A model generated the notes under the pieces. It searched no databases. It saw nothing but the letters and a program-made list of their open reading frames with translations, and was not told where the DNA came from. A DNA stretch of 64,000 nucleotides from Acidobacteriota bacterium (GTDB taxonomy: Bacteria > Acidobacteriota > Blastocatellia > RBC074). Within the stretch, counting starts at the first letter, position 1. Each line of letters begins with the position of its first letter. The stretch is from positions 1 through 64,000 of the forward strand of contig JACPYM010000117.1 of the NCBI GenBank assembly GCA_016196035.1. The letters run 5' to 3'. Shown here in pieces: positions 1 to 64,000 of this stretch. The translations under genes were made by a program, and so were the position numbers.

Positions 1-187
1 CTGTGGCAAAGAATCCGGTCAGACTGCTCACGTTGAGCGCTGGAATAACACCTTACGCCAGCGGCTGGCGCGCTTTGTCCGTAAGACCTTGTCCTTTTCC
101 AAGTCCGACGAGATGCACGAGATTTATTTGCGACTGTTTCTTCATCGTTACAATCTTTCGCTTGGCTCACCCGGCTGAGCCACTACC
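1..187 (+). mobile_element. right end of an IS1-family insertion sequence
   Basis: The first 187 bases are the right-hand end of an IS1-family element whose left part lies outside the window. It contains the 3' end of the transposase gene and finishes in TGAGCCACTACC, whose reverse complement GGTAGTGGCTCA is the outer terminal repeat. The same GGTAGTGG terminus borders three miniature elements elsewhere in the window (29082, 29598 and 63656), so this end defines the family. The base after 187 continues a broken gene on the minus strand, which marks the insertion boundary. The target duplication cannot be checked without the left end. Confidence 0.8.
2..178 (+). CDS. IS1-family transposase, C-terminal fragment (InsB-like)
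   Basis: This reading frame is open from the window edge to TGA at 176-178 and gives 58 residues. It contains the [20 protein letters not shown] segment and then [21 protein letters not shown]. This is the well-known C-terminal end of IS1 transposase, including the catalytic glutamate in VERWNN of the DDE triad. The N-terminal part is outside the window, so whether the full enzyme is intact, or needs the IS1 InsA/InsB frameshift, cannot be judged. The frame has no internal stops, so it looks recently active. Confidence 0.85.
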
Positions 188-347
188 AAATAACCATCAC
201 GCGTTTGCAGAATGTCGCGGATGAAGTTGTGCGGCAGCCCGTCATCGGTCGCCCAATGGTCAAAGCAGTACGGCAGAGATTGCGCGCGCAGCAAAATTGG
301 CAGCCCCAGCAACAGAAAGTCCTCAAAACGCCTGCCAAAGACACTAC
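188..347 (-). pseudogene. N-terminal remnant of a two-component regulator propeller protein, cut by IS1
   Basis: Read on the minus strand, this stretch encodes a hydrophobic leader (FEDFLLLGLPILLRAQSLPY) and then FDHWATDDGLPHNFIRDILQ followed by TRDGYL. That is the first blade signature of two-component regulator propeller (reg_prop) sensor proteins, usually HWTTDDGLPQNTVRAILQTRDGYLW. The reading frame runs straight into the IS1 end at 187, where GYLW becomes GYLV. The insertion therefore separated the signal peptide and first blade from the rest. No convincing start codon is visible upstream, where an inverted repeat (348-417) abuts the frame, so this copy is probably dead at both ends. Confidence 0.65.
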
Positions 348-417
348 ACTGATTCCTGATTCCTGCTAGCTTGAAAACCAGTCGGCATTTTCAAGCTAGC
401 AGGAATCAGGAATCAGT
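348..417. repeat. long-stem inverted repeat, 30-bp arms
   Basis: Arms at 348-377 and 388-417 are perfect reverse complements around a 10-base loop. Each arm carries a duplicated GATTCCT motif. It lies between the sensor remnant and the tmRNA promoter. No T-run follows, so it is not a classical terminator. Confidence 0.85.
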
Positions 418-490
418 TAAGCCGCTCAGGTGCTCTTGTTGGCAACTTTGCAAAAGCCCTGGCAACAGCGCGAGCGAGCCCAAGAGGTTC

Positions 491-520
491 TTGACACCCC
501 TCAAAGCAACCACCTACACT
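491..520 (+). promoter_or_regulatory. probable sigma-70 promoter of tmRNA
   Basis: TTGACA at 491-496 and TACACT at 515-520 are separated by 18 bases. They sit 34 bases upstream of the mature tmRNA 5' end, which leaves a short leader for RNase P to remove. Confidence 0.6.
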
Positions 521-553
521 CACGTCCGTTCAGATATTTGAAGAAACCGCTTT

Positions 554-916
<363 letters not shown>

Positions 917-921
917 CTTTG

Positions 922-1017
922 AAGGCAAAAGGCAAAAGGCAAAAATCAAAGGGCAAAAATAGGAAGCAGCACTTCCGGCCTTTTGCTTTTTGATTTTTGC
1001 CTTTTGCCTTTTGCCTT
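922..1017. repeat. inverted repeat built from GGCAAAA units
   Basis: Arms at 922-958 and 981-1017 match at 35 of 37 positions and are made of tandem AGGCAAAA-type units. The repeat fills the whole gap between tmRNA and murI and ends 8 bases before the murI start codon. It has therefore replaced any upstream Shine-Dalgarno sequence of murI. Confidence 0.85.
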
Positions 1018-1025
1018 TTGATTTT

Positions 1026-1868
1026 ATGAACCCACTTCCCATTGGCATCTTCGATTCCGGCGTCGGCGGCTTGACCGTGTTGCAGGCCGTGCGGCGGCGC
1101 TTACCCAACGAAAACCTGATTTACCTGGGCGATACGGCGCGCGTGCCTTATGGGACGAAATCGCGCGCGACGGTCGAACGCTATGCCGTCGAGGACGCGG
1201 CGTTCCTGGTGGAAAAGGGTGTGAAGTTGATCGTGGTCGCTTGCAACACGGCTTCGGCGATGAGCCGCGAACGCTTGCGGCGCGAATTCGACACGCTGTT
1301 TTTGACAGTGCTGGGGCCGGGCGCGCGGGCGGCGGCGCGGGTGACGCGCAACGGGCGCGTGGGCGTGATCGCCACCGAAGCGACGATTGAAAGCGGCGCG
1401 TATGCGCAGGGCATCCAGGAAGCCAGCGGCGCGCGGCCCGTCGAAGTCTTTTCGCAAGCCTGTCCATTATTCGTTTCGTTGGTCGAAGAGGGCGAGGTGG
1501 ATTCGGCAATCACGCGGCTGGTGGCCACAAAGTATCTCGCGCCCTTGCGCGCGCAGCAGATTGATACGCTTGTGTTAGGATGCACGCACTATCCGTTGTT
1601 AAAACCCGTGCTGGCCGAAGTGATGGGTGAAGGCGTGACCTTGGTGGATTCGGCGGAAGCTGTCGCGGTTGAAGTCGAGACTTTGTTAAGCGAAAAAGGC
1701 CTGCTCAATCCGCAAACGGAGGCGGGCCGCAACGAGTTTTATGTGACGGATGCGGCCCAGCGGTTTCACCGCATCGCGGCTGGAATTTTGGGCGCGCCGC
1801 TCGCCCATTTGGAAGCGGTGGAGGTTTGGGGACATGACCGATTACCAACAAACATTCCGGCGAGCTGA
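1026..1868 (+). CDS. murI: glutamate racemase
   Basis: MurI converts L- to D-glutamate for peptidoglycan synthesis in the cytoplasm. The 280-residue product opens with [14 protein letters not shown], has [11 protein letters not shown] near residue 33, and carries both catalytic cysteines in VACNTAS (Cys73) and LGCTHYP (Cys186). The length is typical. The frame is open further upstream, but those residues would be translated from the inverted repeat. The ATG at 1026 places the family-conserved N-terminus correctly. No Shine-Dalgarno is visible because the repeat ends just before it. The 3' end overlaps rph by 35 bases, which suggests cotranscription. Confidence 0.95.
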
Positions 1869-2649
1869 TGGACGCGCGCCGCTGGATTTGCGCACGGTAC
1901 GCGCGACGACGAATTTCACCAAATGGGCCGAAGGCTCGGTTTTAATCGAAATGGGCCAGACGCGCGTTGTTTGCACGGCTTCGGTGGAAGACCGTGTGCC
2001 GCCGTTTTTGAAAGGCAAGGGCGTCGGCTGGGTCACGGGCGAATACGCCATGCTGCCGCGCGCGACCGAAACGCGCGTGCAACGCGAAAACCGCAACGGC
2101 CCATCGGGGCGCACGCACGAGATTCAACGGCTGATCGGGCGCAGCCTGCGTTCGGTGGTGGACATGGCGGCGCTGGGCGAACGTTCGGTGACGATTGATT
2201 GCGACGTGTTGCAGGCCGATGGCGGGACGCGCACGGCTTCGATCACGGGCGGCTTCATCGCGCTGGCCATCGCGCTCAACCGGGCGATGGAGAGTGCCAA
2301 AATCTTGCGGCCCCCGCTGCGTGATTACATCGCAGCGATCAGCGTGGGCGTGATCGGCGAGCGCGTGCTGCTCGATCTGGATTACAGCGAAGATTCCAAG
2401 GCGGAAGTGGACATGAACGTCGTCTGCACCGGCGATGGCCGCTTCGTCGAGGTGCAAGGCACAGCGGAAACCGAACCCTATGACCGCGCCCGGCTGGATG
2501 AGATGCTGGACGCTGCCGAAGACGGCATCGCGCAATTAATAGACATTCAAAAACAGGTTTTAGCGAAAGCTTTGGGCACGGAAACGTTCAGAGCTTTGTT
2601 GCCTCCAGATCAGCGAGGCAAGATCAACTGGAAGGAGAAGGCACAATAA
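1834..2649 (+). CDS. rph: ribonuclease PH
   Basis: RNase PH is a phosphorolytic 3'-5' exoribonuclease that trims tRNA 3' ends. The sequence shows the family core: [10 protein letters not shown]-like [20 protein letters not shown], then [14 protein letters not shown], the phosphate-binding [18 protein letters not shown], and [19 protein letters not shown]. The start at 1834 lies inside murI and is preceded by GGAGG nine bases upstream, so translational coupling is likely. The product is 271 residues, slightly longer than usual because of a 15-20 residue C-terminal tail. All catalytic-core motifs are present. Confidence 0.95.
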
Positions 2650-3185
2650 TGCTTCGCACATTTCGCATCGCTTCTTTGATTTTCTGTTTCTTTTCGTTAG
2701 TCGCGCTGGCCGGGCTGGCGGGCAAGGTGCAGGACACCTTTGATGACCCGGAGGGGAAATACAACGTCACGTTGCCCAAGGGCTGGCTGGCGATTTCCAG
2801 CAAAGACCGGCTGAGCGGCAAGACCGATTTCCTGATTGTCTATGGCATTCGCGAAAACGGCGCGTTGAAAATCACGACAATGGACGTGGACGCCAAGCTG
2901 CCGATGTCTGATGTCGCCTTGAAACATGAGACCGAAACCTTGCGCTTTCAGCCGGGTTACACTAAAGGCAAGGTTGAGAACTTTGTTGTGGGCCCTCAGG
3001 CTAATGGCTCGCTCATCACCTACGATTTCAAAAACACGGCAGGTCAGCCGATGATCGGGCGCAATTACTTTTTGCGCGCGAATGACACGACCGTGTACGT
3101 GCTGCGGTTTACGGGCCGGGCTAATACGCTGGGCTCGTTGCGCAATCAAACCGATACGATTGCCCGCTCATTCAAGCTGAAATGA
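2649..3185 (+). CDS. small secreted protein of unknown function
   Basis: This 178-residue protein has a hydrophobic signal peptide (residues about 4-24, ending near LAGLAG) and a globular remainder that looks like a PsbP/DUF1795-type fold: 'GKYNVTLPKGWLAISSKD' followed by alternating strands. I do not recognise a specific family. The start codon overlaps the rph stop codon (TAATG), so it is probably translated from the murI-rph message. There are no cysteines or catalytic motifs. An inverted repeat starts 11 bases after its stop. Confidence 0.8.
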   Translation: MLRTFRIASLIFCFFSLVALAGLAGKVQDTFDDPEGKYNVTLPKGWLAISSKDRLSGKTDFLIVYGIRENGALKITTMDVDAKLPMSDVALKHETETLRFQPGYTKGKVENFVVGPQANGSLITYDFKNTAGQPMIGRNYFLRANDTTVYVLRFTGRANTLGSLRNQTDTIARSFKLK

Positions 3186-3196
3186 GCTGAGTAGGC

Positions 3197-3296
3197 TGTA
3201 CAGCAGGCTGCCAGCCTGCTGCGGGTTTTGATAAGAGACGCAGTCACTTTCATTGCATCACTGACCCACACCAGCAGGCTGGCAGCCTGCTGTACA
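3197..3296. repeat. inverted repeat with self-palindromic arms
   Basis: Perfect 25-bp arms lie at 3197-3221 and 3272-3296. Each arm contains the internal palindrome AGCAGGCTG-C-CAGCCTGCT. It lies between the convergent secreted protein gene and htrA-like gene. It resembles the repeat at 56982-57060 (AGCGGACTG..AGTCCGCT) in design and sequence. Confidence 0.85.
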
Positions 3297-3376
3297 ATGA
3301 ATTCGAGAAACAGAGAGAGGGGAGCACTTGCACAGGCAGGCGCTTCCCTCTTCTTGTTTTTTGGATTGGCTGGCAG

Positions 3377-4579
3377 TTACAGCCCGCGCCGCGCCGCGCT
3401 GGGCGCCTCAGCCAACGTAACGCTGAGTTGTTGCTTGCGCCCGCTGCGCCAAAGCTCGACTTTGACAACGTCGCCCAGGTTCTTGTCGCCGATGGCACGA
3501 TCCAGGTCATCGGAGTTTTTGATCGGTTGCCCATCAATGCCGGTGATCACATCGCCGCCAATCAAGATGATCTGACGTCCGAGTTGCGCGCGCTCTGACC
3601 CGCCTTGAATGCCGGCGCGGGCCGCCGAACTGCCCGGTTCGACCTGCATCACCAGCAACCCTTCTTGCACGGGCAATTCCAACGCTTCTGCCAAACGCCC
3701 GCTGACAGGGTAAGCGGCGATGCCAAACTTGGGTTTGCGCACGCGGCCATAGGCCAGAATATCCGGAATGATCTTTTTGGCCGCTTCAATCGGGACGGCA
3801 AAGCCAATGCCGACCGAGCCACCCGACGGGCTGTAAATCATCGTGTTGATGCCGATCTGCCGTCCGTGTGAATCAAGCAGCGGCCCGCCTGAATTGCCGG
3901 GATTGATCGCGGCGTCGGTTTGAATAACGCCTTCGATCAGGCGATTGGTCATCTCCGAACGAATCGGGCGCGACAATCCCGACACGATGCCAGTCGTCAG
4001 CGTGCGATCCAGGCCAAAGGGGTTGCCGATGGCAAGCACCTTTTGACCGACAAATAATTCTTTGGAGGTGCCCAGCGGAATCGGCGCCAATTCGGCGGCA
4101 GGCGCTTCAATCTTGAGCACGGCCAAATCCTTGTCTGGGTCGAAGCCCTGCACGCGCGCCTTGTAACTTTTGCCATTGGGCAGTGAAACGTCAATCTTTT
4201 GGGCTTCCTGGACAACGTGATAATTGGTCAGGATGTGGCCTTCTTTATCGAGAATCGAGCCGGAGCCGGAACCTTGTTGCGGATAGGCGTAAAAGAAATC
4301 CTGCACGATGGTGGTCGAAGTGATGTTGACCACGCTGGGACTCATCGCGCGGTAAACTTCCTGATTGTTTTTCTCATCGCTCGCCACGCTGGGATCGGTC
4401 AGCCCGGCCAACTGTTGTTGGGCATCCGTCCCGGCGGCAGCGTTTTTCTCGGCATTCGCGCCACGCTGGAGCAACCAGTTTTCGGTGCGGTCATAAAAGA
4501 GTACGGCGCTAGCGGCAAAGACCGCCGTGGCCAGCGCGAGCAAGACCAATTGTTTGGCACTAACGTGATAGGTATTCAT
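3377..4579 (-). CDS. trypsin-like serine protease of the HtrA/DegP family
   Basis: This is an envelope quality-control protease anchored by one N-terminal membrane segment (residues 10-28). The catalytic triad is visible as His121 (LTNYHVV), Asp151 (DPDKDLAVL) and Ser230 (NPGNSGGPL). A single PDZ domain follows from about residue 295 to the end and includes the [13 protein letters not shown] loop. At 400 residues it matches one-PDZ HtrA proteins (DegS/HhoA type). The start at 4579 is chosen because AGGAGAAGTTGAG directly precedes it. An upstream in-frame extension would add 41 residues with no signal character. It is transcribed alone, upstream of the 4764-4865 repeat. Confidence 0.93.
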
Positions 4580-4763
4580 CTCAACTTCTCCTTGCGTTTG
4601 GAATCCTGTCGGCACTTCAGCATACCGCGACTTGCTGGAAAAAGTTCGGCGAAAGCGGGCGAAACAATTCCAGCAACGGAAAAAATCTGCTGAAACCGGC
4701 ACAGATTGTAAAGGATGTTAAGCGGAGTGAAAACAGGCTAACTGAAACGCGCGGCAGCGCGTT

Positions 4764-4865
4764 AATACAGTACGGGGAGCGTGAGCGACCTGAGCTTCGG
4801 CGTAGGGCGTATTGGATGCCAAGAGCACAATTGCTGCGGCTCAGGTCGCTCACGCTCCCTGTATT
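4764..4865. repeat. inverted repeat overlapping the aroF 3' end
   Basis: Arms at 4764-4795 and 4839-4865 share AATACAG..GGGAGCGTGAGCGACCTGAGC with small gaps. The right arm contains the aroF stop codon (4850-4852), so the last five codons of aroF are repeat sequence. The motif GGGAGCGTGAGCGA recurs in diverged form in the repeat at 54967-55026. Confidence 0.8.
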
Positions 4866-5896
4866 GATCCTACGGCCAGCGCCTCGCGATGTGGCCTAAT
4901 GATCGCGGCAATCGCCCGCACCTCTTCCACCAATTCGCGGAACATATCGAAGAGCAACGCCTGCGGGCCGTCGCACAGCGCGCGTTCAGGGTACGGGTGA
5001 ATATCAATCAACAACCCATCGGCCCCCACCGCGATGCCCGCGCGTGAGAGCGGCGCAACCATGGCGCGGTTGCCGGTCGAGTGGCTGGGGTCGTAAATAA
5101 TCGGCAAATGCGAAATGGCCTGCACCGCCGGAATGATCGAAAGGTCAGGCGTGAAGCGCACGTGATTGGCAAAGGTGCGCACGCCTCGTTCGCACAGGAT
5201 CACTTCGTAATTGCCCTCGGACATGATGTATTCCGCACCCAGCAAAAACTCTTCGAGCGTCGAAGACATGCCGCGTTTGAGCAGCACAGGTTTGCGCGCC
5301 TGGCCCGCGCGTTTGAGCAATTGGAAGTTCTGGGCATTGCGCGTGCCGATCTGGATTACGTCGGCATAACGTTCGACCAAATCCAGCGAAGGCTCGTCCA
5401 CCGCCTCAGTCACGATGCGCAAACCGAACCGGTCGCGCACTTCGGCGAGAATCTTTAGGCCCTCTTCGGCCAAGCCTTGGAAAGCATAAGGCGAGGTGCG
5501 CGGTTTGAACGCGCCGCCACGAAACCACTGGCAACCGGCAGCGGCAACGGCTTCGGCGGTGAGCATCGTCTGTTCGCGCGATTCAACGGCGCAAACGCCC
5601 GCAATCATGGCGGGTTCGAGGCCACCGATTTCCGCCGTGCCAACTTTGAAAACCGACTTGTTGTGCTTGAGATCGCGTCCGACCAGTTTGTAGGGCTTGG
5701 TCACGCGCACACATTCGGCCACGCCGGGCAATTCGGCAAAGGGATCGGTCGCAATCGCCCCTGTATTGCCCGTGATGCCGATGGCTGTGCGATTGGCGCC
5801 CGGCATAGGATGCGCTTTCAGACCGAAGGATTCGATGGTGGTGACGACGCGCTGAATGTCAGTTCCAGTCGCGTCGGGAGTCATAACGATGAGCAT
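4850..5896 (-). CDS. aroF: 3-deoxy-7-phosphoheptulonate synthase (DAHP synthase, type I beta)
   Basis: This enzyme joins phosphoenolpyruvate and erythrose 4-phosphate in the first step of the shikimate pathway. Residues 1-70 form the ferredoxin-like/ACT-type N-terminal domain ([17 protein letters not shown]) of the I-beta class. The TIM barrel follows with [25 protein letters not shown], the lysine-containing KRGMS, and the metal-ligand segment YDPSHSTG. It is 348 residues long, as expected. The final residues SIQGA and the TGA stop come from the inverted repeat at 4839-4865, so the native C-terminus appears to have been replaced by repeat sequence. Confidence 0.95.
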
Positions 5897-6003
5897 TCAA
5901 ACAATCTCGTTTCCGTGGGCTTCTTGAGAACTGCTGCTTCACTGCCCTGCTTTTCAGGTTGATGACGACGAAGTTGGGCAGTGGCTAAATCGAGTGGGAC
6001 GGC

Positions 6004-7049
<1,046 letters not shown>

Positions 7050-7090
7050 CTAGATCGGTTTTCACCTCGGTGTCCGGGAAAACCGCGTAG

Positions 7091-7188
7091 CGGGACGGTA
7101 CCGCGCGCGTGAGCAAGCGGCGTATTGGCCGTTCAAACAAGGGGGTGAGTTTGACGCACCGCTTGCTCCCGCGCGCGGTACCGTCCCG
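7091..7188. repeat. inverted repeat, GGTACCGCGCGCGTGAGCAAGCGG family
   Basis: Arms at 7091-7120 and 7159-7188 match at 29 of 30 positions. It sits in the divergent gap between fcl and the SIS-domain gene. It shares its core with the repeats at 42594-42683 and 55865-55948. No other recognisable element was seen in the rest of the 7041-7385 gap. Confidence 0.9.
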
Positions 7189-7385
7189 GCGTCAACTGAC
7201 TCCCGTAAACGCAATTGCAAACTGCTCTAAAGTTCAGCTTAAAGAGTTAGCGACCAAAACCAGAAAGACTTGCGCCATTCAACCATCACAGCGCACCTCA
7301 TCACAAGGTGGGGCGGTTGGACAACAGCACAGGCTTTCGTTCAAACTACCTGCCGTTTCCCCCTGGATGTTGGTTGTCATTGCCT

Positions 7386-8048
7386 ATGAGTATGAAGTCA
7401 TCTCCGCTCGCCGCCGCCCCGGCCATCGCCCCGCTTGCTACGCCGGAAAATCCTTATGCAACCGCTGTAAGCGACTTTCTCGACATTGCCGTCGCCGAGT
7501 TGGCCAAACTACGGCAACGCCTGACCCCAAGCTATTTTCAGCGCGTCGCCGCCTTGATCCTCGGCGCCGAAGCACGTGGCGCACGGTTACACATCACCGG
7601 CATCGGCAAGCCCGAATATGTCTCGGGCTATATCGCGGCCCTGTTTTCCAGCACCGGCACGCCGACCTATTTTTTGCATGGCACCGAATGTGTGCACGGC
7701 AGCGCGGGACAGGTCGTGCCGGGCGATGTGGTGTTGGTCATCTCAAACAGCGGCGAGACCGCCGAGATGAAAGCCACCGTGCGGGCGCTGAAAGCCAATG
7801 GCGCGCGATTGATCGGCGTGTCGGGCAACCCGGCTGCGTGGCTGGCCCGCCAGTGCGAAGAGTTTTTATTTGCCGGCGTCGAGCGCGAAGGCAGCCCGCT
7901 CAATTTCGAGCCGCGGGCCAGCGTGCTGGCGCAAATTTATGTTTTGGCCGCACTCAGCATCGAATTGCAGGCCCGCAAAAACATCACGCGTGAACATTAC
8001 AACGCCTGGCATCCGGGCGGGGTGATCGGCGAGGCGCTGAGCGACTGA
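7386..8048 (+). CDS. SIS-domain sugar-phosphate isomerase, KdsD/GutQ-like, without CBS domains
   Basis: The 220-residue product is essentially one SIS domain. It has a GIGKPEYVSGYIAALFSSTG phosphosugar-binding loop, FLHGTECVHGSAG, VISNSGETAEM, and the C-terminal AWHPGGVIGE typical of arabinose-5-phosphate isomerases (GutQ and KdsD have LHPGGALG). Those enzymes normally carry a CBS pair after the SIS domain, and this protein stops where the CBS domains would begin. The start is uncertain: ATG at 7386 or 7392 is likely, although a GTG at 7308 is in frame. A role in sugar-nucleotide or Kdo precursor supply would fit the neighbouring fcl, but that is inference. Confidence 0.8.
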   Translation: MSMKSSPLAAAPAIAPLATPENPYATAVSDFLDIAVAELAKLRQRLTPSYFQRVAALILGAEARGARLHITGIGKPEYVSGYIAALFSSTGTPTYFLHGTECVHGSAGQVVPGDVVLVISNSGETAEMKATVRALKANGARLIGVSGNPAAWLARQCEEFLFAGVEREGSPLNFEPRASVLAQIYVLAALSIELQARKNITREHYNAWHPGGVIGEALSD

Positions 8049-8142
8049 TGCCCGTGGGCCGTTACGGCGCGTCATCTTTCAAATGCAACTGACAAACGCA
8101 ACTGATGCAAAAAGCGCTGGACATAGGCGCCAGGCTGCCAGT

Positions 8143-10620
8143 TCAGCTTGTCGTGGGCTGTAACAGCGCCTGAAAACGCGGCTCTGCGCGCAGGCTTTCA
8201 AAATCCGCTTCGATGCGCGCCCGCGCTGTGTTGAAGGTGCGGCGGCCTTCGATGGCCTTTTGCAGATGCTCCAACGCCAGTTCCGTTTCGCCGAGCATGG
8301 CGCAGCCGCAGGCGATGTAATAGCGCGTGAACGGATCATCCAAGCCTTGCTGCAAGCGTGCCTGAAAAGCCGTGAGCATGCTCTCAAAAGCTTCACGCGC
8401 TTTCGTCAACTCGCCCAGCCGCACATACACCGCCGCCAATTTCTGCTGCACTTCGATTTGCGTGCGCTCTTTCAAGGCGTGATTCGTGTGTTCCAAAAAG
8501 GCCAGTTCGCGTTGGTATTCGGCCAGGGCTTCGTCATAGCGGCCTTGCAAATAATACGTAAACCCCAGCCGCGCGTAGGCGCCGATGATTTGGACGCCTT
8601 CGTGATTGTATTGATAACTTTCCTGCGCTTCGACGGCTTGGCGGCTCAGTTCCTCGGCGCGCGCGTATTCGCCCAGATAAGTGTAAACGTGTGCCAGCGA
8701 CGGCACGACCCAGGAATTTTCAGACGAGTCTTGCAGTGCGCGCTCATATTCGGCGGCGGCTTCGCGGAACCAGCCTTTGCCGATGAAGTAGGCACGCCCC
8801 AGCGAAGCGCGCACAAAACTATCATTGGGTGCAAAGGCCAGTGCGCGTTTCAACGCGCCAATCGCATCGGCGATACGATCCAGAGCGATGAAGGCAAAGC
8901 CGATGGCGCTGTAACTTTCCGCCAGGTTTGGGCGCAACTCGATGGCCTTTTGCGCATACTCAATTGCCTGTTCGATCAAATCCAGTTGCCCCAAATACTG
9001 GCCCTTGATGGTCAGGACATACGCCAACCCGGCGTAAGCCTGGGCATAATGCGGATCAAGTTCAATCGCCTTGTGCGTCAACTCAATTGCGGTTTCGATG
9101 GCTTCGGGCGCGCCGGAATACGCCAGCGCGCGGGCGCGGATATAGGCTTCATAGGCTTCGAGCACATCCGTTTCGCGCGCCTCGATGCCCGCCCGTTCGC
9201 CAATGCGCAGGCTCAAATCCAAATCGCGTGAAAGCTCATAAACGATCTTGTCCTGCAATTCGAAGATTTCGTGCAAGCGCCCGTCAATCTTGACGGTTTT
9301 GATGAGTTCGCCGGTCTCGACTTCGACAAAGCGCGCCGTGATGCGCAACATCTCGCCGAAGCGTTGATAGCCGCCGCCGATGATCCAGCGCGCGCCGACT
9401 TCGCGCCCGACGCGCGTGGCGAACTTCTCGTCAAAGTCGGGCTGCTTGTCGGCATTCCAGCGGCGCAAAACTTCGTAAATTAATTCGCGCCCGATCACCG
9501 CCACACCTTCGATATTTTTCATGTCCGCCGTGACGGTTTCGGCAATACCGACGCCAATCCATTCATCCTCCGGGCTGCCGGTGATGTTGTTGAAACGCAA
9601 CACAGCGATGCTCTTCCCCGACCGCGCCTTGAGCGCCGCCGAATCCAGTAGATTACCTCCGATATACGTGGCATAGCTGTCTTCGCCCGGCAGCGGCACC
9701 GGCGCGCTGCGATAGGTTTCGGCCCCGAGCACGGCGGTAACCCCATGTTTCAGGCTATCCAGATCAAAGGTGACTTCGCGCAAGCTTTGATAACGCAAGG
9801 CGCGGTCTTTGGCGATCATGCGGTGAATGACGTCTTCGAGGGCGGGCGAAACGTCGCTATTGAACGTGCTGAGCGGCGCGGGCGAAGCGTGCAAAATCGC
9901 ATCCACCACCGCCAGCGCCGAACTACCCGTGAACGGCAGCACCCCGGCCAGCAATTCATAATAGACAATGCCCAGGCTGAAAATATCGCTGCGCCGATCT
10001 ACCTCTTCGCCCAACGCCTGTTCCGGCGACATGTAAGCAAACGTCCCCAGCACCGTGCCGGGCTGTGTTTTGAGCAAACTGGTGTGGTAAAGGCTGGCCG
10101 TCGGATCTTCACTGGCATCGCCCTGCGCCAGCGGGTTGAATTTGGCGACGCCGAAATCGAGCACCTTGGCACGATTGTTTTCGGTCAGCAGAATATTTGA
10201 CGGTTTGAGGTCACGGTGAACGATGCCGCGCTCGTGCGCTTCGGCCAGGCCATCGGCGATTTGAATGAAGACATCTAGCCATTCATTGAGTTCCAATTGG
10301 CCGCGCAGCGCTTTGAGCGTCTGGCCCGGCACATACTCCATCGCAATGAAGCTGTAACGCGCGCCCGCGTGCTCGACTTCGTCAATCTCGTAAATCGTGG
10401 CGATGTTGGGATGATTGATAGCGCTGGCCGCCTGGGCCTCGCGCAGAAAGCGCAAGCGCGCCGTTTCGGACTGTTCATCCGTCCCCAGCAAGAACGTTTT
10501 CAGCATCTTTATTGCGACGTAGCGGTTCAGCCGTGTGTCTTCGGCTTTATAAACATCGCCCATGCCGCCGGTGCCTAGTCTTTCGAGGATGTGGTAGTGG
10601 GAAATCGTTTCGCCAATCAT
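8143..10620 (-). CDS. serine/threonine protein kinase with FlgO-like and TPR domains
   Basis: The N-terminal 270 residues are a complete Hanks-type kinase. It has the glycine loop LGTGGMGDVYKA, catalytic Lys in YVAIKML, HRDLKPSN, the DFG segment in VLDFGVAKF, and the APE-equivalent MSPEQ. A central FlgO/TolB-N-like region begins at SIAVLRFNNITGSPEDEWIGVG (about residue 340) and is followed by about eight TPR helical pairs from roughly 480 to 800. No transmembrane helix is evident, so it is probably cytoplasmic. At 825 residues it has the architecture often seen in Acidobacteriota kinases. It is divergent from the sigma/CHAT operon and might regulate it, but that is inference from position only. 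Confidence 0.92.
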   Translation of the reverse strand: MIGETISHYHILERLGTGGMGDVYKAEDTRLNRYVAIKMLKTFLLGTDEQSETARLRFLREAQAASAINHPNIATIYEIDEVEHAGARYSFIAMEYVPGQTLKALRGQLELNEWLDVFIQIADGLAEAHERGIVHRDLKPSNILLTENNRAKVLDFGVAKFNPLAQGDASEDPTASLYHTSLLKTQPGTVLGTFAYMSPEQALGEEVDRRSDIFSLGIVYYELLAGVLPFTGSSALAVVDAILHASPAPLSTFNSDVSPALEDVIHRMIAKDRALRYQSLREVTFDLDSLKHGVTAVLGAETYRSAPVPLPGEDSYATYIGGNLLDSAALKARSGKSIAVLRFNNITGSPEDEWIGVGIAETVTADMKNIEGVAVIGRELIYEVLRRWNADKQPDFDEKFATRVGREVGARWIIGGGYQRFGEMLRITARFVEVETGELIKTVKIDGRLHEIFELQDKIVYELSRDLDLSLRIGERAGIEARETDVLEAYEAYIRARALAYSGAPEAIETAIELTHKAIELDPHYAQAYAGLAYVLTIKGQYLGQLDLIEQAIEYAQKAIELRPNLAESYSAIGFAFIALDRIADAIGALKRALAFAPNDSFVRASLGRAYFIGKGWFREAAAEYERALQDSSENSWVVPSLAHVYTYLGEYARAEELSRQAVEAQESYQYNHEGVQIIGAYARLGFTYYLQGRYDEALAEYQRELAFLEHTNHALKERTQIEVQQKLAAVYVRLGELTKAREAFESMLTAFQARLQQGLDDPFTRYYIACGCAMLGETELALEHLQKAIEGRRTFNTARARIEADFESLRAEPRFQALLQPTTS

Positions 10621-10816
10621 AGGTTTATTTGTTGGTCTGTTCCTTCTCCTGAAGTGCCGCTAACGAAAGGCGGCACGCGTGGGTTTCATTTTGCGTCACG
10701 GGGCGCAATTTTTCTAGTTGAGCCGCTTGGCGCAAATTGTTTGGCGACGTGACCGCCAAACGCCGGGACTTGATTTAGACTGCGCTCTGCTTTGACGCGC
10801 TCCGGCGAGGCACAAA
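10621..10816. promoter_or_regulatory. divergent intergenic region between the kinase and the sigma/CHAT operon
   Basis: This 196-bp gap must hold promoters for both the kinase (minus) and the sigma-factor operon (plus). A small hairpin, GTTTGGCG at 10739-10746 pairing with CGCCAAAC at 10754-10761, lies near its middle and could be an operator. No convincing -35/-10 pair was found for either gene, which would fit use of an alternative sigma factor. Confidence 0.35.
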
Positions 10817-11431
10817 ATGTCTGACCAAGCTGACTTCAAAGAATTAGGGGAAAGGTTGCACCAGCGCCTGCGGGACGGGCGCGACAGCCGGGTCAGCGCC
10901 GAAATCGCCGAACGGTTTCTGCCGCCGCTCGCGCAACTGTTGCGCCGCCACTTCGCGCGCCTGCCCGATCCGCAACTGATCGAAAGCGCGGCCATTGACG
11001 CCCTGCTCCATTACTTCGCCCACCCGGAAAAGTTCGATCCCGCCAAAGGCAGTCTGCTCGGCTATCTACGCCTCGACGCCACGCGCGACCTGCTCAATCT
11101 GTTGGCGCGCCAGAAAAAAGTTGTCGAACTTCAGCAGCCGCTGCCGGAATACGATGTGTTGGACAAAGCAGCGAGCGATCCTGAAACGCAGTTGCTCGCG
11201 CAAGCCACGCCGCTGGTGCGGCTGGTGCGGGCCTGCGTGACCGACCCGGTTGACCGCGAGTTGCTCGAATTGATGACGGACGGCGTGCGCGAAACCGCCG
11301 CCTACGCCGCCGTGCTCGGCATCGCAAATCGCCCGGCGCGCGCGCAGGAAAAGCTCGTCAAGCGGCACAAGGACCGGTTGAAGAAAATGTTGCGCCGCGC
11401 CTGGCAGCGGCACAACAAACAGCGCCGATGA
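10817..11431 (+). CDS. sigma-70 family (ECF-like) RNA polymerase sigma factor
   Basis: The 204-residue protein has a region-2-like segment (AAIDALLHYFAHPEKFDPAK, then GSLLGYLRLDATRDLLNLL). That matches the sigma-2 pattern in which a polymerase-binding helix is followed by KGS..WL....R.L. A region-4-like helix-turn-helix lies near the end (DRELLELMTDGVRETAAYAAVLGI), followed by a very basic tail. It is a diverged member and no named ECF group is obvious. Its stop overlaps the start of the next gene (ATGA at 11428), so the two are translationally coupled, as sigma/anti-sigma pairs usually are. Confidence 0.75.
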   Translation: MSDQADFKELGERLHQRLRDGRDSRVSAEIAERFLPPLAQLLRRHFARLPDPQLIESAAIDALLHYFAHPEKFDPAKGSLLGYLRLDATRDLLNLLARQKKVVELQQPLPEYDVLDKAASDPETQLLAQATPLVRLVRACVTDPVDRELLELMTDGVRETAAYAAVLGIANRPARAQEKLVKRHKDRLKKMLRRAWQRHNKQRR

Positions 11432-12393
11432 ATACTGACGAACAATCCATTCAACTGCTCACCGCGCTCGCCGCGCGCTTGCGCGACGATCCCGTATTTA
11501 TGGCGCACACGCTCGCCCGCTACCAACAGCAGCGCGGGTTGGATGACAGGAAACTGGCAGCAGAGTTAGGCGCGTTGCCGGAGATGGTGCTGCGACTCGC
11601 GCTGTGCCGCCGTCCGGTGACAGGCGCTCCCGATTTCGCCGAGCAGGTGCGCGCGTTGGCCGATTTCGCGTTGCTGGACGAAACGCGCTTGGCGCGCGTG
11701 ATGCGGCGCGTTGATGAATTGAATGAAGCCAAGGCGCTGCCGCGCAACTTCCGGGCGCATTGGCTGGCAGGCGCCCGCGCGGCCTGGGCCGCACTCGCCC
11801 CCGCGCGTGTTCCGTTGTTGGCAGGCGCTGTCGGCCTGATCTTTTTCGTCGTGACTGGCGCGCTGCTCTGGCGCGCTTACCACTGGCCGCCAACTCAGAA
11901 CAGCGCGCAACAGCGTCCGCAACCGGCGGCTACGTCAAGCATGGCGACGACCTCAGTTACTCCCGCGCCCCACGACAGCACGCCGCCGAGCGGCACTCAC
12001 GCAAGCACCGCCGCACCTCTGCCGGAGATCATGACTGTCAAAATTGACCTTGAAGACTATCCCAGCTTGCGCGCAGCGGAAGCCGTCAGCAACGAAGCTA
12101 CAAAAGTCATTCATCTTCCGGCAGCGCGCGCTCGATTGGTGCTCCGCCTGCCGGAGAACAGCGCGCGTGGTTGGTACCGGGTCAGGCTGTTGGGCGACTC
12201 CGGCAAAACGGTAGGCACAGCGAAAGCCATGAGCATTGATGGCAAAAGTCTGTCTGTGCCGCTCGATCTGCGCGGGTTGCGCGCCGCCAAATATCTTTTG
12301 CGGCTCACACACGCCGATGAACCACCGGCAGATTATCCGGCCAGCATTAATCGTTTGAGTGGCCGTCGGAAAAACCAAGGAGATGCTCAATGA
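11428..12393 (+). CDS. single-pass membrane protein with N-terminal HTH-like region, putative anti-sigma partner
   Basis: The N-terminal 120 residues contain a helix-turn-helix-like segment (RGLDDRKLAAELGALPEMVL, then RLALCRRP). One transmembrane helix follows at about residues 129-150 (VPLLAGAVGLIFFVVTGALLW). After a Ser/Thr/Pro-rich linker there is a beta-rich C-terminal domain facing outward. This cytoplasm-membrane-exterior layout and the 4-base overlap with the sigma factor suggest a membrane regulator of that sigma factor. I do not recognise a named anti-sigma domain, so the role is inference. It also overlaps the next gene by 4 bases. Confidence 0.6.
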   Translation: MNTDEQSIQLLTALAARLRDDPVFMAHTLARYQQQRGLDDRKLAAELGALPEMVLRLALCRRPVTGAPDFAEQVRALADFALLDETRLARVMRRVDELNEAKALPRNFRAHWLAGARAAWAALAPARVPLLAGAVGLIFFVVTGALLWRAYHWPPTQNSAQQRPQPAATSSMATTSVTPAPHDSTPPSGTHASTAAPLPEIMTVKIDLEDYPSLRAAEAVSNEATKVIHLPAARARLVLRLPENSARGWYRVRLLGDSGKTVGTAKAMSIDGKSLSVPLDLRGLRAAKYLLRLTHADEPPADYPASINRLSGRRKNQGDAQ

Positions 12394-12737
12394 TACTGTG
12401 CACTCAATGCGGAAATGCGAATGACGATGCCAGCCAGTTTTGCCTCCACTGCGGTGATGCGATAAGCGCAGCCAGCGAGTCAGTAGAACAACAACGACGC
12501 ATGGTTGAACAAGCGAATTTGGCGCGCCTGGCCGCCAGTACGTGTCCGAATTGTAGCGCCGCAATGGCTGTTGTCATCAAACGCTCTGGCCTGGGACTGG
12601 CGCTAGTGATTCTCGGCGTCGCACTGACGCCGTTCCTGATCGGCATTCCGCTCTTCATCGCCGGGTATATGTTGAGGTTTGGCGGCAAGGGGCGGGCTTG
12701 TTATCGCTGCCCACGCTGCAACTACTCAAGCGCATAG
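12390..12737 (+). CDS. zinc-ribbon membrane protein
   Basis: This 115-residue protein starts with a zinc ribbon (CTQCGNANDDASQFCLHCG). It has a second CxxC pair in CPNCSA and a third in CPRCN at the end. Between them lies a hydrophobic hairpin (GLALVILGVALTPFLIGIPL). The four-base overlap with the preceding gene makes it the third member of the coupled cassette. The function is unknown; zinc-ribbon plus membrane hairpin proteins are common small accessory proteins. Confidence 0.75.
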   Translation: MILCTQCGNANDDASQFCLHCGDAISAASESVEQQRRMVEQANLARLAASTCPNCSAAMAVVIKRSGLGLALVILGVALTPFLIGIPLFIAGYMLRFGGKGRACYRCPRCNYSSA

Positions 12738-12777
12738 TCAGTGCTCTAAGTGGATACTCTTCAGCGGAGGTGTAGCC

Positions 12778-15700
12778 GTGACCAAAGCAACCAACAATTG
12801 TTACCTGTGCCGACGAATCGCCCCGCGTGGCGTGGGCTGCCTGGTTAGCCTGCTGCTCATAGCGTGTTCAAGCAGCGCGGCGCAAAGCAACCAGGAAGTT
12901 CGCGTGCTGGAGCCTGACCAGCCAATCGAACGCGCGCTTGCAGGCGTCGAGAGTCATTTTTACCGGCTGACGCTTGCCGCCGGTCAGAGCATGCAAGTGA
13001 CGGTCGAACAACCCAGCATCAATGCGCGGCTGCGGCTGTTTGGGCCGGATGACAAGCTGCTCGTTGAGTCCAGTTCGTGGTGGGAAGGATTGCGGCGGTT
13101 GTGGTGGGTCGCGGAGACGAACGGCGCATACCGGTTGGAGATTCTCTCGGCCAACCCGCACAACGCGACCAGACTTTATCGCGTCAGCCTCGAAGAGTTG
13201 CGGCCCGCCGGCCCGCCGGAGCGGCTCCGCGTCGCCGCGCAGCAGGCTTTTTATGAAGCGCGCGAGTTGCAATCCATAGATGAGGTCCAGTCGCGATTCA
13301 ACGCCATTCCGAAATTTCAGCAAGCGCTGCAACTGTGGCGCGCGTTCGGCGATCAACGCCAGGAAGCACGGGTGCTGCTGGAAATCACCATCAACTACGC
13401 CGAACTCAGTGAATACCAGCAGGCGCTTGATTATGGTCAACAGGCCTTGCGCTTGCGGCAAACGGCGGCGGATCGCAGATGGGAAGCGACGCTGCTCAAC
13501 ACTGTGGGCGAGGCCTATCAATATCTTGGTGAGTATGAGCAGGCGCGCGCCAGCTTTGAGCAGGCGCTGCCGCTCTGGCGCGCGCTCGGGCATCGTCCGG
13601 GGGAAGCCTGGACGCTCAACGATCTAGGTTCGGCTTACCACGCCGTGGGCGCGCGCCAGCAGGCGTTCGATTACTATCAGCAAGCGCTCAGCGTCTATCA
13701 GGCAGCGGGCGAGGCCGACGGACAAGCCCTCGAACTCACGCGGCTGGGCGCGTTTTACGCTGCGCTCGGCGAGCCGGAGAAAGCGCGCGAAGCTCTTCTG
13801 CAAGCCTTGCAGTTCTGGCAAGTGCAGTTCTCGCGCGGCTACCCCGACTCCAGACAGGCGCGCACGCTGCATTATCTCGGCGACGTGTCCGCCGCCAGCG
13901 CTGAGCACGCGGCGGCGCTGGAGTATTACAACCAGGCGTTGCAACGCTGGCGCACGATTGGCGACCGGTATTGGGAGAGCATCACGCTCCACAGCATGGG
14001 CCAGACCGCCGCGGCAGCGAGCGACGCCGAGCGCGCATTCGATTGCTTCAACCAGGCGCTGGCGCTACGCCGCGACATCGGCGACCGGCGCGGGCAAGCC
14101 GCCACGCTCACCCAACTGGGCGCGCTCCATTACGCGGCGGGCGCTGGCGCTGCGGCGCTCGATCATTTCCACGAGGCGCTGACCTTGCGCCGCGCCATCG
14201 GTGATCGTGAAGGCACGGCGGATACGCTTTATCACCTCGCCCGCGTGGCGCGTGAACGTGACGCTTTAGACGAGGCGCGCGCGCAGATCGAAGCGGCGCT
14301 CAGCGCGGTTGAGCAGGTGCGCGCCAACTTCATCAGCCAGGAACTGCGCGCTGCTTATTTCGCCACCGTGCGCGCCTACTACGAGTTTTACCTTGACCTG
14401 CTGATGCAATTGCACGAGCGCCGCCCGGCGGAAGGCTTCGCCGCGCAGGCCCTGCAAGCCAGCGAGCAGGCGCGCGCGCGCAGCCTGTTGGAACTGCTGG
14501 CCGAAGCCGGGGCCGAGATTCGTCAAGACGCCGACCCACAGCTTGTCGCCCGCGCCCGCGCCGTCGAACAACGCCTCAACGCCGCCGCGCAGCGCCTGAA
14601 CCTGCCCGGCAACAAACTCACGCCCGCGCAAATCGCCGCGCTGGAGCGCGAGCTCACGGCGCTCTCCGACGAGCATCAGCAAATCGAAGCGCAACTCCGC
14701 GCGGCCAGCTCCCGTTACGCCGCGCTCACCCAGCCGCAACCGCTCAAGCCGGCGGAGATTCAGCAACTGCTCGACCCCGACACGCTGCTGCTCGAATACG
14801 CGCTCGGGGCGGAGCGCAGTTTCTTGTGGGCGGTGACGGCGACGACGCTCGACAGCTTTGAACTGCCCAAGCGCACCGCGATCGAAGCCGCCGCCCAGCG
14901 CGTCTATCAATTGCTGACCGCGCGCAATCAACGTCCGCCCGGTGAAACCGCCACCCAATGGCGCGCGCGCGTGCGGCAGGCCGACGCCGCGTATCGCGTG
15001 GCGGCGGCGGCGTTGAGTCAAATGCTGCTCGGCCCGGTCGCCGCGCAATGGGGCAACAACCGGCTGCTCATCGTCGCGCAAGGCAGCTTGCAGTTCATTC
15101 CCTTCGCGGCGCTGCCCGCGCCTGAAATGGAGAGACAGCGAGACGGGGAGACGGGGAGACAAAAAGCTGCTCGCCGCGCCGCCACGCCGCTGATCGTCAA
15201 TCACGAAGTCGTCAACCTGCCCTCGGCTTCCGTGCTCGCCGTCTTGCGCCGCGAGACGGCCACGCGCCCACCCGCATCCAGGACGCTCGCCGTGCTGGCC
15301 GATCCGGTCTTCAGCGCCGACGATGAGCGCGTGCACGCAGACGTCCGTGCGCCGACTGAAAAGCCAGCGTCGCCGGGCCGCGACCGGCTGCGCGATGTCG
15401 AGCGAGCCTGGGAGGATGTCAGCGGCGGCGGCGGCGGCCCCACGCGCCTGGCGCGGCTCTCCGGCACGGGCTGGGAAGCCGAGCAGATTCTGGCGCGCGT
15501 GCCCGCCGGGCAGCGGCTCAAGGCGCTCGGTTTCGACGCCAGCCGCGCCGCCGCCACCGCTCCGGCGCTCAGCCAATACCGCTTCGTCCACTTCGCCACG
15601 CACGCTTTGATTGACAACGTGCATCCCGAACTTTCGGGCATCGTCCTCTCGCTGGTGGATGAACAGGGCCGCGCGCAGGACGGCTTCCTGCGCGCGCACG

Positions 15701-16029
15701 AAATCTTCAACCTCAAATTCAACGCCGAACTGGTCGTGCTCAGCGCCTGCCGCACGGGCCTCGGCAAAGAGATCAAAGGCGAAGGCAGCATCGGCCTGAC
15801 ACGCAGTTTTATGTACGCGGGCGCGCCGCGCGTAGTCGTCAGCCTGTGGTCGGTGCGGGATAAAGAAGCGGCGGAGTTGATGGTGCGGTTTTACAAACGA
15901 TTGCTGGGGCCGGAACGAATGTCGCCCGCGGCGGCCTTGCGCGCGGCGCAGGTCGAGCTGTGGCGGGGGCAGCAGTGGCAGTCGCCTTATTACTGGGCGG
16001 CGTTCGTGCTGCAAGGCGAGTGGAAGTAG
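12778..16029 (+). CDS. TPR-CHAT protein: secreted caspase-like (CHAT) peptidase with TPR repeats
   Basis: The 1083-residue protein begins with a lipoprotein-type signal (CLVSLLLIACSSSA). A PPC-like beta domain follows (VRVLEPDQPIERALAGVESH). There are about nine TPR units between residues 150 and 530, many sharing QALxLRRxIGDRxGxAxTL. Next come a long charged helical region and a C-terminal CHAT domain. The CHAT catalytic dyad is visible as His in FVHFATHALID (about residue 943) and Cys in LSACRTGLG (about residue 989). GTG at 12778 is chosen as the start because GGAGG lies 7 bases upstream. The frame is open further back but would overlap the zinc-ribbon gene. CHAT proteins are caspase relatives; substrates here may be the secreted proteins encoded downstream (inference). 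Confidence 0.9.
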   Translation: MTKATNNCYLCRRIAPRGVGCLVSLLLIACSSSAAQSNQEVRVLEPDQPIERALAGVESHFYRLTLAAGQSMQVTVEQPSINARLRLFGPDDKLLVESSSWWEGLRRLWWVAETNGAYRLEILSANPHNATRLYRVSLEELRPAGPPERLRVAAQQAFYEARELQSIDEVQSRFNAIPKFQQALQLWRAFGDQRQEARVLLEITINYAELSEYQQALDYGQQALRLRQTAADRRWEATLLNTVGEAYQYLGEYEQARASFEQALPLWRALGHRPGEAWTLNDLGSAYHAVGARQQAFDYYQQALSVYQAAGEADGQALELTRLGAFYAALGEPEKAREALLQALQFWQVQFSRGYPDSRQARTLHYLGDVSAASAEHAAALEYYNQALQRWRTIGDRYWESITLHSMGQTAAAASDAERAFDCFNQALALRRDIGDRRGQAATLTQLGALHYAAGAGAAALDHFHEALTLRRAIGDREGTADTLYHLARVARERDALDEARAQIEAALSAVEQVRANFISQELRAAYFATVRAYYEFYLDLLMQLHERRPAEGFAAQALQASEQARARSLLELLAEAGAEIRQDADPQLVARARAVEQRLNAAAQRLNLPGNKLTPAQIAALERELTALSDEHQQIEAQLRAASSRYAALTQPQPLKPAEIQQLLDPDTLLLEYALGAERSFLWAVTATTLDSFELPKRTAIEAAAQRVYQLLTARNQRPPGETATQWRARVRQADAAYRVAAAALSQMLLGPVAAQWGNNRLLIVAQGSLQFIPFAALPAPEMERQRDGETGRQKAARRAATPLIVNHEVVNLPSASVLAVLRRETATRPPASRTLAVLADPVFSADDERVHADVRAPTEKPASPGRDRLRDVERAWEDVSGGGGGPTRLARLSGTGWEAEQILARVPAGQRLKALGFDASRAAATAPALSQYRFVHFATHALIDNVHPELSGIVLSLVDEQGRAQDGFLRAHEIFNLKFNAELVVLSACRTGLGKEIKGEGSIGLTRSFMYAGAPRVVVSLWSVRDKEAAELMVRFYKRLLGPERMSPAAALRAAQVELWRGQQWQSPYYWAAFVLQGEWK

Positions 16030-16068
16030 CTGTCAGTCTTTACTTGGTCAACAGAAAGGAGCGATGAA

Positions 16069-17319
16069 ATGAGCAAGGTCACGATGCTTGTCATGTGGTT
16101 GTGCTGGCTGTTTACGCCAGTGCAAGGACAAAACTTTTCGAGCGGATCAACCGGGGCGGATGGCGCGCTGGACCTCACATCCGGCAGCCGCGAGGTTGAA
16201 TTGCCGGAGTCAGGCATTTTGAACTACACGACCATCAACGTCCCGTCGGGAAGGTCGCTGACGTTCAAAGGCAACTTGAAGAACACGCCAGTCATTTTGC
16301 TGGCGCAGGGAAACGTCACTATCACCGGCTCGATCAGCGTCTCTGCGCGAAATCCAAACACTGGTCCAACTATTCCGGGTCCCGGAGGTTTTTTCGGCGG
16401 AGCAGCCGGACAAAACGGATTCGGGCCAGGTGGCGGGCAGGTCAATGGCACTGACAGGCACGGAAGATGGGTAGGTCCGCTTTCGCTCGTGCCAATCATT
16501 GGTGGGTCGAGTGGCGCGGGATCTACCGGCAGCAGTGGCGCAAGTGGCGGTGGGGCTATCGTCATTGCTTCTTCAACCAGCATCACCATCAGCGGGGGCA
16601 TTTCTGCGAATGGATTTTCTTTTCTGGCAGGCACAACCCCAGGCCCAGGCGCAGGCTCAGGAGGTGCAATCCGTCTCGTGGCGAACACAGTCAGTGTGAG
16701 CGGCGATCTCAATGCGCGCGGCGGCAGTAGCACTTGCAATTGCCACGGCGTCATCCGCATCGAGACGCGGCAAGGCGGCGCTTCTTTCACCGGCAATGCC
16801 ACGCCGCCTGCTGTGATCGCTTCGATCAACCCGGTCATCGTTCCGAATGCGGCCACGCCCGCTCTGACCATCGTCTCCATCGGCGGCTATCCGGTGACGC
16901 CTTACTCCGGCAGTCGCCCGGACGCGGTTGATCTGCTCTTGCCAAATCAACTGACCGATCCGCTCAGCATGGTTGTGCAGGCGAGCAACATCGCGGTGGG
17001 CACGCAGGTCAGGATGAACATCAGCGGCGTTGGCAGCTACACGCCCGGCACGCTCAGCGGCACGCTGCCCTCGTCTACGGCCACGCTGACCATCGCCGGA
17101 TTGAATCGCAACGCGGCCACCTATCTGTTCGTCTACGCGACCTTCGGCGTCCCAGCGAGCACGGCGAGTTACAACCCGCCCGGCCCGGATCAAGTCGCAC
17201 AGGTGCGCTTGGAAGCTGCGCCGGGCGCGCCATCGAAGTTCGTCTTTCTCCGCCACGATGGGAGCGAGATTGATCCGCGGCGCGTGCCATCGTCGTTGCT
17301 GCAACAGTTTGAACCATAG
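16069..17319 (+). CDS. secreted glycine-rich beta-repeat protein, CHAT-operon member
   Basis: This 416-residue protein has a signal peptide ending near VQGQ. Residues 30-230 are rich in Gly, Ser and Thr and have a beta-helix flavour (GNVTITGSISVSARNPNTG, then ITISGGISANGF and TVSVSGDLNARGG), resembling passenger or adhesin-type sequences. Residues 250-400 look Ig-like. The start is preceded by AAAGGAG 8 bases upstream. The gene lies 39 bases after the CHAT gene and 14 bases before the next large secreted gene, so it is probably in the same operon. No catalytic motif is seen, and a role as surface partner or substrate of the CHAT protein is inference. Confidence 0.75.
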   Translation: MSKVTMLVMWLCWLFTPVQGQNFSSGSTGADGALDLTSGSREVELPESGILNYTTINVPSGRSLTFKGNLKNTPVILLAQGNVTITGSISVSARNPNTGPTIPGPGGFFGGAAGQNGFGPGGGQVNGTDRHGRWVGPLSLVPIIGGSSGAGSTGSSGASGGGAIVIASSTSITISGGISANGFSFLAGTTPGPGAGSGGAIRLVANTVSVSGDLNARGGSSTCNCHGVIRIETRQGGASFTGNATPPAVIASINPVIVPNAATPALTIVSIGGYPVTPYSGSRPDAVDLLLPNQLTDPLSMVVQASNIAVGTQVRMNISGVGSYTPGTLSGTLPSSTATLTIAGLNRNAATYLFVYATFGVPASTASYNPPGPDQVAQVRLEAAPGAPSKFVFLRHDGSEIDPRRVPSSLLQQFEP

Positions 17320-17333
17320 CCCCAGGAGTCATT

Positions 17334-18824
17334 ATGCATGGCCTAACCGCTCCTCGTTTGAGCGCCAGTATGCTGCTGGCTTTGATTCTCGTGTGTCTGT
17401 CGGCGCCTGCTGCCTTAGCGCAACAGAGTCAAGGCACGGCCCCGAATCAACCCGCAGCACCAGACCAGACCTCCGGCTTTGCCGGCGTCGGCGTCGGTCT
17501 TGCGTTTCAGGAAACCGGCCAGACGGCAGCCGCGCGCGGCGTGGGCCTGGCGTTTCAAACTGCGCTGCCGGGCGCTAGTCAGAGCGTCGCGCTGCGCTTT
17601 GGCAATACTGGTGGCGAGGCGCTTTCCATCACGAACGTCCGCGCGCGGCAACTCGCTGATGGCAGCAAATTGGTCGAGGTGCTTTATGACTTGAATGGCG
17701 CGCCTGCCGCGGGTGTGGACGTCTTCGTCGTCTTCTCCGACAACGGCGGCAGCACTTATACAATTGCGCCAATCGTGGGCAGTCTGAGCGGCGCGGTCGG
17801 CGCAGGCATCAAGAATGGCGGCGACCGGCGCATTCTTTGGACAGCGTCGCAGAATCTGCCCGCCGAGACTTTCAAGACCAACTTTCAGGCGCGCGTGATC
17901 GTCAACAGCTTTTTCTCCGGCGTCTCCAATCTCTTCCCGGTGGATTTGCGTTCCAACTCGGCTGTGCCTATCGCGGCCTTCAGCTTCACGCCGAGCGCTC
18001 CGGCCATAGGCCAGACGGTCAAGTTCAATGACTTTTCGAGCGGACGCCCGACCGCGTGGGCGTGGGATTTCGACGCTGACGGCAGGCCTGACTCCAACTC
18101 GCAGCACCCGAGTTATGTCTTCACGCGGCCCGGCTCCTATCACGTGACGCTCACAGTCAGCAATGCTTATGGCTCGGCCAGCCTGACGCAGATCGTGCGT
18201 GTCAGCGCGAACGACAGCCTGCCGTTTGTGAGCGGCGTGGTGCGCTCTTATCCGGGCTTCTTCCTCGAAGGCAGCAACGTGGAGCTGCGTTTGGATGTCA
18301 GCGTGGATTGGCAGGGTGCGCCGGGCAAAGCCAGTTTCTCGGTCAATGGCGGCGCGGCGCTGGAGGAACGCGGGACGCTGGCCGGCGCGGCGCACACCTT
18401 CAAAATCGGGCGGGACATTCCAGCGCGTCTGAGCGGGACTGAGATCAAAATCACCGCGACCAATGGAGCCGGGCGTGTCGGCCCTGAGTGGCTGGAGAAG
18501 GTCTATGTCTTTCCTTTTCCCATCTGGCTGGCAGTCGGGTATCAACAAGACCCCTCCAGCGTCAAGTTCACCGCTGGCAATGGCGAGGTGAGTGCCAGCC
18601 TCCACAAAGATTTTCCGACGCCGCACCTGGCGCAAGACGGCCCGCTTGAGATTCCCGATTGGGTGCCTTACATCGGCGGGAGATTCGGTCTGCTCGAAAC
18701 CTTCGCGCAAATCAAGGGCAACGTGTCGAGCACCGGCGCCGGCAGTCTGCAACTTTCCGGTCAGACGGGATTCACGGCGGGCGGCAAATCAATCAGCGGC
18801 ACTGCCCCTGGCAGCGGCTACTTT
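17334..18824 (+). CDS. large secreted PKD/CARDB/TIGR03437 protein, 5' part (frameshifted)
   Basis: This is the N-terminal 497 codons of a protein that continues in the next frame at 18826. It has a signal peptide (LALILVCLSAPAALAQQ), two short VGLAFQ repeats, an Ig-like region, and a PKD domain at about residues 211-290 (AWAWDFDADGRPDSNSQHPS, then YVFTRPGSYHVTLTVSN). The start has AGGAG 8 bases upstream. In its own frame the reading runs on to a stop at 18917, but the residues after about 18824 lose all resemblance to protein. The continuation GYF-RLGPPNGLELTGASFKLG reads naturally if one T of the run at 18822-18825 is removed. Confidence 0.8.
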
Positions 18825-18825
18825 T

Positions 18826-21800
18826 CGTCTCGGCCCGCCGAATGGGTTGGAGCTAACGGGGGCATCATTCAAGCTGGGCTTGACCGCCGAGATCAGCAAA
18901 GAGATTGGCCTCATTGACGCGGTTCCACCGCTGCAAGCGCTGGCGGGAATCAAACCGTTCAAGTGGTTGAACCAGCGCGCAAAGCTGACAGGCACGATCA
19001 CCCCGCAACTTTCTTTCGACGCGAGTTTCGCGCAGCAAGGCGGTGAGTTGCGCTTCCGCGATGGCGCCGGCAAATTGGAAGTGGGGCTGAATGCCAAGTT
19101 GGCCTTCAAACCGCTTCCCCGGATTACCGCTGAAGCCAAGTTGGGTGGAACCGGTTCATTCACGCTCGGCGTTCCGGAGCCGCTGGTGCGTGAGCTACAA
19201 GTTGGCCTTGAAGCTTCGGCGCGCATCACCTTCGATTACATATTCGGCCTTGGCGGGAGCATCACAAAAAGATACGCAGCGCGCTGCGTTTGGCCGGTGA
19301 CTGATGGGCAGCTTTGCCGGCGCAGCGATGATTCATCGAATTTCGCCGAGGACTCGTTTGACCTGACGCCGGATCGGCTGCCTGTCTCGCTCATTCAACC
19401 CGACTACGAACGCTTCGGCGCATACTCATTCTTCCAGCCCACGCCGCTGCTGAAAATCGCCAGCGCCGCGACACCGGTTTCAGCCCAGGAAACGACGCTC
19501 GTGCAAAACATCTTCCCCGGCGCGGTGCCCGCTATCACGCCGGCGGGCAATGGTCAGATTGTGCTCTGGGAGCAACAAGACACTTCGCTGCCGGTGCTGC
19601 AATCCACCGACATCGCCTGGTCATACAACGACGGCAACGGCTGGAGCGCGCCCGCGCTGATTGCGCACGACACACAAACCGAACTCGCGCCCGTTGGCGG
19701 CACGGATCAAAACGGCAAAGTGGTCGCCGCGTGGCTGCGGATCAAAGACCCGGTCTTCGCCACGCCGCTCAACACGGTCGCTGACCTGCCGCTTTTCTAC
19801 AACAAGCTCGAAGTGGTCAGCGCCAGCTTCGATCCGCTGAGCCGAAGCTGGGGACCGGTGCGGCAACTGACCGATGACGCGGCGCTCGACACCAATCTGC
19901 GGATGTCGTCGGATGGCGCGGGACGTTTGCTGCTGACGTGGTTGTCGAATCCGCAGGGCGAATTCATTTCGACCGCGTCCAGTCCGGCGACGATCAAATT
20001 CAGTTTCTGGGACGGCGCGAATTGGAGCGCGCCTGCGGCAGTGGTGAATGGGTTGGTGGGCGTGAGCAGCCACGCCGCCGCAGTCAAGGGCACGAACGCT
20101 TTCATCATCGTGCCGCGCGAACCGAATCCCGATCTGCCCAGTGATGGCGTGCTTGAGCTTTACCGCTGGAATGGCGCGCAGTGGAGCGCGGCGACGAGCT
20201 TCGCTGCTGGCGGCGTGGAGAATCGGTCGCCTGCAGTCAGCTACGACGCGGCTGGGGAAGGGCATATCGTCTGGGTGCGCGGCGCTGATTTGGTTCACGC
20301 GACGCTCAGCCAGCCCGTGCCGGAGGTCGTCCGCGCGGGCAGCAACGGTCTGGGCTTTTACGATGCAAAGTTGCTCATCAATCCGCAGGGCAACCTGACG
20401 CTGGTCTGGCAGCAGGTGGCGGACAACGGCCCAGCCAACCTCTTCGCCGTCGTCTACGACGCCGCAGCCGGAACCTGGAGTGCCGACCGCCGGCTGACCG
20501 AGAGCGCGGCGTTGGCTTACGATTTCGCGGGCTATTACAACGCGGATGGTTTGTTGCGCGGCGTCTACTTGAGCACTGAGATTCGGCGCACGATGGCGAC
20601 CGTGCTGTTTGGCGGCCAGCCGCAAACGATCTCGAATATCCCGGAGAACGGGCCAACTGAGTTGCGTGTGTTCGAGCACTCGCTGATCGTTGACCTGGCC
20701 GTGAGCGACAAGGATTTGACGCTCGACGCTCATGCCCCGCAGCCTGGCGAGGCGGTGACGGCGCTGCTCAATGTGCATAACGCCGGTGATTTTGCGGTCG
20801 GCAGCTTCAGCGTCAACCTTTACGCTGGCGGCGCTTGGCTGAGCACAGACCAGGTCGCAGGGCCGCTGGCGGCAGGCGGTTCTCGCATCGTGACATTTCA
20901 CTTCACTTATCCGGCCGGTGGTGGTGATCTCGTCGCGGTCGTTGACGCGGACGAGGTAATTACAGAGTTCTCCGAAGCCAACAATCGCGCGGCGCTTTAT
21001 TTGACCAACACGGCTCCGCAAGCACGCCTTGCGACGAATGTGACTGGCGGACTCGCGCCGCTCACCGTCGCGTTTGATGCGTCGGGAAGTTTCGATGCGG
21101 AAGGCGAGGCCTTATCGTTCAGTTGGGCTTTTGCCGATGGTAGTCCGAGCGCCAGTGGAATGCGCCTGTCACACATCTTCACACAGCCGGGCAGCTATCC
21201 CGTGACTGTCACAGTGACTGATGCGCGAGGGGCGGTCGGAATCGTGATCGTCACGATCAACGTCGTTGTGTCGCGACCTGTAACGACCGTCTCCGCCGCC
21301 AGCTACAACGCGGTCTTAGCGCCGGAAATAATCGTTGCCGCTTTTGGCTCCGCACTGGCGAATACGACTAAGGCGGTGGAAGAAACGCCGCTACCAATCG
21401 TGCTCGATGGCGTTTCGGTCAGGGTGCGCGACAGCGCTGGCACAGAAAGACTCGCCCAACTCTTCTTTATCTCACCGACGCAAATTAACCATCAAATTCC
21501 CGCGGGCACGGCCACCGGCGCAGCTACAATCACCATTAGCAACGGCGACGTAGCGATAGCCACCGGTACGGCACAAATCGCTGCCGTTGCGCCGGGGTTG
21601 TTCACCGCCGATGCCAGCGGACGCGGCATACCGGCGGCGGTTGTTTTGCGCATCAAGGCCAATGGGGCGCAAAGCTTCGAACCAGTCGCGCGCTTCGATC
21701 CCGCGCAAAACCGTTTGGTCGCCGTGCCGATTGATCTCGGCCCCGCCACGGAGCAGGTCTTTCTGCTCTTATTTGGCACGGGCATCCGCTTCAACAGCGG

Positions 21801-21993
21801 CTTGGCCGCCGTGACAAGCCGAATCGGCGGCGTCAATGCGGAGGTGACTTTTGCCGGAGCACAGGGGAGTTTGGTTGGGCTGGATCAAATCAACCAGCGG
21901 CTGCCGCGCAATCTGGCGGGGCGCGGCGAGGTGGAAATCGTGTTGACGGTGGACGGGCACCCGGCCAACACTGTGCGCGTCGGTATCAAATAA
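18826..21993 (+). CDS. large secreted PKD/CARDB/TIGR03437 protein, 3' part (frameshifted)
   Basis: This 1055-codon continuation of the protein starting at 17334 has no credible start of its own. In-frame upstream codons back to 18592 encode basic, non-protein-like sequence. A long beta-rich region comes first, followed by a CARDB domain at about residues 620-720 (VTALLNVHNAGDFAVGSFSV). Next are a second PKD domain at about 727-810 (FSWAFADGSPSASG) and a TIGR03437 domain from about 820 to the end (SAASYNAVLAPEIIVAAFG, SPTQINHQIPAG, APGLFTADASGRG, then LFGTGIR). TIGR03437 is typical of Acidobacteriota surface proteins. Together the two parts would make about 1550 residues. Confidence 0.8.
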   Translation, partial: RLGPPNGLELTGASFKLGLTAEISKEIGLIDAVPPLQALAGIKPFKWLNQRAKLTGTITPQLSFDASFAQQGGELRFRDGAGKLEVGLNAKLAFKPLPRITAEAKLGGTGSFTLGVPEPLVRELQVGLEASARITFDYIFGLGGSITKRYAARCVWPVTDGQLCRRSDDSSNFAEDSFDLTPDRLPVSLIQPDYERFGAYSFFQPTPLLKIASAATPVSAQETTLVQNIFPGAVPAITPAGNGQIVLWEQQDTSLPVLQSTDIAWSYNDGNGWSAPALIAHDTQTELAPVGGTDQNGKVVAAWLRIKDPVFATPLNTVADLPLFYNKLEVVSASFDPLSRSWGPVRQLTDDAALDTNLRMSSDGAGRLLLTWLSNPQGEFISTASSPATIKFSFWDGANWSAPAAVVNGLVGVSSHAAAVKGTNAFIIVPREPNPDLPSDGVLELYRWNGAQWSAATSFAAGGVENRSPAVSYDAAGEGHIVWVRGADLVHATLSQPVPEVVRAGSNGLGFYDAKLLINPQGNLTLVWQQVADNGPANLFAVVYDAAAGTWSADRRLTESAALAYDFAGYYNADGLLRGVYLSTEIRRTMATVLFGGQPQTISNIPENGPTELRVFEHSLIVDLAVSDKDLTLDAHAPQPGEAVTALLNVHNAGDFAVGSFSVNLYAGGAWLSTDQVAGPLAAGGSRIVTFHFTYPAGGGDLVAVVDADEVITEFSEANNRAALYLTNTAPQARLATNVTGGLAPLTVAFDASGSFDAEGEALSFSWAFADGSPSASGMRLSHIFTQPGSYPVTVTVTDARGAVGIVIVTINVVVSRPVTTVSAASYNAVLAPEIIVAAFGSALANTTKAVEETPLPIVLDGVSVRVRDSAGTERLAQLFFISPTQINHQIPAGTATGAATITISNGDVAIATGTAQIAAVAPGLFTADASGRGIPAAVVLRIKANGAQSFEPVARFDPAQNRLVAVPIDLGPATEQVFLLLFGTGIRFNSGLAAVTSRIGGVNAEVTFAGAQGSLVGLDQINQRLPRNLAGRGEVEIVLTVDGHPANTVRVGIK

Positions 21994-22012
21994 ATTCCGA
22001 AAGGACGCGCTT

Positions 22013-23596
22013 ATGAAACCCTTCCACCTGGCCCTGGCCGTGCTTGCGGCAGCCGTGTCGGCAATCCAAACGTCCGCCCAAATTCCCAACATCGGCCCGG
22101 TCGGCGAAATCAAACGCGAACAGACCGGCTTTCAATTCACCGAAGGCCCCGCCAGCGATTTGCAGGGCAACGTCTATTTCAGCGACGTGCAGCGCAACCG
22201 CATCCACAAAATTGACACGCAGGGCGTGCTGACGACCTTTCTGGAAAACCAGCCCAGCGTCAACGGTCTGATGTTCGATCCGCGCGGACGGCTGATCGCC
22301 TGCCAGAGCGGGCGCATCGTGGCGATTGACCCGGCCACGCAGGAAGTCAGCGTGCTCGCCAGCCAGTTCGAGAACACCAATTTTCAAGGCCCCAACGACC
22401 TGGCCGTAGACCGGCAGGGCAACGTCTATTTCAGCGACCGCACGGCTGGCCCGGTTTATTTCATCGCCGCCGACCGCACGGTCAAACGGCTCTTCAACAA
22501 TCTGGCGCAACCCAACGGCGTGCTGCTCTCGACCGATGAAAAGACGCTGTATGTGCTCTACAACCAGCCGACGCTAGCCGCGTTTCCCATTACCGCGCCC
22601 GGCCAGTTGGGCGAACCGAAAATGATTTCCTTGCAGGGCACAGGCGGCGGCGATGGGATGACGCTGGACACACAAGGCAACTTGTATGTCACGCGGCCCA
22701 ACAGCAACGGCGTGCAAGTGCTCAAACCGACCGGCGAATCGCTGGGCCTGTTGACCTTTTCAGAAGCGCCGTCGAATTGCACCTTTGGCGGGCCGGATAT
22801 GAAAACGCTCTTTGTCACGGCGCGCACGTCGGTTTATACGGCGCGCATGCAAACCATCGGGCATCGTTTGATCGGCAACACGGCCTCCCTTTCCGCCGCC
22901 AGCTTTGCCGCCGGAGCGCCGCTCGCGCGCGATTCGATTGTCTCGCTCTTTGGCAACGGTCTAGCGGCCACGACGCAAGCGGCCTCGTCACTACCCTTGC
23001 CGACGACGCTGGCAGGCACAGCAATAAAAGTTGTTGACAGCACCAACACCGAACGCACAGCGGCGCTCTTTTTCGTATCGCCCACGCAAATCAACTATCA
23101 CTTGCCGCTCGCGCTGGCGGACGGGGCGGCGACGGTCGTGGTGACGGCTGGCAATGGTTCGATCTTCACGGAGAGTGTCCGCCTGGCCGCGACCGCGCCG
23201 GGTTTGTTCAGCGTCAATGCCAATGGGCAAGGGCCAGCGGCGGCGCTGGCCTTGCGCGTGCTGGCGGATAACACACAACGCTATGAGCCGGTCGCGCGTT
23301 TTGACCAGACGCTGAACCGCTGGATTACGATCCCGCTCGAATTCGGCGCGGGCGAGCAGCTTTTTCTCATTCTGTATGGCACCGGCGTGCGCAATCTGGG
23401 CGCGTCATCCAATGCGACCGTGACCGTTGGCGGAACGGTGGCGAACGTTAGTTTCGCCGGTGCCCAGGGTGATTTGATTGGCGTGGATCAACTCAACGTC
23501 GTCTTGCCGCGCGCCTTAACGGGGCGCGGTGAAGTGGATGTCGTGCTGACCGTTGGCGCACAGACGTCCAACGCGGTCAAAATCAATTTCAAATAA
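22013..23596 (+). CDS. secreted SMP-30/gluconolactonase-like beta-propeller with TIGR03437 domain
   Basis: The 527-residue protein has a signal peptide (residues 1-23). Residues 25-285 form an SMP-30/gluconolactonase-like six-bladed propeller with FTEGPASDLQGNVYFSDVQ, QGPNDLAVDRQGNVYFSD and NGVLLSTDEKTLYV. The Glu, Asn and Asp positions of the metal site are recognisable. The rest is a TIGR03437 domain (SAASFAAGAPLARDSIVSLFG, SPTQINYHLPLA, ATAPGLFSVNANGQG, then LYGTGVRN). It starts 19 bases after the preceding gene with GAAAGGA upstream, so it is probably the last gene of the 10.8-23.6 kb run. The 191-bp gap after it shows no clear element. Confidence 0.88.
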   Translation: MKPFHLALAVLAAAVSAIQTSAQIPNIGPVGEIKREQTGFQFTEGPASDLQGNVYFSDVQRNRIHKIDTQGVLTTFLENQPSVNGLMFDPRGRLIACQSGRIVAIDPATQEVSVLASQFENTNFQGPNDLAVDRQGNVYFSDRTAGPVYFIAADRTVKRLFNNLAQPNGVLLSTDEKTLYVLYNQPTLAAFPITAPGQLGEPKMISLQGTGGGDGMTLDTQGNLYVTRPNSNGVQVLKPTGESLGLLTFSEAPSNCTFGGPDMKTLFVTARTSVYTARMQTIGHRLIGNTASLSAASFAAGAPLARDSIVSLFGNGLAATTQAASSLPLPTTLAGTAIKVVDSTNTERTAALFFVSPTQINYHLPLALADGAATVVVTAGNGSIFTESVRLAATAPGLFSVNANGQGPAAALALRVLADNTQRYEPVARFDQTLNRWITIPLEFGAGEQLFLILYGTGVRNLGASSNATVTVGGTVANVSFAGAQGDLIGVDQLNVVLPRALTGRGEVDVVLTVGAQTSNAVKINFK

Positions 23597-23787
23597 CGGC
23601 GTGTTGCCAAAACTCTTGAAGCTATTCCAAGAACCTCCATCATCATTCTGGCGTTGAACCATTAGCTGCGGATGAACGACCTCTGGCAAAGCTTGATGAA
23701 CAAAACAACTGACTGACAATCTATTCAAGCTGCGCCCGTATTGCTCAACAATCAACCTGAACCGTCTAAACTCAACAGGAGAACTTT

Positions 23788-26700
23788 ATGCCTTACCCAA
23801 ATTCCGCACCTTCGCGCCCGCTGCTGTGGCTGGCTGCCCTGCTCGGCTGCCTGCTCATCGGCAGCGCGGCGTCTGCGCAACAACCGCTCGGCACTATCGC
23901 GGGCACTGTCACCGACCCGTCGGGCGCGGTCGTCAAAGGCGCCACCGTCACCGCGACTTCCCTGGCGACGGGCGCGTCGCGCGTCACCACCACCAACGAG
24001 CAGGGCTATTTCATACTGCCCACCTTGCAAGCCGGTGAATACAAACTGAACATCACACAGACCGGCTTCGCCAGTTTTCTGGTTGACCGGATGGCCGTCG
24101 CTGTCGGCCAAACCGCCAACGTCGAGGCGCAACTAAAAGTCGCCAATGCCAATGAAACCGTGCAGGTCAGCGGCGCTGATGCCGCCGCTGCCGTCGAATT
24201 GCAGCAGGCCACCATTGGCGGCGTCGTCAATACGCGCCAGATCGAACAACTGCCGCTCAATGGGCGCAATTACTTGGAACTGGCGCGGCTGCAACCTGGC
24301 GTCGAGATTCAGGAGGGTCGCGCCTTCGATCCGACCAAGAGCCGTTACACCGGCGTTTCCATCGGCAGCCGCAGCGGTCGCGAAGCCCGCATCACGATTG
24401 ACGGCGTGGACGCGGTGGACGAACACGTCGGCACCACGACGTTGAACATCTCGCAGGAGACGATTCAGGAATTCCAGATTTCGACTTCTTCGTCGGACAC
24501 GTCTGCCGGGATCAGCGCGACCGGCGCGATCAACGTCATCACCAAACGCGGCAGCAACCAATTTCACGGCGGCGGCTTTTTCTTTGGCCGCAACAACGAT
24601 TTCGCCGCGCGCCCGAATTTCTCGGCGACCAAGCCGGAATTCAGCCGCAAGCAATACGGTTTCAGCATCGGCGGCCCGGCTATCAAAGACCGGCTCTTCT
24701 GGTTCGGCAACTACGAAAAGACCAAAGAGGATTCGGCGATCAGCATCAACACGCCGTACTTCCCCAGCCTGACGACCTTCGCCGCGCCGTTCGATGAGAA
24801 TTCCAGCAACGTGCGGCTGGACGGGCGCATTTCGCAAAACCACGATGGCTTCGTGCGCTGGACACGCAACGAAAATTCCAGCTTCGGCGGCTTCGGCGGC
24901 AACCGCTTGCCGTCGAGCGGCAATTTCAATACGAACATCACGCATCAATTCGTCATCGGGCTGGATTCGGTGTTGACGCAACATTTGACCAACGCCTTCC
25001 GCGTGGCGGGCACCGATTTCAAAAATCGCGTGCTGCGGCCCACGGCGGAAGCCCAAGCTGTGGGCATCGCCGGACTGGAAAACATTCGCATTGTCACCGA
25101 TGACGGTTTGCTCATCACCGGCCCCGACAGCATCACGCCGCAATCCACCTTCGAGCGCTTCTATCAATTCCGCGACGATCTGACGTTTGTGGGCGGACGG
25201 CACACCTTGCGCGGCGGCGTGGATGCCGTGAAGTACCGCGTCACGGTACTCAACTTCGTCAACGGCTTCCCGCAGTTCAACGTGATCTCGCCCGCTTCGC
25301 GCAATCCGGCGGACATCGTCAACCAGACGTTCATCAACACCACGCTGGGCAACAAGAAAGGCATCCGCATTCCCGGCACGCCCGACAATGCCCATCGCAA
25401 CACGCGCACTTCGTTTTACGGCGAAGATAGCTGGCGCGTCGCCACTAACCTGACGCTCAATTTCGGCGCGCGTTACCAAATAGATACGCATCCGCTCAAC
25501 AACGATCTGCAAAAGCCCACGCTGGTCGGCCCCGTCCTGCCCGCCGGACGCGCGGACACGCCGATTGACAAGAATAATTTCGCGCCGACCTTCGGCCTGG
25601 CCTGGGATCCGTTTAAGAACGGCAAGACTTCGATCCGGCTGGGCGGCGGCATCTACTACACGCTGCGCATCAGCAACCTCGTGACCAACGAACGCGCCTC
25701 TATCGCGCCCTTCAATTCGGGCAACGATACGATCACGTTGACGGCGGGCACGACCAGCGGCGCGGTGGATTTCAACCGCGACGGTGTGGCCGATTTCAAC
25801 TTCAACCCGATTCTGGTAAACGGCACCAAGCTCAAAGACGCGATTCCGGTCATTCTGGCCGGGCAGCAGGTTTACGTCTCCGCCCCGGCCAGTTCGACGC
25901 CGACGCTGGACATCACACGCACGGGCACGCTGATCACCAACGATCTGAAGACGCCCTATTCGCAGCAGTTCAATTTCGGCGTGCAACGCGAGTTGCCCAT
26001 GAATGCGGTGCTCGACGCCAATTTCATTTACAGCCGCACGGTGCATGAATTCATGCGCGATGTGGACATTGCCAATTTCTTCCCCGGCAACGGCGCGCCG
26101 ATCATCCTCGGCGATGGCCGCGCGCCGACGGCGGGCATCACGTTGATCACGTCGGATGGTTTCTCGCGCTATCGCGCCTTCACGCTCAAGGTGGACAAGC
26201 GGTTTGCGCACCGTTACCAATTGACCGGCAGCTATGCGCTGTCGAAATTGGAAACTTCGACAGCGGATGGTTTGGGCTTGGGCGGCGGCGCGCTGGTCAA
26301 TCGTAATCCGAAAGCCAACTTCGGCATCGGCCCACTGGATCGCACGCACCGGCTGACCATGAACGGCATCGTCGAATTGCCCAAGGGCTTCCGTCTCTCG
26401 ATGATTTCGACCTGGAACAGCGCGGTGCCTATGACGGCGCTGGTCGGTTCGGCGGACGTCAACGGCGACGGCATCAACGGCGATTTGGTGACCGGCACGC
26501 GGCGCGGCGATGTCGGGCGCAGGATTGATTCGGTCGCCAAGCTGAACGATGCGATTCACGCCTACAACCAGCAATTCGCGGGCAAGCGCAACCCGCGCAA
26601 CCAGGTGCTGCCATTCGTGCCGGACGTAGCCGACAACATCAAGTTCGGCGATTCCTTCATCTCGCAGGACGTGCAGTTGTCTTATGTCTTGAAGCTGAAA

Positions 26701-27021
26701 GACCGCGTCAAGATCGAAGCGACGGCGCAACTCTTCAACGCCTTCAACGTGTCGAATCTGGTCGGCGCGGCGGGTCTGCCTGCCAGTAACTACAACGGCA
26801 CGCTGACGACCATTGCGGCCTTGCCGACGGGTTTCAGCGTCAATGCGGCGGGCGCATTGGTGGACGCCAGCGGCGGGCGTGTGATCGCGGGCGTCTCGCG
26901 GTTGCCCACCGGTGCACTCATCACCAGCGGCTTTGGCAGCGCCAGCGCCGTGCGGCCCTCGATCCCGTCGGGCACGGGGTTGCCGCGCGCGGCGCAATTT
27001 GGCGTGCGGCTGAGTTTCTAA
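23788..27021 (+). CDS. TonB-dependent receptor-like outer membrane protein (Oar family)
   Basis: The 1077-residue protein has a signal peptide ending SAASAQQ. An N-terminal carboxypeptidase-regulatory-like domain covers residues 33-115 (GTIAGTVTDPSGAVVKGATV). A plug domain from about 130 to 230 (RQIEQLPLNGRNYLELARLQ) is followed by a C-terminal porin barrel ending in Phe (FGVRLSF), the usual outer-membrane terminus. This is the Oar/carboxypeptidase-plug architecture that is highly expanded in Acidobacteriota. Substrates are unknown, with large polymers or peptides usually inferred. ACAGGAG lies 7 bases upstream of the ATG. The gene is convergent with the HYR protein gene and ends at a bidirectional terminator. 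Confidence 0.93.
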   Translation: MPYPNSAPSRPLLWLAALLGCLLIGSAASAQQPLGTIAGTVTDPSGAVVKGATVTATSLATGASRVTTTNEQGYFILPTLQAGEYKLNITQTGFASFLVDRMAVAVGQTANVEAQLKVANANETVQVSGADAAAAVELQQATIGGVVNTRQIEQLPLNGRNYLELARLQPGVEIQEGRAFDPTKSRYTGVSIGSRSGREARITIDGVDAVDEHVGTTTLNISQETIQEFQISTSSSDTSAGISATGAINVITKRGSNQFHGGGFFFGRNNDFAARPNFSATKPEFSRKQYGFSIGGPAIKDRLFWFGNYEKTKEDSAISINTPYFPSLTTFAAPFDENSSNVRLDGRISQNHDGFVRWTRNENSSFGGFGGNRLPSSGNFNTNITHQFVIGLDSVLTQHLTNAFRVAGTDFKNRVLRPTAEAQAVGIAGLENIRIVTDDGLLITGPDSITPQSTFERFYQFRDDLTFVGGRHTLRGGVDAVKYRVTVLNFVNGFPQFNVISPASRNPADIVNQTFINTTLGNKKGIRIPGTPDNAHRNTRTSFYGEDSWRVATNLTLNFGARYQIDTHPLNNDLQKPTLVGPVLPAGRADTPIDKNNFAPTFGLAWDPFKNGKTSIRLGGGIYYTLRISNLVTNERASIAPFNSGNDTITLTAGTTSGAVDFNRDGVADFNFNPILVNGTKLKDAIPVILAGQQVYVSAPASSTPTLDITRTGTLITNDLKTPYSQQFNFGVQRELPMNAVLDANFIYSRTVHEFMRDVDIANFFPGNGAPIILGDGRAPTAGITLITSDGFSRYRAFTLKVDKRFAHRYQLTGSYALSKLETSTADGLGLGGGALVNRNPKANFGIGPLDRTHRLTMNGIVELPKGFRLSMISTWNSAVPMTALVGSADVNGDGINGDLVTGTRRGDVGRRIDSVAKLNDAIHAYNQQFAGKRNPRNQVLPFVPDVADNIKFGDSFISQDVQLSYVLKLKDRVKIEATAQLFNAFNVSNLVGAAGLPASNYNGTLTTIAALPTGFSVNAAGALVDASGGRVIAGVSRLPTGALITSGFGSASAVRPSIPSGTGLPRAAQFGVRLSF

Positions 27022-27032
27022 AGACAGAATGC

Positions 27033-27124
27033 TGCCACAGAGACACAGAGCCACGGAGAAAAGAGCAGGAGAGGCGTTAATCCTTCTCGCTCATTTTCCT
27101 CTGTGCCTCTGTGTCTCTGTGGCA
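27033..27124. repeat. inverted repeat of the CCACAGAGACACAGAG type
   Basis: Arms at about 27033-27062 and 27094-27124 pair imperfectly (TGCCACAGAGACACAGAG / CTCTGTGTCTCTGTGGCA). It starts 11 bases after the receptor stop codon. The same motif occurs as the inner arms of the 37020-37151 element. Confidence 0.85.
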
Positions 27125-27137
27125 AACCAAACGAAAA

Positions 27138-27179
27138 GCAAACGGCCCCGGCTCTCACACGAGAACCGGGGCCGTTTGC
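27138..27179. terminator. bidirectional rho-independent terminator
   Basis: An 18-bp GC-rich stem (CAAACGGCCCCGG pairing with CCGGGGCCGTTTG) has T-rich flanks on both strands. It lies between the convergent TonB receptor and HYR-protein genes. Confidence 0.9.
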
Positions 27180-27200
27180 TTTTTGCGGTGTTCAGCCATT

Positions 27201-29003
27201 TCAGTTACAGCCAAACACATCGTTGCCATTGAACCGATCCAAGAGCGCTGCTAATGGGGCGAAATCCGCCGCGCGATTTTGGGTCGCCACGAATTGCGCT
27301 TGCATAAACAGGTCTTTGACCATCAAGGCAGGCGTCAGTGTGAATCCATTCGAAAGCTGCACCGGCGCAAAGTTAATGCCGTAACAACTCAGATTCGTCC
27401 ACAGCACATTGGCGTTGACCACCGAGCCCTGGCCGCCCGCCAGAATCAGGTTGAGTTGCGCCGCCACATACTCCTGGTTGAAGCGTTGCGAGGCGGTCAA
27501 ACTGAAGCCGGTGGGATTGCCTTGCAAGGCGCGCAGAATCGTCTGGAGGTTGTCGGTGCTGACCGACAGGTTGCCGTTGACGCCGCTGATCAACACGTTG
27601 CCTTGCGGAATGCGGCGCGGATTGAGCAGCCACCATTGCGGTGAACGCCAGCAGAAGGTGTCGCATTTGACCGGCGCTGGCGCTCCCACCGTCACCGTGA
27701 AGCTGCACGTGGCCGCCCCACAACTGCCATTCGCCGTGCAGGTCACGGTCGTCGTGCCCACCGGGAACGTCGTGCCCGACGCCGGCGCGCATGTCACCGC
27801 CGTGCCTGTGGGCGTGACGGTCGGCGCGCTGTATGTAACCGTGACCCCGCTGGCACTGGTTGCCGTGGTTGTGATGTTCGTCGGGCAGGTCAGCGTCACA
27901 TTCGGCGTGGCCGTCACCGTGAAGCTGCACGAGGTTGCGCCCGGGGCAGTGCAATTTACTGTGGTCACACCTGTCGGGAAACTTGAACCCGACGCGGGTG
28001 TACAAGTCGCTCCCGTAGGCGTCGCATAGGTCACCGTCGCCGAGGTGCTGCCCGCAGGCGGGCAAACCGTCTGATTCGCCGGACAGACAAGTTGCTGTTG
28101 CACAGGACAGACAGGACAAGCCTCCTGACAAACCAGCCCCGTCGGGAAACCGCCCGTCAACCCGCCCAGCAAACCCGTGCCTGTCAGTGCGCGGTCACCC
28201 GCCTGTTCCATGCGCTTGAGCACGAAATCGGTAAAGACCAGCGCGCTCGCGCCGAGGTCGCCGCCGCGCGCGAGCGTCGCGCCGAATTGGAAGCAATCGT
28301 TCAGCGACGACCCCGCCGCCGGATCGAAGGCCAGCACCAGCAAGTCGGAACGGTTTCCCGCCGCGCCTGACGCCACGTTGAGTGAAATCAATTCGCCTGC
28401 CTGAATGCGGCCTTGCTGCGCCAGACGATCATTGCGAAAGAGCGCGCCGTTCGGAGGCAATGTCGTCAGGCGCACACCGCCGCTCTCGTGCGTGAAGACG
28501 GCCAGATTAATCACGCCCGTGCCATCCGGCTTTTGCACAAAGAAGGTCACGGTATCGCCCACGGTGGAACCAGCGCTGGCGAGTTCAAAGCCGATGTCCC
28601 AAATACTGTCCAGACAAGAAACGAACGTCACACTGCCATTGGGGGCGGCAAAACTCAGCCCGGACAAGCTTGTCCCGGCAAACCCGCCGATGCCTGCCGC
28701 GTCGCCGCCAAAATTCGCCGCATTGACGACGAAACTGCTCAGGCCCAGCACCGGCGTCACCGACGGCAGCGTCAGCGTGAAGGGTTGCGCCAATAGAAAG
28801 TGATCGCCGCCGGGTAAGCCCGCCGTAGTGGTAAACCCATGCGTCGTCGCGGGAACATTGAGTTGCGGGCATGAGCTTTGCGCGCTTACATGCCCTTGCA
28901 AAACCGCAGCGGAATCGGAAATGAGCAACAGCAGGCAAAGCAGTAAACAGCCGGCCAAACTGGCCTGGCTAACCTTCGTCGTCAATATTTGTTTCTTGGG
29001 CAT
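27201..29003 (-). CDS. secreted HYR-domain protein with Cys-rich terminal domain (single-unit paralog)
   Basis: This 600-residue protein starts at 29003, where GGAGGG lies 5 bases upstream. The eight codons before it are not needed. It has a signal peptide (LLLCLLLLISDSAAV). A 260-residue N-terminal module follows (CPQLNVPATTHGFTTT, then GDHFLLAQPFTLTLPS, ending in FTDFVLKRMEQAGDR and GGLTGGFPTGLVC). Two HYR (hyalin) repeats come next, each with paired cysteines (CTPASGSSFPTGVTTVNCTA). A conserved C-terminal domain begins KCDTFCWRSPQWW and ends FGCN. HYR repeats are adhesion modules. The flanking modules are not recognised. The paralog at 30041-33889 has the same order with more units. Confidence 0.85.
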   Translation of the reverse strand: MPKKQILTTKVSQASLAGCLLLCLLLLISDSAAVLQGHVSAQSSCPQLNVPATTHGFTTTAGLPGGDHFLLAQPFTLTLPSVTPVLGLSSFVVNAANFGGDAAGIGGFAGTSLSGLSFAAPNGSVTFVSCLDSIWDIGFELASAGSTVGDTVTFFVQKPDGTGVINLAVFTHESGGVRLTTLPPNGALFRNDRLAQQGRIQAGELISLNVASGAAGNRSDLLVLAFDPAAGSSLNDCFQFGATLARGGDLGASALVFTDFVLKRMEQAGDRALTGTGLLGGLTGGFPTGLVCQEACPVCPVQQQLVCPANQTVCPPAGSTSATVTYATPTGATCTPASGSSFPTGVTTVNCTAPGATSCSFTVTATPNVTLTCPTNITTTATSASGVTVTYSAPTVTPTGTAVTCAPASGTTFPVGTTTVTCTANGSCGAATCSFTVTVGAPAPVKCDTFCWRSPQWWLLNPRRIPQGNVLISGVNGNLSVSTDNLQTILRALQGNPTGFSLTASQRFNQEYVAAQLNLILAGGQGSVVNANVLWTNLSCYGINFAPVQLSNGFTLTPALMVKDLFMQAQFVATQNRAADFAPLAALLDRFNGNDVFGCN

Positions 29004-29081
29004 ACGACCCTCCTTCGGGTAGGGCAACCCCAGCGCGCACCGGGTGGGTTGACGCTGTGTTGCGGGCGTTCATTAAATTGC

Positions 29082-29218
29082 GGTAGCGGGTCAATGGGGA
29101 GCGAGCCACGCCGCAGATCAACGCCGACCGACGCAGATCAATTGAATTGGCTAACAGGACTGATCCGCGTTTTCCAGCGTTCATCCGCGGCAAGACCTCT
29201 CCTCTTTGAGCCACTACC
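29082..29218. mobile_element. IS1-related MITE, copy 1 (137 bp)
   Basis: This 137-bp non-coding element starts GGTAGCGGGTCAA and ends TTTGAGCCACTACC, matching the IS1-family end at position 187. It is flanked by a direct repeat AAATTGC (29075-29081 and 29219-29225), the target duplication. Copy 2 at 63656-63792 has the same length and differs at about eight positions. It has no coding capacity, so it must be moved in trans. Confidence 0.85.
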
Positions 29219-29377
29219 AAATTGCGTCTGATCGGCAGACACGCTGTTGTGATCGAGAACAGGTGGCAAAAGCTATCGTCCAGGGAACGCGTCACATTTG
29301 CGACTCGCGCTGCCCACAGCAAGCGATATTCCTTAGTACTGTCCGCCATAAATCCTTTGAGGGTTGTCCGTCATGTT

Positions 29378-29560
29378 TTCGCCGCGATAGCGGCGGCTGA
29401 CTTTAGCCGTGGGTGCAACCCACGGAGCGCGCAGTTGAGATTCCCGCGTCGCGTCGGCGACGCTTGAATTCAGGCATCGCTGACGCGACGCGAAAACCAT
29501 TGTTGTCCTTCCCGGCGTTGAAAACGCCGGGCTAAAGTCAGCCGCCGCTATCGCGGCGAA
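29378..29560. repeat. hairpin-rich element with perfect 30-bp inverted ends
   Basis: Ends at 29378-29407 and 29531-29560 are perfect reverse complements (core CGCCGCGATAGCGGCGGCTG). Inside are three further palindromes: CCGTGGGTGCAACCCACGG, a CGTCGCGTCGGCGACG-type hairpin, and CCCGGCGTTGAAAACGCCGGG. No target duplication is visible. Two of the internal hairpins are variants of those inside the neighbouring element at 29598-29863. Confidence 0.8.
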
Positions 29561-29597
29561 GAGTTAGCGATTGCCCCCTCAACGAATTTACGACGGG

Positions 29598-29863
29598 GGT
29601 AGTGGTAAAAATGTAATGCTCGTCCGTTTTTGTCGCGTAGCGACAAGGTGAATTTAGCCGTGGTTTTCAAACCACGGTAGTCGGACGAAGCAGTATCGCG
29701 TCGCGTAGCGACGGTTGAAACGTTCCGGCAATGACCTCAGTTTCAACCGTCGCTACGCGACGCGGGCACTATGGACGATGCTACCCGGCGTTGAAACGCC
29801 GGGCTAAATTCAGGTCGCCGCTACGCGGCTGCAAAAATGCAGCATTACATTTTTACCACTACC
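29598..29863. mobile_element. second type of IS1-related miniature element (266 bp)
   Basis: Perfect 23-bp terminal inverted repeats lie at 29598-29620 and 29841-29863. They begin GGTAGTGGTAAAAATG, so the first eight bases equal the IS1-family terminus. The flanks ACGACGGG (29590-29597) and ACGGCGGG (29864-29871) look like an 8-bp target duplication with one mismatch. The interior is a chain of hairpins, the largest pairing CGTCGCGTAGCGACGGTTG (about 29698) with its complement near 29745. Confidence 0.75.
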
Positions 29864-29976
29864 ACGGCGGGTAGTACTTAGGAGTGGCACGGAATGAATG
29901 CAATAGCAGTGCGCTGAACACTGTTTCTAGCGGGCTGCGGGGAAAGCGCCGGAAACTTCCCAGGAGTGAAGAGAGC

Positions 29977-30014
29977 CAAAAAAAGGCCTCGGCTTCCACG
30001 TGGGAGCCGAGGCC
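29977..30014 (-). terminator. rho-independent terminator of the large HYR gene
   Basis: On the minus strand GCCTCGGCTCCCACG pairs with the following GGAAGCCGAGGC and is followed by seven T residues. It lies 27 bases downstream of the stop at 30041. Confidence 0.92.
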
Positions 30015-30040
30015 AGCCATTAACGTTGGAGGTCAACGTT

Positions 30041-33000
30041 TCAATTACAACCGAACAGGTCGTTGCCGTTGAACAGATCCAACAGCGTCGCCAGCGCCGC
30101 AAAATCCGCCGCGCGATTTTGCATGACGGCGAATTGGGCTTGCATAAACAAGTCCTTGACCATCGAATCGCGCGACAGCACGAAGCCGTTTGAGAGTTGC
30201 ACCGGCGCAAAGCTGATGTTGTAACAGCTCAGATTGGCCCACTGCACATTGGCGTTGACCACCGAACCACCACCGCCAGCCGCCAACAGGTTCAGTTGCG
30301 CCGCCACATATTCCTGATTGAACTGTTGCAATGGCGTCAACCCAAACCCAGTCGGATTCCCTTGCAAGGCTTGTTGAATCGCGTTGACATTGTCGGTGCT
30401 GACGGACTGATTGCCGTTGACACCGCTGATCAACACATTGCCTTGTGGAATGCGGCGCGGGTTGAGCTGCCACCATTGCGGCGCATGCCAGCAGAAGGTG
30501 TCGCATTTGATCGGCTGTACCGTGACCGTGAAGCTGCACGTTGCCGTGCCGCATTCATTCGTCGCCGTGCATGTCACCGTCGTGACGCCAATCGGGAACG
30601 ACGTACCCGAAGCCGGAGTGCAAACCACCGGCGTGCCCGCCGGTGTCACGCTCGGTGCGGGATAGCTGACCGGCGTGCCAACACCGCCCGGCCCGGCGGC
30701 AAAGGCCGTGATGTTCGTCGGACAAGTGATCGCCGGACGCGCGACAACTCTGACCGTAAAGCTGCACGTATCGGTCATCGTGCCGCTCACCGCCGTACAG
30801 GTCACCGTCGTCGTGCCCAAGGGGAAGCTCGCGCCTGATGCTGGCGTGCAAGACACGCTCGCCACATCCGGCGCCACCGCAGGCGCCGGATAGGTCACCA
30901 CTGCCGCAGTCGCGCCTGCCGCCGCACAAACCGACTGATTCGGCGGACAGGTGATCTTTGGCGGCGCCATCACCGTGACCGTAAAACTACACGACACCGG
31001 CCCGCAATCGTTGCGCGCCGTGCAAGTCACCGTCGTCGTGCCCACCGGGAAGGTTGACCCCGAAGCTGGCGAACAGGCGACCGGTGTGCCTGCGGGCGTC
31101 ACGGACGGAGCGGGATACGTGACCGCCGCGCCACTCGCGCTGGTCGCGGTCGTCTTGATGTCGCTACCACACGTGAGCGCCAGGGTCGGCGTCACCGTCA
31201 CGGTAAAGCGGCACGAATCGGAGCGCCCGCCAATGGAGGCCGTGCACGTCACCGTCGTCACGCCCAGCGGGAAGCTGGAACCCGACGCCGGGCTGCAAGA
31301 CACGTTCGCATTTGCGGGAAGCGCCACCGGCGCGGGGTAATTAACCGTCGCCGCACTCGCGCCGACCGGCGCGCAAGCCGTTTGCGGCGGCGGACATTCA
31401 ATGCGCGGCAGCGGCGGACACGCCGGGCAAATTTCAGGACAAACCAGTCCGGTCGGCCAGCCGCCCGTCAACCCGCCAATCAAGCCCATGCCACGCAAAT
31501 CACGGTCGCCCGCGCGCTCCATGCGTTTGAGCACGAAGTCGGTAAAGACCAGCGACGCGACGCCCGTCTTGTCGCCACGCGCGATGGTTGCGCCGAATTG
31601 GAAGCAATCGTTGAGCGGCGAATCGGCCCGCATCTCAAACGCAATCGTCAACAGCGGTGAGCGTTTGCCCGCCGCGCCTGCCTCCGTGCCGAACGGAATC
31701 AAGTCGCCGACACGTAAGCGGCCCGCGCCGACCGCCAGGCGATTGCCGCGATAGAGTTGCAGGTTCGGGTTGAGCGCGACCACGCGGGCGTCCAGCCCTT
31801 CAAAGTCGAAGGCCGCCAAGACGATCACGCCTGAGCCATCGGGTTTCTGCACAAAGAGGGTGACCTTATCGCCCATCGTCACGCCCGCCGACGCCAGCAG
31901 GAAGCTGAAATCCCACAAGCTGTCATTGCACGACAACGCTGTGACGCTGCCGCCCGGCGTGCGATAGCCGAAGCCCATCAGTTCGGTGCCACGGAATCCG
32001 CCAACGCCCAGCGCATCACCGCCAAAGGTCGTGCGGTTGACGTTGAACACATTGAAACCATCCATCGGCGAACGGAACGGCACCGTCAGCGTGAAGGGTT
32101 GGCGCAAGAGGAAGTGATCGCCTTGCGGCAAACGGTCGCTGGTGACAAAGCCATGCGTAACCGCCGGGTTATCAATTTCCGGGCAAGGCACGGGTGGCAA
32201 CGGACAGGCCGGGCAAACCACCGGGCAAACCAGCCCCGTCGGCCAACCGCCGGTCAAACCGCCGAGCAAACCCATCCCAAGCCGCGCGCGGTCGCCGGGC
32301 CGCTCTTCGCGCTTGAGCACGAAGTCGGTGAAGACCAGCGAACTTGTGCCACGTCCGCCATCGCGCGCGATGGTCGCGCCGAATTGGAAACAATCGTTGA
32401 GCGGCGAATTGGCCCGCTGGTCAAACGCAATCGTCAGCAGCACCGAACGATTGCCGGCCTCGCCCGCTGCTGTATTGAGCGGAATCAAATCGCCCGCAAA
32501 CAAACGGCCCGCGCCCACCGCCAGCCGGTTGCCGCGAAACAGTTGCAGGTTCGGATTCAGTTCGGTGACGCGCGCGCCGTCGCTTTCGTGCGTGAACACG
32601 GCCAGCGTAATCACGCCGGAACCATCGGGCTTTTGCAAAAACAGCGTGACCTTATCGCCCGCCGTCGCGCCCGCCGAGGCCAGCAGGAAGCTAAAATCCC
32701 ACACGCTATCCAAACACGACAACGCCGTCACACTGCCGCCCGACGTGTTGTAGCTGAAGCCCATCAAATTGGTGTTGGCAAAACCGCCAACGGATTCGGC
32801 ATTCCCGCCAAAGCTCGCGCGATTGACCAGGAAGGTGTCGAAGCCATCCATCGGCGAACGCACCGGCACCGACAACGCGAACGGTTCGCGCAACAGGAAG
32901 TGATCGCCCTGCGGCAACCGGTCGGTGGTGGTAAAGCCGTGCGTCACCGCCGGGTTGAAAATCACCGGGCAAGGCACCGGTGGCGGCACGCAGTTCGGGC

Positions 33001-33889
33001 AAATGATCGGACACACCAGCGCGGTCGGATAGCCGCCCGTCAAGCCGCCAATCAAACCACGGCCCGGCAAATTGCGGTCGCCGCGTTGCTCCATGCGTTT
33101 GACCACGACATCGGTGATGACCAGCGAACTCGTCCCCGCGCCCTCGCCACGCCGAATGTTCACGCCGAATTGGAAGCAGCCATTGAAAGGCGAACCAGGG
33201 CTGGGATCGAACGACACGGTCAACAAGGCTGAACGGCGGCCCGCCGCGCCCGCCGCCTGCGCCAGCGGAATCAAGTCGCCCGTCTGCAACCGGCCCGCGC
33301 CATTGGCCAGACGGTTCTCGCGGAACAACTGCACGTTCGGATGCAACGCGGTCACGCGCGCGCCGCCGCTTTCGTGCGTGAAAACAGCGATGCGAATGGT
33401 TCCGTCACCATCCGCGCGTTGCAGATAAAAGCCGACGGTATCACCGACCGTTGACCCCGCGCTGGCCAGCAGGAAGCTGAAATCCCAGACGCTGTCATTG
33501 CACGACAACAGCGTCACGTTGCCGCCCGGCATTGCATAACTGGCGCCGGTCAAGCGCGTGCCGGCGAATCCGCCAATGCCAGGGACATCGCCGCCGAAGT
33601 TGGCGTCGTTGACCTGAAACATGCGGAAACCCGGCATGTTTGTTGATGAAGGTACGGTAAAGGTAAAGGGTTGTGGCAACAGGAAATGATCGCCTTGGGG
33701 CAGGCGGTCGCTGGTGGTAAAGCCGTGCGTAAGCGCCGGCACACTGACTTGCGGGCATAAGGCCTGTGCGCTGGCGACGCTTTGTAACGTAGGCGTGGAA
33801 TCGGAAGCCAGCAGCAAGAGACATAGAAAGAGACAACTCGCAAAGGCGGCATAACCGAGCTTCGCGGCGAACTTCGGGGTTCGGGGCAT
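30041..33889 (-). CDS. secreted HYR-domain protein, triple-unit paralog
   Basis: This 1282-residue paralog of the 27201-29003 protein starts at 33889, with GAAGGAG 6 bases upstream. After a signal peptide it carries three copies of the 260-residue THGFTT/GDHFLL module (starting near CPQVSVPALTHGF, CPVIFNPAVTHGF and CPEIDNPAVTHGF). It then has four HYR repeats with the CxPASGxxFPxGxTTVTCTA signature and one copy of the C-terminal domain KCDTFCWHAPQWW...FGCN. The units match the paralog well, but the copy number is 3+4 against 1+2. This points to expansion by internal duplication. A role as a long cell-surface filament or adhesin is inference. Confidence 0.88.
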   Translation of the reverse strand: MPRTPKFAAKLGYAAFASCLFLCLLLLASDSTPTLQSVASAQALCPQVSVPALTHGFTTSDRLPQGDHFLLPQPFTFTVPSSTNMPGFRMFQVNDANFGGDVPGIGGFAGTRLTGASYAMPGGNVTLLSCNDSVWDFSFLLASAGSTVGDTVGFYLQRADGDGTIRIAVFTHESGGARVTALHPNVQLFRENRLANGAGRLQTGDLIPLAQAAGAAGRRSALLTVSFDPSPGSPFNGCFQFGVNIRRGEGAGTSSLVITDVVVKRMEQRGDRNLPGRGLIGGLTGGYPTALVCPIICPNCVPPPVPCPVIFNPAVTHGFTTTDRLPQGDHFLLREPFALSVPVRSPMDGFDTFLVNRASFGGNAESVGGFANTNLMGFSYNTSGGSVTALSCLDSVWDFSFLLASAGATAGDKVTLFLQKPDGSGVITLAVFTHESDGARVTELNPNLQLFRGNRLAVGAGRLFAGDLIPLNTAAGEAGNRSVLLTIAFDQRANSPLNDCFQFGATIARDGGRGTSSLVFTDFVLKREERPGDRARLGMGLLGGLTGGWPTGLVCPVVCPACPLPPVPCPEIDNPAVTHGFVTSDRLPQGDHFLLRQPFTLTVPFRSPMDGFNVFNVNRTTFGGDALGVGGFRGTELMGFGYRTPGGSVTALSCNDSLWDFSFLLASAGVTMGDKVTLFVQKPDGSGVIVLAAFDFEGLDARVVALNPNLQLYRGNRLAVGAGRLRVGDLIPFGTEAGAAGKRSPLLTIAFEMRADSPLNDCFQFGATIARGDKTGVASLVFTDFVLKRMERAGDRDLRGMGLIGGLTGGWPTGLVCPEICPACPPLPRIECPPPQTACAPVGASAATVNYPAPVALPANANVSCSPASGSSFPLGVTTVTCTASIGGRSDSCRFTVTVTPTLALTCGSDIKTTATSASGAAVTYPAPSVTPAGTPVACSPASGSTFPVGTTTVTCTARNDCGPVSCSFTVTVMAPPKITCPPNQSVCAAAGATAAVVTYPAPAVAPDVASVSCTPASGASFPLGTTTVTCTAVSGTMTDTCSFTVRVVARPAITCPTNITAFAAGPGGVGTPVSYPAPSVTPAGTPVVCTPASGTSFPIGVTTVTCTATNECGTATCSFTVTVQPIKCDTFCWHAPQWWQLNPRRIPQGNVLISGVNGNQSVSTDNVNAIQQALQGNPTGFGLTPLQQFNQEYVAAQLNLLAAGGGGSVVNANVQWANLSCYNISFAPVQLSNGFVLSRDSMVKDLFMQAQFAVMQNRAADFAALATLLDLFNGNDLFGCN

Positions 33890-34392
33890 AGACACTCCTT
33901 CAAGTGGGAACAGCACCCGCGCGACGCTTTGCCAGCGCCACGCGGGTGCCATGGGTGATTAAATCAAAGATCACAGCCGACGACCGAATGAGGCGCGGCT
34001 CAACCTGACGCAGCGCTGCCATTGCCGCTTGGGAAAGCGCACAACCGCCGCGCCACGACTGACGGTGAATGGGATTGCAGTGAAATAACGACGACCGCTT
34101 AGCAGCGGTTACGGTTTGAATGCGCAGTGCGAGGCGCAACTAAATGAGTAATTGAACGACTATTATTACCAAGTGTTACGGCCAGCATTCACGGAGAGGG
34201 GAAACAGCTTAAAGGTCGCGTGTACCTACGCATCGAATCATTGGGAGGGGATGAAGTCGGCGCAGAGCTTAGGCCGAAATCGCGTTGCGGTCAATAAAAA
34301 GTTGAAAGGTGGCGAGTCAAACTTGGGGTCGTTCACGCCCACGACCCAAGTTTGCAGCAAGTCTGGTGACAGCACTGGCTCGTTACTGTCGC
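33890..34392. other. intergenic region upstream of the large HYR gene, with a hairpin
   Basis: This roughly 500-bp gap has no convincing gene. The only clear structure is a stem at 34318-34354 (CAAACTTGGGGTCGT pairing with ACGACCCAAGTTTG), 39 bases past the stop of the caspase-like gene. The short plus-strand reading frame covering 34152-34472 has no family resemblance. Confidence 0.6.
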
Positions 34393-35706
34393 TTACCTGC
34401 GCACAAAAAAGAAATCCCCGTCAATCGAGGAGTTTTCCCAAGGTACCTGCGAGCCATTGCTGCGTTCCTTGACGCCGATGCGGGTCAGTTTGAAAACGTC
34501 TTCGATCTTCAGGCCCGGCTTCCGCAGATTGCGCAACAACTCTTCGGTATAAAGCCCGTTCTGGCCGGTGCCGTCGCGCGCCACGTTGCCGGGCGAAGTG
34601 GCGTAAGCGACCAAAGTGCCATTGGCCTCTTTGGGCAATTTGACCACGGCCAGCCCGCGCGTCAGCGAACGCGTCGCCGCGGCAAAGGGGTTGTCGCGGC
34701 AGGCATCGAGAATCAGGATGCTCAGCGCATTGCGGGCATTGGCGAATTCAGAGAGCACGCGCCCGGCGTCCACCGTCTCATATTCGACATCGGCTTCCTT
34801 TTCGATGCGCACGCCGAGCGGCACCAGATAATTCGTGCCGTTCACCTGGATGCCGTGCCCGGCGAAATAAAACAGCCCGACGCTCTTGGCGTCGAGCTTT
34901 GCGCCAAACGCGCGGATGGCTTCTTCCATGCGCCGCTTGTCGGCGTTTTCGAGCATCGTCACCTGAAAACCGCATTCCGCCAGCACCTCCGCCATCGCCC
35001 GCGCATCGTTGACCGGATTTTTCAGCGGCACCGTTTCATAGGCGCTGTTGCCGATGAGCAGGGCAAAGCGTTTGTCCGCGCCGATCTCGCGAATCGCTGA
35101 CGCCACCGCAGGCATGGCCGCCGCGACCGCTTTGCCTGATTCGCGCGGTGCCGGCGTTGGATTGGCCGTGCGCTGCGGCTCCGGTTCACTCTGCTTTTGC
35201 TGTTTGAGCAACACCGACCAGTTTTCAATCGGCGCTTCAGCCGGTTTCTTTTGTGCGGTCGTGGGCACGGTAGGACTGAAATGCGCGCCTGCGACTTGGC
35301 CGCTGAGCTTCAAACTATACGTGCCGCTCTTGTTGGCGGACGGCCCGCTCAAACGCAACAGGACGATCTGCTTGCCGCCCAGCCGCAATTTGGCCGCGCG
35401 TTTGTCGCTGCCATTCGGCGTCGAAGCGGACGCCTCGAATTTGAGCAGCGGCACAAAACTCGTATCCAGCACCTCAACTTCCAGCATCGCCCAGTCCTGA
35501 TAGCCCGTCACACTCAACGTGAATTCGACACTGCCCGAGGCTTCCAAGGCATAAAAGGTTTCGGTGCGCACGCCGGGCCGGAGCGTGCCTTTGATTTCAG
35601 TGCCCGGCAGCGGCAGCGGATTGGCGCGGTCTTGCGCGCTGGCTTGGCTCAAACCAAACAGCAGTACGGTTCCGAGTAACAAACAAATTCTGTTTTGCAG
35701 AAACAT
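34393..35706 (-). CDS. caspase-family (peptidase C14) secreted protein
   Basis: The 437-residue protein has a signal peptide (residues 5-24, ending QASAQ) and a beta-rich N-terminal domain of about 150 residues. After a proline-rich linker comes a caspase p20 fold from about residue 212 (KRFALLIGNSAYETVPLKNP). The catalytic dyad is complete: His284 in YFAGHGIQ and Cys336 in ILDACRDNPF. The conserved TSPG and GLYTEELL segments follow. The start at 35706 is chosen for the signal peptide and the ACGAGG upstream; the extra 48 upstream codons come from the inverted repeat. It lies downstream of the CsgG-like gene in the same orientation. Its role is unknown. Confidence 0.9.
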   Translation of the reverse strand: MFLQNRICLLLGTVLLFGLSQASAQDRANPLPLPGTEIKGTLRPGVRTETFYALEASGSVEFTLSVTGYQDWAMLEVEVLDTSFVPLLKFEASASTPNGSDKRAAKLRLGGKQIVLLRLSGPSANKSGTYSLKLSGQVAGAHFSPTVPTTAQKKPAEAPIENWSVLLKQQKQSEPEPQRTANPTPAPRESGKAVAAAMPAVASAIREIGADKRFALLIGNSAYETVPLKNPVNDARAMAEVLAECGFQVTMLENADKRRMEEAIRAFGAKLDAKSVGLFYFAGHGIQVNGTNYLVPLGVRIEKEADVEYETVDAGRVLSEFANARNALSILILDACRDNPFAAATRSLTRGLAVVKLPKEANGTLVAYATSPGNVARDGTGQNGLYTEELLRNLRKPGLKIEDVFKLTRIGVKERSNGSQVPWENSSIDGDFFFVRR

Positions 35707-35739
35707 CACAACCTCGTTTCTTGTTGCGGGTACGCCAGC

Positions 35740-35842
35740 ATTCTGCCTTCTCAATTCAACATTCCGCCTTCCTCGCACGGGCAGGCCTGGCACTTTTCCC
35801 CACTGCTCAGGAATGTTGAATGTTGAATTGAGAAGGCAGAAT
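35740..35842. repeat. inverted repeat between csgG-like and caspase-like genes
   Basis: Outer arms ATTCTGCCTTCTCAATTCAA (35740-35759) and its complement (35823-35842) pair perfectly, with the inner AACATTCC/GGAATGTT continuing the stem after a small gap. It separates two genes of the same strand, so any termination here would make the caspase-like gene independently expressed. Confidence 0.85.
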
Positions 35843-35857
35843 CTGCGCAAACACGTG

Positions 35858-36865
35858 CTACTTCTTTACCTTGTCTTTTACCTTCGCCGGCTGGCTGCCC
35901 GTGTATTTGCCAACCGCGCTGACATCGTCCACTTCGGTAATCACGACTTCGCCGATCTTGTCGGAAAGTACGCGCAAGACCTTGCCCGTGTCAGGGTCTT
36001 TGACCTCTTTGATGGGGCGTTCGACATTCAACTTGTCGCCGACTTTCAACCCGGCGTTTTTGCCGACGTTCAGCACCACCATCGAACCGGCGACATCGGC
36101 GATGGTGCCTTCGACTTTCATTTCAAGCACGGGCAGCGTCGCAGCCTTGCTCTCCAACTGCGACGAGAGTTTGCCGACCGCGTCATAAACGGCTTCGCCA
36201 ATGATTGTCGAGGCGAAATTGCTGGAGGTCATGTCCTGGTTCCCCGCGCCGACGACGTCGCCAATGATGCCGCCGCCGCCCGAAACCGAAGTGCTCTCGC
36301 GTTTGGATTCGCCGCGCGCATCGCCCGCATAAAAAATTTCCGCCGTCGTCGTGTTGACCATGCGGAAGTTGACGCCGACGACCGCTTTCGCCTTTTCACG
36401 ATTGACCTTCATGCCGCCAAAGCCGGGCAGGTTGCCAGGGATGCGCACAGCGCCGCCGCCCGCTTTTGATTTCGACGAATCATCGCGGCCAAAGGTGTTG
36501 ATGCTGCCCATAATCAGCGTATCCACGCCCAGAATCTTGCCGATCTTGGCGGCGGTCGTGGCGTCCACGCGCCCGCTCGCGCCGAAGTTCTGTTCAGCCA
36601 GAATCTTTTCGATCTGCTTGCGCTCGACCACGGTGTAAACGCCGCTCTGCACCAGCTTGGTCACCAGCAGGTCGGCGATGCCCTTGCCCACATCCTGGTT
36701 GCTGCCAAAGTAAGCATACACGTTGCTCGTCACCGTCGCGTAATCAAAATCCAGCACGGCGATGCGGCGTTTCTCTTGTGCCGATGAATTGTTAGCGGGA
36801 TTGACGGCCAGCAGGGTCAGCAGGGCCAGGGCAGTGATAAAGCGCGTAATGATTGTGTTACTCAT
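35858..36865 (-). CDS. CsgG-family secreted protein
   Basis: This 335-residue protein has a signal peptide (ALALLTLLAVNPANNSSAQ) and a CsgG/curli-assembly-like domain. The domain signatures are RRIAVLDFDYATV, GKGIADLLVTKLVQSGVYTVVE, RKQIEKILAEQNFGASG and ILGVDTLIMGSINTFG. The C-terminal 90 residues form a small beta domain (GSMVVLNVGKNAGLKVGDKL), as seen in CsgG relatives of the FlgT/TolB-like type. There is no lipobox cysteine, so it is not a classical CsgG pore lipoprotein and may be periplasmic. Genes for curli subunits are not nearby. It is followed by the caspase-fold gene. Confidence 0.85.
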   Translation of the reverse strand: MSNTIITRFITALALLTLLAVNPANNSSAQEKRRIAVLDFDYATVTSNVYAYFGSNQDVGKGIADLLVTKLVQSGVYTVVERKQIEKILAEQNFGASGRVDATTAAKIGKILGVDTLIMGSINTFGRDDSSKSKAGGGAVRIPGNLPGFGGMKVNREKAKAVVGVNFRMVNTTTAEIFYAGDARGESKRESTSVSGGGGIIGDVVGAGNQDMTSSNFASTIIGEAVYDAVGKLSSQLESKAATLPVLEMKVEGTIADVAGSMVVLNVGKNAGLKVGDKLNVERPIKEVKDPDTGKVLRVLSDKIGEVVITEVDDVSAVGKYTGSQPAKVKDKVKK

Positions 36866-36897
36866 TTCGATGATCCTCCAAACCTACGACTAAAAAA

Positions 36898-36937
36898 GCC
36901 ACTCTGAATGCCATCGCTTCAGCGCATTCAAAGTGGC
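36898..36937 (-). terminator. rho-independent terminator of the CoA-ester operon
   Basis: The stem GCCACT-TGAATGC pairs with GCATTCA-AGTGGC, and on the minus strand it is followed by a run of six T residues (36891-36896). It lies about 240 bases downstream of the CitE-like gene, beyond the 37020-37151 repeat. Confidence 0.75.
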
Positions 36938-37019
36938 GTATTCAACGAACGCTTACCAAATCCGAAACGCCCTAGACGGCGCGGCTGGGGGAGTGGTTCG
37001 GCTCCGCTAGCTTACTACC

Positions 37020-37151
37020 AGGACTTACGCAAAAGCCGGAAACTTTGCCACAGAGGCACGGAGTCACAGAGCCAGAGAGAAAGTTTTCCAGTCATGCAAG
37101 TCTTTCCTCTGTGTCCCCGTGCCTCTGTGGCAATGCTTCTGCGTAAGTCCT
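37020..37151. repeat. nested inverted-repeat element, ends AGGACTTACGCA
   Basis: The outer 13-bp ends AGGACTTACGCA-A / TGCGTAAGTCCT (37020 and 37151) enclose an inner inverted repeat of the TTGCCACAGAGGCACGG type at about 37046-37072 and 37111-37134. The inner arms match the repeat at 27033-27124. The 132-bp element with well-defined ends looks mobile, although no target duplication is obvious. Confidence 0.8.
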
Positions 37152-37175
37152 AACTACTTTAGCCTGGGAGCGCTG

Positions 37176-38054
37176 CTACAAACTCTTGGCTTGCACCTGC
37201 GCCAGCACTTTCCGCGCCGCCGCCAGATGCACTTGATCTATCATCTGGCCGTCCAGCGCAATCGCCCCCCGGCCAGGCGCCGCCGTCAACGCGTTGACGA
37301 TGCGTTCGGCAGTGGCAATCTCGGCCTCCGTCGGGGCAAAGGCGGCGTTCACAATTTCCAAATGCGCTGGATGAATCGCGGTCTTGCCGTCATACCCCAG
37401 CCGCCGCGCCGCCTGACAACGCTGCCGCAAGCCAGCCAAATCGGCGATGCCAAAATGCGGCGCGTCATACGCCGCCACGCCCGCCGCCCGCGCCGCCAGC
37501 AAGACATGCGAGCGCGCGTAAAACACTTCCTGCTCATCATCGCTCAGCGTGCAACCGACCTCGCGCGACAAATCCGCCGAGCCGAACAGCAGCCCCACCA
37601 CCAATTCGCTGGCTTCGGCCAATTCGCGCGCCGCAAACACACCGCGCGGTGTTTCGATCAGCAACAATAAGCGCTTGGCGTCGTGCACCGTTTGCGCGCC
37701 CGCCCAGTTGCGGCTTTGCAGAATGGGCGCGAGCGTAGTCACATCATCCACGCGCTCGGCCTTTGGCAACAGAATGCCGGGCGCGCCCGCCGCCGCCACG
37801 GCACGCGCGTCTTCCAAGCCGAAATCCGTCGTCAGCGCATTGATGCGCACAAACACGTCCTTGCCGTCGAAGGTCATTTCGCGCAGGGCACGCACGATGG
37901 TTGCGCGCGCTGCGAGCTTCTGCTCGACCGCGATGGCGTCTTCCAAATCCAAAATCAGCGCGTCGGCGGCTGAATCGCGCGCTTTCAAAATCATTTTTTC
38001 GGAATTGCCCGGCACGTACAGCAGACTGCGCAAGGCGGTCAAATTATTTTTCAT
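37176..38054 (-). CDS. HpcH/HpaI aldolase/citrate lyase beta-like CoA-ester lyase
   Basis: The 292-residue TIM-barrel protein belongs to the CitE-like branch that cleaves beta-hydroxyacyl-CoA esters (malyl-, citramalyl- or methylmalyl-CoA). Visible motifs are RSLLYVPGNSEKMILKA, DALILDLEDA (metal and phosphate region), VRINAL, the acidic LLIETPRGV, and KTAIHPAHLEIVN. Its start overlaps the MaoC stop by 4 bases. Position after acyl-CoA dehydrogenase and hydratase genes suggests the last step of a branched-acyl or dicarboxyl-CoA degradation route. The substrate cannot be read from sequence. Confidence 0.9.
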   Translation of the reverse strand: MKNNLTALRSLLYVPGNSEKMILKARDSAADALILDLEDAIAVEQKLAARATIVRALREMTFDGKDVFVRINALTTDFGLEDARAVAAAGAPGILLPKAERVDDVTTLAPILQSRNWAGAQTVHDAKRLLLLIETPRGVFAARELAEASELVVGLLFGSADLSREVGCTLSDDEQEVFYARSHVLLAARAAGVAAYDAPHFGIADLAGLRQRCQAARRLGYDGKTAIHPAHLEIVNAAFAPTEAEIATAERIVNALTAAPGRGAIALDGQMIDQVHLAAARKVLAQVQAKSL

Positions 38055-38512
38055 GCTTGATCCAGTGGCGTTTTCGGAACCAGCACGCGGCGGCGCAAGA
38101 CGAGCACGATTTCGCCGCGTTGATTGCGCGCGCGCGTCTCGACGTAAACGACGCCGCGATCCGGTTTGCTTCGTGATTCGATTTTGTCGAGCACTTCGGT
38201 CTCGGCGTAGATCGTATCGCCGTGGAACGTCGGCCCGACGTGTTTAATGTGTTCGTATTCCAAATTGGCGATGCATTTGCCGCTCACATCGGCGACCGAC
38301 ATGCCCACGGCGAGACTGAAGACGAGCGTGCCGTTGACCAGCCGCTGCCCGTGCTGCGTGCCCGCCGCGTAATGCGCGTCAATGTGCAACGGATGCTGAT
38401 TCATCGTCATCAGGCTGAACCACGTGTCATCGTGTTCAGTGATCGTGCGGCCTGGCCAATGTTTGTAGAGCGCGCCGACGGTGAATTCTTCAAAGTATCT
38501 GCCGTAGTTCAT
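38051..38512 (-). CDS. MaoC-family hot-dog dehydratase/hydratase
   Basis: The 153-residue single hot-dog protein has the MaoC hydratase pattern: GRTITEHDDTWFSLMTMNQHP (with conserved acidic and His residues), LHIDAHYAAGT, and GDTIYAETEVLDKIESRSKP. It is probably a 2-enoyl-CoA or mesaconyl-CoA-type hydratase that acts between the dehydrogenase and the lyase of the same operon. It overlaps both neighbours by 4 bases (38051-38054 and 38509-38512), so all three are translationally coupled. Confidence 0.9.
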   Translation of the reverse strand: MNYGRYFEEFTVGALYKHWPGRTITEHDDTWFSLMTMNQHPLHIDAHYAAGTQHGQRLVNGTLVFSLAVGMSVADVSGKCIANLEYEHIKHVGPTFHGDTIYAETEVLDKIESRSKPDRGVVYVETRARNQRGEIVLVLRRRVLVPKTPLDQA

Positions 38513-39459
38513 CGCGCGGCTCCGGTCACAGGCTTGCGGCGGCGCGTCTTTTTCGGCGCGCCGTTCGTGGGAGCGGGCAGGACTTCTTCCAACGTCGCCG
38601 CCGTCAGCAACCGCAGACTGGCGGCTTCGAGTTCACTGGTTTGCGCCGTTTGCAAATAAGCCAGCGCCCATTGCGGCAGTCTACCGAACTTCGTTTGCAA
38701 TTGCAGACGGAGAATATTCGCCCCTTCCTCTTGCCGTCCTTCCTGCCGTCCTTCCTGCCGTCCTTCCTGCCGCCCTTCCGCATGACCTCGCTTGTAAAAG
38801 CCGCTCAAGACCAGATTGTTTTTGATCTCTGCTTCCAGTCCCATTTCAGTTGCCTCCTTGATGAATACTTCTCCTTTGACGCGCAACCCCGCAACCAGCG
38901 CCCATTGGGTTAACGCATCACGGCGGCGTGCGCCTGCCAACCGGCAGATGTTACGCAGGATGCGCCGCAGATTCGCGCGCGTCGCACCGTTGCCGCACAG
39001 GAAGCCAATAATGTTCGCTTCGATTTCGTCCGAAGCGATCAGCGGCGCGGCGTCAAGCGAACGAATGTCGAGCAGAATACACTCGAATTTCAGCTTCGGC
39101 TGTGCGATGCGCGCCGACATGCGCAGTTTACCGCGCCCGATATACACCACGATTTGCCGGGGAATGCGTCCAGTTTGTTGAAAGATCAGCGCGTAATATT
39201 CCAATTCGCGCCACGGCATTTTGGCGTCGTTACTGCCTTGGAATTCAAGATGCGTCAGCGCGCCGTCCACCTCTTCGATCAGTAAATCAGCGCGGCGCGT
39301 TTTGGTCGAAGCGAATTCGATGTTGAGAAAGCTCTTGACGCCGCGTTTGACGAACACGCGCCAGAGTGGTGAACCGGCAGCCTGGAACAACTCCTTGAGC
39401 ACTGCGTCGGAATTGATGCGTGGGGCTTTGGCACGTGGCTGTTGTCGCGGTTTGGTCAT
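38509..39459 (-). CDS. Rpn/PD-(D/E)XK nuclease-like (DUF4351-type) protein inside a CoA operon
   Basis: The 316-residue protein has the N-terminal shape of the Rpn/transposase-associated PD-(D/E)XK group. After a basic start comes a segment with ADLLIEEVDG..THLEFQGSND, which fits the D-(x)n-E-x-Q active-site pattern. The segment RELEYYALIFQQTGRIPRQIVVYIG follows. A low-complexity hinge of tandem GRQE units near residues 229-243 is encoded by a 12-bp DNA repeat, and a short C-terminal helical domain follows it. Family members are usually scattered mobile-like genes of unknown or recombination-promoting function. Here it overlaps maoC by 4 bases and lies 11 bases after the acyl-CoA dehydrogenase gene, an odd place for one. 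Confidence 0.8.
   Translation of the reverse strand: MTKPRQQPRAKAPRINSDAVLKELFQAAGSPLWRVFVKRGVKSFLNIEFASTKTRRADLLIEEVDGALTHLEFQGSNDAKMPWRELEYYALIFQQTGRIPRQIVVYIGRGKLRMSARIAQPKLKFECILLDIRSLDAAPLIASDEIEANIIGFLCGNGATRANLRRILRNICRLAGARRRDALTQWALVAGLRVKGEVFIKEATEMGLEAEIKNNLVLSGFYKRGHAEGRQEGRQEGRQEGRQEEGANILRLQLQTKFGRLPQWALAYLQTAQTSELEAASLRLLTAATLEEVLPAPTNGAPKKTRRRKPVTGAAR
38734..38779. repeat. 12-bp tandem repeat within the nuclease-like gene
   Basis: Three perfect units of CCGTCCTTCCTG and a partial fourth encode the GRQE linker repeats on the minus strand. The unit length is a multiple of three, so slippage would change linker length without shifting the frame. Confidence 0.9.
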
Positions 39460-39470
39460 AGCCTGACTCT

Positions 39471-40625
39471 TTATTTCGCCGGATACTTCGCCAGCAAGCC
39501 CTTCGCCACAATTAACCGCTGTAGCTCATTCGTCCCGCCACCAACAATCAGTAGCGGCGCATCGCGGTAATAGCGTTCAACATTCAAATCTTTCGCATAC
39601 CCCGCGCCGCCGTGAATCCGCAACGCTTCGAGCGCCACTTCCTGCGCCGTCTCGGTGGCGAAGAGCTTCGCCATCCCAGCTTCCAAATCGCAGCGTTCGC
39701 CGCGATCTTTCTTATCGGCGGCGGAATAGGTCAACAGGCGCGCGGCTTCGATCTTCGTGCCCATCTCGGCCAGCTTGATCTGAATGGTTTGATGCTCGCA
39801 GATTGGTTTGCCGAAGGTCTGCCGCCGCTGCGCGTATTGAATCGCGTCTTCAAACGCCGCGCGCGCCAAGCCCACGCCGCGCGCCGCCACGTTGATGCGT
39901 TCGCTTTCGAGGCCGGTCATCACCTGTTTGAAACCTTCGTTCTCGCGCCCGCCAATCAGATGCTCTTCCGGCACAAAGAAGTTGTCGAAGTGCAATTCGC
40001 AGGTTTCGACGCCTTTGTACCCCAGCTTGTCAATGTCACGCACGACATTGAAGCCCGGCCCTTTCTCAACGATGAACGCCGAGATGCCTTTGTACGGCGG
40101 CTCAGCCTTCGCATCCGTTTTCGCCGCCAGTACGAAAGTATTGCCGTACCGCCCGTTGGTGATCCACATCTTGGAACCGTTGAGGCGATAGCCACCCGCC
40201 ACGCGCGTGGCCGTCGTGCGCAACCGTTGCACATCGGTGCCCGCGTCGGCTTCAGACAGCGCCAAGCCGCCGCGTCGTTCGCCACTCGCCAGGCCCGGCA
40301 AGTAAGCGCATTTTTGTTCTTCCGTCCCAAAGCGATTGATGACGTCACAGATAACCGAATGCGTGCCGATGGGACCGACGATGCTCATCCAGCCACGCGC
40401 CAACTCTTCGATGACCATCGCAAAGGTGGTGTAACTGAGCGCCAGCCCGCCGTATTCTTCCGGCACATTGCAACCGAACAGGCCCAGCTCTTTCATCCCG
40501 GCAACAATCTCGTGTGGGTACTCATCGGCGTGTTCCCGTTGGCTGGCGACGGGTAAAACATGGCGTTCGACGAATTGGCGGACGTTGGCGACGATGTGTT
40601 GCTGTATCTTGTCGGGCGCGAACAT
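39471..40625 (-). CDS. acyl-CoA dehydrogenase
   Basis: This FAD enzyme oxidises an acyl-CoA at the alpha-beta bond. The 384 residues contain the family blocks LSEADAGTD, NGSKMWITNG, GYKGVETCELHFDNFFVP, ESERINVAARGVGLA, RQTFGKPI and RIHGGAGYAKD. In the usual catalytic-base block (YEGTSE in most members) this protein reads VGGGTNE. The glutamate is therefore Gly, and the base may instead be the Glu in ESER, as in isovaleryl-CoA dehydrogenases. It is the first gene of the minus-strand operon that continues with the nuclease-like, MaoC and CitE-like genes. Confidence 0.93.
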   Translation of the reverse strand: MFAPDKIQQHIVANVRQFVERHVLPVASQREHADEYPHEIVAGMKELGLFGCNVPEEYGGLALSYTTFAMVIEELARGWMSIVGPIGTHSVICDVINRFGTEEQKCAYLPGLASGERRGGLALSEADAGTDVQRLRTTATRVAGGYRLNGSKMWITNGRYGNTFVLAAKTDAKAEPPYKGISAFIVEKGPGFNVVRDIDKLGYKGVETCELHFDNFFVPEEHLIGGRENEGFKQVMTGLESERINVAARGVGLARAAFEDAIQYAQRRQTFGKPICEHQTIQIKLAEMGTKIEAARLLTYSAADKKDRGERCDLEAGMAKLFATETAQEVALEALRIHGGAGYAKDLNVERYYRDAPLLIVGGGTNELQRLIVAKGLLAKYPAK

Positions 40626-40756
40626 GGACGTGAGTCTATGCTGTGGCCGCGCGGCTTGTCTATGCGTTTACATCGCGGCGGGTCTGAGCTATGTTGCAGC
40701 GGCGTTCAATCAGCAGTTCACCCATCCAACTTTCGCTAACTTATGGAGGTCAGAGT

Positions 40757-41182
40757 ATGGCATTCCGGCGTTTCGCGTGGATTTGCGGCGTCACACTACT
40801 CGTGATGGCGCTCAATGTTGGGGGCACCATTCTGTATATGGTCGTATACAGCTACCTGATCAATCCCGGCCATGACGGTCAGTTTTACCAAGCCCACGTG
40901 CAAGTGGCCGCGCCCTATTGCAGCATCATTTTCGGCGCGCCACTGATGTTTGTATTTTGCCGCTGGCTGGGACGCCGCTGGGAGCCAGGCTTTGCCGTCA
41001 AAGCCGCCCTGCTGGTGTGGCTGGTTTACGCAACGGTGGATGTGCTCGTATTGGCGGGCGCAGCCGCTACTTCTGGCGTAAGCACGCAACTCGCCGTGCT
41101 CACCAGCATTTCGCAATTAACCAAATTGGTCGCGGCGTATTACGGCGGGCTGTCGGCCAGCCGCCAACCGCAATCGGCCTGA
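40757..41182 (+). CDS. small integral membrane protein
   Basis: The 141-residue protein has about four hydrophobic segments (VTLLVMALNVGGTILYMVVY, IIFGAPLMFVF, AALLVWLVYATVDVLVLAGA, then a weaker one). GGAGG 9 bases upstream supports ATG at 40757 over the earlier in-frame start. It precedes the di-haem cytochrome gene by 18 bases, so the two are probably cotranscribed. I recognise no family. A function linked to the cytochrome is inference from position. Confidence 0.7.
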   Translation: MAFRRFAWICGVTLLVMALNVGGTILYMVVYSYLINPGHDGQFYQAHVQVAAPYCSIIFGAPLMFVFCRWLGRRWEPGFAVKAALLVWLVYATVDVLVLAGAAATSGVSTQLAVLTSISQLTKLVAAYYGGLSASRQPQSA

Positions 41183-41200
41183 TTCGGAAAAGGAGTTCGC

Positions 41201-42580
41201 ATGTTTCATCCACGTTCATGGCAACGTTTCAGCTTGCTGCTTTTCGTGCTGCTCGCGCTCGGCGCATTCCTCGTTCGCCAGGAATCCAAGCCTATGCAAG
41301 CCGCCGACACTTCGCCGGAAGAACGCGGCTTGCACAATCTGACGCACAACGCCTATGGCACGCCGCTGCTCAACCTCAAGCTGATCGAACTCGCGTCAAA
41401 AGTCTGGGAGCCGGAATGGAAAGCCAAGCTCGACCCGAACGATCCGGCCTCGTTGCGTAAGGTCGCCTTTGAACGCTACGGCCTGACTGATGCCGTGACC
41501 AGTGACAATCAAGGCGCGCCGCTGCAATTCGTGGCGACCAAGAGCGGCATGTGGGTGCAAACCTGCATGCTCTGCCACGGCGGGCGCGTGCCGATCACTG
41601 GCGAGAGCAAGATCGGCATGCCCAACACCGAACTCGACATGCAAACCCTGTATGAAGACATGACCAAAGCCACCGGCATGCGTGGCCCGTTTCAATTGTC
41701 GTTTGGGATGACGCGCGGGCGCACCAACGCCTTCATCTTCAGTCTGGAACTGGTGCGGCGGCGCAACGAAGATTTGTCGAATCGCAAAGAGCCGCTGCCG
41801 ATGGGCGAGTACGCCGACTTCGATCTGGACCCGCCCGCGTGGTGGTACCTGAAAAAGAAAACGGCGCTTTATTCCGATGGCGCGGCGACCGGCGATTTCA
41901 CCCGCCCGATCATGCAATTCACGATGGGCGAGCCGAACGGCGAAAAGATTCGCGGCTGGGAAAACGAGTTCCGCGACATCCTGGCCTATCTGAAATCCAT
42001 CGAGAAACCCAAATACCCGCTGCCGATTGACGCAAAGCTGGCGCAGGCGGGCGAACAGGTCTTCACCAAAACCTGCGCCGGTTGCCACGGCACGTATGAC
42101 GCCGCTGGGAAATATCCGAACAAAGTCATCCCGCTCGAAGTCATCGGCACTGACCCCATGCGGCTGACCAAGCTGAGCAAAGAGTTTCGCGCTTACATTG
42201 ATAAAACCTGGTTCGGTCAGGGTGGTTCGCAACACATCCTCGAACCGAAAGGCTACGTCGCGCCGCCGCTGGATGGCGTCTGGGCAAGTGCGCCGTATTT
42301 TCATAACGGTTCCGTGCCGACGGTTTACGGCGTGTTGACGGCGGAAGCGCGCCCGAAATACTTCCGCCGCGTGGGCACGAGCAAGGATTACGACACGCAG
42401 AATCTAGGTTTGAAGGTCGAAGCGTTGAACGCATCCGCACCGAAAGACACGCCTGCCGAAGCGCGGCGACGGGTGGTGGATACGACATTGCCAGGGTTGA
42501 GCAATTCTGGGCATCCGTTCGGGTTCAAGCTGAGCGAACAGGAAAAGCGGCAGGTGATCGAGTATTTGAAGACGCTGTAG
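41201..42580 (+). CDS. di-haem c-type cytochrome, RoxA/cytochrome-c-peroxidase-like
   Basis: The 459-residue exported protein has an N-terminal signal or anchor (residues 10-26). Two haem c attachment sites are visible, CMLCH (residues 122-126) and CAGCH (about residue 292). The second half contains APPLDGVWASAPYFHNGSVPTVYGVL, the di-haem peroxidase/rubber-oxygenase type loop. Family members are periplasmic oxidoreductases; RoxA relatives cleave polyisoprenoids. Which activity applies here cannot be decided from sequence. The start has AAGGAG 7 bases upstream. Confidence 0.88.
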   Translation: MFHPRSWQRFSLLLFVLLALGAFLVRQESKPMQAADTSPEERGLHNLTHNAYGTPLLNLKLIELASKVWEPEWKAKLDPNDPASLRKVAFERYGLTDAVTSDNQGAPLQFVATKSGMWVQTCMLCHGGRVPITGESKIGMPNTELDMQTLYEDMTKATGMRGPFQLSFGMTRGRTNAFIFSLELVRRRNEDLSNRKEPLPMGEYADFDLDPPAWWYLKKKTALYSDGAATGDFTRPIMQFTMGEPNGEKIRGWENEFRDILAYLKSIEKPKYPLPIDAKLAQAGEQVFTKTCAGCHGTYDAAGKYPNKVIPLEVIGTDPMRLTKLSKEFRAYIDKTWFGQGGSQHILEPKGYVAPPLDGVWASAPYFHNGSVPTVYGVLTAEARPKYFRRVGTSKDYDTQNLGLKVEALNASAPKDTPAEARRRVVDTTLPGLSNSGHPFGFKLSEQEKRQVIEYLKTL

Positions 42581-42593
42581 TTGGCGCGCCGGA

Positions 42594-42683
42594 ACGGTAC
42601 CGCGCGCGTCAGCAAGCGGCTGCTTCACGATTTGCCGCTGTGCCGTAACGCGAGTCTCCGCTTGCTGACGCGCGCGGTACCGT
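42594..42683. repeat. inverted repeat, GGTACCGCGCGCGTSAGCAAGCGG family
   Basis: Perfect 26-bp arms at 42594-42619 and 42658-42683 lie between the convergent cytochrome and aminopeptidase genes, 13 and 5 bases from their stop codons. It is the same family as 7091-7188 and 55865-55948, with C for G at one core position (GTCAGC). Confidence 0.9.
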
Positions 42684-42688
42684 CCTGT

Positions 42689-44617
<1,929 letters not shown>

Positions 44618-44762
44618 CGGCGCGTCTCCTCTATCGAACAGTTGTTGCGCAGCAGAGTGGCAAAGCGGCCCCAAGGCTGTCAATCTTGCGCGCAGTGAAG
44701 CGCCGCCGCTACACTGCCGTGCGCTGCAATCACCATTCGACTAATTCCGTCATTCAACTGCT

Positions 44763-45512
44763 ATGAACTTTGCCGAAGCGACCCAACTCATCGCCCACTC
44801 CACCAAGATCGTCGGCTTCACCGGCGCGGGCATCTCGACCGAATCGGGCATCCCGGATTTCCGCAGCCCCGGCGGCGTCTGGGCTACGAACCGCATGATC
44901 TACTTCGACGAATTCCTCAACGACCGCGACGCGCGCAGCGAAGCCTGGCGGCAGAAGTTTCTGGTCTGGCCCGAGATGCGCAACGCCATGCCGAACGCCG
45001 GGCATCTGGCCTTTGCCGAACTGGAACGCCAAGCCAGGCTGGCGGCGCTGATCACCCAGAACATTGACGGCTTGCATCAACGCGCCGGCAACAGCGCAGA
45101 AGCGGTGATCGAATTGCACGGCACGATGACGGCGGCGGAATGCCTGTCCTGCCGGTTGCGCATCCCGATGGATGAGGCGCTGGCGCGCATCGCGGCGGGC
45201 GACCCCGCGCCGGAATGTGAAGAATGCGGGGGCTTGCTCAAACCGGCGACGATTTCCTTCGGCCAGCCAATGCCGGGCTTGCCAATGCAGATGGCCGCCA
45301 TCGCCGCGCAAACCTGCGAGGTATTTATTGCCGCCGGTTCCTCGCTGGTCGTCTATCCGGCGGCGTCTTTCCCAGAAATCGCCAAGGAAAGCGGCGCCAC
45401 GTTGATCATCATCAATCGCACCGAAACGCCGTTAGATGGGATGGCGGATTTGGTGGTACGGGAAGAAATCGGCCAGGCTTTGCCAAAATTGATCGGCCTC
45501 AAGCAGCATTGA
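44763..45512 (+). CDS. cobB: NAD-dependent protein deacylase, Sir2 family
   Basis: The 249-residue sirtuin has the NAD-binding GAGISTESGIPDFRSPGGVW, the catalytic TQNIDGLHQRAG with the HG of LHGTM, and the structural zinc cysteines CLSCR...CEECGG. The C-terminal GSSLVVYPAASFP is also typical. It removes acyl groups from lysines using NAD+. No obvious Shine-Dalgarno is seen before the ATG at 44763, so leaderless or weak initiation is possible. It is monocistronic and convergent with the glycosidase gene. Confidence 0.94.
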   Translation: MNFAEATQLIAHSTKIVGFTGAGISTESGIPDFRSPGGVWATNRMIYFDEFLNDRDARSEAWRQKFLVWPEMRNAMPNAGHLAFAELERQARLAALITQNIDGLHQRAGNSAEAVIELHGTMTAAECLSCRLRIPMDEALARIAAGDPAPECEECGGLLKPATISFGQPMPGLPMQMAAIAAQTCEVFIAAGSSLVVYPAASFPEIAKESGATLIIINRTETPLDGMADLVVREEIGQALPKLIGLKQH

Positions 45513-45518
45513 CGTATA

Positions 45519-48005
45519 TCAACGCACGATCACCACACGATGCACGCCCGGCGTCAGTTTGAAGCGCGCCGCCTTGCCTGGCTGGGAACTGCCTACGAGT
45601 TTGCCATCCACGGAGGCCGAGATTTCGCGGTCGGCGCTGGGCGGGACGCGCACCTCAAGCGGTTTGCGGGCTTCGCTGTAAAAATTGAGCAGGCGTTCGG
45701 TGCTGCGGTAATTGTAAAGCCGCGCGGGCGCGTCCAATTCGAGATCGGCCTGGCCGTTGCGTTGAATAGCCAGACGGTCAGGCGCAAGGGCCACATCGTA
45801 AAGATCGCCGCCGACGGAAAGATTGCTCAGGCGCGCCTCAGCGCTGACGGCTTCGTTACCAATGGTCAGGCCGGCCCAGGGATCAAGGGTGAGCAATTCT
45901 TCGAGGCCCGGCAGCCAGAACAGGCCGCCGAACCAGGTGGCGGGTGGCGGGCTAACCGGTGAAATGACGTTGGCATTTTCAGGCGCGGCGCTCTCGAAAC
46001 TGTCGCGCGTCTTGGCATCGCGCCACCAAGCCTCGCGCATGAGTTGCGTGCTCTGCCGCGCCAGTTCCGAGGCTTCGGCGTAAAAGCCGTAGCGCTTCAA
46101 TCCGAGATAAACCAGATAATGCGTCAGCGCCGAGACGCGCCCGCGCCAGCGGCCCGCTTGCGAAAAGGCGGCGTCAGCGCGCGCCAGGGTGGGCAAGAGC
46201 GGTTCACCGCCAAAGCGCTGAGGGTCGCGCAAGGCTTCGACCAGTTGGGCGGCGCGCTCGCGCGAAGGAATGCCCGCCGCGAGGGCGAATAGACTTTCGG
46301 GGGTCGCGTGCTGTGCGAATTGACCATTCCAGCGGCGATTGAGATAAAGCTTGGCGTCATCGCTCCACAACCGCAGGTCAAAGAGTTGTTTGAGGCGCGC
46401 GTATTCGACTTCCCATTTGGCCGTGTCGTCTTTCAAACCCAACTCGCGCGCCATCAGAAAAAGCAGTTCCGTATCGAGCGCATAAAGCGCGTTCAACCCA
46501 ACCGGCGTCATTTCCAGCGTGTGCGACTTTTCGTTAAAGAACGGCGCGGCCAGTTTCGGCGTCACGGCAGTAGACCTGTCATCAGGTTGCCATTGCGGGC
46601 TATCATCCCAGCCCGATTCCGCCGCCGCATATTGCTGTTTCAGCACAGCAGGCATCTGCTGCGCGCCGCTCTCGCCGACTTCCAACTCGGCATCATAGCC
46701 CCATTCGAGCAAGCCGTCGCCGTTGCCGTCACGCCAGGGCTGCCCATCGCCACGATCGGCGCGCCACCATTCGTGCCAACGTTTCAACCGCGGGTAGACC
46801 GCCGTCAAAAAAGTCACATCCTGTGTTGCCAGATAAATCTTCCACGCGCTCAACGCGCCCACCGGCGGCATCGAACGCCCGCTCGAAACCGTGGCTTCGG
46901 CATTGAGCTGACTATTCACGGGAAAACTGGCGGGCGACAAACGGCCATCACTGCCCAGCCGGTCGAGCATGGCGCGCACGGTGGCTTGGGCCTGGGGCGG
47001 ATCAATCAGCGCCGCCGTCAGGGCGCGCATGAAGGCGTCCCAGTGCATGCTGACTTGCTTGGGCTGCGGCGCATCGGCGCGCCAGGCCGAGGCGAATTCG
47101 CTGCGCAGTTCGGGCACAAAAAGCCGGTTCCAATTGACCGCGCGGCTCAATGCTTCCAGCGCATCGGCCAGCCAGCCCGTGCTGCGCGGGCGCGCCGCGC
47201 CGTAACGGATCTCGGCCTGTTCCAGCGTTTTGGCTGCCGGTTCGTGCAACGCCTGGGCGGCTTCGCGTTCGAGCGCCGCCACGTCTTCGCCCAACACGAT
47301 GACGAAGCCGAGCGGCTCTTGCTCTTTCAACTCAAAGCTCAACGCGCCAAACCGCTGCACGCCAAATGCCGCGTTGCCTTCGGTCTGGATTGGCAGCGCC
47401 CGCCCCTCTTTGCTCAAAGTGTCACGCAACGCCGCCGCATCGTTATAGGCAGCAGCACCACTGGCTTCGCGTTCCGCGCGCAACAGCATGCGCAACGGTT
47501 TGGCGTTCAGTTTGCCAACCTGCTCGCCCAATATCGTGCGCACGTCCTGCACGCGAAAGTTCACCCGCCCGCCTTCGCTCAAACGCGGAAAGGGCTGATA
47601 GGTTTCGAGCGCCACCCGCACGGGTGCTTGGGCTGTAAAGCGCCCAAGCACCGTGCGCGGCCCGGTGCGCGTCCATTGCAAGGTGGCGAGTTTGCGCTCA
47701 AAGGGCAATTCCCAATGCAAGCGGCCATAGCGGCCCTCGCTGGCTTGCGGCCCAAACAGCGCGATGCGTTCCAGCGGCGGCGCGTCTTCGACGGCGGCGC
47801 CTTGCCGGTACACCAGCAGGCGCACGCCAAAAAACCCTTGCCATTGCGGACGCTGCTCGTCGGCCTGTCGCGACGCCAACCCTAGGACCAGGCCCGTGGC
47901 TTGTGCCGGATCATAGGTGCCCACAATCAAGCGTTCCTGCGCCCGCGCTGGCAGTGCGCCAACCAGGAGCCAAAGGAAACCGATTGTAAGCAGGCATTTT
48001 TTCAT
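45519..48005 (-). CDS. secreted GH63/MGH1-like glycoside hydrolase
   Basis: The 828-residue protein has a signal peptide (FLWLLVGALPARAQ), an N-terminal beta domain of about 270 residues, and an (alpha/alpha)6 barrel resembling the MGH1-like/GH63 group. That barrel shows ALSRAVNWNRLFVPELRS, HWDAFMRALTAALIDP, GLLEWGYDAELEVGE, and AESGWDDSPQW with the acidic pair expected in this clan. A small beta domain ends the protein. It probably acts on alpha-linked oligosaccharides; the exact linkage is unknown. ATG at 48005 is preferred over an upstream in-frame start because the signal peptide begins there. Confidence 0.85.
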   Translation of the reverse strand: MKKCLLTIGFLWLLVGALPARAQERLIVGTYDPAQATGLVLGLASRQADEQRPQWQGFFGVRLLVYRQGAAVEDAPPLERIALFGPQASEGRYGRLHWELPFERKLATLQWTRTGPRTVLGRFTAQAPVRVALETYQPFPRLSEGGRVNFRVQDVRTILGEQVGKLNAKPLRMLLRAEREASGAAAYNDAAALRDTLSKEGRALPIQTEGNAAFGVQRFGALSFELKEQEPLGFVIVLGEDVAALEREAAQALHEPAAKTLEQAEIRYGAARPRSTGWLADALEALSRAVNWNRLFVPELRSEFASAWRADAPQPKQVSMHWDAFMRALTAALIDPPQAQATVRAMLDRLGSDGRLSPASFPVNSQLNAEATVSSGRSMPPVGALSAWKIYLATQDVTFLTAVYPRLKRWHEWWRADRGDGQPWRDGNGDGLLEWGYDAELEVGESGAQQMPAVLKQQYAAAESGWDDSPQWQPDDRSTAVTPKLAAPFFNEKSHTLEMTPVGLNALYALDTELLFLMARELGLKDDTAKWEVEYARLKQLFDLRLWSDDAKLYLNRRWNGQFAQHATPESLFALAAGIPSRERAAQLVEALRDPQRFGGEPLLPTLARADAAFSQAGRWRGRVSALTHYLVYLGLKRYGFYAEASELARQSTQLMREAWWRDAKTRDSFESAAPENANVISPVSPPPATWFGGLFWLPGLEELLTLDPWAGLTIGNEAVSAEARLSNLSVGGDLYDVALAPDRLAIQRNGQADLELDAPARLYNYRSTERLLNFYSEARKPLEVRVPPSADREISASVDGKLVGSSQPGKAARFKLTPGVHRVVIVR

Positions 48006-48048
48006 CCGAGACGTAAGCGAAACGCCAGTAACTTCACGCGAAGACAAA

Positions 48049-48150
48049 AGAGAGATTACGGAACAGACGGAAATAACGGAATAAACTGAAATGAATCACC
48101 AGACAAAGTTCCGTGTGCTCCGTTATTTCCGTCTGTTCCGTAATCTCTCT
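48049..48150. repeat. inverted repeat, AGAGATTACGGAACAGACGGAAATAACGG family
   Basis: Perfect 32-bp arms at 48049-48080 and 48119-48150 lie directly upstream of the glycosidase gene. A second member with shorter arms is at 58950-59033. The remaining bases up to 48286 show nothing recognisable. Confidence 0.92.
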
Positions 48151-48286
48151 TCCCGCCACGCCATTCTCCAGAAATCAAAAGGCAAATGGTTCGCGGCAGC
48201 CGCACGCAACCAAACAATTCCAAGAACGTATGCGCGGGTGACGCTTGCCATTTGCCTTGCGAAGCTATTGCGGTTGCCCGCCACGC

Positions 48287-49105
48287 TCATTGCCGCAACG
48301 GTTTGCCGCAGAAATTGCAGAAATTCGCCGCGCGTTGCAACACCGCCTGACAATGGGGGCAATGTTTCTGGTCGCTCTGTAATTCGCTCGGCGGCGCGCT
48401 GCCCGGGAAATTCGGCACCGGCATCACTTGTGTCGGCACCAGCGGCGGTTGCGGCGGTTGCGCGGACGGCGCAGGCGGATTAAACGGTTGCGCGGGCGGC
48501 TGCATCGGCGCTGGCGGACTGAACGGACGCGGCTGTGATACGGGCGGCGGCGCAATCGGTTGCCCATAGGATTGTGGTGGTTGATTCGACCACGACTGTT
48601 GATTATAAGCCTGCGGCGGATAGGCCGATTTGGCGTTCAAACTGCGTGCGCCCGTCACGCCAAAACAATCTTTATAGGCCGCCGCCGCAATCAAAAACTG
48701 CAAGGGATAGGTCACTAACATGCCTACGTAACAAGCCAATTGCCCCAGCGAACCCAGAATGGCGACGACAAAGGCGAAAAGCATGAACATCCACATGTTC
48801 GGGCGCGTCATTTCGAAACTGCGCTGCATCGCTTCGATCACGCCCAGTTTCTTCTCAACGATCAAAGGAAAGGTGAAAAAGAATAACCCCGCCGCCAGAA
48901 AGCCCGGCACGATGCAAAACACCGCGCCGACGGCGACGCAAATGCCCACCAGAAACAGCGCCCCCAGCATGCTCAGGAACACATCGCCCGCCGAGAACAT
49001 ATCGCGCACGCTGATGGCTTCGCCGCGCATCTGTTTGAAAGCCGTGCGATAAACGCCGCCCAGCATAAAGGCCGAGAGCGACACCGTAATCAACCCGCCC
49101 AAAAC
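48287..49105 (-). CDS. multi-pass membrane protein with C-terminal zinc ribbon, 3' part (frameshifted)
   Basis: This is the C-terminal part of a membrane protein whose N-terminus is in another frame at 49107-49340. It contains hydrophobic segments (GGLITVSLSAFMLGGVY, FLSMLGALFLVGICVAVGAV, FMLFAFVVAILGSLGQLACY). These are followed by a Pro/Gln-rich linker of about 80 residues and a zinc ribbon CPHCQAVLQRAANFCNFCG. The layout resembles DUF975/DUF4013-like membrane proteins fused to a zinc ribbon. The TTG-type start in this frame at 49102 is unlikely to be native. One extra base near 49106 accounts for the break. Confidence 0.75.
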   Translation of the reverse strand, partial: VLGGLITVSLSAFMLGGVYRTAFKQMRGEAISVRDMFSAGDVFLSMLGALFLVGICVAVGAVFCIVPGFLAAGLFFFTFPLIVEKKLGVIEAMQRSFEMTRPNMWMFMLFAFVVAILGSLGQLACYVGMLVTYPLQFLIAAAAYKDCFGVTGARSLNAKSAYPPQAYNQQSWSNQPPQSYGQPIAPPPVSQPRPFSPPAPMQPPAQPFNPPAPSAQPPQPPLVPTQVMPVPNFPGSAPPSELQSDQKHCPHCQAVLQRAANFCNFCGKPLRQ

Positions 49106-49106
49106 A

Positions 49107-49340
49107 CCCCAACAGCGGGACGAAGATGGGCACGGCTCCGATAGCGTCAGAATCTCTCCCAGCCGCAGCGATGTTCATCCCAATCGCCAGGATATAAACC
49201 GGCAGAATCGGCACCACCAGCGCCACGATGAATACCAACATCATTGGCACCCACACTTGCCAGCGGGCGGCAAACAACTGCCAGCCTTCATTGATCCACT
49301 CGCCCCACTTCACTGTCGCCGCAGGTCTTTGTTCCATCAT
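49107..49340 (-). CDS. same membrane protein, 5' part (frameshifted)
   Basis: This holds the first 78 residues, starting MMEQRPAATVKWGEWINEGW, with one strong membrane segment (VPMMLVFIVALVVPILPVYI). The sequence reads GAVPIFVPLLG up to the break. Joining LLG to VLGGLITVS of the other frame, by dropping the base at 49106, gives a natural membrane helix. The frame itself stays open to 48855, but after 49106 it becomes arginine-rich and unlike protein. Confidence 0.7.
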
Positions 49341-49381
49341 AAAGTTTCGTCTCCGTCAGTTGCCCCGTTGATGATTGATAG

Positions 49382-50335
49382 CTAGGCCTTTACGCCAGCT
49401 TCGGTCAGATATTCGCGCATCACTTTCACATAATGCGGAAACGCGATTTCGGGTTCTTCTAGCTCGGCATAACCGCGCTTCTCCCATTCAAACGAGTAAT
49501 AACCACGATGGCCGTTTTTTACCAACACACGCACAATCTCTTTGACAGGCACCACACCAGTACCGGTCAGTACATAGCGGTGGCCGTTCCGAACCGTGCT
49601 GTCTGGACGTGAGTCCTTGAGATGCGCGTGCCGCAGGTAATCTTTCAATTGCCCAATCGTTACCTCTGGCGCTTCACCGGCGACAAAGGTGTGGTGTGTA
49701 TCCCACAGGAACGCGACCTGTGGATGGTCGGCTCCCCGGATGATCTCTAACAGCAACGGCGCATTGGTGAATTCACCATGCGATTCGACAATGATGCTGA
49801 CGCCACTGCCTTTGGCGTGATCCCCCAACTCGCGCAAACCAGCGATGATGCGCGCGATAGTCACTGCTTTCTCCTCGCCTTTGACTAATGTATTTGGAAA
49901 GACGCGCACATAAGGCACTTTCATCGCGTGCGCTAGATCAATAAAGCGCTTGGTTTCTTCCATCAGCGTGGCGCGCTTGGCGGCATCAGGTTCGTGCATA
50001 TTCATTGAGGAACCCAAATCGGAGACTTTCAAATCAAGCGCGGCCAGGTCTTTGAGCGATGTCTGTAACCGTGTGCCGCTGAGTTCCGGGCACTTCGGCA
50101 GATCCAATTGGTCGAGCAGTCCACGCAGTTCTAATGCGGCGAAACCCCATTGCGAAGTGTTTTTCAGAATCGTCGGCCAATCCCATTTCGGACAGCCCAG
50201 CGTCGAAACGGCCAGTGGCAGCTTTTTGATTTTCGCGGCGGCCCAACTATTCGCACGAATCACGGCAGGTGCGGCTACGCTGGCGCTCAAGGTTTGCAGG
50301 AAATTGCGGCGGGTCAGGGTATGCATCTTGTTCAT
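49382..50335 (-). CDS. Tat-exported sugar phosphate isomerase/epimerase-like TIM-barrel protein
   Basis: The 317-residue protein opens with a twin-arginine signal (TLTRRNFLQTLSASVAAPAV). It then forms an AP-endonuclease-2-type TIM barrel common in xylose-isomerase-like proteins. Candidate metal ligands are Glu in IIVESHGEF, Asp-x-His in FLWDTHHT, His in RHAHLKDSR, and Glu in YYSFEWEKRG. Substrates of such exported barrels are usually unknown sugars or inositols. It is transcribed alone on the minus strand. Confidence 0.88.
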   Translation of the reverse strand: MNKMHTLTRRNFLQTLSASVAAPAVIRANSWAAAKIKKLPLAVSTLGCPKWDWPTILKNTSQWGFAALELRGLLDQLDLPKCPELSGTRLQTSLKDLAALDLKVSDLGSSMNMHEPDAAKRATLMEETKRFIDLAHAMKVPYVRVFPNTLVKGEEKAVTIARIIAGLRELGDHAKGSGVSIIVESHGEFTNAPLLLEIIRGADHPQVAFLWDTHHTFVAGEAPEVTIGQLKDYLRHAHLKDSRPDSTVRNGHRYVLTGTGVVPVKEIVRVLVKNGHRGYYSFEWEKRGYAELEEPEIAFPHYVKVMREYLTEAGVKA

Positions 50336-50402
50336 CCTCAGTGAATTCAGTCAGCCCAAAACGCCCGCATACTAATGCCGATACCGGAATGCCGCAAGCC
50401 GC

Positions 50403-51047
50403 TTAATCGGGGACAAAGCCGGGCAGCAACGGCAACAGACTTTGCGCAAACGCCAACCCCGCCTCCCGCGCTTGCTCCTGCATCTGCTGCGCCGACAACG
50501 GCACAATCACGCGAATCAGCGCGCCATCTGTGCGCCCGCGCGTGACAGCATCGGCCAGCGTATACAGCCGCCCCCAATACTCGCTCGCCACCACGCGCCC
50601 GCGCCCGTGATACCAGTACAGCGCCAGCATCTGCGCGCCGTCCTTTTCGATCAGGTATTCGTTGATGAATTGCGGCGGCGTGCCCAAGGGATGTAACTGA
50701 TGATCGCCCAGCGTCCAGCCCGCCCCCGGCAGACAGTTTTGCGGTGAATGATAGGTGCTGCGCGCGCGCTGCGTGGCGTAGTAGGCGATGAACAGAAACA
50801 CCGTCGCGCCCCGCTCATTGACGTAGGTGCGCGACGTGAAATCATCCGCGCCCAATTCGCGAATGGAACCCGGCGTCAGCGTCTGGGCTTCGACCTGTTT
50901 CCACACACCAAGTTGTTCAGGAAAGGTCGCGAGCGCGGCGTGAGGCGGTACGGCTTCGCTGGCGCGGGCGTTGATTAGGTAGTGGGTGAAGGCGGCGGCA
51001 CAGAGTAGGAAGAGGAGCATGCCGAGGTAACTGAGGTTGGGTTTCAT
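50403..51047 (-). CDS. EpsI-family exosortase-associated protein
   Basis: The 214-residue protein has an N-terminal membrane segment (LSYLGMLLFLLCAAAF) and the EpsI core: FPEQLGVWKQVEAQTL, a YYATQRARSTYHSPQNCLPG motif with the conserved Cys, GWTLGD, and ALYWYHGRGRVVASEYWGR. EpsI normally accompanies exosortase in exopolysaccharide and PEP-CTERM sorting loci, often as its fused C-terminal domain. No exosortase or PEP-CTERM protein is in the window. It sits downstream of the AT-rich gene pair on the same strand. Confidence 0.85.
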   Translation of the reverse strand: MKPNLSYLGMLLFLLCAAAFTHYLINARASEAVPPHAALATFPEQLGVWKQVEAQTLTPGSIRELGADDFTSRTYVNERGATVFLFIAYYATQRARSTYHSPQNCLPGAGWTLGDHQLHPLGTPPQFINEYLIEKDGAQMLALYWYHGRGRVVASEYWGRLYTLADAVTRGRTDGALIRVIVPLSAQQMQEQAREAGLAFAQSLLPLLPGFVPD

Positions 51048-51058
51048 CGTGGAAGCCG

Positions 51059-52210
51059 TTATGAATCTAGCGAGATTTCTTCTAAGTGCAACTCCTGTTT
51101 TTCCTTTTTGGCAGTAACCAGCACTCGCTCACCATAATAAGGCTGTACTACATCTTTCATTAGAGCTATTGGAACTCTAAGTTTGTGCTCGGTATTTGAC
51201 TCAGCATCAACAAGCTTTACCGTGCCAAATTTATCTTTTTTCGGGCTGTTAGCATATTTCAGAATCCCCGTGTATGTAACAGGCGTGTGCGATTCAACTC
51301 CATTCAAGGCGGCTCCCGATTCTTTCGACTCGGCCTGCATAGCACTACGTTTCTTTCGAAGAGTAACAGGCTTTTCTTTCCCAGCTTGAATAGACTTGAA
51401 ACCAACCAATTTGACGGCTTCCCCATCTGGGGCAAGCTGCTTCACAAGACCAACAAAGTTCTCATAATAAACTTCGTCGTCAATTCGCTCCTTCAGCTTT
51501 TCAGGACTTGGCCCTTCGAAGATTTCCATACACTCCATCATTTCGCCAATAATTCGCCCAGGCTCAAGCACGCTTTTTTGCTCGTCAGGAAATAGGCTTT
51601 GTTGTAAATCAAGACTGCCAATTTGGAACGAAATAGCGAAACTGGCAGGCGCAAATGCGTCCACAAATAAGGCGTACTGCTCTTTCAGTTCTTTACTAAC
51701 ACCCCCATTAACCCGGTATGGTTTTTTTAGAAGCCGTTCTACCGTTCGGTAAAACATCACATTTACTTTTTCAACCCTTTGCACAAGATGTTCGACTAAT
51801 GTCCGTCCCCGGCCAGTTGCATCACCCCAAATCGTCATCAGCCATTTGTCATTACTCAACGAAATACCGCTCACAGCAAGATGCCGCATGAAATTCACAT
51901 CTTCATACAGATTCTTTAGTTCTTCCTTGATTTCTGGTGGAGGGAATCCGGCTAACCCATTAGCTATAAGCCAATCTGCAGTTTCATAGTCACCCGCATT
52001 GTAAGCAAGCGAAGCCGCACTTCTGAATAAGATTGAGCGCGAGGGTTCAGCCTCCTTTGTGTTAGGCAACAATAAGGCAGCTTGCTTTTCAAGCTTCAGA
52101 GCTTCTACAAAAAGTGATTTGGCTCTTTCTTCCTCGCCTGTGTGGCGATGCCAAAAGGCCATTTCAGCCAAATCCATTGCCTGTGGGTGCAAGTCATTCA
52201 CGGTAATCAT
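51059..52210 (-). CDS. unknown protein of the AT-rich two-gene module, helical N-terminus and beta C-terminus
   Basis: I do not recognise this 383-residue protein. Residues 1-95 look TPR-like (MDLAEMAFWHRHTGEEERAK, then FRSAASLAYNAGDYETADWL). The middle (about 130-240) is mixed. The last 75 residues (THTPVTYTGILKYANSPKKD, then GTVKLVDAESNTEHKLRVP) resemble a small beta-barrel or nucleic-acid-binding fold. Codon use and base composition are clearly more AT-rich than the neighbours, pointing to transfer. Its start overlaps the stop of the upstream gene (ATGA at 52207-52210), so the two are a coupled pair. No signal peptide is visible, so it is probably cytoplasmic. Confidence 0.75.
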   Translation of the reverse strand: MITVNDLHPQAMDLAEMAFWHRHTGEEERAKSLFVEALKLEKQAALLLPNTKEAEPSRSILFRSAASLAYNAGDYETADWLIANGLAGFPPPEIKEELKNLYEDVNFMRHLAVSGISLSNDKWLMTIWGDATGRGRTLVEHLVQRVEKVNVMFYRTVERLLKKPYRVNGGVSKELKEQYALFVDAFAPASFAISFQIGSLDLQQSLFPDEQKSVLEPGRIIGEMMECMEIFEGPSPEKLKERIDDEVYYENFVGLVKQLAPDGEAVKLVGFKSIQAGKEKPVTLRKKRSAMQAESKESGAALNGVESHTPVTYTGILKYANSPKKDKFGTVKLVDAESNTEHKLRVPIALMKDVVQPYYGERVLVTAKKEKQELHLEEISLDS

Positions 52211-52773
52211 TGCTTTAACACGATTGTCGCATACGGTTGACTGAACTCGACAACGACCACGTAAACTGAAAACAAATGATCGGTCGGCTTTGTTTGCTTG
52301 AGCTTTTCGTTCACCCTTCTACCAACTTTGTTATCAGCGTTCTCTTCCATTATGCCTGAAATCTCAAGACGGCTTGCCCTATGAAACGGTTCATTTGGGT
52401 GCCTGTCCTTATGCCCCAACCAGTAGTCAACCCCTGTGCCAGTCGTTGCTCTTTCTACGGCGTTATATTCGGTATGTTCCATCGAAAGTAATAGCGCAAC
52501 CGCTTCAGCACCATACTGGACAGCGTCATCTTTGTTGTAGCTTCCTTTCAACGCCTCATTATCTAATCCGTCTTCATTCCATCTGATCCCGTATAGCTTG
52601 CTTCGCTCTCCCTCAATTGCATCTGCGACTCCAAGGTTTACTCCATTTGAGTGCTCGCAAAACCAGAGCGACCAAATACAGGTTTCTTTGAGGTGCTTCG
52701 CCTTACCTTCTGAAACCTGTACGCGTAGCTGGATTTCATCGAGTTGCAAATAGCCCGCAACATTCTCCTCCAT
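52207..52773 (-). CDS. unknown protein of the AT-rich two-gene module, possibly nuclease-like
   Basis: I do not recognise this 188-residue protein. AAGGAAGG 7 bases upstream supports ATG at 52773 over the longer open frame that begins inside the helicase end region. A segment reads RATTGTGVDYWLG, followed about 20 residues later by RLEISGI. An acidic residue with a later E-x-S on a strand could be a diverged PD-(D/E)XK core, but this is weak. It is AT-rich like its partner and translationally coupled to it. Such a compact foreign pair next to a helicase gene could be a defence or toxin-like module; that is inference. Confidence 0.7.
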   Translation of the reverse strand: MEENVAGYLQLDEIQLRVQVSEGKAKHLKETCIWSLWFCEHSNGVNLGVADAIEGERSKLYGIRWNEDGLDNEALKGSYNKDDAVQYGAEAVALLLSMEHTEYNAVERATTGTGVDYWLGHKDRHPNEPFHRASRLEISGIMEENADNKVGRRVNEKLKQTKPTDHLFSVYVVVVEFSQPYATIVLKQ

Positions 52774-52901
52774 CAAGTGCCTTCCTTTGATTTGCCGAGT
52801 CGGCAGAGTTGCTATTTTGTTGGCCGTTGACCACGAATTGACTAGGGCGGCGAGAGTATATGCTCGACTATAGTTATTGCCAAGCTTTCCTATTTGGCTT
52901 C

Positions 52902-54953
52902 TCAATTCAACAGCTTCGGTGTCTCCATCTCTTCCAACTTCGGCAACTCCTCATCCACACTCCAAATCTCGAACAACTCACGCGGCACCTCCGTCACAAA
53001 CCGCGAAGGCCGCTGGATCACGCTTTGCCGCCCGCGCTCGCTCTCCATCAGCGGATAGCAAACATACAGCTCATCGCGCGCCCGCGTCAGCGCGACGTAA
53101 AACAAACGCCGCTCTTCTTCCTCGCCCTCGGCATCGCGCAGGCTGCGGGCCGAGGGAAAGCGGCCATCGGCGGCCCACAAGACAAACACGACGCGCCATT
53201 CCAGGCCCTTGGCTTGATGCACCGAAGAGAGTGCGAGTTCTTCGTCTTCGTCGCCGCCCATCAGCACGTCAACGCCCGCGGTGCCGCCCGGCGGGGCGAA
53301 GCGTTCGGTGTTGATCAACGCCAGTTCGCTCAAAAACGTCTCGGTCGTCTCGTAGCTCGCCGCGAAATTCGCCAGTTGCCGCAAGTCTTCCTCGCGCGCC
53401 TCGGCGTTTTCATACAGCGCTTGCAGGTATTCCAGATAGCCGCGCGCCAGCACCAATTCGATCTGCTTGGCCGGTTGATTCACGACGTCGGGTTCGAGCA
53501 GGGATTTGATCAATTCGACGAATTCGCCCCAGCCGCTTTGCGCGCCCTTTGGCAACGCGCCCGCCAATTCATTCGTGCGCACCAGCGCCAGCGGTTCCGC
53601 GACGTAAGCCAGCTTTTCCCAGACGCGCGCGGCGGTGGCGTTGCCGATTTTGGGGATGAGTTTGAGCACGCGCTTCCACGCCAGTTCATCGCGCGGATTC
53701 ACGAGCAAGCGCAAATAGGCCACGACATCCTTGATGTGCGCCTGCTCAAAAAAGCGCACGCCCGACCGCACGTCATACGGGATACCGCGCCGCGTCAGTT
53801 CCAACTGCAATTCCAGCGAATGAAAGTGCGAACGATAGAGCACCGCCATTTCATCCAGCGGCACGCCTTCGTCGCGCAATTCCAGGATGCGCGCCGCGAC
53901 GAAAGCCGCCTGCTGTTCGGCATCGCGCGCCGCCACCAGTGCGGGCGTGAAGCCACGGCTGGGCCGCACGGCCTGCAAGTTTTTCGGGAACTGCTTGCGG
54001 TTCTGCCCGACCGAGGCATTCGCCAGCATCAATATCTCCGGCGATGAACGGTAGTTGGTTTCGAGCTTGAACACCTGCGCGTCGGGGTAGCGGTCTTTGA
54101 ACTCGAAGATGTTGGCGAAGTTGGCCCCGCGCCAGCCGAAGATGCTTTGCGCGTCATCGCCGACGACCATCAGGTTGCGGTGTTTGGCGGCCAGCAAATC
54201 TACGATCTCGGCTTGCAGCTTGTTCGTGTCCTGATATTCGTCCACGAGGACGTATTCGAACTGCTCTTGATAAATCGCGGCGATGTCGGGTTTCTCGACC
54301 AGCAGCCGCTTCCAATTGACCAGCAGGTCGTCGTAATCCATCGCATTCCGTTCGAGCTTGCGCGCCTGATACAAGCGGTCTACGCGGACGATCTGCATGG
54401 TTAACGGCTCGAATTGGGGATACTTGGCGGCGATGAGTTGTTCGAGCGGCGTGTCGGTGTTGGTGGCGTAGCTAAACAAGCCGCTGAGCACTTCGCCTTT
54501 GGGAAAGCGGCGCGCGCGCGTATCAATCGCGGCCTCTTCGATGCAGGTCTCGACCATGTCTTTGGCGTCTTCGGCATCCAGGATCGAGAAATTGCTTTCG
54601 TAGCCCAGGCTGGCCGCGTGCCGCCGCAAGATGCGATTGCCCAGCGAATGAAACGTCCCGCCCCAGACGCGCCGCGTTTCAGCGTGCAACAGCGTTTCGA
54701 CGCGGCCCAGCATCTCGCGCGCCGCGCGGTTGGTGAACGTCACGAGCAGGATGCGCCCGGGTGCCACGCCCGCTTCGATCAGGCGCGCCACGCGGTAGGT
54801 TGCCGTGCGCGTCTTGCCCGACCCCGCGCCCGCGATGACCAACAGCGGCCCTTTGCCCGCCATCACGACGGCGCGCTGCTCTGCGTTGAGCACGTCGCGG
54901 TAGTTGATGACCGAAGGCTTGGCCTGCTCGGATTTGATGATGAATTTGCGCAT
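52902..54953 (-). CDS. UvrD/Rep-family ATP-dependent DNA helicase
   Basis: The 683-residue superfamily 1A helicase carries the Q motif LNAEQRAVV, Walker A AGAGSGKTRT (residues 41-50), motif Ia VTFTNRAAREM, Walker B VLVDEYQDTN, motif III VVGDDAQSIFGWRGAN, motif IV ETNYRSS, motif V VHQAKGLEW, and motif VI YVALTRARDELYV. It lacks the long C-terminal Tudor-like tail of PcrA/UvrD and ends shortly after motif VI, so it is a short Rep-like form. It unwinds DNA 3'-5' in repair. The AT-rich pair lies 129 bases downstream on the same strand. Confidence 0.94.
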   Translation of the reverse strand: MRKFIIKSEQAKPSVINYRDVLNAEQRAVVMAGKGPLLVIAGAGSGKTRTATYRVARLIEAGVAPGRILLVTFTNRAAREMLGRVETLLHAETRRVWGGTFHSLGNRILRRHAASLGYESNFSILDAEDAKDMVETCIEEAAIDTRARRFPKGEVLSGLFSYATNTDTPLEQLIAAKYPQFEPLTMQIVRVDRLYQARKLERNAMDYDDLLVNWKRLLVEKPDIAAIYQEQFEYVLVDEYQDTNKLQAEIVDLLAAKHRNLMVVGDDAQSIFGWRGANFANIFEFKDRYPDAQVFKLETNYRSSPEILMLANASVGQNRKQFPKNLQAVRPSRGFTPALVAARDAEQQAAFVAARILELRDEGVPLDEMAVLYRSHFHSLELQLELTRRGIPYDVRSGVRFFEQAHIKDVVAYLRLLVNPRDELAWKRVLKLIPKIGNATAARVWEKLAYVAEPLALVRTNELAGALPKGAQSGWGEFVELIKSLLEPDVVNQPAKQIELVLARGYLEYLQALYENAEAREEDLRQLANFAASYETTETFLSELALINTERFAPPGGTAGVDVLMGGDEDEELALSSVHQAKGLEWRVVFVLWAADGRFPSARSLRDAEGEEEERRLFYVALTRARDELYVCYPLMESERGRQSVIQRPSRFVTEVPRELFEIWSVDEELPKLEEMETPKLLN

Positions 54954-54966
54954 GGGTGAAACGATT

Positions 54967-55026
54967 AGTACCGCGACCGGTAGGGAGCGTGCGCTGAAGG
55001 CTGCGCTCCCTACCGGTCGCGGTACT
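54967..55026. repeat. inverted repeat, AGTACCGCGACCGGTAGGGAGCG
   Basis: Perfect 23-bp arms at 54967-54989 and 55004-55026 are separated by 14 bases. It ends 3 bases before the stop codon of the hot-dog gene and starts 13 bases upstream of the helicase start. It combines pieces seen in two other repeat families: AGTACCGCG, and GGGAGCGTG as at 4776. Confidence 0.9.
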
Positions 55027-55029
55027 GAT

Positions 55030-55848
55030 TCAAACTTCTCTCAGTTTGATAATCGCCGAATGTTGGATGTGTGCGATGGCGCGCTCAGCCTCGCCAAACA
55101 GGCCCAAATCAAGCACGACAATCTCGTGGCCGCGTTTCTCAAACGCTTCCTGCACACGCCCGCGCAGGCTCAACCGCTCGCCGTTCCGGGCCTGCGCGTA
55201 ATGCCGCACCGTGCTGGCCGTGTGAATCCACGGGCCGAGCGCAACGTTGCGCATCAGGATTTCGTTGGCCTGCGCGGGCCAGAACGCCGGATGGCAAACG
55301 GCTTCAGTGCCGCGATAGAGTGGCAACGTCTCGCACATGTTTTCCAGAAACGCCGTGTCGGCCAAATCCAGCGTGAATTCCAACGAACCAAGTTCAGTGC
55401 CCGCGCACACCGACGCAAGCGTGGCGGCGCGGCGTTCACGCGGCAGGAGCGACAAGGGATAGTCGCGTGCATCAAGCGGCGGCAATTCATTCGGCAAGTT
55501 CGCCACGCCCACGGCGCACAAGACGCCCGCAGCGTTGCGCAATTCCAGTTGCAATTCGAGCGGTTCAAGCTGCGCCACCGTTGCGCGCACTGTAGTCGTT
55601 TCGCCGTCATAAATCGGCTGAATAAATTTCGCTGTCATTGTGCCGCGTATCAGCCAGTCACTGCCTAGCGCCTCAACCACAGGCCGCGTCAGGTAAGCGT
55701 AATTCGCCACGCCCGGCACCAACCCGCCGGCAAAGCCATAGCGCGCCGCGCCCGCGTCGCTGTGAATGTCGTTGGCGTGCTGCGTCGCGTAGTTTTTGGC
55801 AACGACCGCGTAAGGTGGCAGTGTTTGCCGAAGTGTAAGGTTGGTCAT
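55030..55848 (-). CDS. hot-dog fold protein, MaoC/FAS1-dehydratase-like
   Basis: The 272-residue protein begins MTNLTLRQTLPPYAVVAKNY. It has the hydratase-type segment NDIHSDAGAARYGFAGGLVPGVANYAYLTRP (with Asp-x-His spacing and the conserved GLVPG) and TMTAKFIQPIYDGETTTVRA. A second degenerate hot-dog occupies the C-terminal half. It probably binds acyl thioesters, but substrate and catalysis are unproven. The longer open frame upstream is made of the inverted repeat at 55865-55948, so the ATG at 55848 is preferred. Confidence 0.8.
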   Translation of the reverse strand: MTNLTLRQTLPPYAVVAKNYATQHANDIHSDAGAARYGFAGGLVPGVANYAYLTRPVVEALGSDWLIRGTMTAKFIQPIYDGETTTVRATVAQLEPLELQLELRNAAGVLCAVGVANLPNELPPLDARDYPLSLLPRERRAATLASVCAGTELGSLEFTLDLADTAFLENMCETLPLYRGTEAVCHPAFWPAQANEILMRNVALGPWIHTASTVRHYAQARNGERLSLRGRVQEAFEKRGHEIVVLDLGLFGEAERAIAHIQHSAIIKLREV

Positions 55849-55864
55849 GTTGATGATCGGAACA

Positions 55865-55948
55865 GTACCGCGCGCGTGAGCAAGCGGCGCGTTGAAGTTT
55901 GCGTCAATCAGGCAGGCTTGACGCGCCACTTGCTCACGCGCGCGGTAC
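55865..55948. repeat. inverted repeat overlapping the ACC-deaminase-like 3' end
   Basis: Arms at 55865-55891 and 55922-55948 match at 26 of 27 positions and belong to the GGTACCGCGCGCGTGAGCAAG family. The right arm supplies the last residues (VPRA) and the TGA stop (55934-55936) of the PLP enzyme. The left arm lies 17 bases upstream of the hot-dog gene start. Confidence 0.9.
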
Positions 55949-56962
55949 CGCCTCAGCTTCAGGCCGGTAAAACAGTGCCAACTGCCCGCCTGTATGCCAG
56001 AACAGTACTGTGTCATCGGCCGTCAACTTCCCTTGCCTGATCCAATCCAACAGCCCAGCCATTGCTTTGGCCGAATAAACCGGATCGAGCAGCAACCCCT
56101 CCGTGCGCGCTGCCAATTCGAGCGCCGCGACTGATTCAGGCGAATCTACGCCATAGCCCGGCCCAACGTATTGATCCAGCACCGTCGCCTCGCCGCGCAA
56201 CGGCGCGCCCAACACCTCACCAACACCAGCGATGATCGTGGCGACTTCCAAAGCAATCGCCTCGGCGGGATCGTCCGCGCTGACGCCGATGACTTGCGCG
56301 TCCAGGCCGAAAAGCTGGCAACCGGCGACGAGACCCGCTTGCGTGCCGCCCGATGAACTGGAATGAAAGAGGTGCGTGATGCCAATGCCTAGAGATTCGA
56401 GTTGCGCTTGCGCCTCAGCCACCGCGCGCGCAAAGCCGAGCGCGCCGAGCGGGATCGAAGCGCCCAGTGGAATTTCGACGACGCGCTTGCCTGCCGCGCG
56501 AAACTGTTCAGCCACTGCCGCCATTGTGCTGCGGCGTTCGTCGCGGCTGCTGACGTGATGAATTTCAGCGCCGTAAAACCTGTCCGCCGCCAGACTCGCC
56601 GGCTCCCAACCTTCGTGCCCCACCGCCGCCGCATTCAGCACCAGCCCGCAACGCAAGCCCAGCCGCGCGCACATCGCCGCTGTCACGCGGGCGTGATTCG
56701 ATTTCTCGCCGCCGATGGTGATTGCCATATCCGCGCCGTCGGCTTGCGCTCGTGCCAACACGTATTCCAGCTTGCGCACCTTGTTGCCGCCGAAGCCGGG
56801 GCCGCTGTAATCATCGCGTTTGACGAACAGGCGCGGCGCACCCGCGCCCAACGCCGCCCGCAAGCGCGGCAACTCTTCCAACGGCGTCGGGTAATAGCCG
56901 TACTGCAAACGCGGGATGGCATTGAGCCGCGCGATTGCTTCGGCAAAGTTTGGTTGTTCCAT
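55934..56962 (-). CDS. PLP-dependent 1-aminocyclopropane-1-carboxylate deaminase/D-cysteine desulfhydrase family enzyme
   Basis: The 342-residue fold-type II PLP enzyme has YPTPLEELPRL, KRDDYSGPGFGGNKVRKLEYVLA with the PLP lysine in GGNKVRK, GGEKSNHARVTAA, SSSSGGTQAGLVAG for phosphate binding, and LLDPVYSAKAMAGLLD near the end. Members deaminate ACC or desulfhydrate D-cysteine, and the two activities cannot be told apart here. The C-terminal VPRA and stop are encoded by the right arm of the 55865-55948 repeat, so the original tail was probably lost. Confidence 0.9.
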   Translation of the reverse strand: MEQPNFAEAIARLNAIPRLQYGYYPTPLEELPRLRAALGAGAPRLFVKRDDYSGPGFGGNKVRKLEYVLARAQADGADMAITIGGEKSNHARVTAAMCARLGLRCGLVLNAAAVGHEGWEPASLAADRFYGAEIHHVSSRDERRSTMAAVAEQFRAAGKRVVEIPLGASIPLGALGFARAVAEAQAQLESLGIGITHLFHSSSSGGTQAGLVAGCQLFGLDAQVIGVSADDPAEAIALEVATIIAGVGEVLGAPLRGEATVLDQYVGPGYGVDSPESVAALELAARTEGLLLDPVYSAKAMAGLLDWIRQGKLTADDTVLFWHTGGQLALFYRPEAEAVPRA

Positions 56963-56981
56963 CCAAGGCTCCTCGAAAAGT

Positions 56982-57060
56982 ACAGCGGACTGTTAGTCCG
57001 CTGGCGGTCTCAGCCATTGTACGACTGGCCGAAACTGCCAGCAGACTGATAGTCCGCTGC
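56982..57060. repeat. inverted repeat with self-palindromic arms, AGCGGACTG..AGTCCGCT
   Basis: Arms at 56982-57005 and 57037-57060 match at 20 of 24 positions, and each arm is itself a palindrome around TTA/ATA. The design is the same as 3197-3296. It lies between the PLP-enzyme start and the DinB-like stop. Confidence 0.85.
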
Positions 57061-57070
57061 ACAGCCCCTC

Positions 57071-57598
57071 TTATGCAGCCAGACTGCGCGTGACCCAACC
57101 GTGATGCTGGCGCGCGTGATCGCCGTTGACGGCCAGGATGCCGCCAACCGTGCCGTCGGCCCAGGGCGCATCGGGCACGCGCTGTTGCAACTCGTCGTCG
57201 GTCAGTTCGGCCAACAGCGCCAGCGTTTCGGCGCGCACGCGCTGGCCCAGCGCGACGACTTCGCTGAAGCTCTTGCCGCGCTGTTCGTTGACCCAGGTTT
57301 CGTTCAGCGCGTGAACGCGGGCCATGATCTCGGGCAACTCGGCCCTCGTGCCGTCGGCGTTGCGCATAAAGCTGATGGGCTGTGGGTCGCCCGCGAGATA
57401 CCGCCGGATCAGGGCGTTGAAGACGGTCTCGATGCCGGCCAGATGCGCCAGATGATCGAGCGCGCTCCATTTTGTATCGGGTTGGTCGCGGCTGACGCTG
57501 ATGCCGCGTGTCAGGTCGTCGTGCGAATACGCGGCCCAGGTTTCCAGCGTCCAGGCGCGGTCGCGGTGGAGTTTGAGTTCGAGTTCGGTGCGGGTCAT
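57071..57598 (-). CDS. DinB-family metal-binding protein
   Basis: The 175-residue four-helix protein resembles the DinB/DfsB superfamily. It has an N-terminal helix (RTELELKLHRDRAWTLETWA), a first His pair in ALDHLAHLAG, and a C-terminal GDHARQHHGW with the remaining ligands. Such proteins bind a divalent metal and act as thiol-dependent transferases in the few known cases. No thiol-pathway genes are adjacent, so the function here is open. Confidence 0.85.
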   Translation of the reverse strand: MTRTELELKLHRDRAWTLETWAAYSHDDLTRGISVSRDQPDTKWSALDHLAHLAGIETVFNALIRRYLAGDPQPISFMRNADGTRAELPEIMARVHALNETWVNEQRGKSFSEVVALGQRVRAETLALLAELTDDELQQRVPDAPWADGTVGGILAVNGDHARQHHGWVTRSLAA

Positions 57599-57780
57599 TT
57601 GTTGCTCCGTTCTTGTTCGAGTTGAGTTTTTGAAAGGAGCATCAAGCTATCACAGCCCAGCGCACGGCAACAATTCATTCGTCAAAACCCGCCTGCGAAA
57701 TGCCATTGTTCATCCTATCGAATTCAGCCAGCCAAGTTGTACAATGCGCCCCGCAGTATTTAACCGGAGGTGATTGCAGT

Positions 57781-58941
57781 ATGTCAGTCCAACGCAACGA
57801 TTGGTCGCTCCAGCGCAAGGGCATCATTGACCAGGATCGTCACAAAGAGCGCATCAAAGACGCCATCAAAAAGAATCTCGGCTCCATCGTCTCCAACGAA
57901 TCCATCATCCTGTCGCGCGGGCGCAAGACGGTCAAAGTGCCCATGCGCGCGCTGGATGAATACAAATTCCGCTTCGATCACCGCAAACGCAAACAGGTCG
58001 GCCAGGGCGACGGCAACACCCAGGTCGGCGATGTCATCGGGCGCGAAGACGGCCAGGGCCAGGGCCAGGGGCCAGGCGAAGCAGGCGATCAGCCAGGGCA
58101 GGATTATTACGAAGCCGACGTCAACATTGACGAAATCGCCGCGCTCATCTTTGAAGACCTGCATTTGCCGTACCTCGAAGAAAAGGCCAAGCAGGCCGTG
58201 CAGGCCAAGACCACCAAGTTCACCGAAATCCGCCGCACCGGCGTGCTCTCGAACCTGGACAAGCGCCGCACCATCCTCGAAAACATCCGCCGCAACGCGC
58301 GCGAAAAAGGCCAGGCCAGCATCGGCGGGTTCAAGAAAGAGGACATGCGTTTTAAGAGTTGGGAGGAAGAGGTCAAATACGAATCGAACGCCGTCGTGAT
58401 TGCGATGATGGACGTGTCGGGTTCGATGACCGAGTTCAAAAAGTACATCGCGCGCAGCTTCTTTTTCTGGATGGTGCGGTTTCTGCGCACCAAGTACGAC
58501 GCGGTCAAAATCGTCTTCATCAGCCACCATACGGAGGCCAAAGAGGTCACCGAAGAGCAGTTCTTCACGCAGGGCGAATCGGGCGGCACGGTGGTCAGTT
58601 CGGCCTACAAACTCGCGCTCGACATGATCGAAGAGCGCTTCCCCGCGCGCGACTGGAACGTCTATCCGTTTCACTTTTCAGATGGCGACAACTACTACTC
58701 CGACAACGATGACGCAGTGAAGCTGGCGGACAAGCTGATCGAGGTTTGCAATCTGTTCGGTTACGGCGAGATTGGCGAAGAAGGCCTGGGCAGCTATCGC
58801 CGCAGTTCCGGCGCGCTGCTTTCGATTTACAACGACCGGCTGAAAAACAAGGAACGCTTCATCGGCGTGCGCATTGACGACAAGCAGGATGTGTATCCGG
58901 CGTTGAAAGAGTTTTTTGGGAAGCGCGGGATTGAGGCATAG
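57781..58941 (+). CDS. DUF444-family protein (YeaH/YhbH-like) with VWA domain
   Basis: The 386-residue protein starts at 57781, with a strong GGAGGTGAT Shine-Dalgarno 6 bases upstream. DUF444 features are NWSLQ-like start DWSLQRKGIIDQDRH, KVPMRALDEYKFRFD, a Gly/Gln-rich linker (QGQGQGPGEAG), and LPYLEEKAKQAV. A von Willebrand A fold carries the MIDAS sequence MMDVSGSM (about residue 217) and YPFHFSDGDNY. The family usually lies next to the PrkA kinase and SpoVR genes, with which it acts in stress or sporulation responses. Neither is in the window. Confidence 0.92.
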   Translation: MSVQRNDWSLQRKGIIDQDRHKERIKDAIKKNLGSIVSNESIILSRGRKTVKVPMRALDEYKFRFDHRKRKQVGQGDGNTQVGDVIGREDGQGQGQGPGEAGDQPGQDYYEADVNIDEIAALIFEDLHLPYLEEKAKQAVQAKTTKFTEIRRTGVLSNLDKRRTILENIRRNAREKGQASIGGFKKEDMRFKSWEEEVKYESNAVVIAMMDVSGSMTEFKKYIARSFFFWMVRFLRTKYDAVKIVFISHHTEAKEVTEEQFFTQGESGGTVVSSAYKLALDMIEERFPARDWNVYPFHFSDGDNYYSDNDDAVKLADKLIEVCNLFGYGEIGEEGLGSYRRSSGALLSIYNDRLKNKERFIGVRIDDKQDVYPALKEFFGKRGIEA

Positions 58942-58949
58942 CCCAAAGA

Positions 58950-59033
58950 AGAGATTACGGAACAGACGGAAATAACAGAACATACGGAAGGGCTTAAATC
59001 TTGTCTGCCCATTCCGTCTGTTCCGTAATCTCT
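58950..59033. repeat. inverted repeat, AGAGATTACGGAACAGACGGA family, second copy
   Basis: Perfect 21-bp arms at 58950-58970 and 59013-59033 lie between the convergent DUF444 and moaA genes, 8 and 12 bases from their stops. The arm sequence is the same as in 48049-48150, 11 kb away. Confidence 0.92.
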
Positions 59034-59045
59034 TTTTTCTTCGGC

Positions 59046-60047
59046 CTATCCACCAATACAGGACATCGTGCGCAACGGCTGCACAAACTCAGGATCGTTG
59101 ATGTGATGGCGGTCTTCTTTTTTCTCGATGGTGGCGACGATGAAATCGAGCAACTCTTCGATGGGCGCGCCGCGCCGCAGCAGGGCTTTGATGTTGTGTT
59201 CGACGGTTGAGAACAGGCAGGTGCGGATCATGCCGTCGGCGGTCAGGCGGATGCGGCTGCAATGCCCACAGAACGGTTGCGTGACCGGGTTGATGAAGCC
59301 GACTTCGCCCGGCGCGCCATCGGCAAAACGCCAACGCCGGGCGGTCTCGCTGAGATTGCCTGACACGACGGGTTCGAGCGGGTAAACGGCGTTGATCTTT
59401 TGCCGGACTTCCTCGCCCGGCACGATCATTTCGCGCCGCCAGACTTTGCCGTTGTCGAGCGGCATAAATTCGATGAAGCGCACCTGGACGCCTTTGTCTC
59501 GGGCAAACGCGGCGAAGCTGACGGCTTGATCGTCGTTGATGCCGCGAATGACGACGCTGTTGACCTTGACCGGCGCAAGTCCGGCTTCCAAGGCGGCGTC
59601 AATGCCGTCCAGCACCTGCTTCAGTTCGTTGCGCCCGGTGAGCAAAGCAAAGCGTTCAGCTTCGAGCGAATCCAGGCTGATGGTGATGCGTTGCAGGCCC
59701 GCGTCCTTTAACGCCTGGGCGCGGCCTCGCAGGAAATGCGCGTTGGTGGTCATGGCTAAATCCGCAAGGCCTTCGATACGGGCCAGCCGTTCGATCAGGC
59801 TTTCGAGATCGCGCCGCACCATCGGCTCGCCGCCCGTCACGCGCAATTTGTTGACGCCCAGGCCCACAAAGATTTCGGCTAGTTGGATAATTTCCTCGTA
59901 GCGCAAAATTTCCGGCTTGGGTTTCCATTCCATCGCCTCGGTGGGCATGCAATAGAAGCAGCGAAAATTGCAGCGGTCGGTGATCGAGAGGCGCAGATCG
60001 CGAATGGCGCGCCCGTAACTGTCTTTTAAGCGGATCGGCAAAATCAT
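59046..60047 (-). CDS. moaA: GTP 3',8-cyclase (molybdenum cofactor biosynthesis)
   Basis: MoaA is the radical-SAM enzyme that starts molybdopterin synthesis from GTP. The 333 residues contain the radical-SAM cluster motif CNFRCFYC (Cys26, Cys30, Cys33) and the second [4Fe-4S] site in CGHCSRIRLTADGMIRTC. The C-terminal double glycine (CIGG) is needed in MoaA for activation. GGEPMVRRDLE and the SLDSLE segment are also conserved. The other moa/mob genes are not in the window. Confidence 0.95.
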   Translation of the reverse strand: MILPIRLKDSYGRAIRDLRLSITDRCNFRCFYCMPTEAMEWKPKPEILRYEEIIQLAEIFVGLGVNKLRVTGGEPMVRRDLESLIERLARIEGLADLAMTTNAHFLRGRAQALKDAGLQRITISLDSLEAERFALLTGRNELKQVLDGIDAALEAGLAPVKVNSVVIRGINDDQAVSFAAFARDKGVQVRFIEFMPLDNGKVWRREMIVPGEEVRQKINAVYPLEPVVSGNLSETARRWRFADGAPGEVGFINPVTQPFCGHCSRIRLTADGMIRTCLFSTVEHNIKALLRRGAPIEELLDFIVATIEKKEDRHHINDPEFVQPLRTMSCIGG

Positions 60048-60149
60048 AGAAGTCTTCTTTCTGCTTACCTTTTGTGAAGTCGCATTCTAACAGCCACTGG
60101 CGTTCCCGCAACAATCATTGCGAGTGCCTTGGTTAGCTGATTTTTTTGG

Positions 60150-60177
60150 CTGACATCGCGCGGGCCTGTGCTATATT
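60150..60177 (+). promoter_or_regulatory. probable sigma-70 promoter of the DUF5666 gene, with long leader
   Basis: CTGACA at 60150-60155 and TATATT at 60172-60177 are spaced by 16 bases. Transcription from here would give a 5' leader of about 230 bases before the ATG at 60416. The leader contains a short hairpin (AGCCCTAAGGGAGCT, 60391-60405) over the GGGAG ribosome-binding site. No known riboswitch was recognised. Confidence 0.5.
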
Positions 60178-60415
60178 CCGCGCCATCAAATCTCCCACGT
60201 CTTGTAATCACGCCCCGAAAATTTGAAAACCTAACACGACGAATCCGATCAACATCCTGCATCCCTGCTGCATCAGGTTCGCCGTAATGCGACTACGCAC
60301 GTCAATTCATTTTTAACACCAACTACGTCTGCCGTATCACGCCCCAACGTGCGGGCGCTTCACCTGACTTGCCTCGACGAACGGCGAGCGGAAGCCCTAA
60401 GGGAGCTACAAACGT

Positions 60416-63115
60416 ATGCAAAGATCATCGCAACCATTTATTCAACGTGTCACCGTCCTCTTGCTGGCGCTTTGCGCCGGTTTGCACTGGGCCGGCGGAA
60501 GCCTGGCGCAGCAAGATAAAACGCTTGAAATTCAGGGCGCTATTCAAGTGCTGCCGTCCACGGCGGGCTTTATCGGCGAATGGACTGTCAGCGGCAAAAA
60601 ACTCAATGTCACGGACAAAACGCGCATCAACCAGGAGCGCGGCGCGCCCGCCGTCGGTGCGATTGTCGAAGCCGAAGGCACGCAAGGCGTCAACGGCGTG
60701 ATCAACGCCACCCTGATCGAAGTCAAATTCCGTCCGGGCATAGCGCTGCCCATCGAATTCAGCGGCGCGATTGAAACACTGCCCAGCGCCCCCGGCCGCA
60801 TCGGCGACTGGAAAGTCGGCGGCAAAACAGTGCACGTCACCCAAACCACCAAATTCCTGCCAACCGATGGCAATTTCGCTATCGGGGCCGAAGTCATCAT
60901 CGTCGGCGCACAGATGAATGATGGCTCGATTGGCGCGCTCATCATCACGCTCAAACCAACCAGCGGGCCGAATACGCAGGTCAAATTCTCCGGCCTGGTT
61001 GAAAAATTGCCGAGCACCACCGGACGCCTCGGTGATTGGACGATCAGCGGCCGTCTGGTGCACGTGACGGCGACCACACAACTCAACCAGGAAAAAGGCG
61101 CCGCCGCCGCCGGCGCGCTGGTGGATGTCGAAGGCATTAAATTGGCTGATGGCTCGATCAATGCCACTAAAGTCGAAGTCAAACTCAATCCCAGCACCCT
61201 GCCGACGGCTGTCCGCTTTGACGGCACGATTGAAACGCTGCCCAACAGCACCGGCCAAATCGGCGCGTGGAAAGTCAGCGGGCGCATGGTCACGGTGGAT
61301 AGCAAGACGAAAATCGTGCCCAACCTCGCGGCAGTCAAGATCGGCGCCGAGGTCGAAGTCTTTGGCACCCGCGTCGGAGATGGCCCGGTGACGGCGCTCG
61401 CCATCGAAGTCGAAGACCCGACCGAATCGAATCCCAACTTTGTGCGCTTCCAGGGTCGCATCAAGACGCTGCCCGCCGCCGCCAATCTCCTCGGCGATTG
61501 GAACGTGGATGACAAGACCGTCACGGTCGTGGCGGCCACCAAACTCAATCAGGAGCATGGACAGATCGCTGTCGGCGCCTTCGTCGAGGTCAGAGGATTG
61601 AAACAGGCCAGCGGCAAGATCGAAGCCATCGAGATCGAAGTCAAAGTGGGCGTGCCGACCGGCTTTATCGAATTCAAAGGCGTGATCGAAACGCTGCCCG
61701 CCGCCGCCAACAAAGTCGGCGATTGGACGGTCAGCAAACGCACCATCCACGTGACCGACAAAACCGTCATTGACCAGGAACGCAAAACTGTCGCCGTCGG
61801 CGTCTTTGTCGAAGTCAAAGGCAACCTGCGCGCGGACGGTTCGATTGATGCCGTCGAAATCGAAACCAAGGCCGAACCCGGCACCGACGTCTTCGTCAGC
61901 TTCATCGGCACGATCAAGGAATTGCCCACGGCCACCGCCACCACGACCAAGATTGGCGATTGGAAGGTGGACGCGCGCACCGTCCATGTGGTCGCCGCCA
62001 CCAAGCTTGACGAAAGCAAAGCCAAAGCCATCGTCGGCGCGACCGTGCATGTCAAAGGCACGCTGCGCGCGGATGGTTCGGTGGACGCGCAATCCATCGA
62101 AGTCCGCGCGGCCACCGGCGGCACGACCCCGCCCAGCTTTGTCGAATTGATGGGCAAGATCACCGCGCTGCCCAACAGCGCCGTGTTGGTCGGCGAATGG
62201 AAGGTTGACGACAAGGTCGTGCGCGTCAGCACGCACACTGCCATCAATCGCGAAAAGGGCGCAGTCACCGTCGGCGCGACTGTCAAAGTCAAAGGCGTAC
62301 AAACCGGCACGAATCCGATTGAGGCCTTCTTTATCGAAGTCGTGACCCCGGCGGCCACCGCCAATTTTACGGCGTTCTCGCAATTGGTTTCGGTCAACGC
62401 CAGCGATTACACGCCGGAGGCGACTAGCGATTCGATTGTCGCGATTTTTGGCAACGGCATGGCGCGCACCACCGCTGCTGCCGCGACCTTGCCCTTGCCC
62501 ATCGAATTGGGCAACGTCAGCGTCAGCGTGGATGGCAAACCGGCGGGATTGTTCTTCGTCTCGCCGACGCAACTCAACATCCTCGTGCCCGCTGGCTTGC
62601 TGCCGGGCAAGGCTCAGATCGCCATCGAACTCAACGACGAAGTGATCGCGCTCGGCGTGCTCACGGTCAACGAAGTTGCGCCCAGCCTGTTCACCGCTGA
62701 TGCCAGCGGCAAAGGCATTCCGGCGGGCGTCGCCTTGCGCACCAAGAGCAACGGGCAACAAAGCTACGAGGCGTTGGCGCGCTTCGAGAGCGGCAAGGCT
62801 GTGCCGGTGGTGATCACCCGCCGCAGCGGCGAGAGCGTTTACCTGCTGCTTTTCGGCATTGGCATGCGCACCGCGCCTGACAGTGACGGCAACGTCGGCA
62901 ACGGCATCGCCGAAAACGTCACCGTCACCATCGGCGGCGTCAGCGTACCGGTGCTCTATACGGGCCGCGCGCCTGGTTTCGCCGGGCTGGATCAACTCAA
63001 CGTGCAACTCACGGCGGCGGTTCCGGCGGGCAATAATCTGCCGCTGGTCGTCAAGGTTTATGATGGCAACGGCAATCTGCTGTCGGCCAATACCGTGACC
63101 ATCTCCGTGCAATAA
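60416..63115 (+). CDS. secreted protein with eight DUF5666 repeats and a TIGR03437 domain
   Basis: The 899-residue protein has a signal peptide ending GGSLAQQ. It is built from eight consecutive DUF5666-type units of about 75-85 residues, each following the pattern hydrophobic-x-F-x-G-x-IE-x-LP...GDW-x-V-x-x-(K/R)-x-V-x-V-T...VGA-x-V-x-V-x-G...DGS-(I/V)-x-A-x-x-IEV. A TIGR03437 domain closes it from about residue 655 (TAFSQLVSVNASDYTPEATS, SPTQLNILVPAG, VAPSLFTADASGKG, then LFGIGMRT). DUF5666 is a small OB-like beta-barrel of unknown role. The gene is alone on its strand and ends at a strong terminator. Confidence 0.9.
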   Translation: MQRSSQPFIQRVTVLLLALCAGLHWAGGSLAQQDKTLEIQGAIQVLPSTAGFIGEWTVSGKKLNVTDKTRINQERGAPAVGAIVEAEGTQGVNGVINATLIEVKFRPGIALPIEFSGAIETLPSAPGRIGDWKVGGKTVHVTQTTKFLPTDGNFAIGAEVIIVGAQMNDGSIGALIITLKPTSGPNTQVKFSGLVEKLPSTTGRLGDWTISGRLVHVTATTQLNQEKGAAAAGALVDVEGIKLADGSINATKVEVKLNPSTLPTAVRFDGTIETLPNSTGQIGAWKVSGRMVTVDSKTKIVPNLAAVKIGAEVEVFGTRVGDGPVTALAIEVEDPTESNPNFVRFQGRIKTLPAAANLLGDWNVDDKTVTVVAATKLNQEHGQIAVGAFVEVRGLKQASGKIEAIEIEVKVGVPTGFIEFKGVIETLPAAANKVGDWTVSKRTIHVTDKTVIDQERKTVAVGVFVEVKGNLRADGSIDAVEIETKAEPGTDVFVSFIGTIKELPTATATTTKIGDWKVDARTVHVVAATKLDESKAKAIVGATVHVKGTLRADGSVDAQSIEVRAATGGTTPPSFVELMGKITALPNSAVLVGEWKVDDKVVRVSTHTAINREKGAVTVGATVKVKGVQTGTNPIEAFFIEVVTPAATANFTAFSQLVSVNASDYTPEATSDSIVAIFGNGMARTTAAAATLPLPIELGNVSVSVDGKPAGLFFVSPTQLNILVPAGLLPGKAQIAIELNDEVIALGVLTVNEVAPSLFTADASGKGIPAGVALRTKSNGQQSYEALARFESGKAVPVVITRRSGESVYLLLFGIGMRTAPDSDGNVGNGIAENVTVTIGGVSVPVLYTGRAPGFAGLDQLNVQLTAAVPAGNNLPLVVKVYDGNGNLLSANTVTISVQ

Positions 63116-63144
63116 ACCAGGCTGGTTCCCCAACTACCCGTCAA

Positions 63145-63185
63145 ACGAGGCGGGGCGCTCCCAACGCTGGAAGCGCCCCGCCTCG
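63145..63185 (+). terminator. rho-independent terminator of the DUF5666 gene
   Basis: A 15-bp stem (ACGAGGCGGGGCGCT with AGCGCCCCGCCTCGT) is followed by TTGTTTTT, 30 bases after the stop codon. Confidence 0.93.
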
Positions 63186-63456
63186 TTTGTTTTTACCTGC
63201 CATTTGCTCGCCGCCGCCAAACTTGGGGCTATTCATCGCCGGTTCATCTTCGCTGGCTAAGATGCGCGCCAGCGTCGTGTGGGGATTGTTTCCGGACAGA
63301 CGCCGCACCCGGCGTGGCGCGACAACCAAGTTTGAGTGGAGCGGCGAACGGTGGGTAGGGATTAAACCATCCCTGCCAGGCTGCTTCAATGAGGATGGGC
63401 TGCGATCCGGAGGGCTTGAGCGGGCCTCCCGGATTTGCAGTTCATCCTGAGGCGGT

Positions 63457-63500
63457 AGACCGCCCGCCGGATACTCGTGAGCGAATCCGGCGGGCGGTCT
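63457..63500. repeat. hairpin in the gap before the response regulator
   Basis: A 16-bp perfect stem (AGACCGCCCGCCGGAT / ATCCGGCGGGCGGTCT) has a 12-base loop. The surrounding gap 63186-63655 shows no gene with family resemblance. Short open frames there lack start signals and are not conserved in style. Confidence 0.75.
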
Positions 63501-63655
63501 GCTGATGTTATAGGCCCCAAATCGTCTCTACCAAAACCGGGGCCTGGAGACCAGAGGTTAAGAGACAGGCTTGCCCAGTGTAGTTTTCCCTGCTCAGCTT
63601 ATTGTCCCGCTGCACCGCAGTCATTTTATCCTGGCGCCCATCTAATACAGAGTTT

Positions 63656-63792
63656 GGTAGTGGGTCAATGGGGAGAGAGCCACGCCGCAGATCAACGCAG
63701 ACCGCCGCAGATCAATTCAATCGGCTAACAGGACTGCTCCGCGTTTTCCAGCGTTCATCCGCGGCCAGACCTCTCCTCTTTGAGCCACTACC
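63656..63792. mobile_element. IS1-related MITE, copy 2 (137 bp)
   Basis: It starts GGTAGTGGGTCAA and ends TTTGAGCCACTACC. It is flanked by a perfect 8-bp direct repeat CAGAGTTT (63648-63655 and 63793-63800), the size of an IS1-type target duplication. It is about 94 percent identical to the copy at 29082-29218, in the same orientation. It lies 51 bases upstream of a response-regulator gene and may carry into its promoter region. Confidence 0.9.
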
Positions 63793-63843
63793 CAGAGTTT
63801 TACGTTGTACGTTGGCTGGCACTGAGACACAATCGCGGCAACC

Positions 63844-64000
63844 ATGAGAATCCTGTTGGTCGAAGATGAACCGCGCATGGCGCATTTCATTGCGAAAGGT
63901 TTGCGCGAACAGAGTTTTGCCGTGGACTTGGCGGCGGACGGCGAGGCCGCGCTGTATCAGTTCAGCATTAACGATTATGACTTGTTGCTACTGGATGTGA
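63844..64000 (+). CDS. response regulator receiver domain, OmpR-like (3' end outside window)
   Basis: The first 52 codons encode MRILLVEDEPRMAHFIAKGL, then REQSFAVDLAADGEAALYQF, ending DYDLLLLDV. The acidic pair (Glu-Asp in VEDE) and the phosphorylatable Asp in LLLLDV are present. This N-terminus is typical of OmpR/PhoB-type regulators that pair with a histidine kinase, which would lie beyond the window. The promoter region includes or abuts the miniature element at 63656-63792. Confidence 0.9.
   Translation, partial: MRILLVEDEPRMAHFIAKGLREQSFAVDLAADGEAALYQFSINDYDLLLLDV

Follow-up and report, generated by a model that had tools for sequence, protein, structure and literature searches.

A tandem pair of HYR-repeat protein genes in an Acidobacteriota bacterium, and their family-wide C-terminal domain

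Two paralogous genes with different module numbers

In the window, the 64,000-nucleotide stretch of DNA analysed here, two genes with an ATG start are found on the minus strand, gene A (27201..29003, 600 aa) and gene B (30041..33889, 1282 aa). Each encodes an N-terminal leader with a hydrophobic core, as judged by eye (28872..29003 in gene A, 33758..33889 in gene B), followed by N-modules, HYR repeats and a C-terminal domain, hereafter named CTD (27204..27668 in gene A, predicted mostly helical; 30044..30508 in gene B). The pair of open reading frames described in an earlier, sequence-only reading of this DNA is real. Gene A has a single N-module of 248 aa, predicted to be a beta-sandwich (28128..28871). 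Gene B has three (copy 1, 33011..33757; copy 2, 32225..32971; copy 3, 31439..32185), arranged as direct repeats with an exact spacing of 786 nt, and the mapped copies bear out the proposed counts of 1 and 3.

The N-modules are followed by a Cys-rich hinge and two HYR-like repeats in gene A (27669..28127), and by a hinge and four HYR repeats in gene B (30509..31438; repeats at 31193-31408, 30971-31174, 30746-30970 and 30518-30736). HYR (PF02494) is the sole Pfam domain of both genes, with 30.5 and 87.5 bits for a Pfam cut-off of 21.7. Pfam delimits four HYR stretches in gene B and one in gene A (27687-27905). The first HYR-like copy of gene A lies outside the Pfam stretches, yet it belongs to a six-copy DNA repeat family, D6 (2 + 4 copies), so that the HYR counts of 2 and 4 given earlier are fair when Pfam and D6 are taken together.

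Between the two genes, N-modules are 60-65% identical (E 1.4e-91 or better, far above chance), and the three copies of gene B share 63-76% identity among themselves. The Cys-containing C-terminal domain said to be common to both proteins, from KCDTFCW to FGCN, is indeed found in both and is 79% identical. Judged by sequence identity, the CTD is better conserved between genes A and B than the N-module.

Gene A is convergent with a plus-strand gene (23788..27021) encoding a CarboxypepD_reg domain and an outer-membrane barrel, a domain content that fits the Oar type, to which we presume this protein belongs. The gene pair does face an Oar-like receptor, as had been noticed. The idea that gene pair and receptor are obligate partners was rejected. 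Of the 40 loci compared, 5 have receptors of its cluster, with orientations that differ, and Oar-like receptors are many in these bacteria; for these reasons no link between receptor and gene pair is claimed. A terminator-like inverted repeat with A and T runs, whose function is presumed from its sequence, separates the receptor gene from gene A (27134..27183). Between genes A and B lie a 183-bp element with 31-nt perfect terminal inverted repeats (29378..29560) and a 266-bp element with 23-nt perfect terminal inverted repeats (29598..29863), both with dispersed relatives elsewhere in the genome. The search for target-site duplications of these elements gave a single candidate of 3 bp, which required shifting an edge of the second element and was not convincing.

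Predicted fold and mobility of the N-module

We found no Pfam match at E up to 5 for the N-module and CTD of genes A and B, nothing credible for the two genes in NCBIfam, and chance-level rows only when both regions were compared by profile searches with solved structures. The best of five structural models of the N-module was beta-rich and confident (pLDDT 90.5, pTM 0.89), the other four being less sure (pLDDT 75.6-85.0). Its top fold neighbours were MAM domains, sialidase-associated sandwiches, calreticulin, legume lectins and SasG/Aap lectin domains, with Z up to 8.7, a best Z of 7-8 being usual also when a model has no clear match. Z values of 8 or more were reached by 14 of 1000 chains, near a level common without kinship. 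CBMs were also among the neighbours, the top one with a low TM-score of 0.33, and many Foldseek rows were viral coat or esterase sandwiches. The N-module is predicted by this model to belong to the very common ConA/MAM/CBM-like beta-sandwich class, which is a fold class and not a family. The earlier statement that it matches no known family holds for Pfam, NCBIfam and PDB profiles, and has to be amended as to structure, prediction giving a common class of sandwich. Kinship between N-module and CTD was rejected (hhalign probability 0.5%).

Rapid length variation, suggested by the sequence-only reading, did not turn out to be a general rule. The N-module is single-copy in 24 of the 25 open frames that bear it; three HYR orthologues have 4 HYR stretches each, in 1254-1258 codons, and four TIG-type orthologues keep a steady length of 2382-2394 codons. 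Open frames were measured from stop to stop, so that these lengths overstate those of the proteins. Triplication of the N-module is peculiar to gene B. When N-modules were placed in a tree, those of genes A and B clustered exclusively with others from their own genome, so that no orthologue of them was seen, the sole congener genome compared being 73% complete.

An inserted N-module copy was found in a paralogue, L019:497-5023, where a gapless 765-bp block, 82% identical to a block in the neighbouring gene, sits in frame inside a HYR domain. Past the insertion, Pfam detects HYR positions 19-81 only, and the HYR interrupted here is intact in three orthologues: the split HYR appears as a domain-in-domain insertion whose uninterrupted site is kept in relatives. 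In L085, the N-module is followed by the NCBIfam domain Soli_cterm in place of the CTD, indicating that one N-module head takes different tails. At the level of sequence comparison, the N-module is a shuffled cassette, with one insertion into a stalk domain. Tandem repeats can mis-assemble, and the genome is in 139 contigs, which might suggest that faulty assembly or annotation produced the triple N-module of gene B and the split HYR. We consider this very improbable, because the three copies of gene B differ to the extent given above and lie in a single open frame on a 207-kb contig, and because the module inserted in L019 is in frame and matches its neighbour without gaps.

The CTD is shared across one family and terminal

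The CTD was found in 47 copies, from 11 of the 11 genomes examined of this Acidobacteriota family, and in none of 151 other genomes of the class, at most 24 candidates being scored per genome. The count omits one row from the own genome (E 0.82, with an internal stop), and 5 of the 47 frames touch the edge of a contig or fetched stretch (L076, a 63-residue fragment, L079, L081, L084 and L103). Phylum scans covered 396 genomes, sampled evenly from a larger set, with scoring of the best 6-10 first-look candidates in each genome; the full-profile searches covered Acidobacteriota, and the contig scan used short strict peptide patterns. Within the genomes searched, the CTD is shared, terminal and restricted to the family. 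Plasmid-borne spread of the N-module or CTD was considered and rejected, no plasmid match being obtained by tblastn.

Almost all copies (45/47) end 1-14 residues before the stop, and none of the 47 was seen at an internal or N-terminal place. Regions upstream of the CTD vary: HYR, SdrD_B, TIG with cohesin, Big_7 with tyrosinase, or He_PIG/DUF11. Choice-of-anchor-Z repeats were present in all 4 TIG-type CTD proteins run against NCBIfam, and several CTD proteins have a P/T-rich linker ahead of the CTD. Seven short frames (197-267 codons) contain little besides the CTD, some CTD proteins having hardly more than a leader ahead of it; the two short frames that were scanned gave no Pfam match. Among the HYR frames of the genome, 3 of 11 have a CTD, so that most HYR proteins of this genome manage without it. 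A cohesin domain is found elsewhere in the L021 protein, a CTD protein; in the CTD of genes A and B, Pfam gave no match to dockerin repeats at E up to 5. Terminal position alone, we note, also fits a binding or oligomerisation domain.

A folded domain, and its possible roles

In the structural model, the CTD is a folded domain of 155 residues, mainly helical (pLDDT 88), with conserved cysteines. Comparison with the PDB gave no convincing match (Foldseek best E 1.5; VIA best Z 2.8), an absence that does not prove a new fold. A known family for the CTD was rejected, the rows obtained being at chance level (Pfam E 5, NCBIfam E 1, PDB profile search E 10). The domain stays as unrecognised by profile searches and structure prediction as it had been by eye, having no Pfam match, no credible NCBIfam match and no convincing PDB fold match. 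Among the open-access papers listed by the searches, at the level of titles and abstract starts, we found no report on this CTD, on Soli_cterm/TIGR03437 or on HYR/SdrD_B-type proteins of Acidobacteriota.

No transmembrane tail, sortase-like motif or basic tail was seen in the CTD by eye. Its ends (...NGNDVFGCN and ...NGNDLFGCN) carry no hydrophobic segment by eye and no NCBIfam match of the PEP-CTERM or LPXTG type. When 30 CTD members were compared with NCBIfam at E up to 1, no sorting model was found, the best match (E 0.048) being to an irrelevant family. The type A and B C-terminal sorting models of type IX secretion, which we take to be included in NCBIfam, were not among these matches. 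It is thus quite unlikely that the proteins travel, under a diverged signal, as cargo of a type IX system or of some other known pathway that reads C-terminal signals, even if the extreme C-terminal placement and the use by many paralogues would suit such a role; the type IX signals known to us are, moreover, beta-sandwiches, and the CTD is predicted mainly helical. A search for SprA gave 0 of the 11 family genomes and was equally silent in the controls (0 of 14). No gene for a machinery sorting or attaching the CTD was found.

The CTD might also be a binding or assembly domain and not an anchor, contacting exopolysaccharide, peptidoglycan or another surface protein, in which case the proteins would be soluble or part of a matrix. 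A folded domain of this size, with no visible transmembrane or basic tail, is compatible with such a role; the seven short frames in which it stands nearly alone would suit a scaffold or matrix protein, and in the tyrosinase fusion the enzyme could be bound to a matrix. A domain that did no more than bind should also turn up inside chains or at their N-terminus, and the CTD is instead last in the chain in nearly all frames, alongside repeats that NCBI calls choice-of-anchor. We regard this possibility as a real one, though less likely than an anchor or sorting tail.

Tails of another kind, of an unnamed TQGYWKN type, are found in L139, L140, L141 and L146, following a P/T-rich linker in L139. 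In comparisons bearing on the CTD, these tails scored 34.0 against A7, above all 200 column permutations (maximum 20.9), and 25.0 against A8 (permutation maximum 19.2); hhalign gave a probability of 69% over 62 columns (15% with A8). Of the 8 places found, all but L142 and L145 entered the TQGYWKN alignment, A9, whose six tails had no Pfam or NCBIfam match. In open-access papers, all matches to TQGYW or TQGFW concerned, by title, ACE2 or coronavirus. These alignment scores suggest that the CTD is distantly kin to the TQGYWKN tails. One could go further and propose that an undescribed sorting or anchoring pathway of this acidobacterial family uses the CTD as its address tag, and that the CTD forms with these tails a wide, unnamed superfamily of folded C-terminal tags whose fold is unseen in the PDB. 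We hold this proposal to be speculative and rather doubtful; if true, the role of the CTD would be comparable to that of type IX or PEP-CTERM signals.

Proposed model and its interest

The explanation that we favour, with a probability of about 0.55, is that genes A and B are tandem-duplicated and encode exported, modular surface proteins with lectin/CBM-like heads, HYR stalks and a surface-holding or sorting CTD. A tandem duplication would have generated the two genes, whose products would be exported as adhesin-type surface proteins; the one or three N-modules, as lectin- or CBM-like beta-sandwiches, would meet a glycan or other surface partner, the HYR repeats would form an Ig-like stalk, and the 155-residue CTD would hold the protein at the cell surface or sort it there. 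Elsewhere in the family, the same CTD would have been joined to other stalks and a predicted enzyme. The N-modules would spread as cassettes of ~260 codons, by tandem duplication and insertion into a stalk domain, altering the valency and reach of binding and leaving the tail as it is. From these features we infer export, glycan binding, surface attachment and a partner or processing machinery. The likeliest role of the CTD is that of a tail, specific to this lineage, for surface attachment or sorting, and it may fix the proteins to the cell.

Acidobacteriota are abundant, and to our knowledge the way in which they fix proteins to their surface is little studied. Being common to adhesin-like proteins, giant repeat proteins and a predicted tyrosinase, the CTD flags dozens of candidate surface proteins and gives a direct handle for seeking its partner. 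The cassette nature of the N-module and the family-wide use of the CTD are points that go beyond the sequence-only reading.

Comparison with known systems

Like the CTD, Soli_cterm (TIGR03437) is an acidobacterial C-terminal domain without assigned function; it occupies the place of the CTD after the N-module in L085, and ends a protein of the window at about 22013-23596. It has a curated model of 225 positions, whereas the CTD has none, and at E up to 1 this model matched neither genes A and B nor the 30 CTD members. The TQGYWKN-type tails share with the CTD the tail position, a C...YW start, an AAxLN-type stretch and a D.YNNG...C end, and are shorter. Genes A and B have genuine HYR repeats, as PF02494 proteins do, and differ from 8 of the 11 HYR frames of the genome, which have neither N-module nor CTD. 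Adhesins of the SasG/Aap and MSCRAMM types combine a beta-sandwich head, a repeat stalk and a C-terminal cell attachment. They differ from genes A and B in the stalk, made here of HYR repeats, and in their LPXTG-type signal, none being seen here. The SasG/Aap lectin domains are fold neighbours of the N-module at Z 7.3-7.8, with a sequence identity of only 11-12%, and SdrD_B repeats occur in relatives.

Two tandem paralogues differing in module number

Genes A (27201-29003) and B (30041-33889) lie head to tail on the minus strand, each opening with an ATG after a purine-rich stretch. Gene A encodes a leader, one N-terminal module of about 260 residues (N-module), two HYR-like repeats and a C-terminal domain of 155 residues (CTD); gene B encodes a leader, three N-modules repeating at exactly 786 nt, four HYR repeats and a CTD. 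Between the two proteins, identity is 79% in the CTD and 60-65% in the N-modules. Pfam recognised no domain except HYR, in one stretch of gene A (30.5 bits, cut-off 21.7) and four of gene B (87.5 bits, same cut-off); the second HYR-like repeat of gene A is absent from the Pfam stretches but forms one DNA repeat family with the others. With NCBIfam (E up to 1), gene A gave no match and gene B a single irrelevant row, far under its cut-off. The sequence-only reading had counted 1+2 modules against 3+4 and placed both terminal regions outside recognised families; the counts stand on the open reading frames, the repeats and the Pfam HYR stretches, and the profile searches bear out the second claim.

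The gap between the genes holds two dispersed elements whose terminal inverted repeats are perfect and measure 31 nt (29378-29560) and 23 nt (29598-29863). The gap stretch has at least 92 matching pieces in the genome, 40 of 79 candidates having been scored. The elements are MITE-like, and no clear target-site duplication was found for either. Upstream of gene B, 34393-36865 (minus strand) encodes two proteins, one with a caspase domain (Peptidase_C14) and one of the CsgG family. At 22013-23596 (plus strand) a protein ends in Soli_cterm (TIGR03437, NCBIfam match), so that the window carries two different types of acidobacterial C-terminal domain.

Distribution of the two domains

The host genome (9.59 Mb) holds nine N-module and eight CTD copies, the latter count leaving out a ninth row (E 0.82) that contains a stop. 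Outside the window, both domains occur in three genes of contig C86 and two of contig C54, and the CTD only in one gene of contig C114. Among the 11 genomes searched in the host family, 10 had the N-module and 11 the CTD; in the class Blastocatellia the CTD was found in 11 of 162 genomes, every one from this family. An even draw of 396 phylum genomes gave three with the N-module and three with the CTD, all of the host family (best 6-9 candidates scored per genome). When 84,980 species were scanned with sequence patterns, nine CTD loci came up, all in records titled as Acidobacteria MAGs; a separate scan whose patterns were centred on the host genome gave none, and a plasmid search matched neither domain. 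On this distribution both domains are lineage-restricted within the reach of these searches, the full profiles having been applied to Acidobacteriota alone.

The N-module as a mobile cassette

Rapid variation in module number had been proposed; the variation seen lies between paralogues of this genome. The orthologue sets compared are stable: three HYR orthologues from another genus (L091, L102, L105) have four HYR stretches each, and four TIG-type orthologues measure 2382-2394 codons. The N-module is single in 24 of the 25 frames that bear it. No orthologue of gene A or B was seen in the N-module tree of the relatives, which include a single congener, 73% complete.

Comparison of C86 gene 1 (L019:497-5023) with the next gene revealed a gapless 765-bp match, 82% identical, that includes the N-module and a Cys-rich hinge. 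Outside this block a 93-bp CTD piece is their sole match (E up to 1e-5); their N-modules are 85% identical as protein, their CTDs 48%. In gene 1 the block lies within a HYR repeat; all three orthologues have this repeat unbroken, and two of them (L105 and L091) are 56% and 58% identical to gene 1 over about 1220 residues. The insertion of the whole N-module is in frame, and after it Pfam detects only HYR positions 19-81. The N-module moves as a cassette. Gene B exhibits a second mode, in which the N-module and its hinge are triplicated in tandem. All four window copies cluster together in the N-module tree (98/95), and inside this cluster the copy from gene A joins gene B copies 2 and 3 (95/91), a placement that hints at a possible loss of copies from gene A.

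AlphaFold2 gave a confident, beta-rich N-module model (best of five, pLDDT 90.5, pTM 0.89; others 75.6-85.0). Foldseek returned 33 matches at E up to 0.001, headed by a carbohydrate-binding (CBM) chain (9.2e-5, TM 0.33), many of the remainder being viral coat or esterase sandwiches. VIA-align ranked highest MAM domains, sialidase-associated sandwiches, calreticulin, legume lectins and SasG/Aap lectin domains, with Z reaching 8.7 and 14 of the 1000 chains scoring at least 8, where a best Z of 7-8 is typical even without a clear match. The models thus likely indicate a fold class only, not a family, and this class would suit an adhesive or glycan-binding head.

The CTD as an exchangeable tail

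The CTD set comprises 47 copies, each in an open frame of its own. In 45 the domain ends 1-14 residues ahead of the stop; 39 and 56 residues follow in the other two. The parts before it vary: HYR, SdrD_B, TIG with a cohesin domain, He_PIG/DUF11, Ig-like parts, or Big_7 repeats with a predicted tyrosinase, as in the single frame L108:6548-10213. NCBIfam found the 'choice-of-anchor Z' repeat in each of the four TIG-type proteins searched; in NCBI's naming the label stands for repeats found with alternative C-terminal anchors. Several proteins have P/T-rich linkers ahead of the CTD, and seven short frames (197-267 codons) contain the CTD and little else, the two that were scanned giving no Pfam match. 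The CTD is present in 23 of the 25 N-module frames, the exceptions being L077, truncated by a contig end, and L085, where Soli_cterm, an acidobacterial C-terminal domain of unknown function, takes its place after the N-module. Together these features are those to be expected of a C-terminal attachment or sorting domain, without amounting to proof; the main rival is that the CTD is a binding or assembly domain with no anchoring role.

As to neighbours, two non-orthologous CTD genes adjoin two pairs of similar small genes (L021:2856-13891, L098, L110). One gene of the L021 pair has a weak sigma-like match that stays under the Pfam cut-offs, and its partner has a weak zinc-finger match followed by TPR and CHAT domains; the L110 pair gave no Pfam match. 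In three genera (L081, L087, L109) a CTD gene has a similar convergent neighbour, which in L087, the one checked, encodes an M28-type peptidase.

The CTD model, built from 14 sequences (the two window copies and 12 from pattern-scan loci), is mostly helical and confident (AlphaFold2, pLDDT 88.2, pTM 0.87), and no convincing solved relative was found (Foldseek against PDB, best E 1.5; VIA-align, best Z 2.8). Searching with a profile built from 30 CTDs brought up a second, divergent C-terminal subfamily, present in six genomes of the family, and profile comparison confirmed the kinship (probability 97.4%, E 1e-11, 123 columns). Among the 396 phylum genomes, the subfamily's own profile found it in one, which belongs to the host family. 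TQGYWKN-type tails, tested as possible relatives on real sequences, occur whole or in part at eight loci (L139 to L146): 7 of the 162 class genomes, from another family and not the host's, carry them, as does a Deinococcus plasmid. Six of the eight were aligned, and these have no Pfam or NCBIfam match. Against this alignment the CTD profile scored 34.0 and the divergent subfamily 25.0, reached by none of 200 column permutations in either case (maxima 20.9 and 19.2), with reversed and unrelated controls at 9.5-16.5; the corresponding probabilities were 69% and 15%. As the scores exceed all permutations and controls, a distant kinship of the CTD and its subfamily with these tails is suggested, not conclusively.

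Proposed mechanism and significance

Most likely, the A and B proteins would be exported by their leader peptides (judged by eye), a HYR stalk would carry the N-modules outward, and the CTD, whose attachment role we infer, would keep the protein at the cell. The conserved CTD cysteines would suit an extracellular disulphide-bonded domain. One head against three, and two stalk repeats against four, would change valency and reach.

The novelty at the level of sequence is real: two unnamed domains, one of which, the CTD, has a predicted fold without a convincing PDB match. Modular surface proteins whose C-terminal tail can be exchanged are a kind already known.
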